A stretch of DNA of 64,000 nucleotides, from assembly GCF_000526315.1 (NCBI RefSeq), contig NZ_JAFV01000001.1, positions 3,288,501 through 3,352,500 on the forward strand. Direction: 5' to 3'. This document shows, one piece after another, positions 1 to 64,000 of the stretch (positions are counted from its first letter, which is position 1; every line of letters starts with the position of its first letter). The translations under genes were made by a program, and so were the position numbers. The DNA is from Methylopila sp. 73B. Its GTDB lineage: Bacteria; Pseudomonadota; Alphaproteobacteria; Rhizobiales; Methylopilaceae. The notes below the pieces were generated by a model. It was not told the origin of the DNA, did not search any database, and worked only from the letters and a program-made list of their open reading frames with translations.

Positions 1-353
1 GCGCGGCGCGCAACATCGAGGAAGGCGGCTCGCTGACCATCATCGCCTCGGCGCTGATCGACACCGGCAGCCGCATGGACGAGGTGATCTTCGAGGAGTT
101 CAAGGGCACCGGCAACTCCGAGATCATCCTGGACCGCAAGGTTTCGGACAAGCGCACCTTCCCGGCGATGGACATCACCCGCTCGGGCACGCGCAAGGAA
201 GAGCTCATCGTTCCGGCCGATACCCTCAAGAAGATGTATGTGCTTCGCCGCATCCTGAACCCGATGGGCACCGTCGACGCGATGGAGTTCCTGCTGGACA
301 AGCTGCGCTCCACCAAGACCAACGGCGACTTCTTCGACTCGATGAACACCTGA
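1..353 (+). CDS. rho: Transcription termination factor Rho, C-terminal part (partial)
   Basis: The reading frame is open from the window edge (frame of base 3) to a TGA at 351-353, giving the last 116 or so residues of Rho, the hexameric RNA-dependent ATPase that ends transcription. Recognisable Rho sequence includes [20 protein letters not shown], the GTGNSEI stretch near the Q/R-loop region, and the terminal segment [14 protein letters not shown]. The N-terminal RNA-binding domain and the Walker motifs lie outside the window. In many alphaproteobacteria rho is followed by mnmE; here mnmE is about 24 kb away. Identification is by motif recall and is very secure. Confidence 0.97.
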
Positions 354-450
354 TCCGGGGTCGCGGCGCCTGCGCGCAGCAACCGAGGCCGCGCGCTCGG
401 GCGTCGTTCCCGCTTGCCGAGCCGGCCGTCTCCGTGCTCCCAATGCGGCC

Positions 451-1218
451 ATGACGGCGGTCCGCTCCCTTTCACGGCTCTTCGGCGCGATCGTGGTCGC
501 GCTCGTCGTCGCCGCGCCCGCCCGGGCCGAGCTCAGCTTTCCCTCCTTCACGAACTACGTCGTCGACCAGGCGGGGGTGATCCCTCCGGCCGACGAGAGC
601 GCGCTCGTCGCGAAGCTGAAGAGCTTCCAGGAGCGCACCGGCCGGCAGCTTGCGGTCGCGACCGTGCCCTCGCTGCAGGGAACCTCGGTCGAGGACTTCG
701 GCAACCGTCTGTTCCGCGCCTGGAAGTTGGGGGACGCGACCCGCGACGACGGCGCGCTGCTCCTCGTCGCGCCGACCGAGCGCAAGGTGCGCATCGAGGT
801 CGGCTACGGGCTTGAAGGCGACCTCACGGACGCCGTGTCCCGGCTGATCATCGAGAACGCCATCCTGCCGCGGTTCCGCGCCGGCGATTTCAGCGGCGGG
901 ATCGCGCGCGGCGCCGACGACGTCATGGCGGTGTTTTCGGGGCAGGCCGACGAGTACAAGGCGCGCGCCGCCGCCCAGCGGGACGAGGAGCCGCCGCCGA
1001 TCGTGCTGATCGTCATGGGGCTGTTCCTGCTGCTCTTCCTTTACAGCTTCATCCGCAGCCTGCGCTCTGGCGGCGTTTCGCGACGCCGGTCGAGTCCCTG
1101 GATCATCGGCGGCCCCGGCTTCGGCGGGGGTGGCGGAGGCTGGTCCGCCGGCGGAGGCGGTTTTTCGGGCGGGGGCGGCGGGTCCTCCGGCGGCGGCGGG
1201 GCCTCGGGCGGATGGTGA
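451..1218 (+). CDS. TPM-domain secreted/membrane protein (YgcG family)
   Basis: A 255-residue protein with an N-terminal signal peptide (cleavage likely after ARA at residue 26), a TPM domain (about 32-165, starting YVVDQAGVIPP and including the DDGALLLVAP and VGYGLEG stretches), one membrane helix (about 184-203) and a glycine/serine-rich tail (about 220-255). This is the layout of YgcG-type TPM proteins, whose domain faces the periplasm or cell surface; the biochemical role in bacteria is poorly defined. The stop overlaps the start of the next TPM gene by 7 bp, so the two are probably co-transcribed. No LemA gene, the usual neighbour, lies directly upstream. Confidence 0.9.
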   Translation: MTAVRSLSRLFGAIVVALVVAAPARAELSFPSFTNYVVDQAGVIPPADESALVAKLKSFQERTGRQLAVATVPSLQGTSVEDFGNRLFRAWKLGDATRDDGALLLVAPTERKVRIEVGYGLEGDLTDAVSRLIIENAILPRFRAGDFSGGIARGADDVMAVFSGQADEYKARAAAQRDEEPPPIVLIVMGLFLLLFLYSFIRSLRSGGVSRRRSSPWIIGGPGFGGGGGGWSAGGGGFSGGGGGSSGGGGASGGW

Positions 1219-1847
1219 CGGCTGCAAGCTGCCCGGCCTTGACCGCCGATGACCGGGCGCGCATCGCTGCGGCCGTCGCCGCCGCCGAGGCCCGGACCTC
1301 GGCGGAGATCGTCGTGGTGGTGGAGACCGATCCCTGCGAGGAGGGCGACGCCACCGTTGCGCTCGTCGCAGCGGGTTTCCTTGCGATCGCCGTCGGCGGT
1401 CTGCTGTCCTGGACCGGGCTTCGGCTCGAAGGCGTGGTGATCGCGCAGGCCGCGCTGTTTGCGGGGCTGGCCGCCCTCGCGGCTTCGTCGCGGGTGCGGC
1501 GCGCGCTCGGCGTGGGCCGGCTGCCCTCGCACGCCGCCCATCAGGCGGCCCTGCGGGCCTTCGACGATCTCGGCCTCGCGCGGACCAAGGAGCGGACGGG
1601 CGTGATGATCCACGTCGCGGTCGCGGACAGGCGCGTCGAGATCGTGGCGGACGAAGGCGTCCATGCGGCGATCGCGCCGGAGACCTGGGCGGAGGAGGTG
1701 GAGATGGTCGTCTCCGCCGCGCGCGCGGGCCGCCTGGTCGACGGGCTCGTGCAGGCGGTGGAGACCTGCGGCGCCGCGCTGGCGCAGGCCCTGCCGCCGG
1801 AGCCCGGCCTCGGGAACGAGCTCCCGAACGCGCCGATCGTGCGCTGA
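1212..1847 (+). CDS. Second TPM-domain membrane protein
   Basis: A 211-residue protein starting at an ATG that overlaps the 3' end of the preceding TPM gene. It begins with a short TPM-like segment (ALTADDRARIAAAVAAAEARTSAEIVVVVE), has two hydrophobic segments (about 52-90), and then the second half of the TPM fold (RTGVMIHVAVADRRVEIVADEGVHA). Splitting of the TPM fold around two membrane helices is typical of the partner of YgcG-type proteins in alphaproteobacteria. Its 3' end is only 4 bp from the convergent AEC transporter gene. Function unknown; an envelope role is inferred from the topology. Confidence 0.85.
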   Translation: MVTAASCPALTADDRARIAAAVAAAEARTSAEIVVVVETDPCEEGDATVALVAAGFLAIAVGGLLSWTGLRLEGVVIAQAALFAGLAALAASSRVRRALGVGRLPSHAAHQAALRAFDDLGLARTKERTGVMIHVAVADRRVEIVADEGVHAAIAPETWAEEVEMVVSAARAGRLVDGLVQAVETCGAALAQALPPEPGLGNELPNAPIVR

Positions 1848-1851
1848 CGCC

Positions 1852-2787
1852 TCACACCACGCCCAGCACCCAGAGCCAGCCCGAGACCGTGACGACCGAC
1901 AGCGCGGTCGAGACCGCGATGGCGGCGGACGACGTCGTTTCGCCGGTCTTGTAGCGGGCCGCGACGAGGTAGGCGTTGATGCCGCTCGGCATGGCGGCGA
2001 ACAGCACGGCCACGCCGCCCCACACGGGCGGCACCGGCAGCACGTAGAACGCGAGGACCCACACCAAAAAGGGATGAACGATCAGCTTGAGCGCGGTGAT
2101 GGTCAGCACCGGGACGCGGTCGCTCAGGATCCCGTAGCGCTTCAGCGCGAGGCCCATGGAGACGAGCGCGCAGGGGCTGGCGGTCGCCGCGAGCTGGTCG
2201 ACGATCGATTTCGCGGCCCCCGTCGGGGCCACGCCGGCGCTCTTCGCGGCGACGCCGACGGCGAGAGCCAGGATGATCGGATGGGTGACGATGGTCTTCG
2301 CCAGCCGCCACGCGACCTCGAGCGGGCGGCCCGCCGCCCCGGAGGATTCGATCAGCAGCGCCGCCACCGACATCATGATCGGAAGGTGGATCGCCAGCAA
2401 CAGGAACAGCGGCACCGCGCCCGCGTCGCCGTAGGCCTGCAGGATCAGCGGCACGCCGACGAGCACGGTGTTCGACTGGCCGCAGGCGAAGCCGTGGATC
2501 GCGGCCTCGCGGCGGTCGCGCTTGAACACCCGGATCGCCAGCCACATGCCGACAGTCCAGACCACCGCGACGCCGCCGAAATAGGCGACCCAGTAGCCCC
2601 AAGGGTTGGCGTCGGCGTCCGCGCCGGTCGCAAGCGTCCGGAAAATCAGCGCCGGCACGGCGATCAGAAACACATAGTCCGACAGTCCGTCGCCGGCGCG
2701 GTCGCCGAGAAGCTTCAGCTTGCCCGCGAAAAAGCCGAGTCCGATCAAGCCGAAGGTCGGCAGGACGATGGCGATGAGGTTGGACAT
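1852..2787 (-). CDS. AEC family transporter (auxin efflux carrier-type permease)
   Basis: A 311-residue, almost entirely hydrophobic protein with about ten predicted membrane segments in two bundles, beginning IAIVLPTFGLIGLGFFAGK, the characteristic N-terminus of the AEC/PIN-like family. The C-terminal bundle ends with the usual segment after FAAMPSGINAYLVAARYK. Bacterial AEC proteins export or import small carboxylates such as malate or malonate, but the substrate cannot be read from sequence. It is transcribed towards the TPM genes (convergent, 4 bp apart) and away from the hybrid kinase gene; the 149-bp gap to that gene must contain both promoters. Confidence 0.9.
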   Translation of the reverse strand: MSNLIAIVLPTFGLIGLGFFAGKLKLLGDRAGDGLSDYVFLIAVPALIFRTLATGADADANPWGYWVAYFGGVAVVWTVGMWLAIRVFKRDRREAAIHGFACGQSNTVLVGVPLILQAYGDAGAVPLFLLLAIHLPIMMSVAALLIESSGAAGRPLEVAWRLAKTIVTHPIILALAVGVAAKSAGVAPTGAAKSIVDQLAATASPCALVSMGLALKRYGILSDRVPVLTITALKLIVHPFLVWVLAFYVLPVPPVWGGVAVLFAAMPSGINAYLVAARYKTGETTSSAAIAVSTALSVVTVSGWLWVLGVV

Positions 2788-2936
2788 GGCGGCTCGGGAT
2801 CGGAAAGCGGAAGGTGGGGATAGCGCGCGAGGAGCGCAGGTTTCCGCAATCGGTTTAGCCCATCTTTAAGCTCGAGGGCGCCACGGTCCAGCGAAGACCC
2901 GCCCTCGGACAGACGCAAACCGGAGCCGCCCGCCGC

Positions 2937-4040
2937 ATGATCGCGACCGCGAGCCACGTCGACGACGACCTGGCGCCCAGCGCCGACCGCCGCATCGCCG
3001 TGGCCGCCCACGAGATCCGCACGCCGCTCGGCGGCATCCTGGCGTTGGCGGACTTGCTGCTGGCCGAGGATCTGTCGGAGGCGGCCCGCGGCCACGCCGC
3101 AGCCCTGAAGACGGCGGCCGAGCATCTGTTCGGCGTCGCCAGCACGCTGCTCGGCGCAAGCGCGCCGCAGCCTCGGCGGGAGCTCGACTTTGCGGTGTTT
3201 CTCGCCCGCGTCGCGCCGGCGCTCAGCGCCCGGGCGGCCCTGAAGGGCCTCGCTTTCGCCGCGACGCTGGACCCGCGCCTGCCGGAGAGCGCCCTCGCCG
3301 ACGAAGGCGCGCTGCGGCAGATCGTCGAAAACCTCGCCGACAATGCGCTGCGGGTGACCGACCGCGGGCGCATCGAGCTCGCGCTGGAATGGGCGGCCGA
3401 AGACGAGGCCTCGGTGACGCTCCGCATCGTGGTGCGCGACACCGGCCCCGGCCTCGGCCAGCGTCCCGAGCGGCTGTTCGAGCCATTTGTCCAGGGCGAA
3501 GGGGCGCCGGGAGGCGCCGGCCTCGGTCTGTCGCTGGTGGCGACGCTGGCGCGCGACATGGGCGGCGGCGCGGCGGCGGCGAACCGGCCCGAGGGCGGCG
3601 CCGAGGTGATCGCCACCGCGCGGCTCGATCGCGTGACGCCAGCTCCGCCGCCGCTCTGCGGGCTCCGGCGGGTGCTGGTGGCCGAGGACAACGCGGTGAA
3701 CCAGCGCGTGCTGGGCACTCTGCTCGAGCATTTCGGCCTCGTCTTCGACATCGCGCCGGATGGGGAGGCCGCGGTCGCGGCGGTCGCGACCGGCCGCTAC
3801 GACCTGGTGCTGATGGACGCGACCATGCCCAAGATGGACGGGCTCGACGCCACGCGCACAATCCGCGCTCTGCCTGCGCCGCTCGGCCACATCCGCATCG
3901 TCGGCGTCACAGCCCGCGCCTTCGCGGAGGAGATCGCGGCGTTCCGAGCGGCGGGGGTCGACGACGTCGTCACCAAGCCGATCTCGGTCGGCGATCTCTG
4001 GAGCGCGATCGGAGCGGGGGCCGAGCAGGCTGAGGGTTGA
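2937..4040 (+). CDS. Soluble hybrid histidine kinase-response regulator
   Basis: A 367-residue cytoplasmic protein without any membrane segment or recognisable sensor domain. It starts almost directly with the HisKA dimerisation helix (AAHEIRTPLGG, phospho-acceptor His25), followed by a HATPase domain (N-box VENLADNALRV, G1 DTGPGLG, G2 GAGLGLSL) and a receiver domain (LVAEDNAVNQRVL, phospho-Asp about 294 in LMDATMPKMDG, conserved Lys in VTKPIS). Such minimal hybrid kinases usually take input from a partner protein. No partner or output regulator is adjacent, so the pathway is unknown. The gene ends before repeat C1 and is convergent with rmuC. Confidence 0.9.
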   Translation: MIATASHVDDDLAPSADRRIAVAAHEIRTPLGGILALADLLLAEDLSEAARGHAAALKTAAEHLFGVASTLLGASAPQPRRELDFAVFLARVAPALSARAALKGLAFAATLDPRLPESALADEGALRQIVENLADNALRVTDRGRIELALEWAAEDEASVTLRIVVRDTGPGLGQRPERLFEPFVQGEGAPGGAGLGLSLVATLARDMGGGAAAANRPEGGAEVIATARLDRVTPAPPPLCGLRRVLVAEDNAVNQRVLGTLLEHFGLVFDIAPDGEAAVAAVATGRYDLVLMDATMPKMDGLDATRTIRALPAPLGHIRIVGVTARAFAEEIAAFRAAGVDDVVTKPISVGDLWSAIGAGAEQAEG

Positions 4041-4086
4041 GGGCCAGGCCCCTTTCGGGGCCGTCTTCGATTCATGCAGGAAACGC

Positions 4087-4250
4087 GGGGATCCCTCCTC
4101 GCGCCGGAGGCGTGGGGAGGGTGGCCTCGGCGAAGCCCGGTCGGGTGGGGACCTTGGGCGCAGACACCAAGTCAACCGACCGAGCTTTATCCGGCGCACA
4201 CCCACCCGGCCGGGCTTCGCCCGTCCACCCTCCCTCTCGGGGAGGGACGC
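4087..4250. repeat. Long palindromic intergenic repeat, family C copy 1
   Basis: The gap between the convergent hybrid-kinase and rmuC genes is filled by an inverted arrangement: GGGATCCCTCCTCGCGCC, then GGGGAGGGTGGCC and GGTCGGGTGGGG on the left, and CCACCCGGCCGGGC, CCACCCTCCCTC and GGGGAGGGA on the right. The same outline occurs at 21933-22089 and, in the opposite order, at 38691-38873. I found no coding signal in it. It probably forms a long RNA hairpin and may end transcription from both sides. Confidence 0.8.
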
Positions 4251-4315
4251 CCGCGCCCTATCCTCAAGTCATCCTCAAGCCGCCCGAGGGTCGTCGCCGG
4301 AGTGATCTGACGTCC

Positions 4316-5491
4316 CTACTCCGCCGCGTCCCGGCGCAGCGGGTTCGGCAGGGCTTCGGGCTCGGCCATGGGCCCGAGCTCCATCTGCTCGATGCGGGCT
4401 CCGCGGCGGCCGATCTTCTCGGCCGAGATCGCGATCTGGTCGAGGTCGGCGGTGGCCTGCCCGAAGTGGCTCTTGAGCTTCTCCACCCGCTCGCCGATGC
4501 GGCGGACGTCCTCCATCAGCCGGCCGACCTCCGCCTGCAGCACATGCGCCTGCTCGCGCATCGCGGCGTCGCGGGTGAGGCCCTGCACCACCTGCACGGC
4601 GAGCATCAGCAGCGAGGGCGAGACGATCAGCACCCGCGCCCGGTAGGCGCGCGCGGTCACGTCCTCGAACCGCTCGGCGAGCTCGGCGTGAATCTGCTCG
4701 GAGGGCACGAACAGCAGCGCCACGTCCTGGGTCTCGCCGGCCAGCAGGTACTTGTCGCCGACGTCCGCGATGTGCCGGCCGACGTCGGCGCGCACCCGCG
4801 CTTCCGCCGCCTTCACGGCCTCGGGGGTCTCAGCCGTGCGCAGGCGCTCGAACCCTTCCAGCGGGAACTTGGCGTCGACCGCGAGGCCGCGCGGGTCGCC
4901 GGGCAGGCGGATCAGCGCGTCGGGACGTACGCCGGTGGAGAGCCGCGCCTGGAAGGCGTAGGCCGAGGGCGGCAGGGCGTCCTTGAGGATCGCCTCCATG
5001 CGGCCCTGCCCGAAGGCGCCGCGGGCGGGCTTGTTCGACAGGATGGCCTTCAAGTCCGTCACTTGGCCCGCGAGCGCGCCGATCTGGGCGCCGGCGGCGT
5101 CGATCACCGCGAGCCGGGCCTCCAGTCGCGACAACTGCTCGGAGGTCGCCTGCCCGCTCGCGGCCAGCCCGTCGCCGACGCGGGCCCCGACCGCGTCGAG
5201 CCGTTCCGCGACCCCGCGCGCGAGATCGGCCTGCCGCGCGCCGAGCGCGGACGCGAAGGCCTGCAGCCGGCCGCTTGCTTCGGACTGCTGGCGCTCGAGC
5301 CCGGCAAGCCGGGCCTCCGCCTCCCGCGCCCGCCATGCGGCCTCGGCGCTCGCGTTGTGCTGGATCGAGGCCGAACGGAACAGCGCGACGATGACGATGA
5401 GCAGCGCGCCGAGCACAGCCGCGCCGAGCCCCGCCAGCGTTTCGCCGAGGCTGAGGGCATGACCGCCGACGACAAGGAGAGTTTCGGACAT
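4316..5491 (-). CDS. rmuC: DNA recombination protein RmuC
   Basis: A 391-residue protein from the ATG at 5491 (MSETLLVV); an in-frame GTG at 5512 would add seven residues. A membrane anchor (about 13-38) is followed by a coiled-coil region (about 45-130) and the RmuC nuclease-like core, recognisable by [47 protein letters not shown] and [15 protein letters not shown]. RmuC limits recombination between short inverted repeats; the exact activity is still inferred from the restriction-endonuclease-like fold. The gene diverges from def; the short gap contains a GCCCTTGC/GCAAGGGC palindrome near 5559-5575. Confidence 0.93.
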
Positions 5492-5624
5492 CGCGACAAT
5501 CGCCTCGAACACGCAAGATACGGCTGCAGTAACGCGAACAAATAAAGAACATGTTGACGCCCTTGCGGCAAGGGCTTATCGCCGGAGCCTCCCTTGGGTC
5601 TTTAAGAGCTGTCGAAACTGCGCC

Positions 5625-6197
5625 ATGGCCGCCTCGCCTCTCGTCTATCTTCCCGATTCCAAGCTGCGGCTCGTCAGCGCGCCGGTCGAACGCGTCGACG
5701 ACGAGGTCAAGGCGCTCGTCGCGACCATGTACGAGACGATGTACGACGCCGCCGGCATCGGGCTCGCGGCGATCCAGATCGGCGTCGCGAAGCGCGTGGT
5801 GACGATCGACCTCGCCGGCAAGGACGAGGCCCCGCAGCCGCTGACGCTGATCAACCCCGAGATCGTCAAGTCGTCCGACGAGCGGCAGGTCTACGACGAG
5901 GGCTGCCTGTCGATCCCAGACTACTACGAGGAGGTCGAGCGGCCGGCGCAGGTCACCGTGCGCTACCTCGACGAGACCGGCGCCCCGAAGGAGATCGAGG
6001 CCGACGGCCTGCTCGCGGTCTGCATCCAGCACGAGATCGATCATCTCAACGGCGTGCTGTTCATCGACCACATCTCGCGGCTCAAGCGGGACCGGGTGAT
6101 GAAGAAGTTCGAGAAGGCGCGCGCCGTGGGCGAGCTGCCGTCGTTCCCCCGCCGCGACAAGCGCGACCGCGCCGCGCCGGAGACGGTCGAGGCCTGA
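5625..6197 (+). CDS. def: Peptide deformylase
   Basis: A 190-residue enzyme that removes the formyl group from the initiator methionine of new proteins. All three family motifs are present: motif 1 as GIGLAAIQ (44-51; the classical form is GxGLAAPQ, and isoleucine at the Pro position is common in alphaproteobacteria), motif 2 EGCLS with metal ligand Cys94, and motif 3 QHEIDHLNG with His136 and His140 as metal ligands and Glu137 as catalytic base. It is the first gene of a def-fmt-truA operon. The order matches the shared chemistry: Fmt adds the formyl group and Def removes it. Confidence 0.97.
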
Positions 6198-6220
6198 GCG
6201 GCCTCGTCCGCGCCCTATCC

Positions 6221-7153
6221 ATGACCCTTCGCCTCGTCTTCATGGGCACGCCGGACTTCGCGGCGCCCGTGCTGTCGGAGCTCGTCGGCCAGGGCCACGA
6301 GGTCGCGGCGGTCTACACCCGCGCGCCGAAGCCCGCAGGCCGCGGCATGGAGCTGACCAGGAGCCCGGTGCACCGCCTGGCGGACAGTTTTGGAATTCCC
6401 GTCGAGACGCCGCGCAGCTTCCGCGACGACGAAACGATCGCCCGCTTTGCGGAGCACGGCGCGGACCTCGCGGTCGTCGTCGCCTACGGGCTGATCCTGC
6501 CCAGGGCCGCGCTCGAGGCCCCTGAGCTCGGCTGCCTCAACTGCCATGCCTCGCTGCTGCCGCGCTGGCGCGGCGCGGCCCCCATCCAGCGCGCGATCAT
6601 GGCCGGCGACGCCGAGACTGGGGTGATGGCCATGCGCATGGAGGAGGGCCTCGACACCGGCCCCGTCGGCATGGCGGAGCGGCTTGCGATCGGCGCGGAC
6701 GAGACCGCCGGCGAACTGCACGACCGGCTTTCGCGCCTCGGCGCCGACCTCATGGGCCGCGCGGTCGCGGCGCTCGGGCGCGGCGGCCTCCAGTTCCGGG
6801 CGCAGGCCAGCGAGGGCGTCACCTACGCCGCCAAGATCGAAAAGGCTGAATCGCGGATCGACTGGGCGAAGCCCGCGCAGGCCGTTCACGACCACATCCG
6901 CGGGCTGTCGCCGTTTCCCGGCGCTTGGTTCGAGATCGAGGGCGCGCGCGGCCCCGAACGGGTCAAGGCGCTGCGCTCCACCCGCGTGGACGGCTCCGGC
7001 GCCCCTGGCGAGCTGCTCGACGACCGGCTGACGGTCGGCTGCGGCGACGGCGCCGTCCGCCTGCTGACGCTGCAGCGCGCCGGCAAGGGGCCGGTGGACG
7101 CGGGCGCCTTCCTCAACGGCGCGCGGCTCACGCCGGGCGCCCGCCTGCTCTGA
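6221..7153 (+). CDS. fmt: Methionyl-tRNA formyltransferase
   Basis: A 310-residue enzyme that formylates initiator Met-tRNA using 10-formyl-tetrahydrofolate. The N-terminal Rossmann-like domain carries the catalytic triad Asn107-His109-Asp145 (in [18 protein letters not shown] and EEGLDTGP), with positions almost identical to those in E. coli. A C-terminal OB-fold follows from about residue 205 ([24 protein letters not shown]). It lies 23 bp after def and 1 bp before truA, so it is surely co-transcribed with them. Confidence 0.97.
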
Positions 7154-7154
7154 C

Positions 7155-7907
7155 ATGGCCCGTTTCCGGCTTCTGGTGGAGTATGACGGCGCGCCCTTCG
7201 CCGGCTGGCAGCGGCAGGCCAATGGCGCCTCCGTGCAGGGCGCGCTCGAAGACGCCTTTCGAGCCTTCGCCAATGAGGCGGTGGTGGTGAAGGGCGCTGG
7301 GCGCACCGACGCCGGCGTGCACGCCAGCGGCCAGGTCGCCCATGTGGACCTCGCCCGTGAGTGGCGGACCGACACGGTGCGCGACGCGGTCAACGCCCAT
7401 CTCCGCCCGCTGCCCGTCGCCGTGCTGGAGGCGGAGCGGGTGTCCGACGCCTTCGACGCGCGGTTCTCGGCCGTCCGTCGGCACTACGTCTACCGCGTCG
7501 TCGACCGCCGGCCGCCGCTGGCGCTGGACGCCGGCCGGGCTTGGCGCGTGCCGAAGCCGCTCGACGTCGCGGCGATGGACGCGGCCGCCAAGCGCCTGCT
7601 CGGCCGGCACGATTTCACCACCTTCCGCTCCGCCCACTGCCAGGCGACGAGCCCCTTGCGCACGCTCGACCGGCTCGACGTGGCGCGCGAGGGACAGGCG
7701 GTCCTGATCCGCACCGACGCGCGCTCATTCCTGCACAACCAGGTGCGCTCCATGGCGGGCTCGCTGGTGGAGGTCGGGATCGGCCGCTGGATCGCGGACG
7801 ATCTCGCGCAGGCCCTCGAGAAGGCCGACCGCGCGGCCTGCGGCCCCGTGGCGCCGCCGGAAGGGCTCACGCTGACGCAGGTCGACTACCCCGAGACGGC
7901 GCGCTAG
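7155..7907 (+). CDS. truA: tRNA pseudouridine(38-40) synthase TruA
   Basis: A 250-residue pseudouridine synthase that isomerises uridines 38-40 in the anticodon arm. The catalytic aspartate is Asp52 in [14 protein letters not shown]. Other TruA hallmarks are [12 protein letters not shown] near the N-terminus, [16 protein letters not shown], the [15 protein letters not shown] segment and [17 protein letters not shown]. The ATG follows the fmt stop by one base, showing tight coupling within def-fmt-truA. Length and motifs are normal. Confidence 0.97.
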
Positions 7908-7942
7908 ACCTGCCCGACGTGTCCGCTTTCAGGGAGCCGCCG

Positions 7943-8272
7943 ATGTTCGTCGCCATGAACCGCTTCAAGGTGTTCGCCGCCGAGGCCGAGGCCTTCGAGA
8001 CCGTGTGGCGCGAGCGCGACCGTCATCTCGCCGAAGTCCCCGGCTTCGTGGAGTTCAGCCTGCTGAAGGGCCCGGCGGACGAGGAGACCGTGCTCTACGC
8101 CTCGCACACGATCTGGAGCTCGCGCGCCGCCTTCGAGGCCTGGACGAAGTCGGAGGCGTTCCGCGCCGCCCACCGCAACGCCGGCCAGAACAAGCCGATG
8201 TACGCCGGCCACCCGCAGTTCGAGGGCTTCGAGGCCGTGCTGCTGGAGAAGGCGCCGGCCGCAGCCGCCTGA
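7943..8272 (+). CDS. ABM-domain monooxygenase, probably HmuQ/IsdG-type heme-degrading enzyme
   Basis: A 109-residue single-domain protein. The start at 7943 follows AGGGAGCC with good spacing. The sequence MFVAMNRFKV, VPGFVEFSLLKGP, LYASHTIWSSRAAFEAWT and SEAFRAAH is that of the antibiotic-biosynthesis-monooxygenase (ABM) ferredoxin-like fold. From memory it is closest to the rhizobial heme oxygenases HmuQ/HmuD, which open the heme ring to release iron. His79 and Asn81 lie in the region where IsdG-type enzymes bind heme, but I could not align them. No heme-uptake genes are adjacent. ABM fold secure, heme role moderate. Confidence 0.75.
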   Translation: MFVAMNRFKVFAAEAEAFETVWRERDRHLAEVPGFVEFSLLKGPADEETVLYASHTIWSSRAAFEAWTKSEAFRAAHRNAGQNKPMYAGHPQFEGFEAVLLEKAPAAAA

Positions 8273-8383
8273 GGGTTGGAAAACCCGCCGTGCGGCGTCG
8301 GAGATCGTGACGTCCGCCGCCGCATGGGCTAACGCTGCGCTCCGACCGCGGCCCGCGGAATGGCCGCGCCGTTGGAGACAGCC

Positions 8384-9085
8384 ATGACCGAGATCGCCCC
8401 CGCCCTCTCCTCCCGCGACGCCGTGGGCCGCCGCGTCGCGCGCATGATGCTCGAGGTGGGCGCGATCCACATTCGCCCGGAAGAGCCGTTCATCTTCACC
8501 TCTGGCTGGGCGAGCCCGGTCTACACCGACTGCCGCAAACTCATCTCCTACCCGCGCCTGCGGGCCCAGCTGATGGACGACGCCGCCGCGACGATCCTGC
8601 GCGAGGTCGGCTACGAGAGCCTCGACGCGGTGGCGGGCGGCGAGACCGCCGGCATTCCCTTTGCGGCCTGGATCGCCGAGCGGCTGATGCTGCCGATGCT
8701 CTACGTGCGAAAGAAGCCGAAGGGTTTTGGCCGCAACGCCCGCATCGAGGGCGCGGTCACCGAAGGCCACCGCACCATCCTGATCGAGGACCTGACGACC
8801 GACGGCGGCTCCAAGGTCGCCTTCTGCGAGGCGCTGCGCGAGGCGGGGCAGGTGGTGGAGCACGCCTTCGTGCTGTTCCACTACGGCATCTTCCCGCAGA
8901 GCCGCGAGACCATGGACCGCATCGGCGTGAAGCTGCACGAGCTCGCGACGTTCTGGGACGTGCTGGCGGTCGCGAAGGAGGACGGCAAGCTCGACGCCGG
9001 CAAGCTCGCGGACGTCGAGGCCTTCCTCAACGCGCCCGCCGCCTGGTCCGCCGCCCACGGCGGCAAGGCGAGCTTCGGGGATTGA
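8384..9085 (+). CDS. pyrE: Orotate phosphoribosyltransferase
   Basis: A 233-residue enzyme of UMP synthesis that transfers phosphoribose from PRPP to orotate. The start at 8384 is preferred over the ATG at 8360 because GGAG lies six bases upstream of 8384. Motifs: [17 protein letters not shown] (orotate/phosphate site), [11 protein letters not shown], the [12 protein letters not shown] lysine loop, and the PRPP-binding stretch [13 protein letters not shown]. The long form with a C-terminal extension is typical of alphaproteobacteria. The gene is convergent with lptE, and a palindromic repeat sits in the gap. Confidence 0.96.
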
Positions 9086-9138
9086 GATCGCCATCGGGGT
9101 CCGGCGGTCGCCGGACCGATGGGACATCAAGCGTCGTC

Positions 9139-9220
9139 ATGGTCCGGCTTGACCGGACCATCCACTTGCGACGAAGCGCTCGACGTCTGGGATGGTCCTC
9201 CGGTCAAGCCGGAGGACGAC
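9139..9220. repeat. Palindromic intergenic repeat, family B
   Basis: Two short palindromes lie between the convergent ends of pyrE and lptE: ATGGTCCGGCTTGACCGGAC (9139 onward) and GGTCCTCCGGTCAAGCCGGA (about 9193-9212). They face each other and are separated by about 30 bp. This resembles the very common rhizobial intergenic palindrome of the type CGTCATGG...CCATCCA. Its position between gene ends fits a bidirectional terminator or an mRNA-stabilising hairpin. Confidence 0.75.
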
Positions 9221-9261
9221 GGAGAGGGCGGCCCGCACCTCTGCGCAAAGCTGGCCTCCGT

Positions 9262-9825
9262 TTATCGCCCGGTGGCGAAATAGCCCTGCAGACGATTGCG
9301 CAGCTTGCCGGCGATCTGGACCGCGGCGCGGTTCTGGGCGTCGCGCTCGGCGCGAATGTCGGCGAAGCGCTGCAGCGTGTACGAGTACGACGCCGAGGCG
9401 AACTCCTGGCCCGAGATCACCGGATCGATCTGGCCCGCAGGCTTCAGCGCGTAGTCGACGCTCAGCGACACCGAGCGTGTCTCGGGCTGGCCGGTGAACG
9501 GGTCCACGATCGGCGACTGCGCCCGGTTCGCGATCGAGATGTCGAGCCGGTAGGCGGTGGCGTCCGCCGCCCCGCCGCCGCGCAGCTGGAAGATCAGCTC
9601 GTTGCGCAGCGTGTTGCCGATGCGGCCCTCGATCGGGCGCACGTCGATGCGGCGCAGGTTCGTGAGCACCGGAACCTCGCCCTTGGCGGAGGGCCCGGTC
9701 GCGTAGCTCTGCTCGCTGTAGAGCGGGCGGAAGCAGCCCGCCAGCGTCAGCGACAGGCCGGCCGCAACGCCGGCGCGGAGAACGGCGCGGCGCGCGGGCC
9801 GGAACTCGATGTCAGACGACGACAT
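9262..9825 (-). CDS. lptE: LPS-assembly lipoprotein LptE
   Basis: A 187-residue lipoprotein that plugs the LptD barrel and helps insert lipopolysaccharide in the outer membrane. The N-terminus carries an arginine-rich stretch, a hydrophobic helix and a lipobox LTLAGC with lipidated Cys31, followed by FRPLYSE, the classic start of alphaproteobacterial Lpt[17 protein letters not shown] and the middle segment YRLDISI are typical. The start overlaps the end of leuS by 14 bp. In related genomes holA usually follows; here a repeat and then pyrE follow instead. Confidence 0.92.
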
Positions 9826-12436
9826 TCACGATCCTCTGCGGCACGACGATGATCTTTCGGATCGGCTTGTCGCCGATCGCCTTCTGGACGACGTCCAACT
9901 CGCGCACGAGCGCTTCGATCGCCTTGGCGTCGGCGTCGCGAGCGACCGTGATCTCGTCCCGCTTCTTGCCGTTCACCTGCACCGGCAGGGTCACGACGTC
10001 GGAGGCGAGCAGCACGGGGTCGGCCTTCGGCCAGGGCGTCTCGGCGACGAGAGTGGCATGTCCGAGCGCCGACCACGACTCCTCAGCCAGATGCGGCATG
10101 AAGGGCGCGAGGATCTGCACAAGGATTTCGGCCGCCTCGCGCAGCGCGAAGGCCATGTCGTCTGCGGGCGCCGCCTCCGCCTGCAGCGCCTGTCCGAGCG
10201 CGTTGGCGAGCTCGTAGGAGGCCGCGACGCAGCGGTTGAAGCGCAGGCGCTCGATGTCGTCCTCGACGCGGGCGAGCGCGCCGTGGGCCGCGCGGCGCAG
10301 GCTCTCGGCGGCGGGGCCGACGCTGGCAGGCGCCGCCGCGCCAGCTGAGGCGCCCTTCGCAGCCGCGTCGTTCACCAGCCGCCACACGCGCTGCACGAAA
10401 CGGCTGGCGCCTTCGACGCCGGACTCGGTCCAGATCACGTCGCGCTCGGGCGGGCTGTCGGACAGCATGAACCAGCGGGCGGTGTCCGCGCCGTAGGTCC
10501 CGAGGATGTCGTTGGGGTCGACGACGTTCTTCTTCGACTTCGACATCTTCTCGATCGAGCCGATCTCGATCGGAGCGCCGTCGTCGAGACGCGTGGCGCG
10601 GCGCGCGCCGCCCTCCTCCGCGATCCGGATCTCCGCCGGCGCGACCCATTGGCCGCCGGCGTCCTTGTAGGTCTCGTGGACCACCATGCCCTGCGTGAAC
10701 AGGCCGGCGAAGGGCTCGTCGAGGCCGACATGCCCGGTGGCCTTCATCGCGCGGGTGAAGAAGCGCGAGTACAGCAGGTGCAGGATCGCGTGCTCCACGC
10801 CGCCGATGTACTGGTCGACCGGCAGCCAGCGGTCGGCCGTCGCCTTCACGGTGGGCGAGGCGGCGCGGGGGGACGTGAAGCGGGCGTAGTACCAGGACGA
10901 GTCAACGAAGGTGTCCATGGTGTCGGTCTCGCGCCGCGCCGGGCCGCCGCATTGCGGGCAGGCCACGTTGCGCCAGGCGTCGTGACGGTCGAGCGGGTTG
11001 CCCGGCTGGTCGAAGGTCACGTCGTCGGGCAGGCGCACCGGCAGCTGGTCGTCCGGCACGGGAACGACGCCGCAGGCCTTGCAGTGGATCACCGGGATCG
11101 GGCAGCCCCAGTAGCGCTGGCGGGAGATCCCCCAGTCGCGCAGGCGCCAGTTGACCTTGCGGACGGCGACGGGCCGGCCGTTCAGCTCCGCGGCCTCCAG
11201 CCGGCGCGCAACCTCCCGGAACGCGTCGGACGGGCTCAGGCCGTCGAGGAAGCGGGAGTTGATCATCACCCCGTCGCCGTCATAGGCCACGGTGTCGATC
11301 GTGACCGAGGCGGGGTCCACGCCCTCGGGCTCGACGACCGGCGTCACCGGCAGTCCGTAGGCGCGCGCGAAATCGAGGTCGCGCTGGTCGTGCGCCGGGC
11401 AGCCGAAGATGGCGCCCGTGCCGTAGTCCATCAGCACGAAGTTCGCGACGTAGACCGGCAGCTCCCAGGACGGATCGAACGGGTGCTTCGCCTTGAGTCC
11501 CGTGTCAAAACCCTTCTTCTCGGCGGTCTCGAGCGCCGCGACGCTGGTGCCCGCGCGGCGGCAGTCGTCGAGGAAGGCGGACAGCGCCGGGTTTCCCTCG
11601 GCCAAGGCCTTGGCGATGGGGTGGTCCGCCGAGAGCGCCAGGAAGCTCGCGCCGAACAGCGTGTCGGGGCGGGTGGTGTAGACCTCGACCTCGCCGGCCG
11701 GCGCGTTGGCGCCGGGAGCGTCCGCGAGCGGCCAGCGCACCAGCAGCCCTTCCGAGCGGCCGATCCAATTCTTCTGCATGGTCCGGACCTTCTCCGGCCA
11801 GCGCGTCAGCCCGTCGAGAGCCGACAGCAGGTCCTCGGAGAAGTCGGTGATCTTCAGGAACCACTGGGTCAGCTCGCGCTGCTCCACCAGTGCGCCCGAA
11901 CGCCAGCCGCGGCCGTCGATCACCTGCTCGTTGGCGAGCACGGTGTTGTCGACCGGGTCCCAGTTCACCTTGGACTGGCGGCGGTAGGCGAGGCCGGCCT
12001 TCAGGAAGTCCAGGAACAGCTTCTGCTGCTGGGCGTAGTACTCGGGATCGCAGGTCGCGATCTCGCGGCTCCAGTCCAGCGACAGGCCGATCGCCTTGAG
12101 CTGGTCGCGCATGGTCGCGATGTTGTCGTAGGTCCAGGCTTTGGGATGGACTTTTTTCTCGATGGCGGCGTTCTCGGCCGGCAGGCCGAAGGCGTCCCAG
12201 CCCATCGGGTGCATCACCGCGAAACCCTTGGCGCGCTTGTAGCGCGCGACGACGTCGCCCATCGCGTAGTTGCGCACATGCCCCATGTGGATGCGCCCCG
12301 AGGGATAGGGGAACATCTCGAGGACATAGTAGTTCGGCCGCGCATCCCCAGCGTCGGTCTCGAACAGCTTGCGCTCGTTCCAGCTCGCCTGCCAGCGGGG
12401 CTCGGCCTCTCGCGCGTTGTAGCGCTCGGTCGTCAT
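9812..12436 (-). CDS. leuS: Leucyl-tRNA synthetase
   Basis: An 874-residue class I aminoacyl-tRNA synthetase that charges tRNA-Leu. The HIGH motif appears as HMGH (residues 50-53, in [12 protein letters not shown]) and the second signature as KMSKSKKN (about residue 630). The CP1 editing domain is recognisable by [16 protein letters not shown] and the zinc-binding insertion by the Cys pairs in HCKACG and CPQCGG. Full length, no defect seen. It is translationally coupled to lptE downstream. Upstream lies repeat A1 and then secB. Confidence 0.98.
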
Positions 12437-12588
12437 GGGATGGGTACGCCAGACTTCAGGTCAAAGGGAATGCGGCGCGGGCGCCGAAGCGCGCGGACAT
12501 TCGCCCGAACGCCGACAGGGGTCAACCGAAGCAAGGGCTTGGAGAGGAGCGAGGTCCCTCAAGAGGACGCGTGGAAACGCGACGCGCG

Positions 12589-12704
12589 TGTCCCGGCCAT
12601 GAGCCAGGGCCAGAAACGCCGCTTTACTCAATATTAGCCATGGCGCGCCGTCACGCCCTTTTGTCGTCGACTGAGGATCTGGGTCCCGGCTCGAGGCCGG
12701 GACA
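12589..12704. repeat. Mosaic palindromic repeat, family A copy 1
   Basis: A 116-bp element in the 288-bp gap between leuS and secB. The right half is a perfect palindrome, GTCCCGGC-TCGAG-GCCGGGAC (12683-12703); the left half (from 12589, TGTCCCGGCC) is a decayed inverted copy of it. The same design occurs at 17025-17140 and 31826-31933. No gene signal is visible in the rest of the gap. Confidence 0.8.
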
Positions 12705-12724
12705 CGAACCTGAGCGGGCAGGCC

Positions 12725-13204
12725 TCAGTTCGGCGCGCCGGTCGTCTGCTGGGCGAGGGCCTCTTCGGCGCGGGCGCGGTAGAGCGCCGCGAAGTCGACC
12801 GGGTCGATCATCAGCGGCGGGAAGCCGCCGTTCCGCACCGCCTCGGCGACGATCTGGCGCGCGAAGGGGAACAGCAGGCGCGGGCACTCGATCATGACGA
12901 CCGGGTGGAGCTGCTCCTCCGGAATGTTCACGACGCGGAACACGCCGCCGTAGGACAGGTCGACGCGGAACAGCAGCGAGTCGCCGTCCTTAGCCTGTCC
13001 CTCGATCGCCAGCTCGACTTCGAAGTCCGTCTCGCCCACCTTGCGGGCGTTGACGTTGACCTTGATCTCGATGTTCGGCGAGGTCTGGCGCGGCGCCAGC
13101 GAGCGTGGGGCGTTCGGGTTTTCGAACGAGAGGTCCTTCGCATACTGGGCGAGGACGTTGATCGCGGGCGCGGCGGACTCGGAAGCGCCGTGGGTGTTTG
13201 CCAT
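12725..13204 (-). CDS. secB: Protein-export chaperone SecB
   Basis: A 159-residue cytoplasmic chaperone that holds pre-proteins unfolded for SecA. SecB hallmarks: [18 protein letters not shown] near the N-terminus, the acidic/aromatic beta-strand region [21 protein letters not shown], and the C-terminal segment [19 protein letters not shown] followed by [17 protein letters not shown]. The length matches alphaproteobacterial SecB. It is divergent from nothing nearby; fxsA lies upstream on the same strand with a 130-bp gap. Confidence 0.97.
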
Positions 13205-13334
13205 TTTTGTCGACTTTCGGCGTCGGAGGACGGATCGGCCGCGCGCGCGACGAAGCCGCGATCGGCGGCCCGCGGGTTACCACGCCCCCGCGCGCGCCCG
13301 CAAGCCGACCATGGCTACGCTCGGGCGAGGATGA

Positions 13335-13787
13335 TCAACGCTCGGGACGGCGCGCGGGCTCGACTTCGCGCCACTCGGCCTGGTCGAGATCCAGCATCTC
13401 CTTCCGCGCCGGGCGCGCGGTCTGGGGATGGACCGTCGCAGGCGCGACCTCGGCCCAGCCGAGGAAGCGCCGGATGCGCGTCCGGAACTCCGGCACGAGC
13501 GCCAGAACGCCGATCACGTCGGTGATGAAGCCCGGAATGGCGAACAGGAGACCCGCCAAGCCCCGCAGGCCCTTGGAGCCGTCCATCGCGAAGGACACCA
13601 GCCCGCCGCGGCGGCGCGCCTCCGTCTTGGCCTCGGTCACCAATGAGCCGAGCATGGCGATGCCGATGGCCGAGATCGCCACTTGCAGCAAAATGGCCTT
13701 GCCGACGCCGATGATCGCCGCGACGAGGGCGAAGGCGACGATCTCGAGGATCGGCAGGGCCAGGAAGAGAGTGAGCAGCCGTGGCAT
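13335..13787 (-). CDS. fxsA: FxsA family membrane protein
   Basis: A 150-residue inner-membrane protein with an N-terminal helix (LLTLFLALPILEIVAFALVAAIIG), a second helix (ILLQVAISAIGIAMLGSLV) and a third hydrophobic stretch (LAGLLFAIPGFITDVIGVLALV), followed by a charged C-terminal tail. The order of helices and the IPGF.TD segment are typical of FxsA (suppressor of F exclusion of phage T7 in E. coli). The fxsA-secB and fxsA/timA neighbourhood is conserved in rhizobia. The molecular role is unknown. Confidence 0.9.
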   Translation of the reverse strand: MPRLLTLFLALPILEIVAFALVAAIIGVGKAILLQVAISAIGIAMLGSLVTEAKTEARRRGGLVSFAMDGSKGLRGLAGLLFAIPGFITDVIGVLALVPEFRTRIRRFLGWAEVAPATVHPQTARPARKEMLDLDQAEWREVEPARRPER

Positions 13788-14034
13788 GACGTGTCCGTGA
13801 AGGTCCTTGCGCCGAGAAGCCGGCGCGCCTCATGTGGGAACGACGCGCCGTTCCGCCAAGTTCCGCAAGGGGTATGGCGCCTGACGCCGCCGGTCACGAC
13901 GCCGGGAGCCGGCCCGCGACGACGCGTAACGGCGCCGCGACTGGATCGACGGGGCCGGACGGCACATATACATCGGAGCGTGCGCGGCCCTCAGCGGCGC
14001 GGGGCGCGCTCCGGCCACACGATTGCGAGACCCG

Positions 14035-14760
14035 ATGAGCGACGGCTTCGACATCTACACGATCATCATCCTCGTGCTGGCCGTGTTCATCTTCATCCGG
14101 CTGCGGTCGGTGCTGGGCACGCGCACGGGCAACGAGCGGCGTCCGAACGACGCGTTCCGCGCGCCGCCCGCCGGGCCGGAGCCGACGCCTGCGAACGACA
14201 AGGTCGTTCCTCTCCCGACGCGCGCCTCCGACGGCTCGCGCCCGGAGCACGGCCCGCTGGACGACGAACCTGCCGGCGAGCGCTGGAAGGGGATCGCCGC
14301 GCCCGGAAGCCCGGTCGCGCTCGGCCTCGACGAGATCGCCGCGGCCGAGAACGGCTTTGACGCTCGCGGCTTCATCGGCGGCGCCCGCGCGGCCTATGAG
14401 ATGATCGTCGGCGCTTTCGCCGCCGGCGACCGCAAGACGCTGAAGCCCCTCCTCGCGAAGGAGGTGTTTGAAGGCTTCAGCGCCGCGATCGCCGAGCGCG
14501 AGAGCCGGGGCGAGACCGTGGAGTCCCGCTTCGTCGCGATCGACAAGGCGGAGCTCACGGAGGTCGAGATCGTGGGCAAGACCGCGCAGCTCACCGTGCG
14601 CTTCGTCTCGCAGATCATCAGCGCCACCCGCGACAAGAACGGCGCCGTGATCGACGGCAGCCCGACCGAGATCGCGGACCTCGTCGACGTCTGGACCTTC
14701 GCGCGCGAGCTGAACGCCCGCGACCCGAACTGGCGCCTGATCTCGACCGAAGCGGTCTGA
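14035..14760 (+). CDS. timA: Tim44/TimA family adaptor protein
   Basis: A 241-residue protein starting at the ATG at 14035 (MSDGFDIYTIIILVLAVFIF); an ATG at 14023 would add four residues. One N-terminal membrane helix (about 8-25) is followed by a low-complexity linker and a C-terminal Tim44-like domain (about 105-240; FIGGARAAYEMIVGAFAAGDRKTLKPLL, VWTFARELNARDPNWRLI). Alphaproteobacterial TimA is the relative of mitochondrial Tim44, and the domain can bind lipid or partner proteins; the bacterial function is not settled. It starts a timA-mltA-smr run and is divergent from fxsA. The 247-bp gap holds no gene I can support. Confidence 0.9.
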   Translation: MSDGFDIYTIIILVLAVFIFIRLRSVLGTRTGNERRPNDAFRAPPAGPEPTPANDKVVPLPTRASDGSRPEHGPLDDEPAGERWKGIAAPGSPVALGLDEIAAAENGFDARGFIGGARAAYEMIVGAFAAGDRKTLKPLLAKEVFEGFSAAIAERESRGETVESRFVAIDKAELTEVEIVGKTAQLTVRFVSQIISATRDKNGAVIDGSPTEIADLVDVWTFARELNARDPNWRLISTEAV

Positions 14761-14772
14761 CGCCGAAGGACC

Positions 14773-15954
14773 ATGACGATGGCTGCGCGCGCCGCGGCGG
14801 CGCTCGCCGCAGGTCTTCTCGGAGCGATCCTTCTTCCCTACGCGACGCGGGCGGCTGACGCGCCGCTTGCGCCCGTCTCCTACGCCGCGCTGGACGGCTG
14901 GGCCGCCGACGACCACCTCGCCGCCTTCGACGCCTTCCTGCTCTCGTGCCGCGCGATCGTCGATCGCCTGCCGCCGTTGCGCGCGGCGCTGCCGCCGTCG
15001 CAGGCGCTGCAGACGACCTGCCGCGCGGCTCTCGAGACGTCCGTCGAGGACGGCGCGGCCGCCCGCAGCTTCTTCGAGGAGCGCTTCACGCCGGTCCTGG
15101 CGGGACGCGGCATCCTCACCGGCTATTACGAGCCCGAGGTCGACGGCCGCGTTGCGCCTGACGCGACCTACGACACGCCGCTGCTCGCCCGGCCCGACGA
15201 CCTCGTCGACCTCGCCGACGGGGCCGCGCGACCCGAGGGCGTGGCTGACGCGCTGACGGCGGCGCGCAAGACCGCCGACGGCCACGCGCCCTATCCAACT
15301 CGCGCAGAGATCGAGGACGGCGCGCTGGGCGCGAGGTCGAAGCCGCTGGTCTGGCTGACGCGGATCGACGCCTTCTTCGTGCATGTGCAGGGCTCGACCC
15401 GTGTGCGCCTTCCCGATGGCCGGGTGATCCGGATCGCCTACGACGGCCGCAACGGGCGGCCCTTCACGCCGATCGGACGCCTGCTGGTCCAGCGCGGCGA
15501 AATGGCGAAGGACGTCGCCTCGATGCAGGCGCTGCGGGCCTGGCTCGGCGCCCGTCCGGCGGAGGGCCGCGCGATCATGCGCGAGAACGCCTCCTACATC
15601 TTCTTCCGGATCGACGAGAGCCTGACGCCGGACGACGGTCCTCGGGGCGCGCAGGCCGTGCCGCTGAAGGCCGGGCGGAGCCTCGCCGTCGACCGGACGC
15701 GCTGGTCCTACGGCATACCCGTCTGGATCGAGGGCCGATTGCCGACCACGGTCGGCGGCGCCGCGCTCAAGCGTCTCGTCATCGCGCAGGACACCGGCTC
15801 CGCCATCCTCGGCCAAGCCCGCGGGGACTATTTCGCCGGCTCAGGAAATGAGGCCGGCAAGGTCGCGGGCGGCATGCGGGAGCAGACCGACTTCGTGGTG
15901 CTGTTGCCGAAGGCCGACGCCGCCGCGCTGCCGGACGCGGAGCCGCGGCCGTGA
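14773..15954 (+). CDS. mltA: Membrane-bound lytic murein transglycosylase A
   Basis: A 393-residue secreted protein with an N-terminal signal segment (about 1-28). The MltA barrel domain begins around YAALDGWAADDHLAAFDAFLLSC and includes FTPVLAGRGILTGYYEPEVDG, LVWLTRIDAFFVHVQGSTRV and ENASYIFFR. The C-terminal 3D domain with catalytic aspartates is seen in IAQDTGSAILGQARGDYFAG. The enzyme cleaves peptidoglycan to 1,6-anhydro-muropeptides. The stop overlaps the GTG start of the smr gene by four bases, showing translational coupling. Confidence 0.95.
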   Translation: MTMAARAAAALAAGLLGAILLPYATRAADAPLAPVSYAALDGWAADDHLAAFDAFLLSCRAIVDRLPPLRAALPPSQALQTTCRAALETSVEDGAAARSFFEERFTPVLAGRGILTGYYEPEVDGRVAPDATYDTPLLARPDDLVDLADGAARPEGVADALTAARKTADGHAPYPTRAEIEDGALGARSKPLVWLTRIDAFFVHVQGSTRVRLPDGRVIRIAYDGRNGRPFTPIGRLLVQRGEMAKDVASMQALRAWLGARPAEGRAIMRENASYIFFRIDESLTPDDGPRGAQAVPLKAGRSLAVDRTRWSYGIPVWIEGRLPTTVGGAALKRLVIAQDTGSAILGQARGDYFAGSGNEAGKVAGGMREQTDFVVLLPKADAAALPDAEPRP

Positions 15955-16553
15955 CGGTGACCGGCCGCCGCAAGCGGACGCTCTCGTCGTCGGAACGCGA
16001 GCTCTGGAGCAAGGTCGTCGAAAGCGTGACGCCGCTCGGCCCCCGCAAGCCGGAGGAGCCCCAGGCCGCGCCTCCGCCCGTCGAGCCGCCGCCTCCGGGA
16101 CCGCCGCCGCCTCCGGGCAAGATGCCGAAGCGCGCCAAGACGACGCCGCCGCCGTCCATTCCAAGGCCCCACATTCCCGCCCCGCCGCCGCTGGCGCCGC
16201 TCGAGCCCAAGCTTCGGCGGCGGATTTCCCGCGGCGTCGTCTCGGTCGACGCGCGCATCGATCTGCACGGCCTCCGGCAGGACGAGGCCCACCGGCGGCT
16301 GGGCGCCTTCCTCGTGGGCGCCCAGGCCTCGGGCTTCAAGGTGGTGCTGGTCATCACCGGAAAGGGTCGGGCGGGCCCGGCCGAAGGCGACCTGTTCGGA
16401 CCCGAGCGGGGCGTGCTGCGTCGGTCGGTGCCGATCTGGCTGTCCTCGCCCGCCGCGCGCGGGTTGGTGGTGGGCTTCGAGACCGCGCAGATCCATCATG
16501 GCGGATCGGGCGCGCTCTATGTGCGCATCCGGCGCGGCGGCGTCTGGCGCTGA
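15951..16553 (+). CDS. Smr/MutS2-type endonuclease-domain protein
   Basis: A 200-residue protein starting at a GTG that overlaps the mltA stop. Residues about 31-85 are a proline-rich linker. The Smr domain follows: IDLHGLRQDEAHRRL (LHGL motif at 105-108), a VLVITGKGR loop (the TGKG motif), and a terminal half with GSGALYVRIRR. Smr domains are DNA or RNA nucleases related to the C-terminus of MutS2. Neighbourhood timA-mltA-smr is conserved in rhizobia, but no functional link to peptidoglycan has been shown. Confidence 0.92.
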   Translation: MTVTGRRKRTLSSSERELWSKVVESVTPLGPRKPEEPQAAPPPVEPPPPGPPPPPGKMPKRAKTTPPPSIPRPHIPAPPPLAPLEPKLRRRISRGVVSVDARIDLHGLRQDEAHRRLGAFLVGAQASGFKVVLVITGKGRAGPAEGDLFGPERGVLRRSVPIWLSSPAARGLVVGFETAQIHHGGSGALYVRIRRGGVWR

Positions 16554-16621
16554 AACCGCTCGGCGCGCGGGCCTCGATGCTGTAATCAGACGAAAGTCGA
16601 ATATGGCCAGCGGGGGCGGCG

Positions 16622-17008
16622 ATGGACTCCGAGAGATTGCCGAGCACGGATCCGGTCATCCGCACCATCGCCATGCCCGCGGACACCAACCCCGCAGGCG
16701 ACATCTTCGGCGGCTGGCTGATGGCGCAGATGGACTTCGCCGCGGGCAACGTCGCGGCCCGCATCGCCCGCGGCCGCTGCGCGACGATCGCCGTCGACCA
16801 GATGACCTTCCTCAGCCCGGTGCTCGTAGGCGACGAAGTCAGCTTCTACGGCACGGTGGTGAAGCGCGGCCGGACGTCGATCCGCATTCGCATCGAAGCC
16901 TGGCGCCGCAAACGCGACGAGGACGAGATGCGTCGCGTGACCGAGGCGACCTTCACCTTCGTGGCGATCGACGAGGACCGGAAGCCGCGGCCGCTGCCCG
17001 TGAGTTGA
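16622..17008 (+). CDS. Hotdog-fold acyl-CoA thioesterase (YciA type)
   Basis: A 128-residue single hotdog domain. PADTNPAGDIFGGWLMAQMD contains the conserved Asn-Gly-Asp catalytic region of YciA-like acyl-CoA thioesterases, and VDQMTFLSPVLVGDEVSFYGTV the long helix/strand junction. These cytosolic enzymes hydrolyse acyl-CoAs of varied chain length. It lies next to ethylmalonyl-CoA mutase, but is convergent with it, with repeat A2 between, so co-regulation is not implied. Confidence 0.9.
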   Translation: MDSERLPSTDPVIRTIAMPADTNPAGDIFGGWLMAQMDFAAGNVAARIARGRCATIAVDQMTFLSPVLVGDEVSFYGTVVKRGRTSIRIRIEAWRRKRDEDEMRRVTEATFTFVAIDEDRKPRPLPVS

Positions 17009-17024
17009 GGCAGCGCCCACCTCA

Positions 17025-17140
17025 TGTCCCGCCCTTGAGCCGGGACCCGGACACGCCAACCTCCGTTGGAAGTATGCGCGGCCCGCGCGCGGGTGGGCGC
17101 CGAACGTCGGGATTCGGGGTCCCGGCTCAAGGCCGGGACA
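17025..17140. repeat. Mosaic palindromic repeat, family A copy 2
   Basis: A 116-bp element between the convergent thioesterase and mutase genes. The left arm begins TGTCCCGCCCTTGAGCCGGG (17025 onward) and the right arm is its reverse complement in outline (GGTCCCGGCTCAAGGCCGGG, ending in ACA at 17140). The interior shares CGTTGGAAG (17064-17072) with copy 3. The arms face each other, as in BIME elements of enterobacteria. Confidence 0.85.
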
Positions 17141-17173
17141 AAGACTGGCGCTGAGGGTGAAGGGCCCGGCGCA

Positions 17174-19144
17174 TTACGCCGCTTCCTTGTGGGCGATTTC
17201 GGCGATCCGGACGATGTCCGCCATGATCCTGGTCAGGTCGAAGTTCTTCGGGGTGTAGACCTCGGCCACGCCCATGGCCTTGAGCTGAAGCTCGTCCTCG
17301 GGCGGGATGATGCCGCCGACGATCAGCGGCACGTCGTCGAGGCCGACCTTGCGCATGCGTTCGATCACGTCGCGCACCAGGGGCACGTGGGAGCCGGACA
17401 GGATCGACAGCCCAACCACGTGGACGCCCTCTTCGAGCGCGGCGTTGACGATCTCCGAGGGCGTCAATCGGATGCCCTCGTAGACGACCTCGAAGCCGCA
17501 GTCGCGGGCGCGGACGGCGATCTGCTCCGCCCCATTCGAGTGCCCATCGAGGCCGGGCTTGCCCACGAGCAGCTTCAGCCGGCGGCCCAGGCGGCCCGAG
17601 GCGGCCTCGACCTGGGCGCGCACCTCTTCGATCTCGGCGCCGCCGGCGTCCGCGCGCACGGCGCGTCCGACGCCCGTCGGAGCCCGGAACTCGCCGAAGA
17701 TGTCGCGGAGGGTCTGGCCCCACTCGCCGGTGGTGACGCCGGCCTTCGCGGCGGCGATCGACGGCTCCATGATGTTCCGGTCCTCCTTCGCGGCGGCGGC
17801 GACCTCGGCGAGCGCCGCCTCGACGGCCTTGGCGTCGCGCTGGGCGCGCCAAGCCTCGAGGCGCTCGATCGCCTCCTGGCCGACGCTTTCGGGCACAACC
17901 TGGATCGAGCCGGCGCCGGTCGACAGCGGCGAAGGCTCCGTCTCCTTCCAGCGGTTCACGCCGACGACCACCTGCTCCCCGCTCTCGATCGCCGCGAGGC
18001 GACGGGCGTTGGATTCGACCAGCCGGCCCTTCATGTAGCCCGACTGCACGGCGGCGATCGCCCCGCCCATCTCGTCGATGCGCGCAAGCTCGGCGCGGGC
18101 TTCGTCCTTCAACGCCTCGACCTTGGCGTTCATCACTTCGGAGCCGTTGAAGATGTCGGCGTATTCCAGGATGTCGGTCTCATAGGCCAGGATCTGCTGC
18201 GCGCGCAGGGACCATTGCTGGTCCCAAGGCCGCGGCAGGCCAAGCGCTTCGTTCCACGCGGGCAACTGCACGGCGCGGGCGCGGGCGTCCTTCGACAGCG
18301 TGACGGCGAGCGTCTGGATCAAAATGCGGTAGACGTTGTTCTCGGGCTGCGGCTCGGTCAGGCCGAGCGAGTTGACCTGCACGCCGTAGCGGAAGCGGCG
18401 GCTCTTGGCGTCGGTCACGCCGTAGCGGTCACGGGTGATCTCGTCCCACAGGTCGACGAACGCGCGCATCTTCGCGATCTCGGTGATGAACTTCATCCCG
18501 GCGTTCACGAAGAACGAGATGCGCTGCACGGTCTGGGCGAAGACCTCCTCGCTCGGGTCGGTCGCCTTGACCTCGTCCAGGACGGCGATGCCGGTCGCGA
18601 GCGCGTAGGCGAGCTCCTGCACCGGCGTCGCGCCTGCTTCCTGCAGGTGGTAGGAGCAGACGTTCATCGGGTTCCACTTCGGCATCGCCGCGGTGGTGAA
18701 GGTGATGACGTCGCGGATCAGCCGAAGCGACGGGGCCGGCGGGAACACGTAGGTCCCACGCGACAGGTACTCCTTGATGATGTCGTTCTGCGTCGTGCCG
18801 TTCAGCGCGGCGCGGTCGGCGCCCTGCTCCTCGGCCTGTGCGACGTAAAGCGCAAGTAGCCACGCCGCCGTCGCGTTGATCGTCATCGAGGTGTTCATCT
18901 GGGCGAGCGGGATGCCGTCGAACAGCGCCCGCATGTCGCCAAGATGGGAGACCGGCACGCCGACCTTGCCGACCTCGCCGCGCGAGAGGATGTGGTCCGG
19001 GTCGTAGCCGGTCTGGGTCGGCAGGTCGAAAGCGACGGAGAGGCCGGTCTGGCCCTTAGCGAGGTTGGACTTGTAGAGCCGGTTGGACTCCGCGGGCGTG
19101 GAATGGCCCGCGTAGGTCCGGATCAGCCAGGGTTTGTCCGCCAT
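17174..19144 (-). CDS. ecm: Ethylmalonyl-CoA mutase
   Basis: A 656-residue adenosylcobalamin-dependent mutase. The N-terminal TIM barrel is MeaA-like (RTYAGHSTPAESNRLYKSNL, TGLSVAFDLPTQTGYDPD, MNTSMTINATAAWLLALY), and the C-terminal B12-binding domain carries the DxHxxG motif with Asp533, His535 and Gly538 (KPGLDGHSNGAEQ). It converts (2R)-ethylmalonyl-CoA to methylsuccinyl-CoA in the ethylmalonyl-CoA pathway. Assignment to Ecm/MeaA rather than methylmalonyl-CoA mutase rests on the short N-terminus, the sequence and the nearby ccr. Cobalamin is required as cofactor. Confidence 0.93.
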   Translation of the reverse strand: MADKPWLIRTYAGHSTPAESNRLYKSNLAKGQTGLSVAFDLPTQTGYDPDHILSRGEVGKVGVPVSHLGDMRALFDGIPLAQMNTSMTINATAAWLLALYVAQAEEQGADRAALNGTTQNDIIKEYLSRGTYVFPPAPSLRLIRDVITFTTAAMPKWNPMNVCSYHLQEAGATPVQELAYALATGIAVLDEVKATDPSEEVFAQTVQRISFFVNAGMKFITEIAKMRAFVDLWDEITRDRYGVTDAKSRRFRYGVQVNSLGLTEPQPENNVYRILIQTLAVTLSKDARARAVQLPAWNEALGLPRPWDQQWSLRAQQILAYETDILEYADIFNGSEVMNAKVEALKDEARAELARIDEMGGAIAAVQSGYMKGRLVESNARRLAAIESGEQVVVGVNRWKETEPSPLSTGAGSIQVVPESVGQEAIERLEAWRAQRDAKAVEAALAEVAAAAKEDRNIMEPSIAAAKAGVTTGEWGQTLRDIFGEFRAPTGVGRAVRADAGGAEIEEVRAQVEAASGRLGRRLKLLVGKPGLDGHSNGAEQIAVRARDCGFEVVYEGIRLTPSEIVNAALEEGVHVVGLSILSGSHVPLVRDVIERMRKVGLDDVPLIVGGIIPPEDELQLKAMGVAEVYTPKNFDLTRIMADIVRIAEIAHKEAA

Positions 19145-19243
19145 GGGATCAGTCAGCCTCGCACGTCGCAGGCGGCCGTTCCGCCCGAAACAGTGTTTAG
19201 CTTCCGCGTGCTGCGGTGCAATGGGCCGATCGTCTGAGTAACT

Positions 19244-19489
19244 CTACCCGCAGGATGGATCGTCCCGACGGATCAAGACGACGTAACTGAAGCCGATCGC
19301 CGCGAGCCCACATGTGACCCCGATCGCGCCGCTGGCAAGTAAGCCCTCCACAAGTCCGAGCTGATAGTGTTCGGCGACGGCGCTCGAAACTTTGGCGGTC
19401 GCCATGCCCAGCGGAAGGGCCGCGAGCGCCAGCGCAACCCTTACCCGGGTCCTTTTGAAGAAGAAGGGCGTCTTAGGAAGACTTGGCAT
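19244..19489 (-). CDS. Small two-helix membrane protein, unknown function
   Basis: An 81-residue product with a basic N-terminus (KRTRVRV) and two hydrophobic stretches (about 18-33 and 46-72, including IGVTCGLAAIGFSYVVLI), ending in a short charged tail. I do not recognise a family. It sits between ecm and the GlsB-like gene on the minus strand. Base composition is somewhat more AT-rich than the flanking enzymes. It could be a genuine small membrane protein or, less likely, a chance frame. Confidence 0.5.
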   Translation of the reverse strand: MPSLPKTPFFFKRTRVRVALALAALPLGMATAKVSSAVAEHYQLGLVEGLLASGAIGVTCGLAAIGFSYVVLIRRDDPSCG

Positions 19490-19599
19490 GGTCCGTTTTC
19501 CGACGGGCAGATCCGCTGCGAGGGAACGAATTAGACCACGCGCTTCGCCGCCCGACTAGCGTCGGGCGGCTCAAGTTCGAAATGAGGCTAATTTTCGTC

Positions 19600-19863
19600 T
19601 TACGCCCTTCGGAACAGGCCGATGATCAGCAGCAGCACGATCGCGCCGATGGTCGAGCCGATGATCGCGCCGAGGACGCCGCCGCCGGTGGAGACGCCGA
19701 GCTGGCCGAGGAGCCAGGTGCCGATGACGGCGCCGATGATGCCGACGATGATGTTGCCGATGATGCCGAAGCCGTAGCCCCGGACGATCTGGCCGGCGAG
19801 CCAACCCGCGATCGCGCCGATCAGCAGCACGGCGAGAATTCCAAATCCTGCGAACGGTTCCAT
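19600..19863 (-). CDS. GlsB/YeaQ/YmgE family stress-response membrane protein
   Basis: An 87-residue glycine-rich membrane protein with three hydrophobic segments. The sequence GAIAGWLAGQIVRGYGFGIIGNIIVGIIGAVIG is diagnostic of the transglycosylase-associated/GlsB family. These proteins are usually induced by stress or in stationary phase; their role is not known. The ATG at 19863 was chosen because homologues start directly before the first membrane helix; a longer frame upstream has no supporting features. It is divergent from ccr with about 180 bp between. Confidence 0.9.
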   Translation of the reverse strand: MEPFAGFGILAVLLIGAIAGWLAGQIVRGYGFGIIGNIIVGIIGAVIGTWLLGQLGVSTGGGVLGAIIGSTIGAIVLLLIIGLFRRA

Positions 19864-20042
19864 GGCGTCTACGTCCTTCGACTTAAAGGGCGGGACCGTT
19901 CCCGCCGATTGCGTCTTTAGACATGGAGCGCCGTCCGCAAATGACCATATCGCATCGCAACATGAGGCCAACGTCGCATTGCGCGCATCGGACCCGACGT
20001 CATATTGCCGCTCGGACCCGGATACTGACGAAAGCTTTCGCC

Positions 20043-21338
20043 ATGGCCGCAACGACCGAGCGTAAAGACCTCTACGAGTTGGGCGAGATACCTCCGCTGG
20101 GCCATGTGCCGGCGAACATGCACGCCTGGGTCGTCCGCAAGGAGCGGCACGGGCCGCCCGAGAGCGCGATGCAGCTCGAGGTGGTTCCCACCTGGGACAT
20201 CGGCGACGACGAGGTGCTCGTCTACGTCATGGCCGCGGGCGTGAACTATAATCAGGTCTGGGCGTCGCTCGGCGAGCCGATCTCGCCGATCGACGTGCAC
20301 AAGAACCCGATCCACATCGGGGGCTCCGACGCCTCCGGCATCGTGTGGGCCGTCGGGCGCAAGGTGAAGCGCTGGAAGGTGGGCGACGAAGTCATCGTCC
20401 ACTGCAACAGGGACGACGGCGACGACGAAGAGTGCAACGGCGGCGACCCGATGTTCTCGCCCTCGCAGCGCATCTGGGGCTACGAGACGCCGGACGGCTC
20501 GTTCGCGCAGTTCTGCCGGGTGCAGTCGCGCCAGCTCATGCAGCGGCCGAAGCACCTGACATGGGAGGAGGCGTCCTGCTACACGCTGACCCTCGCCACC
20601 GCCTACCGCATGCTGTTCGGCCACCCGCCGCATGGCTTGAAGCCCTCGGACAACGTGCTGGTGTGGGGCGCCTCGGGCGGCCTCGGCGTGTTCGCAGTCC
20701 AGCTGATCGCGGCCTCCGGCGGCAACGCCATCGGCGTGATCTCGGACGAGTCGAAGCGCGACTACGTGATGGGCCTCGGCGCCAAGGGCGTGATTAACCG
20801 TAAGGACTTTGACTGCTGGGGCCAGATGCCCACGGTCAACAGCCCCGAGTACAACACCTGGGTCAAGTCCGCCCGGGCATTCGGCAAGGCGATCTGGGAG
20901 ATCACCGGCAAGGGCGTCGACGTCGACATGGTGTTCGAGCATCCCGGCGAGGCGACCTTCCCCGTCTCCTGCCTCGTGGTGAAGCGCGGCGGCATGGTGG
21001 TGTTCTGCGCCGGCACGTCCGGCTTCAACATCACCTTCGACGCCCGCTACGTCTGGATGCGGCAGAAGCGCATCCAGGGCTCGCACTTCGCCCATCTGAA
21101 GCAGGCGTCCGCCGCGAACAAGTTCGTCATCGACCGCCGCGTCGACCCTTGCATGTCGGAGGTGTTCACCTTCGCCGACATTCCGAAGGCCCACACCAAG
21201 ATGTGGAAGAACCAGCACGCGCCGGGCAACATGGCCGTGCTGGTCAACGCGCCGCGCGCGGGCCTGCGCACGGTCGAGGACGTGGCCGAAGCGGACGCGA
21301 TCCCGGCTGTTTCCGCAGACGCCGCGGCCGCCGCCTGA
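20043..21338 (+). CDS. ccr: Crotonyl-CoA carboxylase/reductase
   Basis: A 431-residue MDR-superfamily NADPH-dependent enzyme that reductively carboxylates crotonyl-CoA to ethylmalonyl-CoA, the key step of the ethylmalonyl-CoA pathway. It starts MAATTERKDLYELGEIPPLG, as Ccr proteins do. Diagnostic stretches are HIGGSDASGIVWAVG, CNRDDGDDEECNGGDPMFSP (the Ccr-type insertion), WGASGGLGVFAVQLI (NADPH site) and IQGSHFAHLKQASAAN. Upstream in-frame ATGs exist but belong to a region without family similarity. Ecm on the other strand supplies the next mutase step. A hairpin follows the stop. Confidence 0.96.
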   Translation: MAATTERKDLYELGEIPPLGHVPANMHAWVVRKERHGPPESAMQLEVVPTWDIGDDEVLVYVMAAGVNYNQVWASLGEPISPIDVHKNPIHIGGSDASGIVWAVGRKVKRWKVGDEVIVHCNRDDGDDEECNGGDPMFSPSQRIWGYETPDGSFAQFCRVQSRQLMQRPKHLTWEEASCYTLTLATAYRMLFGHPPHGLKPSDNVLVWGASGGLGVFAVQLIAASGGNAIGVISDESKRDYVMGLGAKGVINRKDFDCWGQMPTVNSPEYNTWVKSARAFGKAIWEITGKGVDVDMVFEHPGEATFPVSCLVVKRGGMVVFCAGTSGFNITFDARYVWMRQKRIQGSHFAHLKQASAANKFVIDRRVDPCMSEVFTFADIPKAHTKMWKNQHAPGNMAVLVNAPRAGLRTVEDVAEADAIPAVSADAAAAA

Positions 21339-21372
21339 GCGCCTGATCGGCGGACCGATCGACGGTTTTTGA

Positions 21373-21400
21373 AGAGCGCCGGAACCCCCTCCGGCGCTCT
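21373..21400 (+). terminator. Perfect hairpin between ccr and panD
   Basis: An 11-bp stem AGAGCGCCGGA / TCCGGCGCTCT with a six-base ACCCCC loop, starting 34 bases after the ccr stop and ending about 36 bases before panD. There is no T-run after the stem, so it is either an atypical terminator or an mRNA-stabilising hairpin. Confidence 0.55.
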
Positions 21401-21436
21401 CGCCATGTTCCGACCTTCCGAAGGAGAGCGGCCGCC

Positions 21437-21883
21437 ATGCAGCAGTACGTCCGGGCCAAGCTTCATGGCATCCGCGTCACTGGAGCGGACCTGAACTATC
21501 ACGGCTCCATCACCATCGACGCCGAGCTCTGCCGGGAGGCGGGGCTGGAGCCGCTCGAGTTCGTCGAGATCTGGAACAAGATGTCCGGCGCGCGGATCTC
21601 GACCTATGTGATCTACGGCGTCCCCGGCTCGCGCTGCTGCATCCTGAACGGCGCCGCCGCCCGCACCTGTCAGGTGGGCGACGAGGTCATCATCGCCTCC
21701 TCGGAATGGGGCTCGGCCGACGACGTCATCGCCCGCTGCCCGAAGGTGCTGACCTTCAAGCCGGGCAATCAGATCGACGAGCGCATCGTCTACCGCGTGT
21801 TCCGCAACGCCGCGGGCGAACTTGACATGGCGATCGAGACCGACGCCGGCGCGCCGCTCGATGTGCGCGACCTAGTGGGGTGA
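21437..21883 (+). CDS. panD: Aspartate 1-decarboxylase (pyruvoyl-dependent)
   Basis: A 148-residue proenzyme that makes beta-alanine for pantothenate and CoA synthesis. Self-cleavage occurs between Gly23 and Ser24 in NYHGSITID, turning Ser24 into the pyruvoyl group; the Lys9 and Tyr58-type residues ([20 protein letters not shown]) are in place, and NGAAAR marks the substrate site. AAGGAGA precedes the ATG. The C-terminal 30 residues extend beyond the short E. coli-type protein, as in rhizobial homologues. The gene is convergent with the DUF255 gene, and repeat C2 lies between. Confidence 0.94.
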
Positions 21884-21932
21884 GGAGAGCGTTGACGGGC
21901 GCGAAAATCTCTTCAACCCGATCGATAAGGCG

Positions 21933-22089
21933 CGGGATCCCTCCTCGCGCCGAAGGTGTGGGGAGGGTGGCCCTTTGCACGGCAAAGGGTCGGGTAGGGT
22001 CCTTGGACGTCGAGCTCGTGAGGAAGGTCGGGTCTCATCCGGCGGCCACCCCACCCGGTCGGGGCTTCCCTCTATCGAGGGAGGGATCC
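21933..22089. repeat. Long palindromic intergenic repeat, family C copy 2
   Basis: Same outline as copy 1: GGGATCCCTCCTCGCGCC, GGGGAGGGTGGCC and GGTCGGGTAGGG on the left, then CCACCCCACCCGGTCGGGGC and CTCTATCGAGGGAGGGATCC on the right. It includes a local CCCTTTGC/GCAAAGGG hairpin (about 21971-21988). It fills the gap between convergent panD and the DUF255 gene. Confidence 0.8.
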
Positions 22090-22160
22090 ACGCGTCTCGT
22101 CCTGGACCGGCGGCGCCTCGCGATGTCGATGACGCCAGGCGTGCAGCTCCACGCCGCGCC

Positions 22161-24164
<2,004 letters not shown>

Positions 24165-24209
24165 GAAGGTCCTAGGCGTCGAAGTCCCAAGCATCGGGAA
24201 AGGCGCGGC

Positions 24210-25550
24210 GTGAGTCAGGAACCTAGGACTCTTGCAACGCGCGACACCATCGCGGCCGTCAGCACCGCGCCAGGGCGCGCGGCGATCGCCGTACTGCGCA
24301 TCTCGGGTCCCGCCGCCGGAGCCGTGCTGGACCGCATCGCGGACGGCCGCCCGCAGCCGCGCGTCGCCGCGTTACGCGCACTGCGTCATCCCAAGACCGG
24401 CGAACTGCTCGACCGCGGCCTTGCGCTGTGGTTCCCCGGGCCCGCAAGCGCCACCGGCGAAGACGCCGCGGAGCTGCATCTGCATGGCGGCCGAGCGGTC
24501 GTCGCGGCCGTGCTCGACGCCGTGCTCGCGGTGGACGGCGTGCGGGCGGCGGAGCCCGGCGAGTTCACGCGACGCGCGTTCCTCGCAGGCAAACTGGACC
24601 TCGCGGAGACCGAAGGCTTGGCCGACCTCATCGACGCCGAGACCCAGGCCCAGCGCCGCCAGGCCATCCGCCAGAGCGAAGGCGCGCTGTCCGCCATTGT
24701 CGACGGCTGGCGTGACCGGCTGATCGCGGCCATGGCGCTAGTGGAGGCCGGCATCGACTTCGCCGACGAGGACGACGTGCCGGCCGCGGCCCGAGCGCAG
24801 GCCAGGGAGGAAATCATCCTGCTCGTGCGCGATCTCGACGCGGCGTTGGCCGACACACGCGCCGACCGGCTGCGCGAGGGGTTTCGGATCGCGATCGTGG
24901 GCGCGCCGAACGCCGGTAAGTCGTCGCTGCTGAACGCGCTCGCGCGCCGGGAGGCTGCGATCGTCAGCGACATCCCCGGCACGACGCGGGACGTGGTGGA
25001 GGTGCATCTCGACCTCGAAGGCTACCCCGCGATCATCGCCGACACCGCCGGCCTGCGGGCCACCGACGACGTGGTGGAGCGCGAGGGCGTGCGCCGCGCG
25101 ACCGCCCGGGCGGCGGACGCCGACCTCGTGCTGTGGCTGCGGGAGGCGACATACGAGAAGGAGGCGACTGCGCCGTCGACGGGCGGCGCGCTCTGGACGA
25201 TCGCCAGCAAGGCCGACCTCGCCCCCGCCGCGCCGGCATGGGCGGACCGGGCTATTTCGACCCGCACCGGCGTGGGCCTCGATGATCTGATCGCCGGCTT
25301 GGGTCAGGCGGCTCGGGACGGTCTCGGCGGCGATGAGCACGTAGGGCTTACCCGGGCCCGCCATCGCGACGCGATCCGGGCTGCGGCCGTTGATCTGCGG
25401 TCTGCGCTCGACCGCTGGCAGCAACTCCCGGACGAACTGCTCGCGGAGCGCCTTCGCGGAGCCGCCACCGAGCTGGGCCGCATCGCCGGCCGGGTCGGCG
25501 TCGAAGACGTGCTCGACCGGCTGTTTGCGAGCTTCTGCATCGGGAAGTGA
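24210..25550 (+). CDS. mnmE: tRNA modification GTPase MnmE
   Basis: A 446-residue GTPase starting at a GTG. With MnmG it adds the carboxymethylaminomethyl or related group to U34 of tRNAs. The N-terminal tetrahydrofolate-binding domain is followed by a helical domain with an inserted G domain: G1 GAPNAGKSS (about 231-239), G2/G3 [10 protein letters not shown] and DTAGLR, G4 as SKAD (about 333, where NKxD is classical). The essential C-terminal CIGK is present. It is transcribed towards mnmG; a parS site lies in the gap between them. Confidence 0.97.
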
Positions 25551-25565
25551 GCCGGGCAGCCCGAA

Positions 25566-25581
25566 TGTTTCACGTGAAACA
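25566..25581. promoter_or_regulatory. parS site 1 (ParB-binding centromere site)
   Basis: A perfect 16-bp palindrome, TGTTTCACGTGAAACA, 15 bases after the mnmE stop and 75 bases before the mnmG start. This is the universal chromosomal parS sequence; ParB loads here and spreads along DNA. parA and parB are encoded about 3 kb downstream. Confidence 0.97.
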
Positions 25582-25655
25582 TTGGCGATCGTTGCAGCGG
25601 AGGGCTCGCGGGGCTATGCGTCGGGCGATCAGTCACAGCGGCAGGATCTGAAGAC

Positions 25656-27506
25656 ATGCCGACGTCCTTCGACGTCATCGTGGTGGGCGGCGGTCATGCG
25701 GGCTGCGAAGCGGCGGCGGCGTCCGCCCGCACCGGCGCCGCGACCGCGCTCGTCACGCACAGGGCCGACACGATCGGCGCCATGTCGTGCAATCCGGCGA
25801 TCGGCGGGCTCGGCAAGGGTCATCTGGTCCGCGAGATCGACGCGCTGGACGGGCTGATGGGCCGCGTGGCGGACGCGGGCGGCATCCAGTTTCGAGTGCT
25901 TAACCGGCGCAAGGGGCCGGCCGTCCGCGGGCCGCGCGCGCAGGCTGACCGCAAGCTCTACGCCGCCGCCATGCAAGCCGCGCTCGCCGCGCAGCCCAAT
26001 CTCACGATCATAGAGGCCGAAGTCGACGACCTGATCGTCGCGCAGGACCACGTCGCCGGCGTCGTCACGGGCGATGGACGGCGCATCGCGGCCGGCGCCG
26101 TGGTGCTGACCACGGGCACCTTCCTCCGAGGGCTGATCCACATCGGCGACCGCACGATCCCGGCGGGACGCGTCGGCGAGGCGCCGGCGCTTGGCCTGTC
26201 GAAGCGGCTCGCCGCGACGGGGCTCGCGTTGGGGCGGCTGAAGACCGGCACCCCTCCCCGGCTGGACGGCCGAACCATCGATTTCGCGGCGCTCGAGGAG
26301 CAGCCGGGCGATGCGCCGCCCGAACCGTTCTCGACGCTGACTTCGGCGATCACAACGCCTCAGACGGTGTGCCACGTCACCCGAACGACGCCTGAGACCC
26401 ACGCGATTATCCGCGCCAACATCGCGCGCTCGCCGATGTACTCCGGCCAGATCGAGAGCCGCGGCCCGCGCTACTGCCCCTCGATCGAGGACAAGGTGGT
26501 GCGCTTCGGCGATCGCGAAAGCCACCAGATCTTTCTTGAGCCGGAAGGCCTCGACGACCCGACCGTCTACCCCAACGGCATCTCCACCTCGCTGCCCGAG
26601 GACGTACAGCTTGCGCTCGTCCGATCGATCCCCGGGCTGGAGCGCGTCGAGATCCTGCGGCCGGGCTACGCCATCGAGTACGACCACGTCGACCCGCGCG
26701 AGCTCGATCCGGCGCTGGAGGTGAAACGGCTTCCCGGGCTTTTTCTTGCGGGTCAGATCAACGGCACGACGGGCTACGAAGAGGCGGCGGCGCAGGGTCT
26801 GCTGGCCGGGCTCAACGCGGCGCGGCGTTCCGCCCGGCAGGAGGGCGCCACCTTCGACCGATCCGAGGCCTATCTCGGCGTCATGGTGGACGACCTTGTC
26901 ACCCGCGGCGTGACCGAGCCCTACCGGATGTTCACCTCGCGCGCCGAGTACCGCCTCAGCCTGCGCGCCGACAACGCCGACCTGCGGCTGACCTCCCGAG
27001 GCGAAGCGCTGGGCTGCGTCGGCGCCGCGCGTTCGGCGGCGTTCACCGCCAAGGCCGGCGCGCTCGCCGCCGCTGAGGCGTTGACCCGCGGGCTCGCGAT
27101 CACGCCCACGGAGGCCGCCCGCCAGGGCGTGCACGTGAACCACGACGGCCGCCGCCGGAGCGCCTTTGAGCTGCTGTCGCTTCCGGACGTTGGGCGCGAG
27201 GAGCTGGTGCGGCTGTGGCCGGAAATTGCGTCGATCGAGCCTGCGACCTTCGCCCAGCTCCAGATCGAGGCGTCCTACGCCGTGTACCTCGACCGTCAGG
27301 AGGCGGACATCCGCCGCTTCCGCGCCGAGGAGCACGCGACGATCCCGGGCGACATCGACTACGCCGCCCTCCCCGGCCTGTCGGCGGAGCTGCGCAACAA
27401 GCTCGTGGCGGTCTCTCCGAGAACGCTGGGCCAGGCCGGACGCATCGAGGGCATGACGCCGGCCGCCCTCACGCTAATCGCGGCGCGCGCCCGGCGCGCG
27501 GCGTGA
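25656..27506 (+). CDS. mnmG: tRNA uridine-5-carboxymethylaminomethyl enzyme MnmG
   Basis: A 616-residue FAD-dependent enzyme that acts as a complex with MnmE on wobble uridine. The FAD-binding dinucleotide fold is at the N-terminus ([16 protein letters not shown]), followed by [36 protein letters not shown] and the conserved YCPSIEDK. C-terminal motifs [13 protein letters not shown] and [18 protein letters not shown] are present. The length is normal. It belongs to the mnmE-mnmG-rsmG-parA-parB block of the origin region. Confidence 0.98.
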
Positions 27507-27569
27507 CGATCGCGTGCATGGAGCGCGTCGCCTCGCAGAGCGCCGCCGCCATTCCACCGGAGCCTCGTG

Positions 27570-28232
27570 ATGCCCCCCGTTGATCCCAAGGTTCGCGCCG
27601 CGGACCGGGCGAACGCTCAAGCCCTCGTCGATGTTTCACGTGAAACATGGGCGCGGCTCGGCCAGCTCGTATCAATGCTCGATCGGTGGCAGGGCACGAT
27701 GAACCTGGTCGCTCCGAACACCCTCGCCGAGGTGTGGACGCGGCACGTCGCCGATGGCGCGCAGCTCGTCGCTCTGGCTCCGAAAGACGTCAAGATCTGG
27801 GTCGATCTCGGCTCCGGCGCGGGCTTTCCCGGCCTCGTCGCGGCCGCCTTGCTGACGGGCAAGGCTCAGGTCCATCTCGTCGAAAGCAATCTGAAGAAGG
27901 CGGCGTTCCTGCGCGAAACGGCCCGGGCCATGGGCGTCTCGGTCACGGTTCACGCCGTTCGGGCGGAGGCCGTGGTCGGCTCGGTCGTTCCGCAGGCCGA
28001 CGTCGTCAGCGCCCGCGCGCTGGCTTCGATGAGCGAACTCCTCGCACTGGCGGCGCCCCTGTTGAAAAGCGGGGCGATCGGGCTGTTTCCCAAAGGGGAG
28101 AAGGCCGAGCTTGAATTGACCCAGGCCTTGGAATCCTGGAAAGTTAAGGCATCGTTTCACCCGAGCCGCACCGACCCCGCCGCGCGCATCGTGCGCGTCG
28201 AAAGTCTTCAGGAGCTCCGGTCGAACGCCTAG
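27570..28232 (+). CDS. rsmG: 16S rRNA (guanine527-N7)-methyltransferase RsmG
   Basis: A 220-residue SAM-dependent methyltransferase from the ATG at 27570 (a GTG lies directly before it). The SAM-binding motif is VDLGSGAGFPGLVAAALL, and LVESNLKKAAFLRETAR and SARALASMSELLALA follow as in GidB proteins. A perfect parS site is embedded in codons near residue 21-26 (DVSRETW), so this stretch of protein and DNA are both under selection. The order mnmG-rsmG-parA-parB is classical. Confidence 0.96.
   Translation: MPPVDPKVRAADRANAQALVDVSRETWARLGQLVSMLDRWQGTMNLVAPNTLAEVWTRHVADGAQLVALAPKDVKIWVDLGSGAGFPGLVAAALLTGKAQVHLVESNLKKAAFLRETARAMGVSVTVHAVRAEAVVGSVVPQADVVSARALASMSELLALAAPLLKSGAIGLFPKGEKAELELTQALESWKVKASFHPSRTDPAARIVRVESLQELRSNA
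27632..27647. promoter_or_regulatory. parS site 2, inside rsmG
   Basis: A second perfect TGTTTCACGTGAAACA, within the rsmG reading frame where it encodes part of DVSRETW. It lies 2,066 bp from parS site 1. Intragenic parS sites in this gene block are known in other bacteria. Confidence 0.97.
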
Positions 28233-28264
28233 AGCCACGCGCGTTCGACGCCGGAGCCGCCCAG

Positions 28265-29089
<825 letters not shown>

Positions 29090-29111
29090 CGGGACCTTTG
29101 AAAGGATGAGC

Positions 29112-29984
29112 ATGGCGGACGAGCCCTCCCGGTCGCGCTTGGGGCGCGGCCTCGCGGCGCTGATCGGCGACGTCGCCGACGAAGGCGCGGTGGTCGAGCG
29201 GTCCCGCGGCCAGCGCCGCGCGCCGATCGCCCATCTCCGGCCGAACCCCGCGAACCCGCGCCGTCATTTCAACGAAGCCGACCTCGACGACCTCGCGGCC
29301 TCGGTGCGCGAGAAGGGCGTGCTGCAGCCGATCTTGGTGCGGCGCGCGGCGAGCGGAACGGAGCAGTTCGAGATCATCGCGGGCGAACGGCGCTGGCGCG
29401 CGGCGCAGCGGGCCGGGGTGCATGACGCGCCGATCGTCATCCTCGACGTTACCGAGCGGGAGGCGCTGGAGATCGCGATCGTCGAGAACGTCCAGCGAGC
29501 GGATCTCAACGCCATCGACGAGGCCGTCGGCTACGAGCAACTGATGACGCAGTTCTCCTACCGGCAGGAGGACCTTGCTCGCGTCATCGGCAAGAGCCGC
29601 AGCCACATCGCGAACACGCTGCGGCTGACCAAGCTGCCGGAGAGCGTGAAGACCCATGTGCTGAACGGCTCGCTAACCGCCGGCCACGCCCGCGCCCTGC
29701 TCGCGCTCGATGACCCCTCCTCCGCCGCAGAGAAGGCCGTCGCGAAGGGGCTGTCGGTGCGCGAAGTCGAGGCCATGGCCCGCGCGCCCGAGGTGAAGTC
29801 GGTCGACGGCGCCCGCCGGGCGAAGCCTGAGAAGGACGCCGACGCACGCGCTCTGGAGGAGGCTCTCTCGGAAGCGTTGGGCCTCGCCGTGACGCTGAAG
29901 CCAAAGGGCCAGGGCGGCGAGCTCGTCATCCGCTATGCCGATCTCGAGCAACTCGACATGGTGGCGGCGCGCCTGAAGGGATAA
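29112..29984 (+). CDS. parB: Chromosome partitioning CTPase/DNA-binding protein ParB
   Basis: A 290-residue protein from the ATG at 29112 (MADEPSRSRLGRGLAALIGD), with an in-frame ATG six bases upstream. The N-terminal ParA-binding peptide (SRLGRGLAALIG) is followed by the CTP-binding domain with GERRWRAAQRAG, a helix-turn-helix with IGKSRSHIANTLRL, and a C-terminal dimerisation domain. It binds the two parS sites 2-4 kb upstream. The usual downstream gene holA is here on the opposite strand, after an AT-richer patch. Confidence 0.97.
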   Translation: MADEPSRSRLGRGLAALIGDVADEGAVVERSRGQRRAPIAHLRPNPANPRRHFNEADLDDLAASVREKGVLQPILVRRAASGTEQFEIIAGERRWRAAQRAGVHDAPIVILDVTEREALEIAIVENVQRADLNAIDEAVGYEQLMTQFSYRQEDLARVIGKSRSHIANTLRLTKLPESVKTHVLNGSLTAGHARALLALDDPSSAAEKAVAKGLSVREVEAMARAPEVKSVDGARRAKPEKDADARALEEALSEALGLAVTLKPKGQGGELVIRYADLEQLDMVAARLKG

Positions 29985-29989
29985 ATTTT

Positions 29990-30466
29990 GTGAGGGGGAT
30001 CGCTCCGTTTCTCGCTTTCATGCTGGTCTGCAGCGCAGCGTTCGTGGCGCCGAACGTCGCTTTCGCGTGCGACTGTCCCGGGATGAGCGAGGAGTTTCGC
30101 TCGGATATCTTTAGGAGCGCTACTTACATCGCCCGAGGTCGTGTGATCGACATCCGCAAAACTGATCTTCCAAAGTTCGATGATGGATTTCTTGCAGAGG
30201 ATCCACATCGGATTGTTTTCGAGCCAACCGAAATCCTGAAGGGCGAAACGCGGCGAAGGATCGTTTTCTACACGTCTGGTGGAGAGAACGGCGCCAACTG
30301 CGGGACTTCCGGAAGAATGGAGGGAGCATTTGAGAGGAAGACCACGATAGGGGTCGTTCTTGGTCTAAGCCGGACTCGCGACAAACGCTCTATCCTATGG
30401 TCGGAGTCCTGCGGGCTCATGTATTTTTGGAAGCTGCACAAGGACAGTCTCAACCGTATCGAATGA
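29990..30466 (+). CDS. Secreted NTR/TIMP-like domain protein
   Basis: A 158-residue protein starting at a GTG five bases after the parB stop. A signal peptide ends at AFA (residue 26), so the mature protein would begin Cys-Asp-Cys. Four cysteines (27, 29, 104 and 141) remain, enough for two disulfides. The layout (a Cys-X-Cys N-terminus, YIARGRVIDI, ILKGETRRRIVFYT, a cysteine before the last strand) resembles the netrin/TIMP OB-fold found in bacterial secreted proteins. Function unknown. Codon use is clearly more AT-rich than in the neighbours, suggesting recent acquisition. The family call is by pattern only. Confidence 0.65.
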   Translation: MRGIAPFLAFMLVCSAAFVAPNVAFACDCPGMSEEFRSDIFRSATYIARGRVIDIRKTDLPKFDDGFLAEDPHRIVFEPTEILKGETRRRIVFYTSGGENGANCGTSGRMEGAFERKTTIGVVLGLSRTRDKRSILWSESCGLMYFWKLHKDSLNRIE

Positions 30467-30657
30467 CGCGGCCGGGCGGGCGATCGGTTGCTGAGGCTCC
30501 GCTTCCTTTGGATCGCGATAGGGACCGGTATTCGATCTCGGTGAAGCACGATCCCGATCGTCTGCGAGCATTAAAGACGACCGGGCTTTTCTCGCCTAAT
30601 AGAAGCCCACCAGCGGCCGGCGCGTCTCGGGCATCCAATCACCCCAGCCGCATCTAA
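30463..30657 (+). pseudogene. Remnant of the N-terminus of a GAF-domain signalling protein
   Basis: A 64-codon frame whose ATG overlaps the previous stop by four bases (ATGA). Its middle, HDPDRLRALKTTGLFSPNRS, matches the opening helix of GAF-domain kinases and diguanylate cyclases (usual form: D..RLAALRATGLLDSPPE). After that the frame runs into unrelated sequence and stops, so only the first 40 or so residues survive. It could be a decayed gene or a short peptide in its own right; the first is more likely. Confidence 0.45.
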
Positions 30658-30729
30658 AAACGCCGCCAGTGACTCTCCTATTGAGTCGCGAATTTCTTAG
30701 TCGATCACAACTAAAGCGCGAACGTGCGC

Positions 30730-31761
30730 TCAACGGGCCCGTCGCGCCGCTTCGATCGCGATGGCGAGCAGGGCGCGCTCGGCGACGGCCTCTCCCACGC
30801 CCGCGGCCCTGCGCCCCGTCGCGACCGCCTCGGCGAGCTTCGCCACGATCTCGGTGAGCCGCGCCCCGCTCCAGGCGCCGAGCGCGCGCTCGACGGAGTC
30901 CTTGCGGCGGAAGTGGAAGAGGAAGCCGTTGGACTCCATCACGGCCCGCGCGCTGCGGCCGGCGTCGACGTCGCCGCGCAGCCGATGCAGCGTGATGGCG
31001 TGACGGAGAGCCGCGCCGACGACAACGGACGCCGGCGTGCCGCTGAAGCGCAAGGACCGAAGCGCGGAGGCCGCCTCCCCTGCTTTGCCGGCAAACGCCG
31101 CATCGACCGCCACGTCCATGCCGACGTCGCCGGCGTCGGCGATCACGGCCGTCACGTCGTCGACGTTGATGCGGCCGCGACCATGGGCGTAGAGGCAGAG
31201 CTTCTGCACCTCGCCGCGGGCCGCGAGCCGGTCGGGCCCCAGCGACGCGCTCAGCAGCGCCCGCGCGTCCGGCGTGATCGAAAGGCCGGACAGGCGGGTC
31301 TCCTCGTCGATCAGACGATCGCGCGCGCCGGCCTCGTCGGGGTAGCAGGGCAGCGCCGCAGCGCGGGGGCTCTTCTCGCACAGCGTCCGCAAGGGGGCGT
31401 TCTTCTTGAGGTCGCCCGCCTCGATGACGGTGAGCGACTCCGGCGCCGGCCCTCCGAGCAGAGCCTCGACCGCGGTCACGATCGCCCTCCCCCCGACCTT
31501 GACGCGGATCGCGCGCTGGCCGCCGAAGAGCGCGATGGTGCGCGCCTCGTCCGCGAGCCGGCCGGGATCGGAGGCGAGTTCGTCGCCGTCGAGACGCACC
31601 AGGCCGAACGGGTCGTCGGAGCCTTCAAGCACGCGCGAGGCCAGCCGCTCCGCGCGCTCCGCCACAAGGCCGGCGTCGGGGCCGTAGATCAGCACGGCGA
31701 ACACGTCCGCCGGCGGCTTGGCGAGAAAGGCGTCGACGCCCGAGGCTTTGATGGCGACCAT
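30730..31761 (-). CDS. holA: DNA polymerase III delta subunit HolA
   Basis: A 343-residue clamp-loader subunit that opens the sliding clamp. Start at the ATG at 31761 (MVAIKASGVDAFLAKPP); the frame extends further upstream without similarity. Typical stretches are LIYGPDAGLVAERAERLA, FGGQRAIRVKVGG, VIEAGDLKKNAPLRTLCE, LIDEETRLSGLSI and the C-terminal helical domain with LRFSGTPASVVVGAALRHAITLH. In related genomes holA sits between parB and lptE on the same strand; here lptE is 22 kb away. Repeat A3 lies just upstream. Confidence 0.93.
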   Translation of the reverse strand: MVAIKASGVDAFLAKPPADVFAVLIYGPDAGLVAERAERLASRVLEGSDDPFGLVRLDGDELASDPGRLADEARTIALFGGQRAIRVKVGGRAIVTAVEALLGGPAPESLTVIEAGDLKKNAPLRTLCEKSPRAAALPCYPDEAGARDRLIDEETRLSGLSITPDARALLSASLGPDRLAARGEVQKLCLYAHGRGRINVDDVTAVIADAGDVGMDVAVDAAFAGKAGEAASALRSLRFSGTPASVVVGAALRHAITLHRLRGDVDAGRSARAVMESNGFLFHFRRKDSVERALGAWSGARLTEIVAKLAEAVATGRRAAGVGEAVAERALLAIAIEAARRAR

Positions 31762-31825
31762 CCCGAAGTTGTCGCGGGAGCTGCGCGCGGGGTCAACGCC
31801 CATTGGGAATCGGCCGCAACGTTCT

Positions 31826-31933
31826 TGTCCCGGCCTCGAGCCGGGACCCAAAACCTATGCGTTGGAAGCTTGGCGCGTCGGTCTTCGCGTCGCCTGAGGC
31901 AAGCATGGTGGGTCCCGGCTTTACGGCCGGGAC
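31826..31933. repeat. Mosaic palindromic repeat, family A copy 3
   Basis: A 108-bp element between holA and the L,D-transpeptidase gene. The left arm starts TGTCCCGGCCTCGAGCCGGG (31826 onward) and the right arm is GGTCCCGGCTTTACGGCCGG followed by GAC (ending 31933). The interior contains CGTTGGAAG (31860-31868), as in copy 2. The arms are inverted relative to each other. Confidence 0.85.
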
Positions 31934-31943
31934 GAGCGCTCGC

Positions 31944-33239
31944 TCAGTACGGCATGGTCCGCGCCGGCGCGCTGCCGGTCGTCAGCGGCTCCGTTTCCGC
32001 CGTCTGGGCCGGCGCAAGCTCGGGCTCGCGGAAGTCCACCACCACGCCCGGCGCGACCAGATGGGCGAGCTCGTCGGCGTCCCAGTTGGTCAGGCGCACG
32101 CAGCCGTGGCTGTTGGTCTTGTCGATGCGGGAGGGCTCCGGCGTGCCATGCAGGCCGTAGGTCGGCTTGTCCAGGCCGATCCAGACCGCGCCGACGGGCG
32201 CGTTCGGGCCGGGCGGCAGGCGCAGCGCCTTAGTGTTGTTGCCCTGCTGAAAGTTGACCTTGGGCCGGTACCAGTACTCGGGATTGATCGCGATCGCCTT
32301 CACGGCGTGAACGCCGGTCGGCGAGGGCAGATCCGAGCTGCCGATCGTGGCGGGGTAAGCCACGACGATCTTGCCGGCGGCGTCGAAACCGAACAGTTGC
32401 TTGCGGCCCTTGTCGGCGACGATGCTCGCGACCTTCACGGTCTGCTTGCGGCCGGGGTTCGCCACCATGATCTCCGACCCGACCGCGAAGAAGTCGACAT
32501 CTGGATTTAGCCGGCGAAGGAAACTCTCGTCCATGTGGAAGCGCTCGGCGAGCATCTCGGTCGGGTCGCGATAGGACGAGCCGGGGAGCAGCGCCTGCTC
32601 GGCGTAATCGTCCGGCATCACCGGCACGAACGGGCCGGCGACGTCCTTCTCGGTGATGACGTAGGGAACCAGCACGGGTTCGGTCGAGGTGGCCTCGAGC
32701 TTCGCCCAGAGCTCGGCGTCCATCACCCCGTCAATGGGATGCCCCACCATCATCTCGAAGGCGGCGATCGCCTTGGCGACGTTGCCGCCGTTGATGCCGT
32801 CGATGACGCCGGGGGAGGCGTGCGCGCGGTCGAGCAGCACCTGCAGCTTGATCATCCGCGGATCGGAGTGCTGGCCGCGCGGGTAGGGATCGCTCGTGAA
32901 CACCGCGTCGTTCGCGAGCGCGATCAGCAGGTCCACCGGGTAGCTGTCGATCGGGGTCGCGGCGGCGCGGGGCGCGGCGGGTCGCGCCGCGGGCGCGACG
33001 GCGGGCGCCGAGGGCTCCACGACGGGAGCGGCAAGCGGCGGCTCGACCGCGGAGTTTTGCGCGATCATGCCGGCGATCGCGTCGCGCTCCGCCGCCTGCG
33101 CGGCGGTCGCCACGAGCGCGAGGGCGATGACGGTCGCCGCCTTAAGCGAGGTGTGAGCCACGAGCGCGAGGGCGATGACGGTCGCCGCCTTAAGCGAGGT
33201 GTGAGCCACGGGGCCCTCTCTTCGTAAGTCGCCGGACAC
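31944..33239 (-). CDS. L,D-transpeptidase (YkuD domain) with duplicated signal segment
   Basis: A secreted enzyme of up to 431 residues that cross-links peptidoglycan or attaches proteins to it. The catalytic motif is SHGCVRLTN with Cys380 (YkuD domain about 265-410), preceded by a peptidoglycan-binding-like helix region (IAAFEMMVGHPIDGVMDAELW, about 150-175). The N-terminus contains a perfect tandem repeat of 16 residues (VAHTSLKAATVIALAL, twice) from a 48-bp DNA duplication at 33111-33206. Starts are possible at ATG 33239, GTG 33209 and GTG 33161; the last would give a normal 27-residue signal peptide ending AQA. Confidence 0.92.
   Translation of the reverse strand: MSGDLRREGPVAHTSLKAATVIALALVAHTSLKAATVIALALVATAAQAAERDAIAGMIAQNSAVEPPLAAPVVEPSAPAVAPAARPAAPRAAATPIDSYPVDLLIALANDAVFTSDPYPRGQHSDPRMIKLQVLLDRAHASPGVIDGINGGNVAKAIAAFEMMVGHPIDGVMDAELWAKLEATSTEPVLVPYVITEKDVAGPFVPVMPDDYAEQALLPGSSYRDPTEMLAERFHMDESFLRRLNPDVDFFAVGSEIMVANPGRKQTVKVASIVADKGRKQLFGFDAAGKIVVAYPATIGSSDLPSPTGVHAVKAIAINPEYWYRPKVNFQQGNNTKALRLPPGPNAPVGAVWIGLDKPTYGLHGTPEPSRIDKTNSHGCVRLTNWDADELAHLVAPGVVVDFREPELAPAQTAETEPLTTGSAPARTMPY
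33111..33206. repeat. Perfect 48-bp tandem duplication in the transpeptidase signal peptide
   Basis: Two identical 48-bp units (33111-33158 and 33159-33206), each starting CACGAGCGCGAGGGCGATGA on the plus strand. The unit is 16 codons, so the frame is kept. Each copy brings a GTG that could start translation. Identity is complete, which points to a recent event or an assembly error. Confidence 0.97.
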
Positions 33240-33382
33240 GCCGACGCCTCGTCACCATCCTCGGTTAGGGTAAACAAATTATCGCACTTTACGGTCAGAT
33301 CGTAACGATCCCGCGATCAAATTGGGTGTCTTAAACGGTCTGTTAAGCATAATAGATCGGCAGGATGATGTTCGACCCCAAA

Positions 33383-33464
33383 GAACGAATCGAGATTGGT
33401 CAGTAAATCGCGATTCGTTCACGGAGAACGAATCGAAGACTTCAATGGACTTCCTGATTCGTTC
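33383..33464. promoter_or_regulatory. Four-copy alternating decamer array (putative operator)
   Basis: GAACGAATCG occurs at 33383-33392 and 33426-33435, and its reverse complement CGATTCGTTC at 33411-33420 and (with one mismatch, TGATTCGTTC) at 33455-33464. Centres are 28, 15 and 29 bp apart, so the array is nearly symmetrical. The inner pair is a perfect inverted repeat with a five-base spacer. This fits binding by a dimeric or tetrameric regulator not identified in the window. Confidence 0.7.
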
Positions 33465-33504
33465 CGCAGTCACGGGTAGCACTGCCTTGACCGGAAAGGT
33501 TTCA

Positions 33505-33512
33505 TTAACCAT
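33505..33512 (+). promoter_or_regulatory. CtrA half-site
   Basis: TTAACCAT, the described CtrA half-site consensus in alphaproteobacteria, 123 bp upstream of the YiiX-like start. An eight-base match can arise by chance, but such AT-rich words are rare in this GC-rich window. Confidence 0.45.
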
Positions 33513-33635
33513 AAAAGCCGAAACCGCGGCGGAGGCCGCAAGCCTTCAGTCTTGGGCGAGCGTCTGCGGCGAGACTGGAGGTTCGAGCAGGCCGCGCCGA
33601 CGAGCGCGGCCCGTCGTCGACGGGGGGGCCGCGTC

Positions 33636-34418
33636 ATGGATTGGATCGGCAACGCCGTCGGCCGGCGTCTGGTGACCTATCTCACGGAGGAGATCCGGGG
33701 CCGGCCCGAGACGGCCTATGATCCGGCGCGCCTGCGCGAGACGCTGGAGATCGGCGACGTGATCCTGATCGCCGGCCGCAGCCGCGTCTCCGGCGTGATC
33801 CGCCGCATGACCTCGTCGGTGTGGTCGCACGCCGTGCTCTACGTCGGGGATATGCTCGACGTCCACGCGGCGGACGGCGAGCGCCACACGCTGGTGGAGA
33901 TGGAGCTCGGAATCGGCTGCGCCTCGGCGCCGCTGTCGAAATACGCGACAGAGCATATCCGCATCTGCCGCCCGTTCGATCTCGACCTGTGCGAACGCGA
34001 GCAGGTCGCGCGGTTCTGCATCCTGCGTCTGGGCTATGAGTACGACGTCAAGAACGTGCTCGACCTGCTGCGCTACTGCACGCCGATCCCGCTGGTGTCG
34101 GCGCGCCTGCGTCGGCGGATGCTGTCGCTCGGTTCGGGCCTGCCGACGCGGGCGATCTGCTCGTCGCTGATCGCCCGCGCCTTCGAGCGGGTGCGCTACC
34201 CCATCCTGCCGCGGGTCGAGACCATCGCCGATCACGGCGAGCGGCATGAGATCCTGCACATCCGCCACGACTCGCTCTACATGCCGCGCGACTTCGACAT
34301 CTCGCCCTACTTCGAGATCGTGAAGCCGGCGCTCGTCCGCGGCTTCGACTATCGCAAGGTGGAGTGGGCCGAGCGCCGCGTCCAGGCGCGGGGCGCCCGG
34401 TCGCAGCCGGCGGAGTGA
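33636..34418 (+). CDS. YiiX/YebB-like permuted papain-fold protein (NlpC/P60 superfamily)
   Basis: A 260-residue cytoplasmic protein. The start at 33636 (MDWIGNAVGRRL) is the ATG nearest the recognisable domain. Permuted papain-like features: GDVILIAGRSRVSG followed by SVWSHAVLYVGDM with catalytic His65, an acidic residue in TLVEME, and catalytic Cys175 in TRAICSSLIARAF. YiiX-like enzymes are thought to hydrolyse amide or thioester bonds in peptidoglycan or lipids. The upstream region has CtrA-like and repeated operator-like sites, hinting at cell-cycle control. Convergent with the MBL-fold gene, 4 bp apart. Confidence 0.82.
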   Translation: MDWIGNAVGRRLVTYLTEEIRGRPETAYDPARLRETLEIGDVILIAGRSRVSGVIRRMTSSVWSHAVLYVGDMLDVHAADGERHTLVEMELGIGCASAPLSKYATEHIRICRPFDLDLCEREQVARFCILRLGYEYDVKNVLDLLRYCTPIPLVSARLRRRMLSLGSGLPTRAICSSLIARAFERVRYPILPRVETIADHGERHEILHIRHDSLYMPRDFDISPYFEIVKPALVRGFDYRKVEWAERRVQARGARSQPAE

Positions 34419-34422
34419 GGCG

Positions 34423-35493
34423 TCAGCCTTCCCACACCTCGCCGGGGCGGAGCGCCCGGAAGCGATCCGCAGGAATACTCTGCTCCGCCAGCGCCGCGGC
34501 CAAGGCCTCGGCCGGGGCTTCGATCGCCTCGGAGGTCAGCTGGAACGTGCCCCAGTGGCAGCCCACGGCGTTCTCGGCGCCGACCAGGCCCATGATCTCG
34601 ACCGCTTCGGCCGCGTTGGCGTGCTGGTCCTTCATGAACCAGCGCGGCTCGTAAGCGCCGATCGGCAGGATTGCGAGCTTGAATGGGCCGTGGGCGGCTC
34701 GGATCGCCGGGAAGATGGTGCGCGGCCCGAGCGCGGTGTCGCCCGCGGCGTAGAGCTTGCCGGCGCCGCCCGCGTCGATCACGAAGCCGCACCACAGCGC
34801 CTTGCGCCGGTCGAACACGCCGCGCGCCGACCAGTGGTAGGACGGCACGAGGTTGACGACGACCGTCTCAGAGAGGGGGACCCGCGCGCGCCAGTCGTAG
34901 GCCTCCCGCCGGATCGCCGGATCGTGCGCCTTGAGGATCGCGTCGTTGCCGAGCGGCACGATCACCCGCGGCCGGTCCCGGGCGGCGAGCCGCGAAAGGG
35001 TGTCGAGATCGAGATGGTCGTAGTGGTTGTGGGTGATCAGCACCGCGTCGATCTTGGGCAGCGCGTCGAAGGCGACCCCCGGCGGGTTGACCCGCTTCGG
35101 CCCGGCGAAGGAGACCGGCGAGCACCGCTTGGACCAGACCGGATCGATCAGGATGTTCAATCCCTGCGTCTGGATCAGGTGCGTGGCGTGGCCGACGAGG
35201 GTGACGCGGAGACGGTCGCCCTCGACCTTGGCGGGCGGTCGGGCATCGAACGGGCTCGGGAAGCTCTCCGGCCATGTCGCCTTGTCCGCGAACCAGACGC
35301 CGCGCAGCGCCTCGCCGAACGACTTCGACCACTGATGATCGGGGTTGAAGAAGCGGACGCCGTCGAAGTGGTCGGTCGGCGCGCCCGCGTAATAGGGGTT
35401 CTTGTCCCGAACGGACGCCAGCCAGGACCAGCCGCCGGCCGCGGCGCTCGCCGCAAGCAGGGCGCCGAGCCTGATCACGCCGCGGCGCGTCAC
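34423..35493 (-). CDS. MBL-fold metallohydrolase (NAPE-PLD-like)
   Basis: A 356-residue protein with a hydrophobic N-terminus (about 5-27, after an RRG that could belong to a Tat or Sec signal). The metal site HxHxDH is HNHYDH with His155, His157, Asp159 and His160; further ligands are in VPSYHWSARG and AAGDTALGP. The sequence VTLVGHATHLIQTQGLNILIDPVWSKRCSPVSFAGPKR is that of the NAPE-phospholipase-D/UlaG-like branch. The substrate is not known. The stop overlaps the start region of the next minus-strand gene (YaiI family) by four bases. Confidence 0.88.
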   Translation of the reverse strand: MTRRGVIRLGALLAASAAAGGWSWLASVRDKNPYYAGAPTDHFDGVRFFNPDHQWSKSFGEALRGVWFADKATWPESFPSPFDARPPAKVEGDRLRVTLVGHATHLIQTQGLNILIDPVWSKRCSPVSFAGPKRVNPPGVAFDALPKIDAVLITHNHYDHLDLDTLSRLAARDRPRVIVPLGNDAILKAHDPAIRREAYDWRARVPLSETVVVNLVPSYHWSARGVFDRRKALWCGFVIDAGGAGKLYAAGDTALGPRTIFPAIRAAHGPFKLAILPIGAYEPRWFMKDQHANAAEAVEIMGLVGAENAVGCHWGTFQLTSEAIEAPAEALAAALAEQSIPADRFRALRPGEVWEG

Positions 35494-35984
35494 GGACGGG
35501 CGGCCTCGGCGAGCGCGCGTTTCGAGCGGGTCACGGCGAGCTCCAGCGCCTGAAGGAAGTTCGAGCGGTCCCGCGCCGCGAAGGGGCGGGGGCCGCCTGT
35601 GATCTCGCCGATCTCGCGGAGGTGGCTCATCAGCTCGCGGGTCGCGAGCGCCGAGCCGATCGAGCTCTCGGTGAAGGGCTTGCCCGTCGTGCCGATGGCG
35701 GCCGCGCCCTTGGCGAGGCAGCGGGCGGCGAGCGGGATGTCCGCCGTCACCACGATGTCGTGGGCGACGCAGTGCTCCGCGATCCAGTCATCGGCGACGT
35801 CCGGGCCTTCGGGCACGACCTGAAGGCGGACGAAGGCCTCCCGCGGCGTGACCATGAAGCGGTTCGCGACCACGGTGACGTCCAGCCCATGCCGGGCGGC
35901 GACCTTGTAGATCTCGTCTTTGACGGGGCAGGCGTCGGCGTCGATGAAGACGGCGGGACGCAGGCGGATCTCTGGCGACGGCAT
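35490..35984 (-). CDS. YaiI/YqxD family protein (DUF188)
   Basis: A 164-residue cytoplasmic protein. The start at 35984 (MPSPEIRLRPAVFIDADACP) matches the family N-terminus. Diagnostic stretches are FIDADACPVKDEIYKVAARHG, VVPEGPDVADDWIAEH, DIVVTADIPLAARCLAKGA and FTESSIGSALATRELM. The PIN-like fold suggests a nuclease, but no activity has been assigned. Its stop overlaps the start of the MBL-fold gene, which is transcribed in the same direction downstream. It diverges from the GT4 gene (76 bp). Confidence 0.92.
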   Translation of the reverse strand: MPSPEIRLRPAVFIDADACPVKDEIYKVAARHGLDVTVVANRFMVTPREAFVRLQVVPEGPDVADDWIAEHCVAHDIVVTADIPLAARCLAKGAAAIGTTGKPFTESSIGSALATRELMSHLREIGEITGGPRPFAARDRSNFLQALELAVTRSKRALAEAARP

Positions 35985-36060
35985 CGTCGTTGAGGTACCA
36001 CGGCGCGAGCCCGCGCGGGAGAGCCGCGCCGTCCCCCTCGCGCAAGGCTGAACCGCTCCC

Positions 36061-37233
36061 GTGCATCCCCTCGTCGGCCGCACCGTGCTCCAGATCCTGC
36101 CCGCGCTGGACGCTGGCGGCGTGGAGCGCACGGCCATCGACGTCGCGCAGGCGCTGGTCGCCGTCGGCGCGCGGGCGGTGGTCGCGAGCGAAGGCGGCCG
36201 TGGGGTCGCGGCGCTGGAGGCGGCCGGGGCGCGCCACGTGGTCTTTCCCGCGGCCAGCAAGAATCCACTCACGATGGCGGCGAACGTCGGACGGCTCGCG
36301 CGGCTCGTCCGCGCCGAGGGGGCCGACATACTCCACGCCCGTTCCCGCGCCCCGGCCTGGAGCGCGCTCGGCGCGGCGCGGCTGGCCGGCGTTCCCTTCG
36401 TCACGACCGCGGCCGGCATCCATTCCGGAAACTCCGCCCCGAAGCGGTTCTACAATTCGGTGATGGCGCGCGGCGACCTGGTGATCGCGAATTCCGGCTT
36501 CACCGCGTCGCACATTGCCCGACAGCATGGCGCTCCGAAGGGGCGGCTGGCGGTCATCCCCCGCGGCGTCGATCTCGCGGCCTTCGACCCGGCGGCGGTG
36601 GACACCGCCCGTGTGGCCGCCCTGCGCGCCGCCTGGGCGATCCCCGAGGCGGCGAAAGTGGTGCTGCTCGCCGCCCGGCTCACGTCGTGGAAGGGACAGT
36701 CGGTTCTGCTCGACGCCGTAGAAAGGCTCGGACGCGACGACGTTGTCGTTGTTCTCGCCGGCGAGGCGCAAGGGCGGGAGCGTTACCGCGACGGGCTGAT
36801 CGCGCAGGCCGAGGGGCTCGGGATCGCCGACCGCCTGCGTCTGCCCGGCCACGTCGCTGACGTGCCCGCGGCGCTGCTTGCGGCGGACGTGGCGGCCGTG
36901 CCTTCGACCGAGCCCGAGGCCTTCGGACGCGGCGCGACGGAGGCGCAGGCCATGGGCGTCCCCGTCGTGGCCTCCGCCCACGGCGCCGTGGCGGAGACGG
37001 TGCTCGCGCCGCCGGCGGCGAGGGACGACGCCCGCACGGGATGGCTCGTGGCGCCCGGAGATCCCGATGCGCTCGCCGAAGGTCTGGCGGCGGCGCTTGC
37101 GCTCGGTCCCGACGACCGCGCTGCCCTCGCCTCCCGCGGCCGGGCGCACGTGGCGGCGCATTACGGCCTCGAGGCGATGACGCGCACGACGCTCGAGGCC
37201 TACGTCAGCCTGCTCGACGACGCCGGGCGTTGA
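36061..37233 (+). CDS. GT4 family glycosyltransferase
   Basis: A 390-residue GT-B fold enzyme with a GTG start. The N-terminal acceptor domain begins VLQILPALDAGGVERTAIDV, the classical GT4 opening; DILHARSRAPAWSALGAAR follows. The donor domain has VIPRGVDLAAF, LLAARLTSWKGQSVLLDAV, LRLPGHVADVPALL-like sequence and the nucleotide-sugar motif STEPEAFGRGATEAQAMG (EPEAFGR with catalytic Glu). In rhizobia a similar gene encodes a lipopolysaccharide-core transferase, but donor and acceptor cannot be read here. infC follows after 139 bp. Confidence 0.9.
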   Translation: MHPLVGRTVLQILPALDAGGVERTAIDVAQALVAVGARAVVASEGGRGVAALEAAGARHVVFPAASKNPLTMAANVGRLARLVRAEGADILHARSRAPAWSALGAARLAGVPFVTTAAGIHSGNSAPKRFYNSVMARGDLVIANSGFTASHIARQHGAPKGRLAVIPRGVDLAAFDPAAVDTARVAALRAAWAIPEAAKVVLLAARLTSWKGQSVLLDAVERLGRDDVVVVLAGEAQGRERYRDGLIAQAEGLGIADRLRLPGHVADVPAALLAADVAAVPSTEPEAFGRGATEAQAMGVPVVASAHGAVAETVLAPPAARDDARTGWLVAPGDPDALAEGLAAALALGPDDRAALASRGRAHVAAHYGLEAMTRTTLEAYVSLLDDAGR

Positions 37234-37358
37234 CTTCCCGGTCCTTTGTCACGATCTTTGGCTCGCCGTCGGCGACGTTCGCCGCTTTGGCGCGCGCCTC
37301 GTGTCAGAACACGGGGCTTTCCGCGTTGGAGCAGATGACGGCGCACCGTAATGTTAAG

Positions 37359-37363
37359 AGGAG
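37359..37363 (+). promoter_or_regulatory. Ribosome-binding site pointing to an AUU start of infC
   Basis: AGGAG lies nine bases before an in-frame ATT at 37373, but 21 bases before the first ATG (37385). The spacing therefore favours the ATT as initiation codon. Confidence 0.75.
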
Positions 37364-37372
37364 ATTGCAGCC

Positions 37373-37912
37373 ATTCGTCGTCCCATGAGGCCAGTCGCGC
37401 CGGTTCAAAAAGACGGACCCCGCGTCAACAAGGAGATCCGCGTCCTCGAGGTTCAGCTCATCGACGCGAGCGGGCAGAATCTCGGCCCTACGAAGATCAA
37501 TGACGCGCTCCAGGCCGCGGAGGATTCGGGGCTCGATCTCGTCGAGATCGCGCCGAACTCTGTTCCGCCTGTCTGTAAGCTGCTTGACTACGGCAAGTAC
37601 AAGTACCAGTCGCAGAAGAAGGCCGCCGAGGCTCGCAAGAATCAGAAGATCGTCGAAGTCAAAGAGATCAAGATGCGTCCCAACATCGATGATCATGACT
37701 ACGAGGTGAAGATGAAGGCGATGCGCCGGTTCTTCGAGGAAGGCGACAAGGTCAAGGTGACCCTGCGGTTCCGCGGCCGCGAGATGGCGCATCAGGACCT
37801 GGGCCTGAAGCTGCTGATCAAGGTGCGCGAGGAGGTTTCCCCGATCGCCAAGGTCGAGAGCGATCCGTCGCTCGAAGGCCGGCAGATGACGATGGTGCTC
37901 GCGCCGCGCTGA
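37373..37912 (+). CDS. infC: Translation initiation factor IF-3, probable AUU start
   Basis: A 179-residue factor (175 from the ATG at 37385) that keeps 30S subunits free and checks the start codon. The N-terminal domain ([41 protein letters not shown]) and C-terminal domain ([33 protein letters not shown]) are complete. ATT CGT CGT CCC precedes the ATG in frame and gives MRRP, the usual start of alphaproteobacterial IF-3. E. coli infC also starts with AUU, which lets IF-3 repress its own translation. A GGCGCC-TCC-GGCGCC hairpin follows the stop (37921-37935). Confidence 0.95.
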
Positions 37913-38072
37913 TCCCGCGCGGCGCCTCCGGCGCCAAAGGCTTTCTGCGCTCAACGTTCAGCAAAGATGAACGAGCTCCGCTTCACGTGAACGGTGGTTG
38001 CGGAGCCGTGTCATCGGCTATAGTGCTTCGATCGGTCGCGGCAGAGGTCGCGGCGATGTGAGCAAGTCTGGA

Positions 38073-38654
38073 ATGTCGATGCAGATGACGGCCGAAGCTG
38101 CGAGCGGAGCGGACGCTCGCGTGGGAGCTGCGTCCGAGATGACGCTGCTCATCGTGGACGACGACAAGTCCTTCGTGCAGCGGCTCGGCCGCGCCATGGA
38201 AGCCCGCGGTTACGCAGTCACGGTCGCGGAGAGCGTCCGCGAAGGTCTCGACGCGGTCGAACGCGCGCCCCCGGCCTTCGCGGTGGTCGACATGCGGCTC
38301 GGCGACGGGTCCGGCCTCGACGTCATATCGGCGCTGAAGTCGCGCCGGGCGGACGCCCGCGGCGTGGTGCTCACTGGCTACGGCAACATCGCGACAGCGG
38401 TCACCGCGGTGAAGATGGGCGCGGTCGACTACCTCGCGAAGCCCGCCGACGCCGACGAGATCCACAGCGCGCTGAGCGCCGGCGACCATAAGCCGGAGCC
38501 GCCGGAAAACCCGATGTCGGCCGACCGGGTGCGCTGGGAGCATATCCAGCGGGTCTACGAGCTCTGCGGCCGGAACGTCTCGGAGACCGCGCGCCGCCTC
38601 AACATGCATCGCCGCACGCTTCAGCGGATCCTCGCCAAGCGCGCCCCGCGCTGA
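38073..38654 (+). CDS. actR: ActR/RegA/PrrA redox response regulator
   Basis: A 193-residue response regulator from the ATG at 38073; a GTG at 38058 is an alternative. The receiver has DDDKSFVQRL, phospho-Asp73 in VVDMRLGDGSGLDV, and a Fis-type helix-turn-helix at the end, GRNVSETARRLNMHRRTLQR, identical to the RegA/ActR/PrrA signature. This global regulator responds to redox state through a RegB/ActS sensor kinase. No regB/actS is adjacent, unlike many relatives. It is convergent with hslU; repeat C3 lies between. Confidence 0.94.
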   Translation: MSMQMTAEAASGADARVGAASEMTLLIVDDDKSFVQRLGRAMEARGYAVTVAESVREGLDAVERAPPAFAVVDMRLGDGSGLDVISALKSRRADARGVVLTGYGNIATAVTAVKMGAVDYLAKPADADEIHSALSAGDHKPEPPENPMSADRVRWEHIQRVYELCGRNVSETARRLNMHRRTLQRILAKRAPR

Positions 38655-38690
38655 GGCGCGGGCAGAGCTGCGCCTGACGAACGAAGCGCA

Positions 38691-38873
38691 GGAATCCCCC
38701 CCTCGATAGAGGGGAGGGTGGACGGGCTGTAGCCCGGCCGGGCGGGGTGGCGGCCGTACGGGCTCCGCCCGTTTCGCCCGTTCTACGCCATCGTGCTCGA
38801 CGCCTAAGACCCCACCCGACCTCGGCTTCGCCGAGGCCACCCTCCCCACGCTGCGCGTGAGGAGGGATGTCCC
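38691..38873. repeat. Long palindromic intergenic repeat, family C copy 3 (reverse orientation)
   Basis: GGAATCCCCCCCTCGATAGA and GGGGAGGGTGGACGGGC open the element and GGCCACCCTCCCCACG, GCGTGAGGAGGGATGTCCC close it. It is the reverse-complement outline of copies 1 and 2, and contains a CTCGGC-TTCG-CCGAG hairpin (about 38821-38836). It fills the gap between convergent actR and hslU. Confidence 0.8.
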
Positions 38874-38906
38874 GCGCACATTGGCGAAAACGCTGCGACG
38901 CGCGCC

Positions 38907-40202
38907 TTAAAGAATGAACTGGCTCAGGTCCGCGTTCTTCGCGAGGTCGCCGACGAACTTGCGCACGTAGTCGCCGTCGACGGTCACCGTCTCGCCGCTG
39001 CGGTCGGCGGCGGTGAAGCTGATCTCGTCGAGCACCCGCTCCATCACCGTCTGCAGCCGCCGCGCGCCGATGTTCTCGACGCTGGAGTTCACCTCGACGG
39101 CGATGTCCGCCAGCGCGTCGACGCCGTCCGCGGTGATATCCAGGGTCACGTTCTCGGTCGCGAGCAGCGCCACGTACTGTTTGACGAGGCTCGCCTCGGT
39201 GTCGGTGAGGATGCGCACGAAGTCCTCCCGGTCGAGCGCCGAGAGCTCGACGCGGATCGGGAGGCGGCCTTGCAGCTCCGGCAGCAGGTCCGAGGGCTTC
39301 GCCACATGGAACGCGCCCGAGGCGATGAACAGGATGTGGTCGGTCTTCACCGGCCCGTGCTTGGTCGCGACGGTGGTGCCCTCGATCAGCGGCAGCAGGT
39401 CTCGCTGCACGCCCTCGCGCGAGACGTCCCCGGCGCGGCCCTCGCGGGCGCAGATCTTGTCGATCTCGTCCAGGAACACGATGCCAGCGTTCTCGACCGC
39501 CTTGATGGCCTCGGCGACGAGTTGCTCCTGGTCGAGCAGCTTGTCGGACTCCTCGGCGATCAGCGCCTCGTGGCTGTCCTTGACCAGCACACGGCGGGTT
39601 TTCTTCTGGCCGGGCATGCCTTTCCCGAAGATGTCGCCCAGCGAGATCATGCCGACCTGACCGGGCATCCCCGGGATCTCCATCATCGGAGCGCCCGACG
39701 AGGCCACCTCGATCTCGATCTCCTTCTCGTCCATCTCGCCGTCGCGCAGCTTCTTGCGGAAGCTCTCGCGGGTCGCCGGGCTCGCAGTTGCGCCGACCAG
39801 CGCGGTGACCACCCGCTCCTCCGCCGCCATGTGGGCCTTGGCGGAGACGTCCTTGCGCTTGGTCTCGCGCGTCAGGCCGATCGCGACCTCGACCAAGTCG
39901 CGGATGATCTGCTCCACGTCGCGGCCGACGTAGCCGACCTCGGTGAACTTGGTGGCCTCGACCTTCAGGAACGGGGCGTTGGCGAGCCGCGCCAGCCGGC
40001 GCGAGATTTCGGTCTTGCCCACGCCGGTCGGCCCGATCATCAGGATGTTCTTCGGCTGCACCTCCTCGCGCAGGTGGCCGGTGAGCTGCAGGCGGCGCCA
40101 GCGGTTCCGGAGCGCGATCGCGACCGCGCGCTTGGCGTCGCGCTGGCCGACGATGTGCCGGTCGAGCTCGGAGACGATTTCGCGGGGGGAGAGGTCGGTC
40201 AT
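38907..40202 (-). CDS. hslU: ATP-dependent protease ATPase subunit HslU
   Basis: A 431-residue AAA+ unfoldase that feeds proteins to HslV. The start at 40202 ([20 protein letters not shown]) is family-typical. Walker A is GPTGVGKT (57-64), Walker B in [15 protein letters not shown], the pore loop region begins after [14 protein letters not shown], and the C-terminus ends DLSQFIL, the peptide that docks into HslV. It is separated from hslV by a membrane-protein gene, although the three are on one strand and very close. Confidence 0.97.
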
Positions 40203-40219
40203 GGCGGGCCTCGGAAACT

Positions 40220-41269
40220 CTACCGAACGGGTGGAAGGGCGCGGCGGGCGGGGGAGGGAACGCCTGCGAGCACGAGGCGGCGCGCCGGGCGCCAGCCCGC
40301 CCCGAGCGTGACGACGAAGCCGCCAAGAAGCACAAGGGTCAGCGCGAAGATCGCGCCGGGGTCGATGTCGGTCTGCGCGACGAGCACGCCGATCGCGGCG
40401 CCGAAGTAGATCAGCCCGGACATCAGCAGGGCGCGCCGGTCTATCGCGAGCGCGAGCAGGGCGAGCGCGAGCATGATCGCGACGACGAGGCCGGCCTCGG
40501 GACCGGTGGGCGCGCTCGGCGTCGCGACCGCGAAGGCGAGCAGCGCGTGCACGATCATGGGGGCGGCGAGGAGGTGGAGCCAGAAGGCGTGGTCCGCCGC
40601 GAGCGTCACCCGGCCTGGGTCCTTCAGGTCGTACCGCATGGCGACGGCGAACACCGCCAGCCCCAATGCGAGCAACAGGCCGTCCCAATGGGCTTCCACG
40701 GCGCCTGGCGCGACGGTCTCGAGCGCGGCGAGCCCGAGACCGATCGCGCCGCCTGCGATCAGCAGGCTCGAGAACGGCAGGCGGAAGCGCAGCCGGAACG
40801 CGACGGCGGCCGCAAGCCCCACGCCGGCCACGGCGAAGAACGTCGCGCCGCCCGGCGCTTCGGCCAAGGCGCCCAGCGCGAAGGCGGCCGCAGTCACGGC
40901 GTAGGTGACGAAGCCGAGCGCGAGTACGATGCTCGGAAGCACCAGCCGCTGCCGGCGGGCGAAGATCTCGGAGAGCGCCCAGATCGCGCCCGCGCCCAGC
41001 GCGAAGGCGGCGGCCTGCGCGCCCTCGGGGATCACGGCCATGACCGCCAGCCGGAAGCCGATCAGCACCGCCGCCAGCCCGAAGCTCATGAACACGTCGT
41101 GGAAGCCGCGCACGAAGCGCACGTCCTCTCGGTCGGCCGCGCCGAGCGGGGAGGGCCCCTCGTCGTCGCGCGTCAGAAAGGCGCGCAGCCGGTCGGCCGC
41201 GGCCTGGTCGATGACGTCCGCCGCGACCGCCGCGGCGAGGTCGTCAGCCGACGGTCTCAAGACTCTCAA
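40220..41269 (-). CDS. Multi-pass membrane protein between hslV and hslU
   Basis: A 349-residue protein with a soluble N-terminus of about 55 residues ([25 protein letters not shown]) followed by about ten hydrophobic segments. The helical N-terminus and the many-helix layout recall DUF2157/DUF4401-type membrane proteins, but I cannot assign a family. The start overlaps the end of hslV by 26 bp, and hslU begins 17 bp after its stop, so it is an integral member of the operon hslV-this gene-hslU. A role linked to the protease is possible but unproven. Confidence 0.8.
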
Positions 41270-41792
41270 CCGTCACGTTGCCGTTGGTGTAGACGCAGAT
41301 CTCGGCCGCGATCTTCATCGCCTTGCGCACGATCGCCTCGGCGTCCGCGTCGGTGTCGGACAGCGCGCGCGCCGCTGCGAGCGCGTAGTTGCCGCCGGAG
41401 CCGATCGCGGCGATCCCGTCCTCCGGCTCCAGCACGTCGCCGGTTCCCGTGATGACGAGCGCCACGTTCTTGTCGGCGACCAGCATCATCGCCTCGAGCC
41501 GGCGGAGGTAACGATCGAGGCGCCAGTCCTTGGCGAGCTCCACCGCCGCGCGCAACAGCTGGCCGGGATGTTGCTCGAGCTTGGCCTCGAGCCGCTCGAA
41601 CAGCGTGAAGGCGTCGGCGGTCGCGCCCGCGAAGCCGGCGATGACCTGCCCCTTGGCGATGCGCCGGACCTTCTTGGCGGTCGCCTTCATCACCGTCTGG
41701 CCGAGGCTGACCTGGCCGTCGCCCCCGATGACGACGCGCCCGCCCTTGCGGACGAGCACGATCGTCGTCCCGTGAAGAATGATCTCGGACAT
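41244..41792 (-). CDS. hslV: ATP-dependent protease peptidase subunit HslV
   Basis: A 182-residue proteasome-beta-like peptidase. The propeptide MSEIILHG is removed to expose the catalytic Thr9 ([12 protein letters not shown]). Other marks are [16 protein letters not shown], with the conserved Lys in [22 protein letters not shown], and [16 protein letters not shown]. It is the first gene of a minus-strand operon with the membrane protein and hslU. dps lies upstream in the same orientation, 89 bp away. Confidence 0.97.
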
Positions 41793-41880
41793 GGAGGCTC
41801 CCGCAGGACTGTCGTGGGAGCACAGGTAGGCATTCCTCGCGGCGGCGAAAAGGGCGGCGCCTCCGCTGCTTGCGCCGGCG

Positions 41881-42405
41881 TCAGGCGCCGCGGCTGGTCT
41901 CGAACAGGAACCAGGCGCGTTTCTCCGTCTCGTCGATCCAGTTCTCGATCAGGCTCGCCGTCGCGACGTCCTCGTGTTCGTCGGCGAGATCATGAGCTTC
42001 GCGCAGCCGTTTGACGTGGTCGCGGTTGTCGTCCCGAAGCTCCGCCAGCATGTCTTGCGGCGTCACGAAGTCGGCGTCGTTGTCCTTGACGCGCTGGAGG
42101 CGCGAGATGTGTCCGATCGAGCGCAGCGTGGTGCCGCCGATCTTCCGCACTCGCTCGGCGATGTCGTCGGTCGTCGCCAGGATCTCGGCGGCCTGCTCGT
42201 CGAGCAGCAGGTGATAGTCGCGGAAGTGCGGCCCACTCATGTGCCAATGGAAATTCTTGGTCTTCAGGTAGAGCGCATAGGTGTCGGCGAGGACGGCGTT
42301 CAGCGCCCCCTCGAGATCGCGGATCGCGTTTGATCCTAGGTCGGTCGGAGTTGCGAGCGCCGCCTTCTTGCGCGCCCGGACCTCTTCGGTGGGTTTCTTG
42401 GCCAT
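41881..42405 (-). CDS. dps: Dps family ferritin-like DNA-protection protein
   Basis: A 174-residue protein starting at 42405 ([17 protein letters not shown]). The lysine/arginine-rich N-terminal tail could bind DNA. The ferroxidase site is recognisable in [20 protein letters not shown] (His53, His65, Asp69) and continues in QAAEI. Dps forms dodecamers that oxidise and store iron and protect DNA. The gap to the divergent hisB gene (211 bp) should hold both promoters; I saw no clear EcfG-type box in it. Confidence 0.93.
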
Positions 42406-42616
42406 GGCAGTCACCTCGGGATGAAACCGGACGAAGCGCCGGTGAGGGTCCAAGTAGAGGGCAAGTCGACGCCGTCGATATGCGCCCGCGGGCGCCGCAG
42501 ATGCGCTATGCCGTCTTGTGGGAGGCGTCCGTTGGCCTTGGGCGCGCCGGCGTGCTATCGACCCCGCGTTCCCATGACAGATCCGCGACTGCGTTCGCGG
42601 CGTTCAAGAGGCTTCC

Positions 42617-43210
42617 ATGCGCCGCGCCGAGGTGATCCGGACGACTGCCGAAACCGACATCGCGCTCTCCGTCGATCTCGACGGTTCAGGCGCGTCGACG
42701 ATTTCGACCGGCGTCGGCTTCCTGGACCACATGCTGGAGCTGCTGTCGCGCCACGCCATGATCGACATGGAGATCAAGGCGAAGGGCGACGTGCACGTCG
42801 ACTTCCACCACGTCACGGAAGACGTCGGCATCGCGCTGGGCCAAGCCGTGCGCAAGGCGCTCGGCGAGATGAAGGGCCTCACCCGCTATGCCGACGTGCA
42901 CATGCCGATGGACGAGACCCTGACCCGCGTCGCGATCGACGTTTCGGGACGGCCGTTTCTGGTCTGGCGCACGGCGTTTCCGACCCAGAAGGTCGGCGAG
43001 TTCGACACCGAGCTGGTGCGGGAGTTCTTCCAGGCGTTCGCGACCCATGCGGCCGTGACACTGCACGTCGAGACGCTCTATGGCGCGAACTCCCATCACA
43101 TCGCCGAGTCCTGCTTCAAGGGGCTCGCGCGCGTTCTGAAGACGGCGTTCGCGCTCGATCCGCGCGCCGGCGACCGGCTGCCCTCCACCAAGGGCCGCAT
43201 CGGCGACTGA
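42617..43210 (+). CDS. hisB: Imidazoleglycerol-phosphate dehydratase
   Basis: A 197-residue manganese enzyme of histidine synthesis. Metal ligands are in [30 protein letters not shown] and [18 protein letters not shown]. It is first in the operon hisB-DUF2628-hisH-hisA, continued by hisF-hisE after an insertion. A conserved order in Hyphomicrobiales, which supports the taxonomic placement. Length and motifs are normal. Confidence 0.98.
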
Positions 43211-43233
43211 CGTCTTTCAAAGGCTGACCCACA

Positions 43234-43716
43234 TTGCAGACCTGGCTGATCTACGAACCCCCCGGCGGCGCCGCGCGCACGCTCGACGACGCCGAACGCT
43301 TCGTCGTCGTGCGCGAGGGCTTCCACAAGCTCGCCTTCCTCGCGCCTGCGATCTGGCTGCTCTACCGGCGCTGCTGGATGGCCTTCGCGCTGTATGTCGC
43401 CGCCGAGGTCGCGCTGGCGCTGGTCGCGCGCGGGCTCGAACTGCGCGGCGGATCGGCGCTCGTCTTCGCGCTGCTGCCCAACCTCGCGGTCGGCTTCGAG
43501 GCGTCGTGGCTCCGCGCCCGCGCTCTGGAGCGTCGCGGCTATTCCTACGTCGCCAGCGTGTTCGCCCGCGGCCGGGAGGAGGCGGAGGCGCACTTCTTCA
43601 CTGATTGGCTCGCCGACCAACCGCGCGAGACCGCGCGGCCGCGGCCGTCCGGGACGCCCTATCGCCCGGCGCAGCCGGCGTTCAGCTTCTTTCCGCAGCC
43701 CGGAGCGGCGCGGTGA
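43234..43716 (+). CDS. DUF2628 membrane protein
   Basis: A 160-residue protein with a probable TTG start after AAAGG. It has a short cytoplasmic N-terminus (TWLIYEPPGGAARTLDDAERFVVVREGF), a cluster of hydrophobic segments (about 32-85) and a proline-rich tail. The RxGF..LAFL.P.IWLL region is typical of DUF2628. It is conserved between hisB and hisH in rhizobia, though its role in histidine synthesis, if any, is unknown. The stop overlaps the GTG start of hisH. Confidence 0.88.
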   Translation: MQTWLIYEPPGGAARTLDDAERFVVVREGFHKLAFLAPAIWLLYRRCWMAFALYVAAEVALALVARGLELRGGSALVFALLPNLAVGFEASWLRARALERRGYSYVASVFARGREEAEAHFFTDWLADQPRETARPRPSGTPYRPAQPAFSFFPQPGAAR

Positions 43717-44348
43717 CGATCGCGGTCGTCGACTACGGCGCCGGCAATCTCCGCTCGGTCGAGAAGGCTCTGATCCGGGCCGGAGGCGAGGGCGTGGTCG
43801 TGACGAGCGATCCCACGCAGGTGGCCTCCGCCGACCGCGTGGTCCTGCCCGGCGACGGCGCCTTCCCGGACTGCCGCACGGCGCTCGGCCAGGCCTCCGG
43901 CCTCGGTGAGGCGCTGGACGAGGTCGTGACGCGCCGCGGGCGGCCTTTTCTCGGCATCTGCATCGGCATGCAGCTGCTCGCCACCACAGGCGAGGAGTAT
44001 GAGGAGACGCCGGGCCTCGACTGGATTCCCGGCCGGGTCCGCCGGATCGAGCCCGGCGACGCGCGGCTGAAGGTGCCGCACATGGGCTGGAACACGCTCA
44101 ACCCGCACCGCGATCACGCCCTGCTCGACGGGCTGGCGCTGGGGCAGGGCGGCCTGCACGCTTACTTTCTGCACGCCTACCACCTCACGCCGAACGACCC
44201 GGACGACGTCGTCGCCTCCGCGACCTACGGCGGCGAGGTGACGGCGCTGGTGGCGCGCGGCAACGTCGCCGGCGTCCAGTTCCATCCCGAGAAGAGCCAG
44301 ACCCTCGGCCTCGCTTTGCTCGCGAACTTCGTCAGGTGGCGTCCGTGA
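43713..44348 (+). CDS. hisH: Imidazole glycerol phosphate synthase, glutaminase subunit HisH
   Basis: A 211-residue class I glutamine amidotransferase with a GTG start ([20 protein letters not shown]). The nucleophile is Cys83 in [12 protein letters not shown], and the His/Glu pair is in [13 protein letters not shown]. It supplies ammonia to HisF. It overlaps DUF2628 upstream and hisA downstream by four bases each. hisF, its partner, is displaced to 47.3 kb by other genes. Confidence 0.97.
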
Positions 44349-45085
44349 TCCTTTACCCCGCGATCGACCTCAAGGGCGGCTCGGTCGTCCGGCTGCGCCA
44401 GGGCGACATGGACCAGGCGACGGTCTACGGCCGCGACCCTGGCGGCCAGGCCAAGGCTTTCGCCGCCGAGGGCTTCGCGTGGATCCACGTGGTCGATCTC
44501 GACGGGGCCTTCGCCGGCGCCAGCGTCAACGCCGCGGCCGTCGACTCCATTCTCGACCAGGCCCGGGTTCCCGTGCAGCTCGGGGGCGGCATCCGCGACA
44601 TGAAGGCGGTCGACGCCTGGCTGAAGCGCGGCGTCGCCCGCGTCATCATCGGCACCGCGGCGGTGCGCGACCCGGAGTTCGTGAAGGCGGCGGCCCGGGC
44701 CCATCCGGGCAAGGTCGCGGTGGGGGTCGACGCCCGCGACGGGCGCGTGGCGGTGCAGGGCTGGGCCGAGCTGTCGGACATCACGGCGCTCGACCTCGCC
44801 CGCCGGTTCGAGGACGCCGGCGTCGCCGCGATCATCTACACCGACATCGCGCGCGACGGCTTGCTCGGCGGCCTCAACCTCGAGTCCACCCGCGAGCTGG
44901 CCGAGGCCGTCGCGATTCCGGTGATCGCCTCCGGCGGCCTCGCCGACATCGAGGACGTCCGCCGCCTGCTCGCGCCGGAAAACGCCGCCGTCGCGGGCGC
45001 GATCACAGGCCGTGCGCTCTACGACGGCCGGCTGAACGGACGCGAGGCGCTCGCCTTCGTGCGCGCGGCGAAGACGGCGACGTAA
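44345..45085 (+). CDS. hisA: ProFAR isomerase HisA
   Basis: A 246-residue TIM-barrel isomerase starting at a GTG (44345; [17 protein letters not shown]) that overlaps the hisH stop. Another in-frame GTG at 44336 is less likely. Catalytic Asp8 is in PAIDLKGG and the second acid in [27 protein letters not shown] and [13 protein letters not shown] mark phosphate-binding loops. Complete and normal; the operon is then interrupted by a kinase gene. Confidence 0.97.
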
Positions 45086-45177
45086 TAAAGGTACCTTCGC
45101 GAAAGCGCGGCGCAGCCGCTAAAAGTCAAGCGTAGCTGACGGCGCTCTTGTAGAAAGGTTGTCGTGCGTCCCGCGCG

Positions 45178-46170
45178 ATGGAATGTAATCATATGACTAC
45201 GGCAGCCGAGCGCGACGCGCGCTTCATGCGCAGCGTCCTCGCCGCCTCGGACGACTGCATCAAGATCATCGATCTTGAGGGGCGCCTCGTCTTCATGAGC
45301 GAGGGCGGCCAGCGGGTGATGGAGATCGACGACTTCAGCGCTCTCGCCGGCTGCAACTGGCCGGACCTTTGGACCGGCTCCGGAAACCTTCACGCCAAGG
45401 CCGCGATCGCGGCGGCGATCGACGGCCGCAGCTACCGGTTCCAGGACATCGCCAACACGGGCAGGGGCAATCCCCGCCATTGGGACGTGCAGGTGAGCCC
45501 GATCATCGGCCGCGACGGCCGCCCGGAGTCGATCCTGTCGGTCTCGCGCGACATCACTACGCTCAAGGACAGCGAAGAGCGGCACAAGCTGCTGGCCGCC
45601 GAACTCAATCACCGCATCAAGAACCTGCTGACGCTGGTGCAGGCGATCGTGGGCCAGACCCTGCGGGCGGGCGGCGACGTCGCGCGCTCGTTCCACGCGC
45701 AGATCTCGGAGCGGCTGGTCGCGCTCGCCAAGGCCCAGGACAGCCTCATGAAGACGACGTCCGCCGAGGCGGACCTCGACGCCTTGGTGCGCAGCGTGCT
45801 CAAGCCCCATGGGCTGGAGGAGCGCGTCCGCGTGGATGGCCCACCCGTGCGGCTCGCCGACCGCGCGGCGATGGCCTTCGCTCTGGCGGTGCACGAACTG
45901 GCGACCAACGCCGTCAAGTACGGCGCCCTGTCTGCGGACGGCGGGCGCGTCAACCTCAGCTGGGGCTTCGCCGACGGCCTGCTCCATTTCGAATGGCGCG
46001 AGGAGGGCGGGCCGAAGGTTTCGCCCCCGACGCGGCGCGGCTTCGGCTCGCACGTCATCGAGCGGGCGCTGTCGGGCTATCTCAGCGGCGAGGCGAAGAT
46101 CGACTACCGGCCCGAGGGCGTGGTCGTGACGCTGGCCGCGCCGGTCGCCGCGCTTCTCGCCGGCAACTGA
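45178..46170 (+). CDS. PAS-domain HWE-family histidine kinase
   Basis: A 330-residue cytoplasmic kinase. A PAS domain covers about 15-130 (DDCIKIIDLEGRLVFMSEGG, HWDVQVSPIIGRDGRPESIL), with no membrane segment. The dimerisation motif is ELNHRIKNLLTLVQAIV with His145, the N-box HELATNAVKYGAL, and the WxE signature WREEGG, which place it in the HWE class common in alphaproteobacteria. An ATG at 45193 is an alternative start. HWE kinases often feed the PhyR/general stress pathway, but no partner is present here. It is inserted between hisA and hisF. Confidence 0.92.
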   Translation: MECNHMTTAAERDARFMRSVLAASDDCIKIIDLEGRLVFMSEGGQRVMEIDDFSALAGCNWPDLWTGSGNLHAKAAIAAAIDGRSYRFQDIANTGRGNPRHWDVQVSPIIGRDGRPESILSVSRDITTLKDSEERHKLLAAELNHRIKNLLTLVQAIVGQTLRAGGDVARSFHAQISERLVALAKAQDSLMKTTSAEADLDALVRSVLKPHGLEERVRVDGPPVRLADRAAMAFALAVHELATNAVKYGALSADGGRVNLSWGFADGLLHFEWREEGGPKVSPPTRRGFGSHVIERALSGYLSGEAKIDYRPEGVVVTLAAPVAALLAGN

Positions 46171-46279
46171 ACGGCCGACCGTCCGTCGCGACGCGCTGGG
46201 AGGCGGTTCCCACGGACGGCGCAGGCGGGAACATAGCGCTTGGTTGATGCGTGATGATCGATGCGATAGAGATTTCCGC

Positions 46280-46507
46280 ATGCGCACCACGGTGACGATC
46301 GACGACGACATTCTGTCCGCCGCGCGAGCGCTTGCGGAACGGGAGCGGCGGAGCCTTGGAGCGGTGCTCTCCGACCTTGCGCGCCGGTCCTTGTCGGACG
46401 TGCCCATTTCGAAGACCCGGAACGGAATTCCGCAACTGCCGATATCTCGGCCCGGGGTCGTCATCACGACTGAACTTGTGAAGCGGTTGGAAGATGAACT
46501 GCCGTGA
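46280..46507 (+). CDS. VapB-like ribbon-helix-helix antitoxin
   Basis: A 75-residue protein starting at 46280 (MRTTVTIDDDILSAARALA). The MRTTVTIDDD strand and following helices form a ribbon-helix-helix DNA-binding domain; the C-terminal half (PISRPGVVITTELVKRLEDEL) would bind the toxin. Its stop overlaps the GTG of the PIN-domain gene, the usual VapBC arrangement. Such antitoxins repress their own operon; a 20-bp palindrome was not identified upstream. Confidence 0.87.
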   Translation: MRTTVTIDDDILSAARALAERERRSLGAVLSDLARRSLSDVPISKTRNGIPQLPISRPGVVITTELVKRLEDELP

Positions 46508-46932
46508 GCTTCCTGCTCGACGTCAGCGTCTTGATCGCGCTGATCGACTCCGCGCACGCTGAGAGCCAGCTTGCGCACGATTGGTTCGCCGCCGAAGGCC
46601 GACACGATTGGGCCACGTGCCCCATCGTCGAAAACGGCGTCCTGCGGATCGTGAGCCAGCCGAGCTACCTCAACTCGCCCGGATCTCCGGCGATCGTGGC
46701 GACGCTTCTCAGGACTTTCTTCGCCATGCCCGGCCACCGGTTCTGGGCGGACGACGTCAGCCTGCTCGCCGACGATCGGGTGGACGTTCTGCAATTGTCG
46801 TCGCATCGTCGAGTCACCGACACCTATCTCCTGGCGCTTGCGGTCAAGAACGGCGGTCGGTTTGTGACGCTCGACCGCCGCTTGGCGCCTGACGCGGTAT
46901 CACGCGGGCGCGAGGCTTTGGTCGTGATATGA
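46504..46932 (+). CDS. VapC-like PIN-domain toxin
   Basis: A 142-residue PIN-domain protein starting at a GTG overlapping the antitoxin stop. The acidic metal-binding residues of PIN RNases are present: Asp6 in FLLDVSVLIALID, Asp106-type in HRRVTDTYLLALAV, and Asp in FVTLDRRL. It would cleave RNA when not bound by the antitoxin. The pair lies in an insertion between hisA and hisF with the HWE kinase. Confidence 0.9.
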   Translation: MSFLLDVSVLIALIDSAHAESQLAHDWFAAEGRHDWATCPIVENGVLRIVSQPSYLNSPGSPAIVATLLRTFFAMPGHRFWADDVSLLADDRVDVLQLSSHRRVTDTYLLALAVKNGGRFVTLDRRLAPDAVSRGREALVVI

Positions 46933-46957
46933 CAGCATGAGGAGCCGTGTGCGCCAG

Positions 46958-47206
46958 TCAGTGCGCCGCCATCGAGGCGATACGCTGGGCCACGCCGCTC
47001 GTGATCATTAGCGATAGAGTGAGCGCGAATAGACAAGCCAACGCAGCAAGGTGCTTTCGGGCGCCCAGCAGAGCGGCAGAAACCTTCGGGCCAACGGTCT
47101 TCTCGCCGGCGATTGTCGGCCAAAGTCTGTATGAGAAGATCCAGAACCCGTAGACCAAAGCGATTACGGCTGTTGCGAGAGAAAGAAGTCCAAAGGCCTG
47201 CGCCAC
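46958..47206 (-). CDS. Small two-helix membrane protein, unknown function
   Basis: An 82-residue product with two hydrophobic segments (about 5-27, LLSLATAVIALVYGFWIF, and 53-71, LAALACLFALTLSLMI) linked by a basic loop. No family recognised. It is oriented against the toxin gene (26 bp) and away from hisF (55 bp), so it is not part of the his operon. The hydrophobic pattern argues for a real product. Confidence 0.5.
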   Translation of the reverse strand: MAQAFGLLSLATAVIALVYGFWIFSYRLWPTIAGEKTVGPKVSAALLGARKHLAALACLFALTLSLMITSGVAQRIASMAAH

Positions 47207-47260
47207 CGCTTGGTCTCCCGAACTCGTAAGAGCACAAGCTCCCGTGCAAAGCGTTAAAGC

Positions 47261-48043
47261 ATGTTAAAAATCCGCGTCATCCCCTGCCTCGACGTCAAGG
47301 ACGGCCGCGTGGTCAAGGGCGTCCAGTTCGTCGACCTGCGCGACGCCGGGGATCCGGTGGAGGCCGCGATCGCCTATGACGCCGCGGGCGCCGACGAGCT
47401 CTGCTTCCTCGACATCACAGCGAGCCACGAGGAGAGGGCGATCCTGCTCGACGTCGTCGCCCGCACGGCGGAAAACTGCTTCATGCCGGTGACGGTCGGC
47501 GGCGGCGTGCGCTCGGTGGCGGACGTGCGCGCGCTGATGCTGGCCGGCGCCGACAAGGTCTCGATCATGTCCGCCGCGGTGAACGACCGTTCCGTCGTGG
47601 CGCGGGCCGCCGAAAAGTTCGGCGCGCAGGCGATCGTGGTCGCGGTCGACGCCAAGAAGGTCTCGCAGGCGGGCGAGGCCGACCGCTGGGAGGTCTTCAC
47701 CCACGGCGGCCGCCGCCCGACCGGCCTCGACGCCGTGGCCTACGCGGCCGAGGTCGCGAGCCTCGGCGCTGGCGAGATCCTGCTGACCTCGATGGACCAG
47801 GACGGCGCCAAGCACGGCTACGACCTCCCGCTGGTGCGCGCGGTTGTGGACGCGGTGCCGGTGCCGGTGGTGGCCTCCGGCGGCGTCGGCACGCCGGCGC
47901 ACATGGTCGAGGGCGTCATCAAGGGCGGGGCGAGCGCCGTGCTGGCCGCGTCGATCTTCCACTTCGGCGAATACACGATCGGCGAGACCAAGGCCGCCAT
48001 GGCCGCCGCCGGCCTGCCGGTCCGGCTCGATCCGGCGGCGTAA
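47261..48043 (+). CDS. hisF: Imidazole glycerol phosphate synthase, cyclase subunit HisF
   Basis: A 260-residue TIM-barrel cyclase that uses ammonia from HisH. Catalytic Asp11 is in [17 protein letters not shown], and Asp130-type is in [40 protein letters not shown] is highly conserved. The ATG at 47261 lies only 55 bp from the divergent small membrane-protein gene, so transcription needs a local promoter or read-through from hisA across the inserted genes. Confidence 0.98.
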
Positions 48044-48397
48044 GGACGAAATGATGACGAACTCACGTCCGGCTTCGTCCTTCTCCCCTCCCCCCTGCGG
48101 AGAGGGGCCGGGGGTGGGGGTGGCGCAGGATAAAACGTCACCCTCGGATACGGCCCCGTTCGACGGATCGGGCCTTCTCTCCGCATCGCCCCGGGCCGGC
48201 GCGCTTGCAGAAGCGCGACGTGGAAGCGTCGCGACATCTGCGGCGCTACCCCCACCCCTTACCCCTCCCCGCAAGGGGGAGGGGAGACCAGCATGTCCCG
48301 GATCATCCCGGACCGCAGAGCCAGGACCGATTGGTTTTCCTGCCCCGCAAGGGTGGCGGGGACGCGCTGCGTTCCGCCGTCTTCAAGCGAGCGTCCA
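48044..48397. other. 354-bp intergenic stretch with repeat, hisF-hisE
   Basis: Between hisF and hisE lies a long gap unusual within the his operon. It contains a pair of inverted C/G-rich arms (48080-48118 and 48245-48288) and AT-poor sequence between. I found no supported gene. The insertion of this element has separated hisE from hisF without destroying either. Confidence 0.7.
48080..48288. repeat. Inverted G/C-tract repeat, family C-like copy 4
   Basis: Left arm CTTCTCCCCTCCCCCCTGCG, GAGAGGGGCCGGGGGTGGGG; right arm CCCCCACCCCTTACCCCTCC, GCAAGGGGGAGGGGAG. The outline resembles family C, and the CCCTCTCC...GGGGAGAGGG type is common between proteobacterial genes, but the interior differs from copies 1-3. 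Confidence 0.7.
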
Positions 48398-48721
48398 GTG
48401 ACCGGCTTCACCCTCGACGACCTCGCACGCATCGTCGCCCAGCGCGCCGACGCCTCCACGGCCGAAAAATCCTACACCCGCTCGCTGGTGGAGGCGGGCC
48501 CCGCCCGCTGCGCCAAGAAGCTGGGGGAGGAGGGCGTCGAGGTGGCGCTCGCCACCGCCTCGGGAACGAAGGTCGAACTCGTGGCCGAGGCTGCGGACGT
48601 GCTTTACCACCTGTTGGTGGCTCTCAGGGTACGAGAGGTCGACCTCGCCGAGGTCATGGCCGAACTTGAGCGCCGCACCGTGCAGTCGGGCCACGCGGAA
48701 AAGGCCTCCCGGGAGCGCTGA
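48398..48721 (+). CDS. hisE: Phosphoribosyl-ATP pyrophosphatase
   Basis: A 107-residue enzyme, start GTG at 48398 ([19 protein letters not shown]); longer frames upstream lack similarity. The MazG-like helical bundle includes [24 protein letters not shown] and [17 protein letters not shown], with metal-binding acidic residues. It hydrolyses PR-ATP in histidine synthesis. Its stop shares a base with the coaA ATG (TGATG), so the two are coupled, as in rhizobia. Confidence 0.95.
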
Positions 48722-49677
48722 TGGACGACCGGCCGCGGATCCGAAATCCCTCGCCCTACGCCACCTTCACCCGGCAGGACTGGGCGAAGCTCCGCGCCGA
48801 CACCCCGCTGACGCTGGACGCCGCCGACCTCGATCGGCTGAGCTCGCTCAACGACCCGATCGACGTGGACGAGGTCGAGCAGATCTACCTGCCGATCTCG
48901 CGCCTGCTCGCGTTCTACGTCACCGCGCGCCAGCAGCTGTTTCGCGCCACCCAGCGCTTCCTGGGCCACGGCGAGACGCGGGTGCCCTACGTGATCGCGG
49001 TGGCTGGGTCAGTCGCCGTGGGCAAATCCACGACCGCCCGCGTGCTGCGCGCGCTGCTCGCCCGCTGGCCGGCGACGCCGAAGGTCGACCTCGTCACCAC
49101 CGACGGTTTCCTTCTGCCCAACGCGGTGCTGCAGCGCGAAGGCCTGATGAACCGCAAGGGCTTTCCGGAAAGCTACGACGTCCAGGCGCTGATCCGCTTC
49201 ATCTCCGACATCAAGGCCGGCAAGCGCGAGGTCACCGCGCCGGTCTACAGCCATCTGGTCTACGACGTGGTGCGCGGCGAGCAGCTGGTCATCGACCGCC
49301 CGGACATCGTCATCATCGAGGGGCTGAACGTCCTCCAGACCGGCGACAAGCCGCAGAACGGCCGCGTCACGCCCTTTGTGTCCGACTTCATCGACTTCGG
49401 CATCTTCCTCGACGCCGACGAGCCGTTGCTGCATCGCTGGTACGTCGAGCGCTTCATGCGGCTGCGCGAAACCGCGTTCCGCGACCCGCAGTCCTACTTC
49501 CGCAAGTACGCCCAGGTGTCGAAGACCGAGGCGATGGAGCAGGCGGAAAAGCTCTGGGCCGACATCAACCTGCCGAACCTGCGCGAGAACATCCGCCCCA
49601 CCCGGCCGCGCGCCGACCTGATCCTGAAGAAGGGCCGCAGCCACCGGATCGACGAAGTCCGGCTGCGGAAGATCTGA
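48721..49677 (+). CDS. coaA: Pantothenate kinase, type I
   Basis: A 318-residue P-loop kinase that starts CoA synthesis. The Walker A is GSVAVGKST (96-104), followed by [20 protein letters not shown] and [19 protein letters not shown] and [10 protein letters not shown] are family-typical. Coupled to hisE upstream and, by a four-base overlap, to the DNA-glycosylase gene downstream. panD, which supplies beta-alanine for the same pathway, lies at 21.4 kb. Confidence 0.97.
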
Positions 49678-50357
49678 TCGCTCCTGACCGCATCCTCACA
49701 CGACCGCAGCTCGACGCCGCGCTGGACCGGCTCTGTGCGCTCGACCCGCGGCTGGGCGCGATCCGCGCCGTCTGCGACCCGCCGCCGCTCCGGACGCTGA
49801 CGCCCGATCTCGCGGGACTGGTCTGGATCGTCAACTCGCAGCTCATCTCGGTCGCGGCCGCAAAGGCGATCCATGGGCGGCTGGAGGCCGCGCTCGGGCG
49901 GCTCGACCTCGCAACGCTCTCCGCCGCGCCCGACGATGTCTTTCGCGCCGCAGGCCTCTCGCGGCCGAAGCTGAGGACCGTTCGGGCCCTTTGCTCGGCG
50001 GTCGAGAACGGCCTCGACCTCGAGGCCTTGAAGCTGATGGACGAGGCGGAGGCGCGCGCGGCGCTGCTTCGCGTGTCCGGCGTCGGCCCCTGGACGGCGG
50101 ACGTCTTTCTCCTGTTCGCCCACGGCCGTCCCGACGCCTTCCCCGGCGGCGACATCGCGGTGCAGGCCGCGCTGAAGCAGGCGTTCGGCCTGCCCGCGCG
50201 GCCAGACCTGCGGGCCGCCGAGGCGCTGGCCGCGGGCTGGCGGCCGCTGCGGGGAGTGGCGGCGCAACTGCTCTGGGCCTATTACCTGAAGCGCCGCGGC
50301 GGCCGCGACGACGCGCCGGCCCCGCACCGACCCGAGACTGCCGAGGAGCTTCGATGA
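49674..50357 (+). CDS. HhH-GPD DNA-3-methyladenine glycosylase (AlkA type), non-canonical start
   Basis: A roughly 227-residue enzyme for alkylated bases. The HhH motif [19 protein letters not shown] and catalytic Asp in [12 protein letters not shown] are present, and [18 protein letters not shown] is family-typical. The start is unusual: no ATG, GTG or TTG occurs in frame near the expected N-terminus; the nearest candidates are CTG at 49674 (overlapping the coaA TGA) and ATC at 49677. The first ATG in frame would remove over 110 residues. It overlaps the next gene by four bases. Function secure, start uncertain. Confidence 0.85.
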
Positions 50358-51037
50358 CCGCGATCGACGGACCCCGCCTCGCCCCCGCTTCCGGCCAGGC
50401 CAAAGCGCTCGTCGTCTTCCTGCACGGCTATGGCGCGGACGGAAATGACCTGATCGCGATCGGCCGGGAGTGGCGGCAGCTGCTGCCGGACGCGGCCTTC
50501 GTCGCGCCGCATGCGCCCTCGCTGCTCCCAGGCTCGCCGATGGGCCGGCAGTGGTTCCCGCTCACGTTCCGCGATCCGGACGAGCGCCGCCGCGGCGTGG
50601 TCGCCGCCCGCCCCGATCTCGACGCCTTCCTCGACGCCGAACTCGCCCGCACCGGCGTCGCGCCCGACAGGCTGGCGCTGGTCGGTTTCAGCCAAGGCAC
50701 GATGATGGCGCTGCACGTCGGCCTGCGCCGCAGGGTCCCGCCGGCGGCGATCCTCGGATACTCCGGGATGCTGGTCTCGCCGGAGGTCCTGAAGGACGAG
50801 GCGACGGGCAAGCCGCCGATCCTTCTGATCCACGGCGACCGCGACGAGGTCATCCCGATCGACGCCCTGTTCGCCGCGACGGACGGCCTCGGGGCCGCGG
50901 AAATTCCCTGCGAATGGCATCTCTCGCCCGGCCTCGGGCACGGCATCGACGGCGAGGGCCTGCGCCAGGGCGCAGCCTTCCTGGCGAGCGCCTTCGCTCC
51001 TCGAAAAACATTCGCTCGTATGGCTTCACAAGGCTGA
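50354..51037 (+). CDS. Alpha/beta-hydrolase, phospholipase/carboxylesterase family
   Basis: A 227-residue serine hydrolase starting at 50354, overlapping the glycosylase stop. The oxyanion-hole region is VFLHGYGADGNDL, the nucleophile elbow GFSQGTM, and the acid and His are in IHGDRDEVIPI and PGLGHGID. This is the layout of small carboxylesterases and acyl-protein-thioesterase-like enzymes. The substrate is unknown. It ends the hisE-coaA-glycosylase-hydrolase run. Confidence 0.92.
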   Translation: MTAIDGPRLAPASGQAKALVVFLHGYGADGNDLIAIGREWRQLLPDAAFVAPHAPSLLPGSPMGRQWFPLTFRDPDERRRGVVAARPDLDAFLDAELARTGVAPDRLALVGFSQGTMMALHVGLRRRVPPAAILGYSGMLVSPEVLKDEATGKPPILLIHGDRDEVIPIDALFAATDGLGAAEIPCEWHLSPGLGHGIDGEGLRQGAAFLASAFAPRKTFARMASQG

Positions 51038-51102
51038 CACACGACCTGTAGAGTATCGCCCAGCGTCGGCCGGCGCGCCGGCGCTCATGCAAGGAGTGCT
51101 CG

Positions 51103-51660
51103 GTGACGGTCGCCGTTTCACCTGACGCGTGCCCGGCCTTGGTGTTGAACGCGGACTACCGTCCGCTCAGCTACTATCCGTTGTCGCTGTGGTCCTGGCA
51201 GGACGCCATCAAGGCGATCTTCCTGGACCGCGTGAACGTGATCTCCCACTACGACCGCGAAGTGCACAGCCCCAGCTTCGAGATGAAGCTGCCCTCGGTG
51301 GTGTGCCTGAAGACCTACGTGAAGCCGGCGCGCAACCCTGCGTTCACTCGGTTCAACGTATTCCTGCGCGACCGCTTCTCCTGCCAGTACTGCGGCACGC
51401 GCGAAGACCTGACCTTCGACCACGTGATCCCGCGCTCCCGCGGCGGCCAGACCACCTGGGAGAACGTCTGCGCGGCCTGCTCGCCCTGCAACCTCCGGAA
51501 GGGCGGCCAGATGCCGGCGGACTGCGGGATGTACCCGGCCCAAACGCCGTTCCAGCCCTCGGTGCACGACCTGCACCAGAACGGCCGCGCCTTTCCGCCG
51601 AACTACCTGCACGACAGCTGGCTCGACTACCTCTACTGGGACAGCGAGCTCGAGCCGTAG
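51103..51660 (+). CDS. HNH endonuclease-domain protein
   Basis: A 185-residue protein, GTG start. LVLNADYRPLSYYPLSLWSWQDAIKAIFL is the conserved N-terminus of a widespread alphaproteobacterial HNH family. The HNH domain is in the middle: CQYCG, LTFDHVIPRSRGGQTTWEN and CSPCNLRKG, with the zinc-knuckle cysteines and the His of the DH pair. It may nick or cut DNA; its cellular role is unknown. It is not near restriction-modification genes. Confidence 0.93.
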   Translation: MTVAVSPDACPALVLNADYRPLSYYPLSLWSWQDAIKAIFLDRVNVISHYDREVHSPSFEMKLPSVVCLKTYVKPARNPAFTRFNVFLRDRFSCQYCGTREDLTFDHVIPRSRGGQTTWENVCAACSPCNLRKGGQMPADCGMYPAQTPFQPSVHDLHQNGRAFPPNYLHDSWLDYLYWDSELEP

Positions 51661-51714
51661 CGCCGAGGGGACGGCGGCCGCGATCGGTCCGCCTGCGGCA
51701 CGGAGGCGACGTCG

Positions 51715-51903
51715 ATGCCCGAAACCAAGCGCTATTCCGGCGCCTGCCACCGCTGGGCCGTGCGTTTCGATGTCGAGACCGACCTCGCCATGGTGACGGC
51801 GTGGAACTGCCCGATCTGCGCGATAAAGGGACTGAACCTCGCCTTCGCCGCCGCGGAGGCGTTCACGCTTGAGACCACGCCATTCGACGGCCGTACCCTG
51901 TAG
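51715..51903 (+). pseudogene. Truncated GFA-domain protein (formaldehyde-activating-enzyme-like)
   Basis: A 62-codon frame resembling the first half of GFA/CENP-V-type zinc proteins: YSGACHRWAVRFDVETDL corresponds to the usual SGxCHCGAVRFEV, and NCPICAIKGLNLAFAAAEAF to NCSxCxKKG...FVPPE. One zinc cysteine of the first pair is Arg (CHR), and the second half of the domain (CxxCG) is missing. It is therefore probably a decayed gene. It is convergent with the DsbB-like gene (7 bp). Confidence 0.55.
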
Positions 51904-51910
51904 CGCAGCC

Positions 51911-52405
51911 TCAGGCGCGCTGCGCCGCGCGCCCGGCGAGCGCGGCGCAACCCAGCGAGATCAGCGCGCTGTAGCCCGCCAAGGAGACTCCCAAGAGGCG
52001 CCAGGCCGCGCGGTCGCAGGGGACGATCCGCGTCGTCTTCATCTGGGCGAGCAGGCCGCCGGCCGAGGTCGGAGCGGCGTTCGCGCCGGCGCAGCTGGTC
52101 GGGCCCGGCCAGAACCCCCACTCGACGCCGGCGTGGTAGGCGCCGAGGACGGCTCCGCCCAGGAACAGCAGGGCGAGGGCGGCGAACGGAAGCTTCGCCG
52201 CGGCGTGGCCGCGCAGCGCGAGCAGGGCGGCGAGCAGCGCGAGCGGCGCGCCGAGGTAATAGGGCCAGCGCTCCCACAGGCACAGCATGCAGGGGACGTA
52301 GCCAAAGCCGTGCTCGAACACGAGCGCGCCGCCGACGGTCGCGGCCGCGACGACCGCGATGAAGAAGCCGGCGGTCGCGGGGGAGCGGAGAGGGGAGGCC
52401 GCCAT
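51911..52405 (-). CDS. DsbB-type disulfide-bond formation protein
   Basis: A 164-residue inner-membrane protein with four hydrophobic helices. Cys39-Cys42 in YVPCMLCLWERWPYY form the CxxC pair that contacts the quinone; Cys105 and Cys130 in PTSCAG and RIVPCD form the second, periplasmic pair. DsbB reoxidises DsbA. The arrangement with the YqaA-like gene upstream is conserved: the GTG at 52414 or ATG at 52405 overlaps or abuts its stop. Confidence 0.9.
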   Translation of the reverse strand: MAASPLRSPATAGFFIAVVAAATVGGALVFEHGFGYVPCMLCLWERWPYYLGAPLALLAALLALRGHAAAKLPFAALALLFLGGAVLGAYHAGVEWGFWPGPTSCAGANAAPTSAGGLLAQMKTTRIVPCDRAAWRLLGVSLAGYSALISLGCAALAGRAAQRA

Positions 52406-52410
52406 AGCCG

Positions 52411-52992
52411 TCACACCACGTACTTCACCAGCACGAAGCCGCCGACCACGAAGAACAGCAATATGAACGCGGACAGCGCCAGCTTCCGCTCGATGAACTC
52501 CCGCACCGGCTCGCCATAGCGTTTGAGGATCCATGCCACCGCCAGGAACCGCAGCGTGCGCGAGATGACGGTCAGGAGCATGAAGAGGAAGAAATTGTAG
52601 CCCGCGAACCCCGAGGTGATGGTCACCAGCTTGTAGGGGATCGGCGTCAGGCCCTTCAGCAGGATGATCCACAACCCGTAATGGGCGTAGGTCTCCCGGA
52701 AGGCGTCCATCTTATCGCCGTAGCCATAGAGATGGATGATCCAGAGCCCGACGCTGTCGTAGAGCAGCGATCCGATGGCGTAGCCGAGCGCGCCGCCGAG
52801 CGTCGAGCCGAGGCCCGTCAGCAGCGCGAGCCTGTAGGCGTCGTGCGGGCGCGCGATCGTCATCGGCACCAGCAGGATGTCCGGCGGCAGCGGGAAGAAC
52901 GAGGCTTCGGCGAAGGAGACCCCGAACAGCGCGAGCTTTGCCCGCGGACCGGCGGCGAGGGAGAGCATCCAGTCGTAGAGGCGTCTCAGCAT
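52411..52992 (-). CDS. YqaA/DedA-like (VTT domain) membrane protein
   Basis: A 193-residue membrane protein starting at 52992 (MLRRLYDWMLSLAAGPRAK). The VTT/SNARE-assoc features SFAEASFFPLPPDILLVPM and the LKGLTPIPYKLVTITSGFAGYN re-entrant region identify the YqaA subgroup of the DedA superfamily. DedA-type proteins affect lipid carrier recycling and membrane potential. It is probably co-transcribed with the dsbB-like gene 5 bp downstream. Confidence 0.9.
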   Translation of the reverse strand: MLRRLYDWMLSLAAGPRAKLALFGVSFAEASFFPLPPDILLVPMTIARPHDAYRLALLTGLGSTLGGALGYAIGSLLYDSVGLWIIHLYGYGDKMDAFRETYAHYGLWIILLKGLTPIPYKLVTITSGFAGYNFFLFMLLTVISRTLRFLAVAWILKRYGEPVREFIERKLALSAFILLFFVVGGFVLVKYVV

Positions 52993-53148
52993 GGGGAGCC
53001 TTTGGCGCCGGTGCGTCGGCGGATGCATTTCCCGTAGAAGCTGTCGGCGACGGCCGCAAGAGCGGAAGGGCCTTATTGGCGTAACAGGATGAATTGACAG
53101 TGCGGCGCTCTGTCGACATCGTGGCGCCGCTTCGGCGAAGGCCCTCGT

Positions 53149-53235
53149 GCGGGTGTGGCGGAACCGGTAGACGCGACGGACTCAAAATCCGTTTCTGGCG
53201 ACAGAGTGTCGGTTCGAGTCCGACCACCCGCACCA
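53149..53235 (+). tRNA. tRNA-Leu (anticodon CAA)
   Basis: An 87-nt class II tRNA. The acceptor stem pairs GCGGGTG with CACCCGC, followed by A and an encoded CCA. The anticodon stem-loop is CGGA-CTCAAAA-TCCG, giving anticodon CAA (reads UUG). A variable arm (about TGGCGACAGAGTGTC) and a T-loop GGTTCGAGTCC follow. TTGACA at 53094-53099 may be its -35 element. It is the only tRNA I could see. Confidence 0.97.
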
Positions 53236-53422
53236 CGGCCTCCCTCGGCCCGATCGGCTGAGCCGAGGCCCCCGCCCTCGCCTCAGGCTGCGTCCGTCCG
53301 CCTTTCGAAGTCGTCCCGGCGCGGTCAGCCATGGCAGTTGCGGCGGGGAAGGCCCGCTTCGGTGAGCCGTCCCTCCGCAAACTGGCTTCCGCCAGTCGCC
53401 GAACCGCGTCAGGCGCGGCTCA
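53236..53422. other. 187-bp gap after tRNA-Leu
   Basis: It holds a seven-base-pair stem CCTCGGC / GCCGAGG with a 12-base loop (53243-53268), possibly a terminator for the tRNA. The rest is GC-rich and shows no supported gene. No copy of the tRNA 3' end that would indicate an integrated element was found. Confidence 0.5.
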
Positions 53423-55945
53423 TCACACTTCCCAGGGCTGGGGATGCGCCGCCACCGCTGCGGCGGTGGCCGGGTCCACTTCGGCCGAGGGCGGGGGCGC
53501 GGCCACGGTCGGCAGAGGCGCCGGGATCGGATCGCGCGGCGGGGCGATGAAGCCGCCGCCGTGGCGGCCGTCGTAAGAGCGCGCGATCTTGCTAAGGTCG
53601 GAGACCACGAAGAACACCTCGTTCGCGAAGGCGAGGCAGGGCGTCGGTTGCCGGCGCTCGAGCAAAGGAATGAAGGCGCGAGCCGCGTCCTTGTGCAGGA
53701 GGAAGAAGTCGAAGTCGGGAAGCTCCTCGTCCTGGCTGAAGACCTGCTGCGCCCGCGTCCAGGAGGAGATGAACTCTTTGTGAGAGGTCACGATGCGCGC
53801 GTTCTTGAGCGAGAGCGCGTAGAGCGCGATCTCGAACCACGGACGATCGCCCGCGAGCCCGGCGAAGGGCTCCATGGCGGCGACGGGGAAACGGAACCGC
53901 TGGCTGCGCATCGCCGTGGCGAACTCGGTCCAGCCCGTGCGATCGGGCTCGCCCGGGCGCACGTCCAGGATGTCGCCGGCATCGTGGACGTCGAACTCGC
54001 CCGCCGAGGCGGGGAGGTTGAACCGGCGCCGGATGAACTGCCGCCAGAACGCCACGCGCGAGGACCGGCCTTCGAGCGTCGCGGTGAAGGCTGGCCCGAA
54101 AGTGGCCTTGCCGAAGCGCGTGCTCGCGCCGCCGTCGGCGAGGTCGATCAGCGCGTTCTCAAACTCCGAGGTCCCCACGAAATCGGCGATCGAGGCGCCG
54201 TTGTCGAATAGGTGCTTGAAAAGCTTGAGGCGGCCTTCGTCCGGCGGCTGCCGGTCGAGCATCAGGGCGACGCAATAGGCGCGCTCGGCGCTCGGCAACG
54301 AGTCGATCTCGGAGGAGTAGAACACGGTGCGCGCGAGGGCGTCGTCGATGAGGTGCGCGCCATGGCCCGGTGTGCGCATTTGTTGCCCGGCGAGGGCCTC
54401 CGCCGTGATGCGCAGGCGCTCGCCGACCGTCGCGCCGGGGTCGATCGCGTCGATGGTCTGCAGGGCGTTCTGGTCGGCGACGCCGCCCGCCCGGCTCAGG
54501 TAGTCCCGCCAGCGCGAGGGCGGGATCATGGCGAGACGGCTGAGCGTCGGCGGCGTCCAGGCGGTCAGGGCGCTGTTCGCGGCGCGCAAGGCGGCGGTGG
54601 CGTCAGCCGGCTGCGGCTCGTCGCTCTCCCGCTCCCAGACGGGCTGCGCCTTCGGGTCGAACTTCGGATCGAACTCCTCGAGCAGTTCGGGATCCGAAAT
54701 GCTCTTGGAGGTGTCGAGGTAGCTCTCCCAGACCGCCTTCGGCGCCACGGCGCTGAACCGGCGGTTGACGGCGTTCACGAGGCCCGTCGCCGTCATCTCC
54801 GGCTCGTCGATGCCGAAAAAGCGCACGGCGTCCTTCAGCGACGGCGTGCTCATGAGGTTCTGGTGGTAGTAGACGTAGCGCTGCTTGCCGTCCTTCTTCT
54901 GGTCGAAGTGATAGACGGCGTCGTTCAGCAGGCGCTCGTAGACCCGCTCCATCGTGTTGTCGCGGCTGAAGCGCACCACGTCGTCGATCTTCGACTTGTA
55001 GAGGTCCCGGTCGACCATCATCCGCGCGAGCAGTTCGCTGCGGGAGTCGTCCACGAACACCGCGACTTCGCTGAGATCCATGAAACAGGTGACGCTGTTC
55101 ACGATCAGCGGCACGCCGGAGTTCAGCAGGAAACGGGTGGAGCCGCTGGTCGCGTAGTGGTTGAAGTCCTCCTGGAAGCTGCCGACGAAGCTGGCCGTCT
55201 CGATCGTCCTGAGAAGGTCCTCCTCCGAGAGGAAGTCGAAGCCGATCGTGCCGGTGACGTGCGCCTCGTCGAGGAACCGGAGCAGCCGCTTGGGGTCGAC
55301 CTTGGAGCGGCTCGCGAAGTTGGCCTTGAGCTCGAGGTTGTGGGCGCCGGCAAGCTCGATGATCCGCCGCGGCATCTTGTTGGGAGACAGCAGACCGAAG
55401 GTGCCGACCGACTTCGTCGCGAGCTGACGCTCGGCGAAGGCGTCCACGTCCATCTCGCCCTTGAGCATCCGGTCGAGGTTGGAGCCGGGCATGCGGTAGA
55501 CGCCGTGCTCCAGAAACTCGACGCCGCCCTGGGCCGCGCCGAGGCGGTTCAGGTGGAACACCGGGAAGCGGCTGGTGAACAGCTGCTTGTTCGCGAAGCT
55601 CAGCACGTGGTCGCGCGCGACGATGGTGTGCATGATGAAGGCCGCGGCGCGGATGCGGCCGCGCGTCGAAAGCTCCGTCAGCGTCGCGATGATGTTGCCG
55701 GTCGAGTCGCCCGAGGAGAGCTCGCCTAGCATGTCGTAGATGCCGTACTCGTGCTGCACCAGCACGAGCGTCGGCTCGGTCCGGCCCGCGGACTCGTCGG
55801 CGCGCAGCAGCGCGTCGAGCTGTCCGCAGGAGCGGACGATGCGGTTGTTCACCCCGAGGAGCGACAGGGTGTCCGCGACATACTGCGTGTACCGCGCGAT
55901 GCCGCACCGTTCGCCGAACGAACCGCAGAGCTGAATGACGTTCAT
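53423..55945 (-). CDS. Large GT4-like glycosyltransferase with long C-terminal extension
   Basis: An 840-residue soluble protein. Residues 1 to about 370 resemble a GT-B glycosyltransferase: FGERCGIARYTQYVAD, LVLVQHEYGIYDML, TFGLLSPNKMPRRIIELAG and the donor-side ATSGSTRFLLNSGVPLIVN. From about 400 to 810 I recognise nothing; it is mostly helical and contains no membrane segment. The tail (about 800-840) is Pro/Ala-rich. It starts 24 bp after a pyruvyltransferase gene, so the two probably act on one surface glycan. The sugar and acceptor are unknown. Confidence 0.75.
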   Translation of the reverse strand: MNVIQLCGSFGERCGIARYTQYVADTLSLLGVNNRIVRSCGQLDALLRADESAGRTEPTLVLVQHEYGIYDMLGELSSGDSTGNIIATLTELSTRGRIRAAAFIMHTIVARDHVLSFANKQLFTSRFPVFHLNRLGAAQGGVEFLEHGVYRMPGSNLDRMLKGEMDVDAFAERQLATKSVGTFGLLSPNKMPRRIIELAGAHNLELKANFASRSKVDPKRLLRFLDEAHVTGTIGFDFLSEEDLLRTIETASFVGSFQEDFNHYATSGSTRFLLNSGVPLIVNSVTCFMDLSEVAVFVDDSRSELLARMMVDRDLYKSKIDDVVRFSRDNTMERVYERLLNDAVYHFDQKKDGKQRYVYYHQNLMSTPSLKDAVRFFGIDEPEMTATGLVNAVNRRFSAVAPKAVWESYLDTSKSISDPELLEEFDPKFDPKAQPVWERESDEPQPADATAALRAANSALTAWTPPTLSRLAMIPPSRWRDYLSRAGGVADQNALQTIDAIDPGATVGERLRITAEALAGQQMRTPGHGAHLIDDALARTVFYSSEIDSLPSAERAYCVALMLDRQPPDEGRLKLFKHLFDNGASIADFVGTSEFENALIDLADGGASTRFGKATFGPAFTATLEGRSSRVAFWRQFIRRRFNLPASAGEFDVHDAGDILDVRPGEPDRTGWTEFATAMRSQRFRFPVAAMEPFAGLAGDRPWFEIALYALSLKNARIVTSHKEFISSWTRAQQVFSQDEELPDFDFFLLHKDAARAFIPLLERRQPTPCLAFANEVFFVVSDLSKIARSYDGRHGGGFIAPPRDPIPAPLPTVAAPPPSAEVDPATAAAVAAHPQPWEV

Positions 55946-55969
55946 CGTGCCACCGTACCAAGACTTCGA

Positions 55970-57037
55970 TCAGGATTTGAGGATCTCGTGGATCCGCCCC
56001 GCTGCGGCGTCCACGAGAGCGGCGTTGTTCATAAAGCTCTTTGAATACGTTCCGGAGACGGCGTAGCGGCGCACGAGGCGCCCGATCTCCGCCGGCGTAA
56101 AGTCGTCGAGACGATCAATCGGAAAATGGAAGTCGTCGAGGCCTTCCTCGATGAGCTGCAGGCATGTCTTGTCGTCCGAACGGCCGCGCCGCACCGCGTC
56201 CACGCTGAAGATCGGCACGTCCGACGCCATGGCGAAGACGATCGGGTGATAACGGCCAAGAGAGAACGCAACCTTTGCGTGCGCAATCAGGTGTTTCACG
56301 TAGGCGGGCCGATAGAACAGCCCGCCAAGCATCTGGCCCGCGACCTTCAGCCGTTTGGTCAGCCGCTGATCGCTGATGTCGAAGGGCAGCAGCACGATGT
56401 CGAGGCCTTCGGCTTCGGCGTAGGCGGCGATGCTCTGCAGGCAGCGGAGCGTGTGCGGATTGCGCTGGTGGGCGTCAGCCCGGATCGTGACGACGACGTA
56501 GTCACGGCCGGGCGTCGGACCCGGCTCCGTTTTGAGCGCGAACGCCCAGTCGGGAACATAGGCGGCCCGGACGCCGAGCCGCGCGGCGGTCTCCACGGAA
56601 AGGCGGTGTCGCACGCTGAAGAAATGCGCCGACCCCAGCAAAGCGCGGGTCACGTCGTTGAAGGCGTCCGGCGTCGGCGAGACGTACTCTTCGGTGACGT
56701 GGACTCCCGCGTGGATGATCTTCTTTCCCTTGCGCCAGGCGAACATGTACTGGTCCCAACCGAAACCCAATCCAAGCCCTCCGCCCCCGAGCAGGAAGCC
56801 CGCCACATCGCCCCTCGTTACGACGCCGCGGTCCAGGCTCCACACCACTTTGACGTCGGCGTAGGCGCCGATCTTTTTCTTCTTCAGGTTTGCGGCGACG
56901 CGCCCAGCGTCGTTGACCGAAACGATGAACCTGTAAGCCGGCGAGAAGTACTGGAGTAGCGTTGCAAGCAGCGCCTCATCGCCGCAGTTGCCGTTGCCAT
57001 AGTAACCCCGAACAACCAATGATCGCGCGCGTGCCAT
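55970..57037 (-). CDS. Polysaccharide pyruvyltransferase family protein
   Basis: A 355-residue protein. The start at 57037 (MARARSLVVRGYYGNGNCGD) is preferred over upstream ATGs (57064 and 57100) because AAAGGAG lies nine bases before it. The fold signature is RGYYGNGNCGDEALL at the N-terminus, LLGGGGLGLGF, IIHAGVHV and, near the C-terminus, HAKVAFSLGRYHPIVFAMASDVP, as in CsaB/WcaK proteins that put pyruvate ketals on glycans. The gene precedes the GT4-like gene on the same strand. Acceptor unknown. Confidence 0.88.
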   Translation of the reverse strand: MARARSLVVRGYYGNGNCGDEALLATLLQYFSPAYRFIVSVNDAGRVAANLKKKKIGAYADVKVVWSLDRGVVTRGDVAGFLLGGGGLGLGFGWDQYMFAWRKGKKIIHAGVHVTEEYVSPTPDAFNDVTRALLGSAHFFSVRHRLSVETAARLGVRAAYVPDWAFALKTEPGPTPGRDYVVVTIRADAHQRNPHTLRCLQSIAAYAEAEGLDIVLLPFDISDQRLTKRLKVAGQMLGGLFYRPAYVKHLIAHAKVAFSLGRYHPIVFAMASDVPIFSVDAVRRGRSDDKTCLQLIEEGLDDFHFPIDRLDDFTPAEIGRLVRRYAVSGTYSKSFMNNAALVDAAAGRIHEILKS

Positions 57038-57135
57038 CGACGCGAGCTCCTTTGACGCAGCCATTGTTGTTTTTTGATTGTCCCCACTGAACGGTCGCAT
57101 GCCTACGCCGAAGGTTCAAGACGAACGGCCCTTTG

Positions 57136-58386
57136 TCAGAAAAACGCCTGCAGCCCGGTCTGGGCGCGTCCCAGAATGAGAGCGTGGACGTCGTGGGCGC
57201 CCTCGTAGGTGTTCACCGCCTCGAGGTTCTGGGAGACGCGCATGACGTGGTACTCGTCGGACACCCCGTTGCCGCCGTGGATGTCGCGCGCCAGCCGGGC
57301 GATCTCGAGCGCTTTGCCGCAGGCGTTACGCTTGATCAGCGAGATCGCCTCCGGCGCGAGCCGGCCTTCGTCGAACAGGCGGCCGGCGCGGAGCGCGATC
57401 TGGAGACCGAGCGCGATCTCGGTCTGCATATCGGCGAGCTTCTTCTGCACGAGCTGGGTTTGGGCGAGGGGGCGGCCGAACTGCACGCGGTCGATCGCGT
57501 ATTGCCGCGCGGCGCGCCAGCAGAACTCCGCCGCGCCAATCGCGCCCCAAGCGATCCCGTAGCGGGCGCGGTTGAGGCAGCCGAACGGACCCTTGAGGCC
57601 GGAGACGTTGGGCAGCAGCGCGTCTTCCTCGACCTCGACGGCGTCCATCACGATCTCGCCGGTGACGGAGGCGCGAAGCGAGAGCTTGCCCTCGATCTTC
57701 GGCGCGGACAGGCCCTTGGCGCCCTTCTCGAGCAGGAACCCGCGGATCTCGCCGTCATGCGCGTCGGATTTGGCCCAGACCACGAAGAGGTCGGCGATCG
57801 GCGCGTTGGTGATCCAGGTCTTCGCGCCGGAGAGCCGGTAGCCGCCGTCGATGCGCGTCGCGCGCGTCCGCATCGCGGCTGGGTCGGAGCCTGCGTCCGG
57901 CTCGGTGAGCCCGAAGCAGCCGATGGCCTCGCCGCGGGCGAGCCGCGGGAGAAACCGCCGGCGCTGCTCCTCCGAACCGTAGGCCCAGATCGGATGCATC
58001 ACGAGCGACGACTGGACGCTCATCGCCGAGCGGTAGCCGGAGTCCACCCGCTCGATCTCGCGCGCGGCGAGCCCATAGGCGACGTAGCCGAGGCCCGCGC
58101 CGCCGTAGGCCTCCGGGAGGGTCGGGCCCAGGAGCCCGAGGGCGCCCATCTCCGTCATGATCGCGCGATCGAAGGTCTCGGTGCGGTAGGCGTCGCGAAC
58201 CCGCGGAAACAGCCGCTCCTGCGCGTAATCCCGCGCGGTGTCCCGCACGAGCCTCTCCTCCTCGGACAGCTGGGACTCGAGGTCGAACGGATCGGACCAG
58301 TCGAAGGCGGCGTTCGAGGGCGCGTGGACGTCGCGGGCGGGGGCGTCGGTCAAGGGACTGTCTCCGGCGATCTTGGTCGCGCCCAT
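57136..58386 (-). CDS. gcdH: Glutaryl-CoA dehydrogenase
   Basis: A 416-residue acyl-CoA dehydrogenase. FAD-binding stretches [15 protein letters not shown] and [20 protein letters not shown], and the C-terminal [23 protein letters not shown] with the catalytic glutamate (near 393), match GcdH closely, as does the conserved [19 protein letters not shown]. It oxidises and decarboxylates glutaryl-CoA to crotonyl-CoA. That product is the substrate of Ccr at 20 kb, giving a possible entry into the ethylmalonyl-CoA pathway. Confidence 0.93.
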
Positions 58387-58482
58387 CCATAGGCAGCCGG
58401 TGCGGCGTCAGAAAGGCCTGTCCTTCGTCGTCCGGCTCGTCTAGCTCGGAACGGCGCCCACGCGCCGGACCCGGAACGCCGC

Positions 58483-59424
58483 ATGACCGCCGATCGCAGC
58501 CTCATCGCCCTCGACTGGGGCACCTCTTCCCTGCGCGCCGCGCTGATCGCGCCGGACGGAACGATCGAGGAGCGGCTGTCGTCGCCGGACGGGATCATGT
58601 TCGCGAACGGCCGCAGCTTCGACGGCATGTTCGAGGCGCTGATCTCGCCCTGGCTCGCGCGCCGGCCGGGGACCCGCGTGCTCGCGTCGGGCATGATCGG
58701 CAGCCGGCAGGGCTGGGTCGAAGCGCCCTACGCCGCCTGCCCGGCGGGCTTCGCCGACCTCGCCCAGGCGATGGCGTGGACGACCACGGCGCAGGGCGTC
58801 CGCGTGGGCTTCGCGCCCGGCGTCCGGGCTGAACACGCCCATGGGACGGCGGACGTCATGCGCGGGGAGGAGACCGAGATCTTCGGCGCGATCGCCTCCG
58901 CCGGCATCTCGGACGCTGTGTTCGTGCTGCCCGGCACCCACAGCAAATGGGCGCGCGTGGTCGGCGGCCGGATCGTCGGCTTCCACACCTTCATGACGGG
59001 CGAGCTCTACGGCGTGCTGCGCCGCCATTCGATCCTCGGCCGGCTGATGCCCGAGGAGGGCGAGGAGACCGGGCTCGACGCCGACGCCTTCGCGCAGGGC
59101 TGCGCGGCTGCGCGGCGCTCGGGCGCGCCGCTGCACGAACTGTTCGCGGTCCGCACCCACGGCCTGTTCGATCGGCTCGCAGCCGAGGCCCTGCCGAGCT
59201 ACATGTCGGGTCTGCTGATCGGCCAGGAGGCGCGCGAGGCGCTCGCGCTGATGGGCGCGCCCTCCGGTGCCGCGCGGCTCGTCGGCCGAGGCGATCTCGC
59301 GGAGCGCTACGCCTTGGCGCTTGGCCTGTCCGGGATCGAGACGGTCTCTGCGGGCGAGGACCTGGCCTTCCGGGGGCTGCACGCCCTCGCCGGGGCTTTG
59401 ACGCGCATGGAGGACGAGCGATGA
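58483..59424 (+). CDS. dgoK: 2-dehydro-3-deoxygalactonokinase
   Basis: A 313-residue kinase that makes KDPGal in galactonate breakdown. The N-terminal phosphate motif ALDWGTSSLRAALI and VLASGMIGSRQGWVEAPY, and VFVLPGTHSKWARV, are typical of DgoK. The stop overlaps the dgoA ATG by four bases, so kinase and aldolase are co-translated. No galactonate dehydratase, transporter or regulator is adjacent. Confidence 0.93.
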   Translation: MTADRSLIALDWGTSSLRAALIAPDGTIEERLSSPDGIMFANGRSFDGMFEALISPWLARRPGTRVLASGMIGSRQGWVEAPYAACPAGFADLAQAMAWTTTAQGVRVGFAPGVRAEHAHGTADVMRGEETEIFGAIASAGISDAVFVLPGTHSKWARVVGGRIVGFHTFMTGELYGVLRRHSILGRLMPEEGEETGLDADAFAQGCAAARRSGAPLHELFAVRTHGLFDRLAAEALPSYMSGLLIGQEAREALALMGAPSGAARLVGRGDLAERYALALGLSGIETVSAGEDLAFRGLHALAGALTRMEDER

Positions 59425-60041
59425 GCTTCCACGACCGCCTGACGACGTTTCCGCTGATCGCGATTTTGCGCGGGGTCCGGCCGGACGAGGTCGAGAGCGT
59501 CGCCGAGGCGCTGGTCGAGGCCGGCTTCGGGATCGTCGAGATCCCGATGAACTCGCCGGAGCCGCTCGACAGCGTGACGCGGCTGGCGCGGCGCTTCCCG
59601 GACGTCATGATCGGCGCGGGCACCGTGCTCGATCCCGCCGACGTCGACCGCATCCGCGACGCCGGCGGCGAACTGCTCCTCATGCCGCACAGCGACCCCG
59701 CCGTGGTGCGCCGGGCGGCCTCGCTCGGTCTCGCCTGCGTGCCTGGGGTGGCGACGCCGACGGAAGGCTTCGCGGCGCTTGCGAACGGCGCGACGGCGCT
59801 CAAGCTGTTTCCGGCCGAGATGATGCCGCCGGCCGTGGTCAAGGCCTGGCGCGCGGTGCTGCCGCCGGCGGCGACGCTCCTTCCCGTCGGGGGCGTCACG
59901 CCCCAGAGCCTCGCGGGCTACTGGGCCGCCGGCGCGCGGGGGTTCGGTCTCGGCTCCGCGCTCTATGCGCCCGGCATGACTGCGGAGCGCGTGGCCGCCA
60001 ACGCGGTCGCCTTCCGCGCGGCCCTGGCCGCGCTCGGCTGA
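59421..60041 (+). CDS. dgoA: 2-dehydro-3-deoxy-6-phosphogalactonate aldolase
   Basis: A 206-residue class I aldolase of the KDPG/KDPGal family. The TIM barrel has the family start FPLIAILRGVRPDEVESVAE, VEIPMNSPEPLDSV, MIGAGTVLDPADVDR and the Schiff-base lysine in ATALKLFPAE. It splits KDPGal into pyruvate and glyceraldehyde 3-phosphate. ATG overlaps the dgoK stop (ATGA). The KDPGal preference is inferred from its partner. Confidence 0.93.
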   Translation: MSFHDRLTTFPLIAILRGVRPDEVESVAEALVEAGFGIVEIPMNSPEPLDSVTRLARRFPDVMIGAGTVLDPADVDRIRDAGGELLLMPHSDPAVVRRAASLGLACVPGVATPTEGFAALANGATALKLFPAEMMPPAVVKAWRAVLPPAATLLPVGGVTPQSLAGYWAAGARGFGLGSALYAPGMTAERVAANAVAFRAALAALG

Positions 60042-60045
60042 GACG

Positions 60046-60435
60046 TCAGGACGACAGCCGCTGCGCGTCGCGGGCGGCCAGCGCGTCGGCCACCACCGAG
60101 CGGATCTGCGCCAGCGAGAACGGCTTCGTGACCACGTCGTGGATCAACGCCTCGAGGCCGGTCGCCCGCTCGCGCTGGTCGGCGTAGCCGGTCATCAGCA
60201 GGATCATGGTGTCGGGGTGATCGCGCGCGGCCGCGAGCGCAAGTGCGATGCCGTCCATCATCGGCATCCGGATGTCGGTCAGCAGCAGGTCGAAGCCCTC
60301 GGCCGCGGCGCCGAGCTTCTCCAGCGCGTCGGCGCCGTCGAAGGCCTGCGCCACGTCGTGGCCGTCCATCTCGAGCGCGCGCTGCACGAAGCCGCGCACG
60401 GCCTCTTCGTCGTCGGTCAGCAGGATGCGGGCCAT
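60046..60435 (-). CDS. cpdR: CpdR-type single-domain response regulator
   Basis: A 129-residue receiver domain without output. The start at 60435 (MARILLTDDEEAVRGFVQRAL) is almost identical to the CpdR N-terminus. Phospho-Asp54 is in LLTDIRMPMMDGIAL, with the conserved Thr/Lys in LLMTGYADQRE and VVTKPFSLAQI. In Caulobacter and rhizobia unphosphorylated CpdR directs ClpXP to cell-cycle proteins including CtrA. Fits the CtrA-like boxes in the window. It is convergent with dgoA (4 bp). Confidence 0.9.
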   Translation of the reverse strand: MARILLTDDEEAVRGFVQRALEMDGHDVAQAFDGADALEKLGAAAEGFDLLLTDIRMPMMDGIALALAAARDHPDTMILLMTGYADQRERATGLEALIHDVVTKPFSLAQIRSVVADALAARDAQRLSS

Positions 60436-60446
60436 GACGGGTCTCC

Positions 60447-60995
60447 TCAGGTCGGACCGTCGTCGGCGTCGACCTCGACGACGCCGACGAATGGAAGCTC
60501 CCGGTAGGCGTGGGCCACGTCCATGCCGTAGCCCACCACGAAATGGTCGGGACATTTGAAGCCGACGAAATCGGCGTCGATCACCACCGCGCGCTTGTGC
60601 GGCTTCTCGAGCAGCACGCAGGTGAGCACCCGCCGCGCGCCGCGCGCCGCCATCAGGTCCTTGGCGTAGGCGAGGGTGCGGCCCGATTCCAGGATGTCGT
60701 CCACCAGCAGCACGTCGCGGCCGGCGACCTCGCTCTCGATGTCGTGGACGATCTTCACCGCTCCGGACGAGACGGTGGCCTCGCGGTAGCTCGACAGCGA
60801 GATGAACTCGACCTCGGGCGCGAGGCCCGCCGCGTGCAGGGCGCGGATCAGATCCGCCGCGAAGACGAAGCTGCCCTTCAGCACGGCGATCACGAGCAGC
60901 CGCTCGGTTCCCGCCGCGGCGATCGCGGCGGCGAGCTCCGCGTTGCGCTCGGCGATCGTGGAGGCGTCGAACAGGACGTTCAGGCGACGGATCAT
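60447..60995 (-). CDS. hpt: Hypoxanthine phosphoribosyltransferase
   Basis: A 182-residue purine-salvage enzyme. The PRPP-binding loop is VLLVDDILESGRTLAYA, preceded by LLVIAVLKGSFVFAADLIRAL, and FVVGYGMDVAHAYRELPFVG near the C-terminus is family-typical. It converts hypoxanthine or guanine to IMP or GMP. It is 11 bp upstream of cpdR on the same strand, so the pair may be co-transcribed. Confidence 0.94.
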   Translation of the reverse strand: MIRRLNVLFDASTIAERNAELAAAIAAAGTERLLVIAVLKGSFVFAADLIRALHAAGLAPEVEFISLSSYREATVSSGAVKIVHDIESEVAGRDVLLVDDILESGRTLAYAKDLMAARGARRVLTCVLLEKPHKRAVVIDADFVGFKCPDHFVVGYGMDVAHAYRELPFVGVVEVDADDGPT

Positions 60996-61024
60996 GTCGT
61001 TCCTTTCGAGAGGCGCCCGGGTGT

Positions 61025-61909
61025 CTAGCGCGGGTGCGTCGCGAGGTCTTGCCGAGCGAGGAAGCGCACGACGATCCGCCGCCCCTCGGCGGGCGGGGAG
61101 GCCAGGCGCGCTTTGAACTGGGTGGTCTCGCCGACGCCGATCTTCGTGCGCCCGGCGACGGTCGTCCAGGAGTAGACTTCGCGTCCGTCGTCGGCGACGA
61201 CGGCGAGCCGCAGGCGCGGAACGTCGCGCGGCCCCCGCGCGACGTTCGCGATCGTGCCGGTCACGAGCAGCATGGGCGCGCCTTCCTCCATCTCCTCGAC
61301 GGAGCGCACGCCGGAGATCTCGAGACCGCGCACGTTCACCGGCATCCCGATGCGAGCGTAGAGCGAGGCCAGAGACGGCGCCGCCTCGACCAGATCGGCG
61401 CGCATCAGGATCGCCACGAACAGGGCGCCGACGCCCAACGCCGCGGCGGCGAGGGCGGGGCGCTTCGCGAGGGCGTTGACGAGCGCCCGGCGCCGCGGCG
61501 GCGCTCCAGGGCGGCCGGCGCGGGGCTGCCGCGCGCCTGCGCGGCGTCGGCCGGCGAGGGCGTCGGGCTCGGGATCAATCGGCGCGTCGCCCATCATGTC
61601 GACGGGGTCGGCCTCATCGAAGCCGGAAATCGACGGAAGGTCCGGCGATGTCTCTCGCTCAGGCTCGTCGATCGCCAGCGTCCACTCCGGCTCGTCCGGC
61701 TGCGGTTCGACGCTCCGCTGGTCGTCCCACGCGGCGAATGGATCGCCGGCTCGGGGAAGGCCTTCGGCTTTGAGGGGGGGCTTGGCGTCCAGCGGCGCGT
61801 CGGCGTACCACTCCGTCCGGCAGCGCGCGCAACGCACCTTGCGGCCGGCGCCCAGCGCTTGCGGAGCGAGCCGATAGGAAGCTGAGCAGGCGGGGCAGAC
61901 GATCAGCAT
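61025..61909 (-). CDS. MJ0042 zinc-ribbon / DUF3426 membrane protein
   Basis: A 294-residue protein. The N-terminal zinc ribbon has two Cys pairs, Cys5/Cys8 and Cys27/Cys30 (VCPACSASYRLAPQALGAGR, VRCARC), an acidic linker, an arginine-rich stretch, a membrane helix (about 151-172) and a periplasmic domain with VRGLEISGVRS. The family is found near ftsE/ftsX in alphaproteobacteria, but its function is unknown. It diverges from ftsE, and a CtrA box lies between. Confidence 0.88.
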   Translation of the reverse strand: MLIVCPACSASYRLAPQALGAGRKVRCARCRTEWYADAPLDAKPPLKAEGLPRAGDPFAAWDDQRSVEPQPDEPEWTLAIDEPERETSPDLPSISGFDEADPVDMMGDAPIDPEPDALAGRRRAGARQPRAGRPGAPPRRRALVNALAKRPALAAAALGVGALFVAILMRADLVEAAPSLASLYARIGMPVNVRGLEISGVRSVEEMEEGAPMLLVTGTIANVARGPRDVPRLRLAVVADDGREVYSWTTVAGRTKIGVGETTQFKARLASPPAEGRRIVVRFLARQDLATHPR

Positions 61910-61998
61910 CGCGGGTCCAGACGCCCCGGCCGCCCGCGGCCGCGCACCGGGCGCGGCGTCGAGGCGCCGGGTCTCACCACGACCTCGCCACTTTATCG

Positions 61999-62013
61999 TT
62001 AATGGATCGTTAA
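61999..62013. promoter_or_regulatory. CtrA box, TTAA-N7-TTAA
   Basis: TTAATGGATCGTTAA, a perfect full CtrA consensus, in the 169-bp gap between the zinc-ribbon gene and ftsE. It is 65 bp before the ftsE start and 89 bp from the divergent start, so it could control either or both. Confidence 0.75.
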
Positions 62014-62078
62014 AACGTGCGGCGCGACAACGGAGTCCGGCTCCGAATTCCGCCCCGAAGGACCAGGATTTCCCGCCT

Positions 62079-62738
62079 ATGCTGCGTTTCGAAAACGTCG
62101 GTCTGCGCTACGGGCCCGGGCCCGAGGTGCTGCGCGACCTGACGTTCGAGATCGAATCGAACTCGTTCCAGTTCCTGACCGGGCCGTCGGGAGCGGGCAA
62201 GACCTCGCTGCTGCGCCTTCTGTTCCTGGCGCTGAAGCCGACGCGCGGCCTCGTCAACATCTTCGGCCGGGACATGGCCACGCTCCCGAAGAAGGACCTG
62301 CCGGGCCTGCGCCGGCGGATCGGCGTCGTGTTTCAGGACTTCCGGCTGCTCGACCACATGACGACCTATGAGAACGTCGCGCTGCCGCTCAGGGTGGCGG
62401 GCCGCGACGAGAGCTCGTATCGTGCCGAAGTCGTCGAGCTGCTCGGCTGGGTCGGACTCGGGGAGCGTCTCGACGCCCTGCCGCCCGTGCTCTCGGGCGG
62501 CGAAAAGCAGCGCGCGGCCATCGCCCGGGCGCTGGTCGCGCGGCCCGAGCTGCTGCTCGCCGACGAGCCCACCGGCAACGTCGACCCGCAGCTCGCGCGC
62601 CGCATCCTCCGGCTCTTCGTCGAGCTTCACAAATCCGGAACCTCGGTCGTGATCGCCACCCACGACATCGCCCTCATGGATCTCTACGACGCGCGCCGCC
62701 TCGTGCTCCACGACGGCCGGCTCCATATCTACGAATGA
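62079..62738 (+). CDS. ftsE: Cell-division ATP-binding protein FtsE
   Basis: A 219-residue ABC ATPase that, with FtsX, regulates peptidoglycan hydrolysis at the division site. Walker A is GPSGAGKT (35-42), the signature SGGEKQRAAIARALV, and Walker B LLADEPTGNVDP, all intact. ENVGLRYGPGPEVLRDLTFEI is typical FtsE. The stop overlaps the ftsX ATG by four bases. A CtrA box upstream suggests cell-cycle control. Confidence 0.97.
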   Translation: MLRFENVGLRYGPGPEVLRDLTFEIESNSFQFLTGPSGAGKTSLLRLLFLALKPTRGLVNIFGRDMATLPKKDLPGLRRRIGVVFQDFRLLDHMTTYENVALPLRVAGRDESSYRAEVVELLGWVGLGERLDALPPVLSGGEKQRAAIARALVARPELLLADEPTGNVDPQLARRILRLFVELHKSGTSVVIATHDIALMDLYDARRLVLHDGRLHIYE

Positions 62739-63730
62739 GCGCCAACGCCGCCGCCGCGCCGGAGCCCAAGGGCCGTCCGGCCCCGAAGACCGGCCCCAAG
62801 CCGAAGACGAAGACCGCGAACGCACCCAAAGCGCGGCGGCAGGGGCCGATCGTTCCCGCGTCCTCCGTCTCGGGCCACACCCTCGTGATGGTCATCGCGA
62901 TCATGACCTATCTCGCGGCCCTGACCGCGGGCGCGGTCGATCTCGTGCGCGCCACCGCGGCGGGTTGGGAGCGGGACATCGTGCGCGAGACGACCGTCCA
63001 GATCCGCCCCGCCGACGGCCGCGACATGAACGCGGCGGTAGCGCGCGTCGCCGAGATCGCTCGCGCCGCGCCCGGCGTCGTCGAAGTGCGGCCCTACAGC
63101 GAGGCCGAGACCGCCCGTCTGCTGGAGCCCTGGCTCGGCGCCGGCCTGTCGTTCTCGGATCTGCCGATCCCGCGGCTCGTGGTGCTGCGTCTGTCGGACG
63201 ACGGTCGCTTCGATCCCGCCGCGCTGAAGGCGGCGCTCGAGCGGGAGGCGCCGGGCGCCTCGCTCGACGACCACCGGCGCTTCCTCGATCGTCTCGTCGC
63301 CATGGCGCGCACGCTGGTCGCGCTCGGCCTCGGCGTGCTCGCGCTGGTGCTGGCCGCGACGGTGCTGTCGGTCGTCTTCGCCACGCGGGGGGCGATGGCC
63401 GGAAATCGCGACATCGTTCAGGTGCTGCATTTCGTCGGCGCCAAGGACGGCTACATCGCCGGCCAGTTCCAGCGCCGCTTCCTGAGGCTCGGCCTCAAGG
63501 GAGGGCTTGCGGGCGGCCTCGCCGCGATCGCGACCTTCCTGCTCGCCGAACTGACGGCCGAGCAGGGCGTCGGCAGCGCCGCCGTCGACCAGATGGACGC
63601 CCTGTTCGGCAGGTTTCAGGTCGGACCCACCGCCTACGCCGGCGTCGTGGCCATCGTCGTGCTGATCTCGGTCCTCACCGCCGTGACCTCGCGCGTCACC
63701 GTGTTCCGGACGCTGCGCGCCCTGGATTGA
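62735..63730 (+). CDS. ftsX: Cell-division membrane protein FtsX
   Basis: A 331-residue four-helix membrane protein. An unusually long Lys/Pro/Ala-rich cytoplasmic N-terminus (about 1-45) precedes the first helix (about 49-70), followed by a large periplasmic domain (ETTVQIRPADGRDMNAAVARV) and three further helices near the C-terminus (LVALGLGVLALVLAATVLSVVF and two more). It pairs with FtsE. The order ftsE-ftsX-ydcF-like is conserved in Hyphomicrobiales. Confidence 0.95.
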   Translation: MSANAAAAPEPKGRPAPKTGPKPKTKTANAPKARRQGPIVPASSVSGHTLVMVIAIMTYLAALTAGAVDLVRATAAGWERDIVRETTVQIRPADGRDMNAAVARVAEIARAAPGVVEVRPYSEAETARLLEPWLGAGLSFSDLPIPRLVVLRLSDDGRFDPAALKAALEREAPGASLDDHRRFLDRLVAMARTLVALGLGVLALVLAATVLSVVFATRGAMAGNRDIVQVLHFVGAKDGYIAGQFQRRFLRLGLKGGLAGGLAAIATFLLAELTAEQGVGSAAVDQMDALFGRFQVGPTAYAGVVAIVVLISVLTAVTSRVTVFRTLRALD

Positions 63731-63784
63731 CGGGGCGGCTTGCGAGGGCGCGCGCCGAGGCGCACTTTGGATGATGAGGACGGC

Positions 63785-64000
63785 GTGACCAGCATGGACG
63801 GGCAGGCGCAGGTGCGAACCAGCGGAGCGGCGACGCCGCCGGGCGGCGCCTTCTGGCGCGCCGCCCGCACGCTGCTCGTCGTCTCGCTGACCGCCGGCGC
63901 GATCGCCGGGGCCGGATTCGCCGTCTTCCTCACGCTCGTGCCGCGGGACGAACCACCGGCCTCGGTCCGCGGCGACGGCATCGTGGCGCTGACCGGAGGG
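63785..64000 (+). CDS. YdcF/ElyC/SanA-family protein, N-terminal part (partial)
   Basis: The first 72 codons of a gene running off the window edge. GTG at 63785 (with GAGGAC upstream) or ATG at 63794 may be the start. A hydrophobic helix (ARTLLVVSLTAGAIAGAGFA) is followed by FLTLVPRDEPPASVRGDGIV and ALTGG, the opening of the DUF218 domain in which DGIVVLTGG is the family signature. The gene usually follows ftsX in rhizobia. Confidence 0.8.
   Translation, partial: MTSMDGQAQVRTSGAATPPGGAFWRAARTLLVVSLTAGAIAGAGFAVFLTLVPRDEPPASVRGDGIVALTGG

Follow-up and report, generated by a model that had tools for sequence, protein, structure and literature searches.

In most Alphaproteobacteria gene control is tied to replication through GcrA and CcrM, and to our knowledge there are few sites where the layout shared by CcrM and another DNA-binding protein is both strict and conserved. 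Dam-dependent switches of enterobacteria, such as opvAB and agn43 with OxyR and pap with Lrp, are built from repeated protein half-sites that contain methylation sites. The recognition sequence of CcrM is GANTC (PMC5172544, PMC7987155, PMC3973325), which is described as under-represented in alphaproteobacterial genomes (PMC3973325). Binding of GcrA depends on methylated GANTC (PMC3667746), and YGAKTCK was proposed as its extended motif in Caulobacter and is unconfirmed in Brevundimonas (PMC7987155). MucR shields promoter GANTC from CcrM, for example in the Caulobacter promoter P169, which has four GANTC, with local hypomethylation as the outcome (PMC5172544).

The window, which is the whole stretch of 64,000 nucleotides of Methylopila sp. 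73B that was analysed, contains an array of four alternating copies of the decamer GAACGAATCG, and GANTC is found inside every copy. The array resembles the Dam switches in having putative protein half-sites that overlap methylation sites and differs from them in the methylase and in the organisms. With MucR-shielded promoters such as P169 it shares the presence of several GANTC in one region (PMC5172544), but no consensus is known for MucR (PMC7987155), whereas the array has a strict repeated word and fixed spacing. Promoters under GcrA and CcrM are similar in that the reverse complement of the third copy, F2, carries CGATTCG in all 13 genus genomes, which fits YGAKTCK, and in that genes for both proteins are present (PMC3667746, PMC7987155); they differ in that the array keeps TTCGTTC where GANTC is lost, has a rigid multi-site layout and persists in two genomes where no gene lies downstream of it. 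The repABC modules of Agrobacterium also have groups of GANTC in intergenic control regions, where methylation matters, but they belong to plasmid-type replication genes, none of which is seen beside the array, and the cited part of that work reports no common repeated word (PMC11514494). In CtrA half-site promoters of Caulobacter a TTAA-type half-site co-occurs with GANTC, as at the array (PMC4287350). A promoter under CtrA would have either a full site, TTAA-N7-TTAA, or a TTAA half-site close to where transcription starts, and a CtrA-like role at the array is predicted from its sequence. The array is probably a composite protein-binding control element that overlaps CcrM sites and lies beside a CtrA-like half-site, and it is probably coupled to the cell cycle or to methylation.

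Sequence and conservation of the array

The four decamers are placed, oriented and spaced as the first-pass annotation had described them, including the single mismatch in the fourth copy, with centre-to-centre distances of 28, 15 and 29 bp (Table 1). Its remark that the region is richer in AT is also borne out, since 100-bp bins of the window's own genome (G000) have a GC fraction of 0.44 and 0.48 in the core, 0.55 in the preceding bin and 0.68-0.76 in six others. No sigma-70-like promoter was found within 33200-33700.

Table 1. Features around the array, in window coordinates
Feature	Position	Strand	Remarks
F1, outermost forward copy of GAACGAATCG	33383..33392	+	exact; GANTC 33387-33391
R1 copy	33411..33420	-	exact; conserved core TTCGTTC 33414-33420; GANTC 33412-33416
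F2 copy of GAACGAATCG	33426..33435	+	exact; invariant in 13/13; GANTC 33430-33434
R2 copy	33455..33464	-	one mismatch; core TTCGTTC 33458-33464; GANTC 33456-33460
TTAACCAT, CtrA-like half-site	33505..33512	+	TTAAC conserved; CtrA half-site predicted
TTAAGCAT, second CtrA-like site, opposite side of array	33343..33350	+	similar word in 6/13
YiiX-like (NlpC/P60-type) cysteine hydrolase gene	33636..34418	+	ATG 33636; start shared by nine aligned orthologues
Divergent L,D-transpeptidase gene	31944..33239	-	longest reading frame, start provisional; YkuD domain

Matches to GAACGAATCG with at most one mismatch number 11 in the 64-kb window against 8.24 expected from shuffles, and a count of 11 or more occurs in 19 of 100 shuffles. 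Over the whole window there is thus no enrichment of the word, but four of these 11 near-matches are packed into 82 bp, and it is confirmed that the four-copy array exceeds chance. The 9-mer GAACGAATC occurs 18 times in the whole genome (4.38 Mb, two contigs), four times inside the array, and at one of the 14 remaining places (L019, a helicase locus) a second half-site lies within 100 bp. Among 97 exact 7-bp half-sites (GAACGAA/TTCGTTC) in 1.2 Mb of three genomes, no pair is found within 60 bp, and when the 161 bp around the array are searched against the DNA of the own genome, a single copy is found.

GANTC occurs 73 times in the window compared with 333 in shuffles, and nowhere in the window is it more tightly clustered than in the array, with four per 100 bp where the next best cluster has two. 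Across the 13 genomes each 176-bp array has 4-11 GANTC, compared with 1.14 per kb in a genome sample, and none of the 1,418 GANTC sites in 400-kb samples of G000 (457), G007 (505) and G004 (456) starts a 100-bp stretch with four. Dinucleotide shuffles, in which GANTC is not depleted, have on average 4.16 GANTC in their densest 100 bp (maximum 5), and a Poisson estimate gives 0.5 clusters of four GANTC in 75 bp per genome at the sampled rate and 7 at the doubled rate, so four GANTC in the window species alone prove little and the argument rests on conservation. A CcrM orthologue of 372 aa, which matches 6pbd with E 8.8e-158, is encoded in the own genome, the only one searched for it, and the GcrA family is encoded in 13 of 13 genus genomes.

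A sequence-only model, the alignment of which contains 11 arrays (those of G003 and G001 are not included, and the G003 array is read from L027), detects the array in 13 of 13 genomes of the Methylopila/Hansschlegelia genus with E from 4e-7 to 3e-26, and has no match in five genomes that belong to the family but to other genera. Searching with the intergenic DNA alone retrieves the array from three of the 13, the own genome counted, and a pattern search shows the exact palindromic core also in G004, G005 and G006, among the matches listed. An array at the same spot in relatives and rare elsewhere is the outcome that the first-pass annotation had named as support for an operator, and since this outcome is observed, a protein-binding array is well supported.

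The layout is rigid in all 13 genomes and consists of TTCGTTC-N5/6-GAACGAATCG, followed by TTCGTTC at 32 bp and TTAAC at 78-79 bp from the start of GAACGAATCG. Counted from the TTCGTTC of R1, F2 lies at +12/+13, the TTCGTTC of R2 at +44/+45 and TTAAC at +90 to +92. The spacer between R1 and F2 is 6 instead of 5 in G003 and G001, and R2 and TTAAC are displaced by one as well, so the distances from F2 stay 32 and 78-79. F2 is unchanged in all 13 genomes. Of 12 genomes scanned for F1, three close species have the 9-mer in exact form, G011 and G003 have a degraded copy, and in seven it is not seen at its place. The symmetrical arrangement that had been pointed out earlier is thus true of the window, but the 28-15-29 symmetry is restricted to three close species, and what the relatives keep is the order R1-F2-R2-TTAAC. 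Relative to the R1 core, six of the 13 genomes have a word similar to TTAAGCAT at -67 to -71, and beyond TTAAC no conservation is visible by eye across 12 stacked arrays. The core words are invariant and the intervening bases vary; invariant short words at fixed distances, free bases between them and changing gene settings are the pattern left by protein binding, and the conserved element most likely binds a putative protein. TTAAC, which keeps a fixed distance in 13 of 13 genomes, is a candidate CtrA half-site.

GANTC is kept in 13 of 13 genomes at F2, in 10 at R2 and in six at R1, and GAACGAA/TTCGTTC is kept at all three places in all 13. The better conservation of the latter indicates that GAACGAA/TTCGTTC is the half-site and that GANTC overlaps it, and the methylation sites might be partly incidental. 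The presence of GANTC in every copy, the poor conservation of F1 and a related element at a helicase gene are features beyond those of the first-pass annotation.

Related element upstream of a helicase gene

The second matches of the model in the genus lie upstream of the same SUV3-like helicase gene at 10 of 11 loci (L232-L242, one per genome), and a DUF3108 gene is found near the helicase gene at these loci. In G007 the domains are a Suv3-type helicase (PF22527) and DUF3108 (PF11306). The second match of G006 (L239) has no helicase gene beside it, and copies at the helicase locus were looked for in the genus genomes other than G003, G006 and G010.

Outside the family the model matches 20 of the 103 remaining genomes at E <=0.01, a limit at which about one chance match is expected and with E-values that are rough for such models. 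Going by named relatives, the order is Hyphomicrobiales. The 17 loci considered come from the matched genomes other than G030, G061 and G097, and were found by the sequence model alone, without reference to the helicase gene. The same gene lies downstream at 13 of the 17, in eight families, and is absent at L215, L221, L225 and L230.

The helicase copies share the order GAACGAA, CGATTCG, TTCGTTC, although single letters differ in some, as in CTCCGTTC, which replaces TTCGTTC in G009, and AACAAA or TTTGTTC in some other families. TTAAC is seen near some of them. By hand count, the distance from GAACGAA to TTCGTTC is 32 bp at the window site compared with 42-43 bp in the helicase copies of G036 and G000, which is longer by about one helical turn. 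Array-like units can stand in tandem upstream of the helicase gene, with positions in helicase orientation: two in G007 (L232, from 1979 and 2165, about 186 bp apart) and three in G040 (L220, from 1541, 1747 and 1949, about 202-206 bp apart). Where the helicase arrays are compared row by row, extra copies are best-scoring positions, of which low-scoring rows may be due to chance, and the model matches are the ones relied on.

At L217, L218, L222 and L226 a word similar to CACCANATNTNG precedes, near 1500, the helicase arrays of other families. This word presumably recalls an NrdR box.

Gene settings of the array and competing explanations

The YiiX-like gene, to which the first-pass annotation had linked the array, is present in 9 of the 13 genus genomes and absent from G001, G004, G005 and G006, while the array is present in all 13, so the link is not supported in that form. 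In all nine genomes with the gene the array words lie about 165-270 bp upstream of it, and its ATG lies about 210-240 bp past the array core despite a differing upstream neighbour, which is the L,D-transpeptidase gene in G000, G002 and G008 and, by eye, the end of pheT in G012. The genome of G004 is 88% complete with 5% contamination, which makes the absence there less sure. The four genomes that lack the gene do not form one clade on a tree built from ParB+HemE, and the absences need three changes, two of which are forced by well-supported branches; the tree is unrooted and does not by itself show which changes are losses, and the absences are read as losses. In G005 (L075) a short frame that resembles the first codons of the YiiX-like gene lies about 190-220 bp past the array core, which fits a loss of the gene there. 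Two arrays lie between convergent genes. The array of G001 is flanked by the end of pheT and the end of a succinate dehydrogenase iron-sulfur gene, and that of G006 by an antiporter gene and by the end of a gene in the opposite orientation; these neighbours are named from their translations and not by family searches. As the array is kept without the YiiX-like gene, it is not simply the operator of that gene.

Control of the L,D-transpeptidase gene is unlikely because this neighbour is seen only in three close species. The reading frame of this gene contains an exact 48-bp tandem duplication (33109-33204), in frame near the N-terminus, which is a single copy in the corresponding stretches of G002 and G008.

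In the reading that we favour, a putative DNA-binding protein would recognise GAACGAA/TTCGTTC, present as an inverted pair 5-6 bp apart and as a third half-site farther on. These half-sites overlap GANTC, the methylation site of CcrM, with the CtrA-like TTAAC half-site at a fixed distance, and owing to the overlap, protein binding and CcrM methylation probably compete or depend on each other. The state of the element could follow DNA replication and the cell cycle, a coupling suggested by the overlap with CcrM sites and by the CtrA-like half-site, and GcrA may be the reader. Protein binding, the relevance of methylation and the action of CtrA and GcrA at the array are all predictions from its sequence. 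The YiiX-like hydrolase gene would most likely be driven by the array in 9 of 13 species, and the persistence of the array form without this gene suggests that it serves a different target or has an independent role.

A wider proposal, which is tentative, is that the element represents an undescribed class of cis-element of the order, of the form GAACGAA...TTCGTTC, often with GATTCG between and, at the window site, TTAAC beyond. It would be read by a putative protein whose half-sites overlap CcrM sites, and might act as a methylation-gated, replication-timed switch, throughout the order at the SUV3-like helicase gene and in the genus also at a second site, not tied to a gene, which lies next to the YiiX-like gene in most species. 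Limited searches of the open-access literature gave no description of the element, which is weak evidence of absence; the cited part of PMC2877005, which concerns GcrA, a helicase and Rhizobiales, contains no description of it, and nothing in the literature on the word GATTCGTTC looks related by title, among the matches listed. If this reading of the element is right, the array would be a small, directly testable case of the reading of methylation marks at a defined site outside Caulobacter, and the copy at the helicase gene would extend such testing to other families of the order.

The rival readings overlap, and their odds need not sum to one. A cell-cycle promoter made of known parts, in which GcrA reads methylated CGATTCG, CtrA reads TTAAC and no further protein takes part, is rather unlikely. 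It agrees with the YGAKTCK-type word in F2 and the TTAAC half-site, both found in 13 of 13 genomes, and with the presence of GcrA in all of them and of CcrM in the own genome; however, R1 keeps TTCGTTC without GANTC in 7 of 13, so something seems to read the GAACGAA part, and two arrays have no downstream gene in the same direction before a convergent gene. A plain operator or activator array that serves the YiiX-like gene only, with methylation playing no role, is unlikely and is rejected as the full story. The similar distance to the ATG in 9 of 13 genomes and the short frame behind the array of G005 speak for it, but the array is intact in four genomes that lack the gene and are not one clade, lies between convergent genes in G001 and G006, and has a related counterpart at the helicase gene of other families. 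The persistence of the array in all 13 genomes without a fixed gene, including the convergent settings, would also be expected of an autonomous chromosomal site without a promoter role, for example one for titration or timing, where replication is sensed by way of hemimethylation, and the array is indeed near hemE or parB in G000, G002, G008, G004 and G012. We consider such a site improbable, because 1.43 Mb separate the array from parB in G007, because the array and hemE/parB are on different contigs in G003, G006 and G011, and because the related element is consistently upstream of the helicase gene, as part of a promoter would be.

Hairpins in RNA, either stem-loops of a transcript or a small RNA, are very unlikely to account for the element. 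The 95-nt array stretch folds better than 200 of 200 shuffles (z -4.33), but of 18 arm pairs in 11 sequences 16 never vary, so they do not test this reading, and the two that vary never change in both arms and fail to pair in 5 and 1 sequences. Seen by eye, the window's inner stem is disrupted in G002 and G008, Rfam has no match near the arrays and only a tRNA elsewhere in the window, and the lack of visible conservation beyond TTAAC in the 12 stacked arrays speaks against a small RNA. Least credible of all is a replication origin or a dispersed, REP-like repeat. In G000 the distance of the array is 3-4 kb to parB and about 35 kb to hemE, with parA and parB at 28265-29984, 3-5 kb before the array, and strand-biased word counts, which are too few to use, hint at an origin of G000 somewhere near 3 Mb, which is also the region of the array. 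In G007, however, hemE is at 2.15 Mb, parB at 2.22 Mb and the array at 3.65 Mb, and the sampled GC skew, which is noisy in the three genomes sampled and too noisy to use in G000, changes from negative values to positive ones at about 2.03-2.23 Mb, away from the array. The DnaA box TTATCCACA is matched with at most one mismatch only at window positions 26134 and 52665, neither by the array, and identity with oriC is unlikely on these grounds. A dispersed palindromic repeat of the REP/BIME type would have many copies, whereas the own genome has one DNA copy and the exact 9-mer gives only two clustered loci.

The YiiX-like protein and its homologues outside the genus

The YiiX-like protein has no Pfam match and is weakly similar (E 0.069, far below the cut-off) to the NCBIfam YaeF family permuted papain-like enzyme. 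Burkholderia plasmid genes whose products share 45% identity with it are annotated as YiiX/YebB-like N1pC/P60 family cysteine hydrolase, and a weak profile match links it to the solved cysteine peptidase 3kw0 (E 0.006). YiiX homologues outside the genus come from 87 genomes, and at the 21 loci read among them no array is seen; these have 0 to 2 GANTC in the 450 bp upstream, with one or two in 18 of the 21. Upstream of these homologues a GANTC lies at a steady distance in two other families: in the family f20 it is at -148 to -152 in all eight loci read (L102-L105, L107, L108, L110 and L113), and in one genus of the family f35 it is at -112 to -116 in five of eight loci (L094 and L097-L100).
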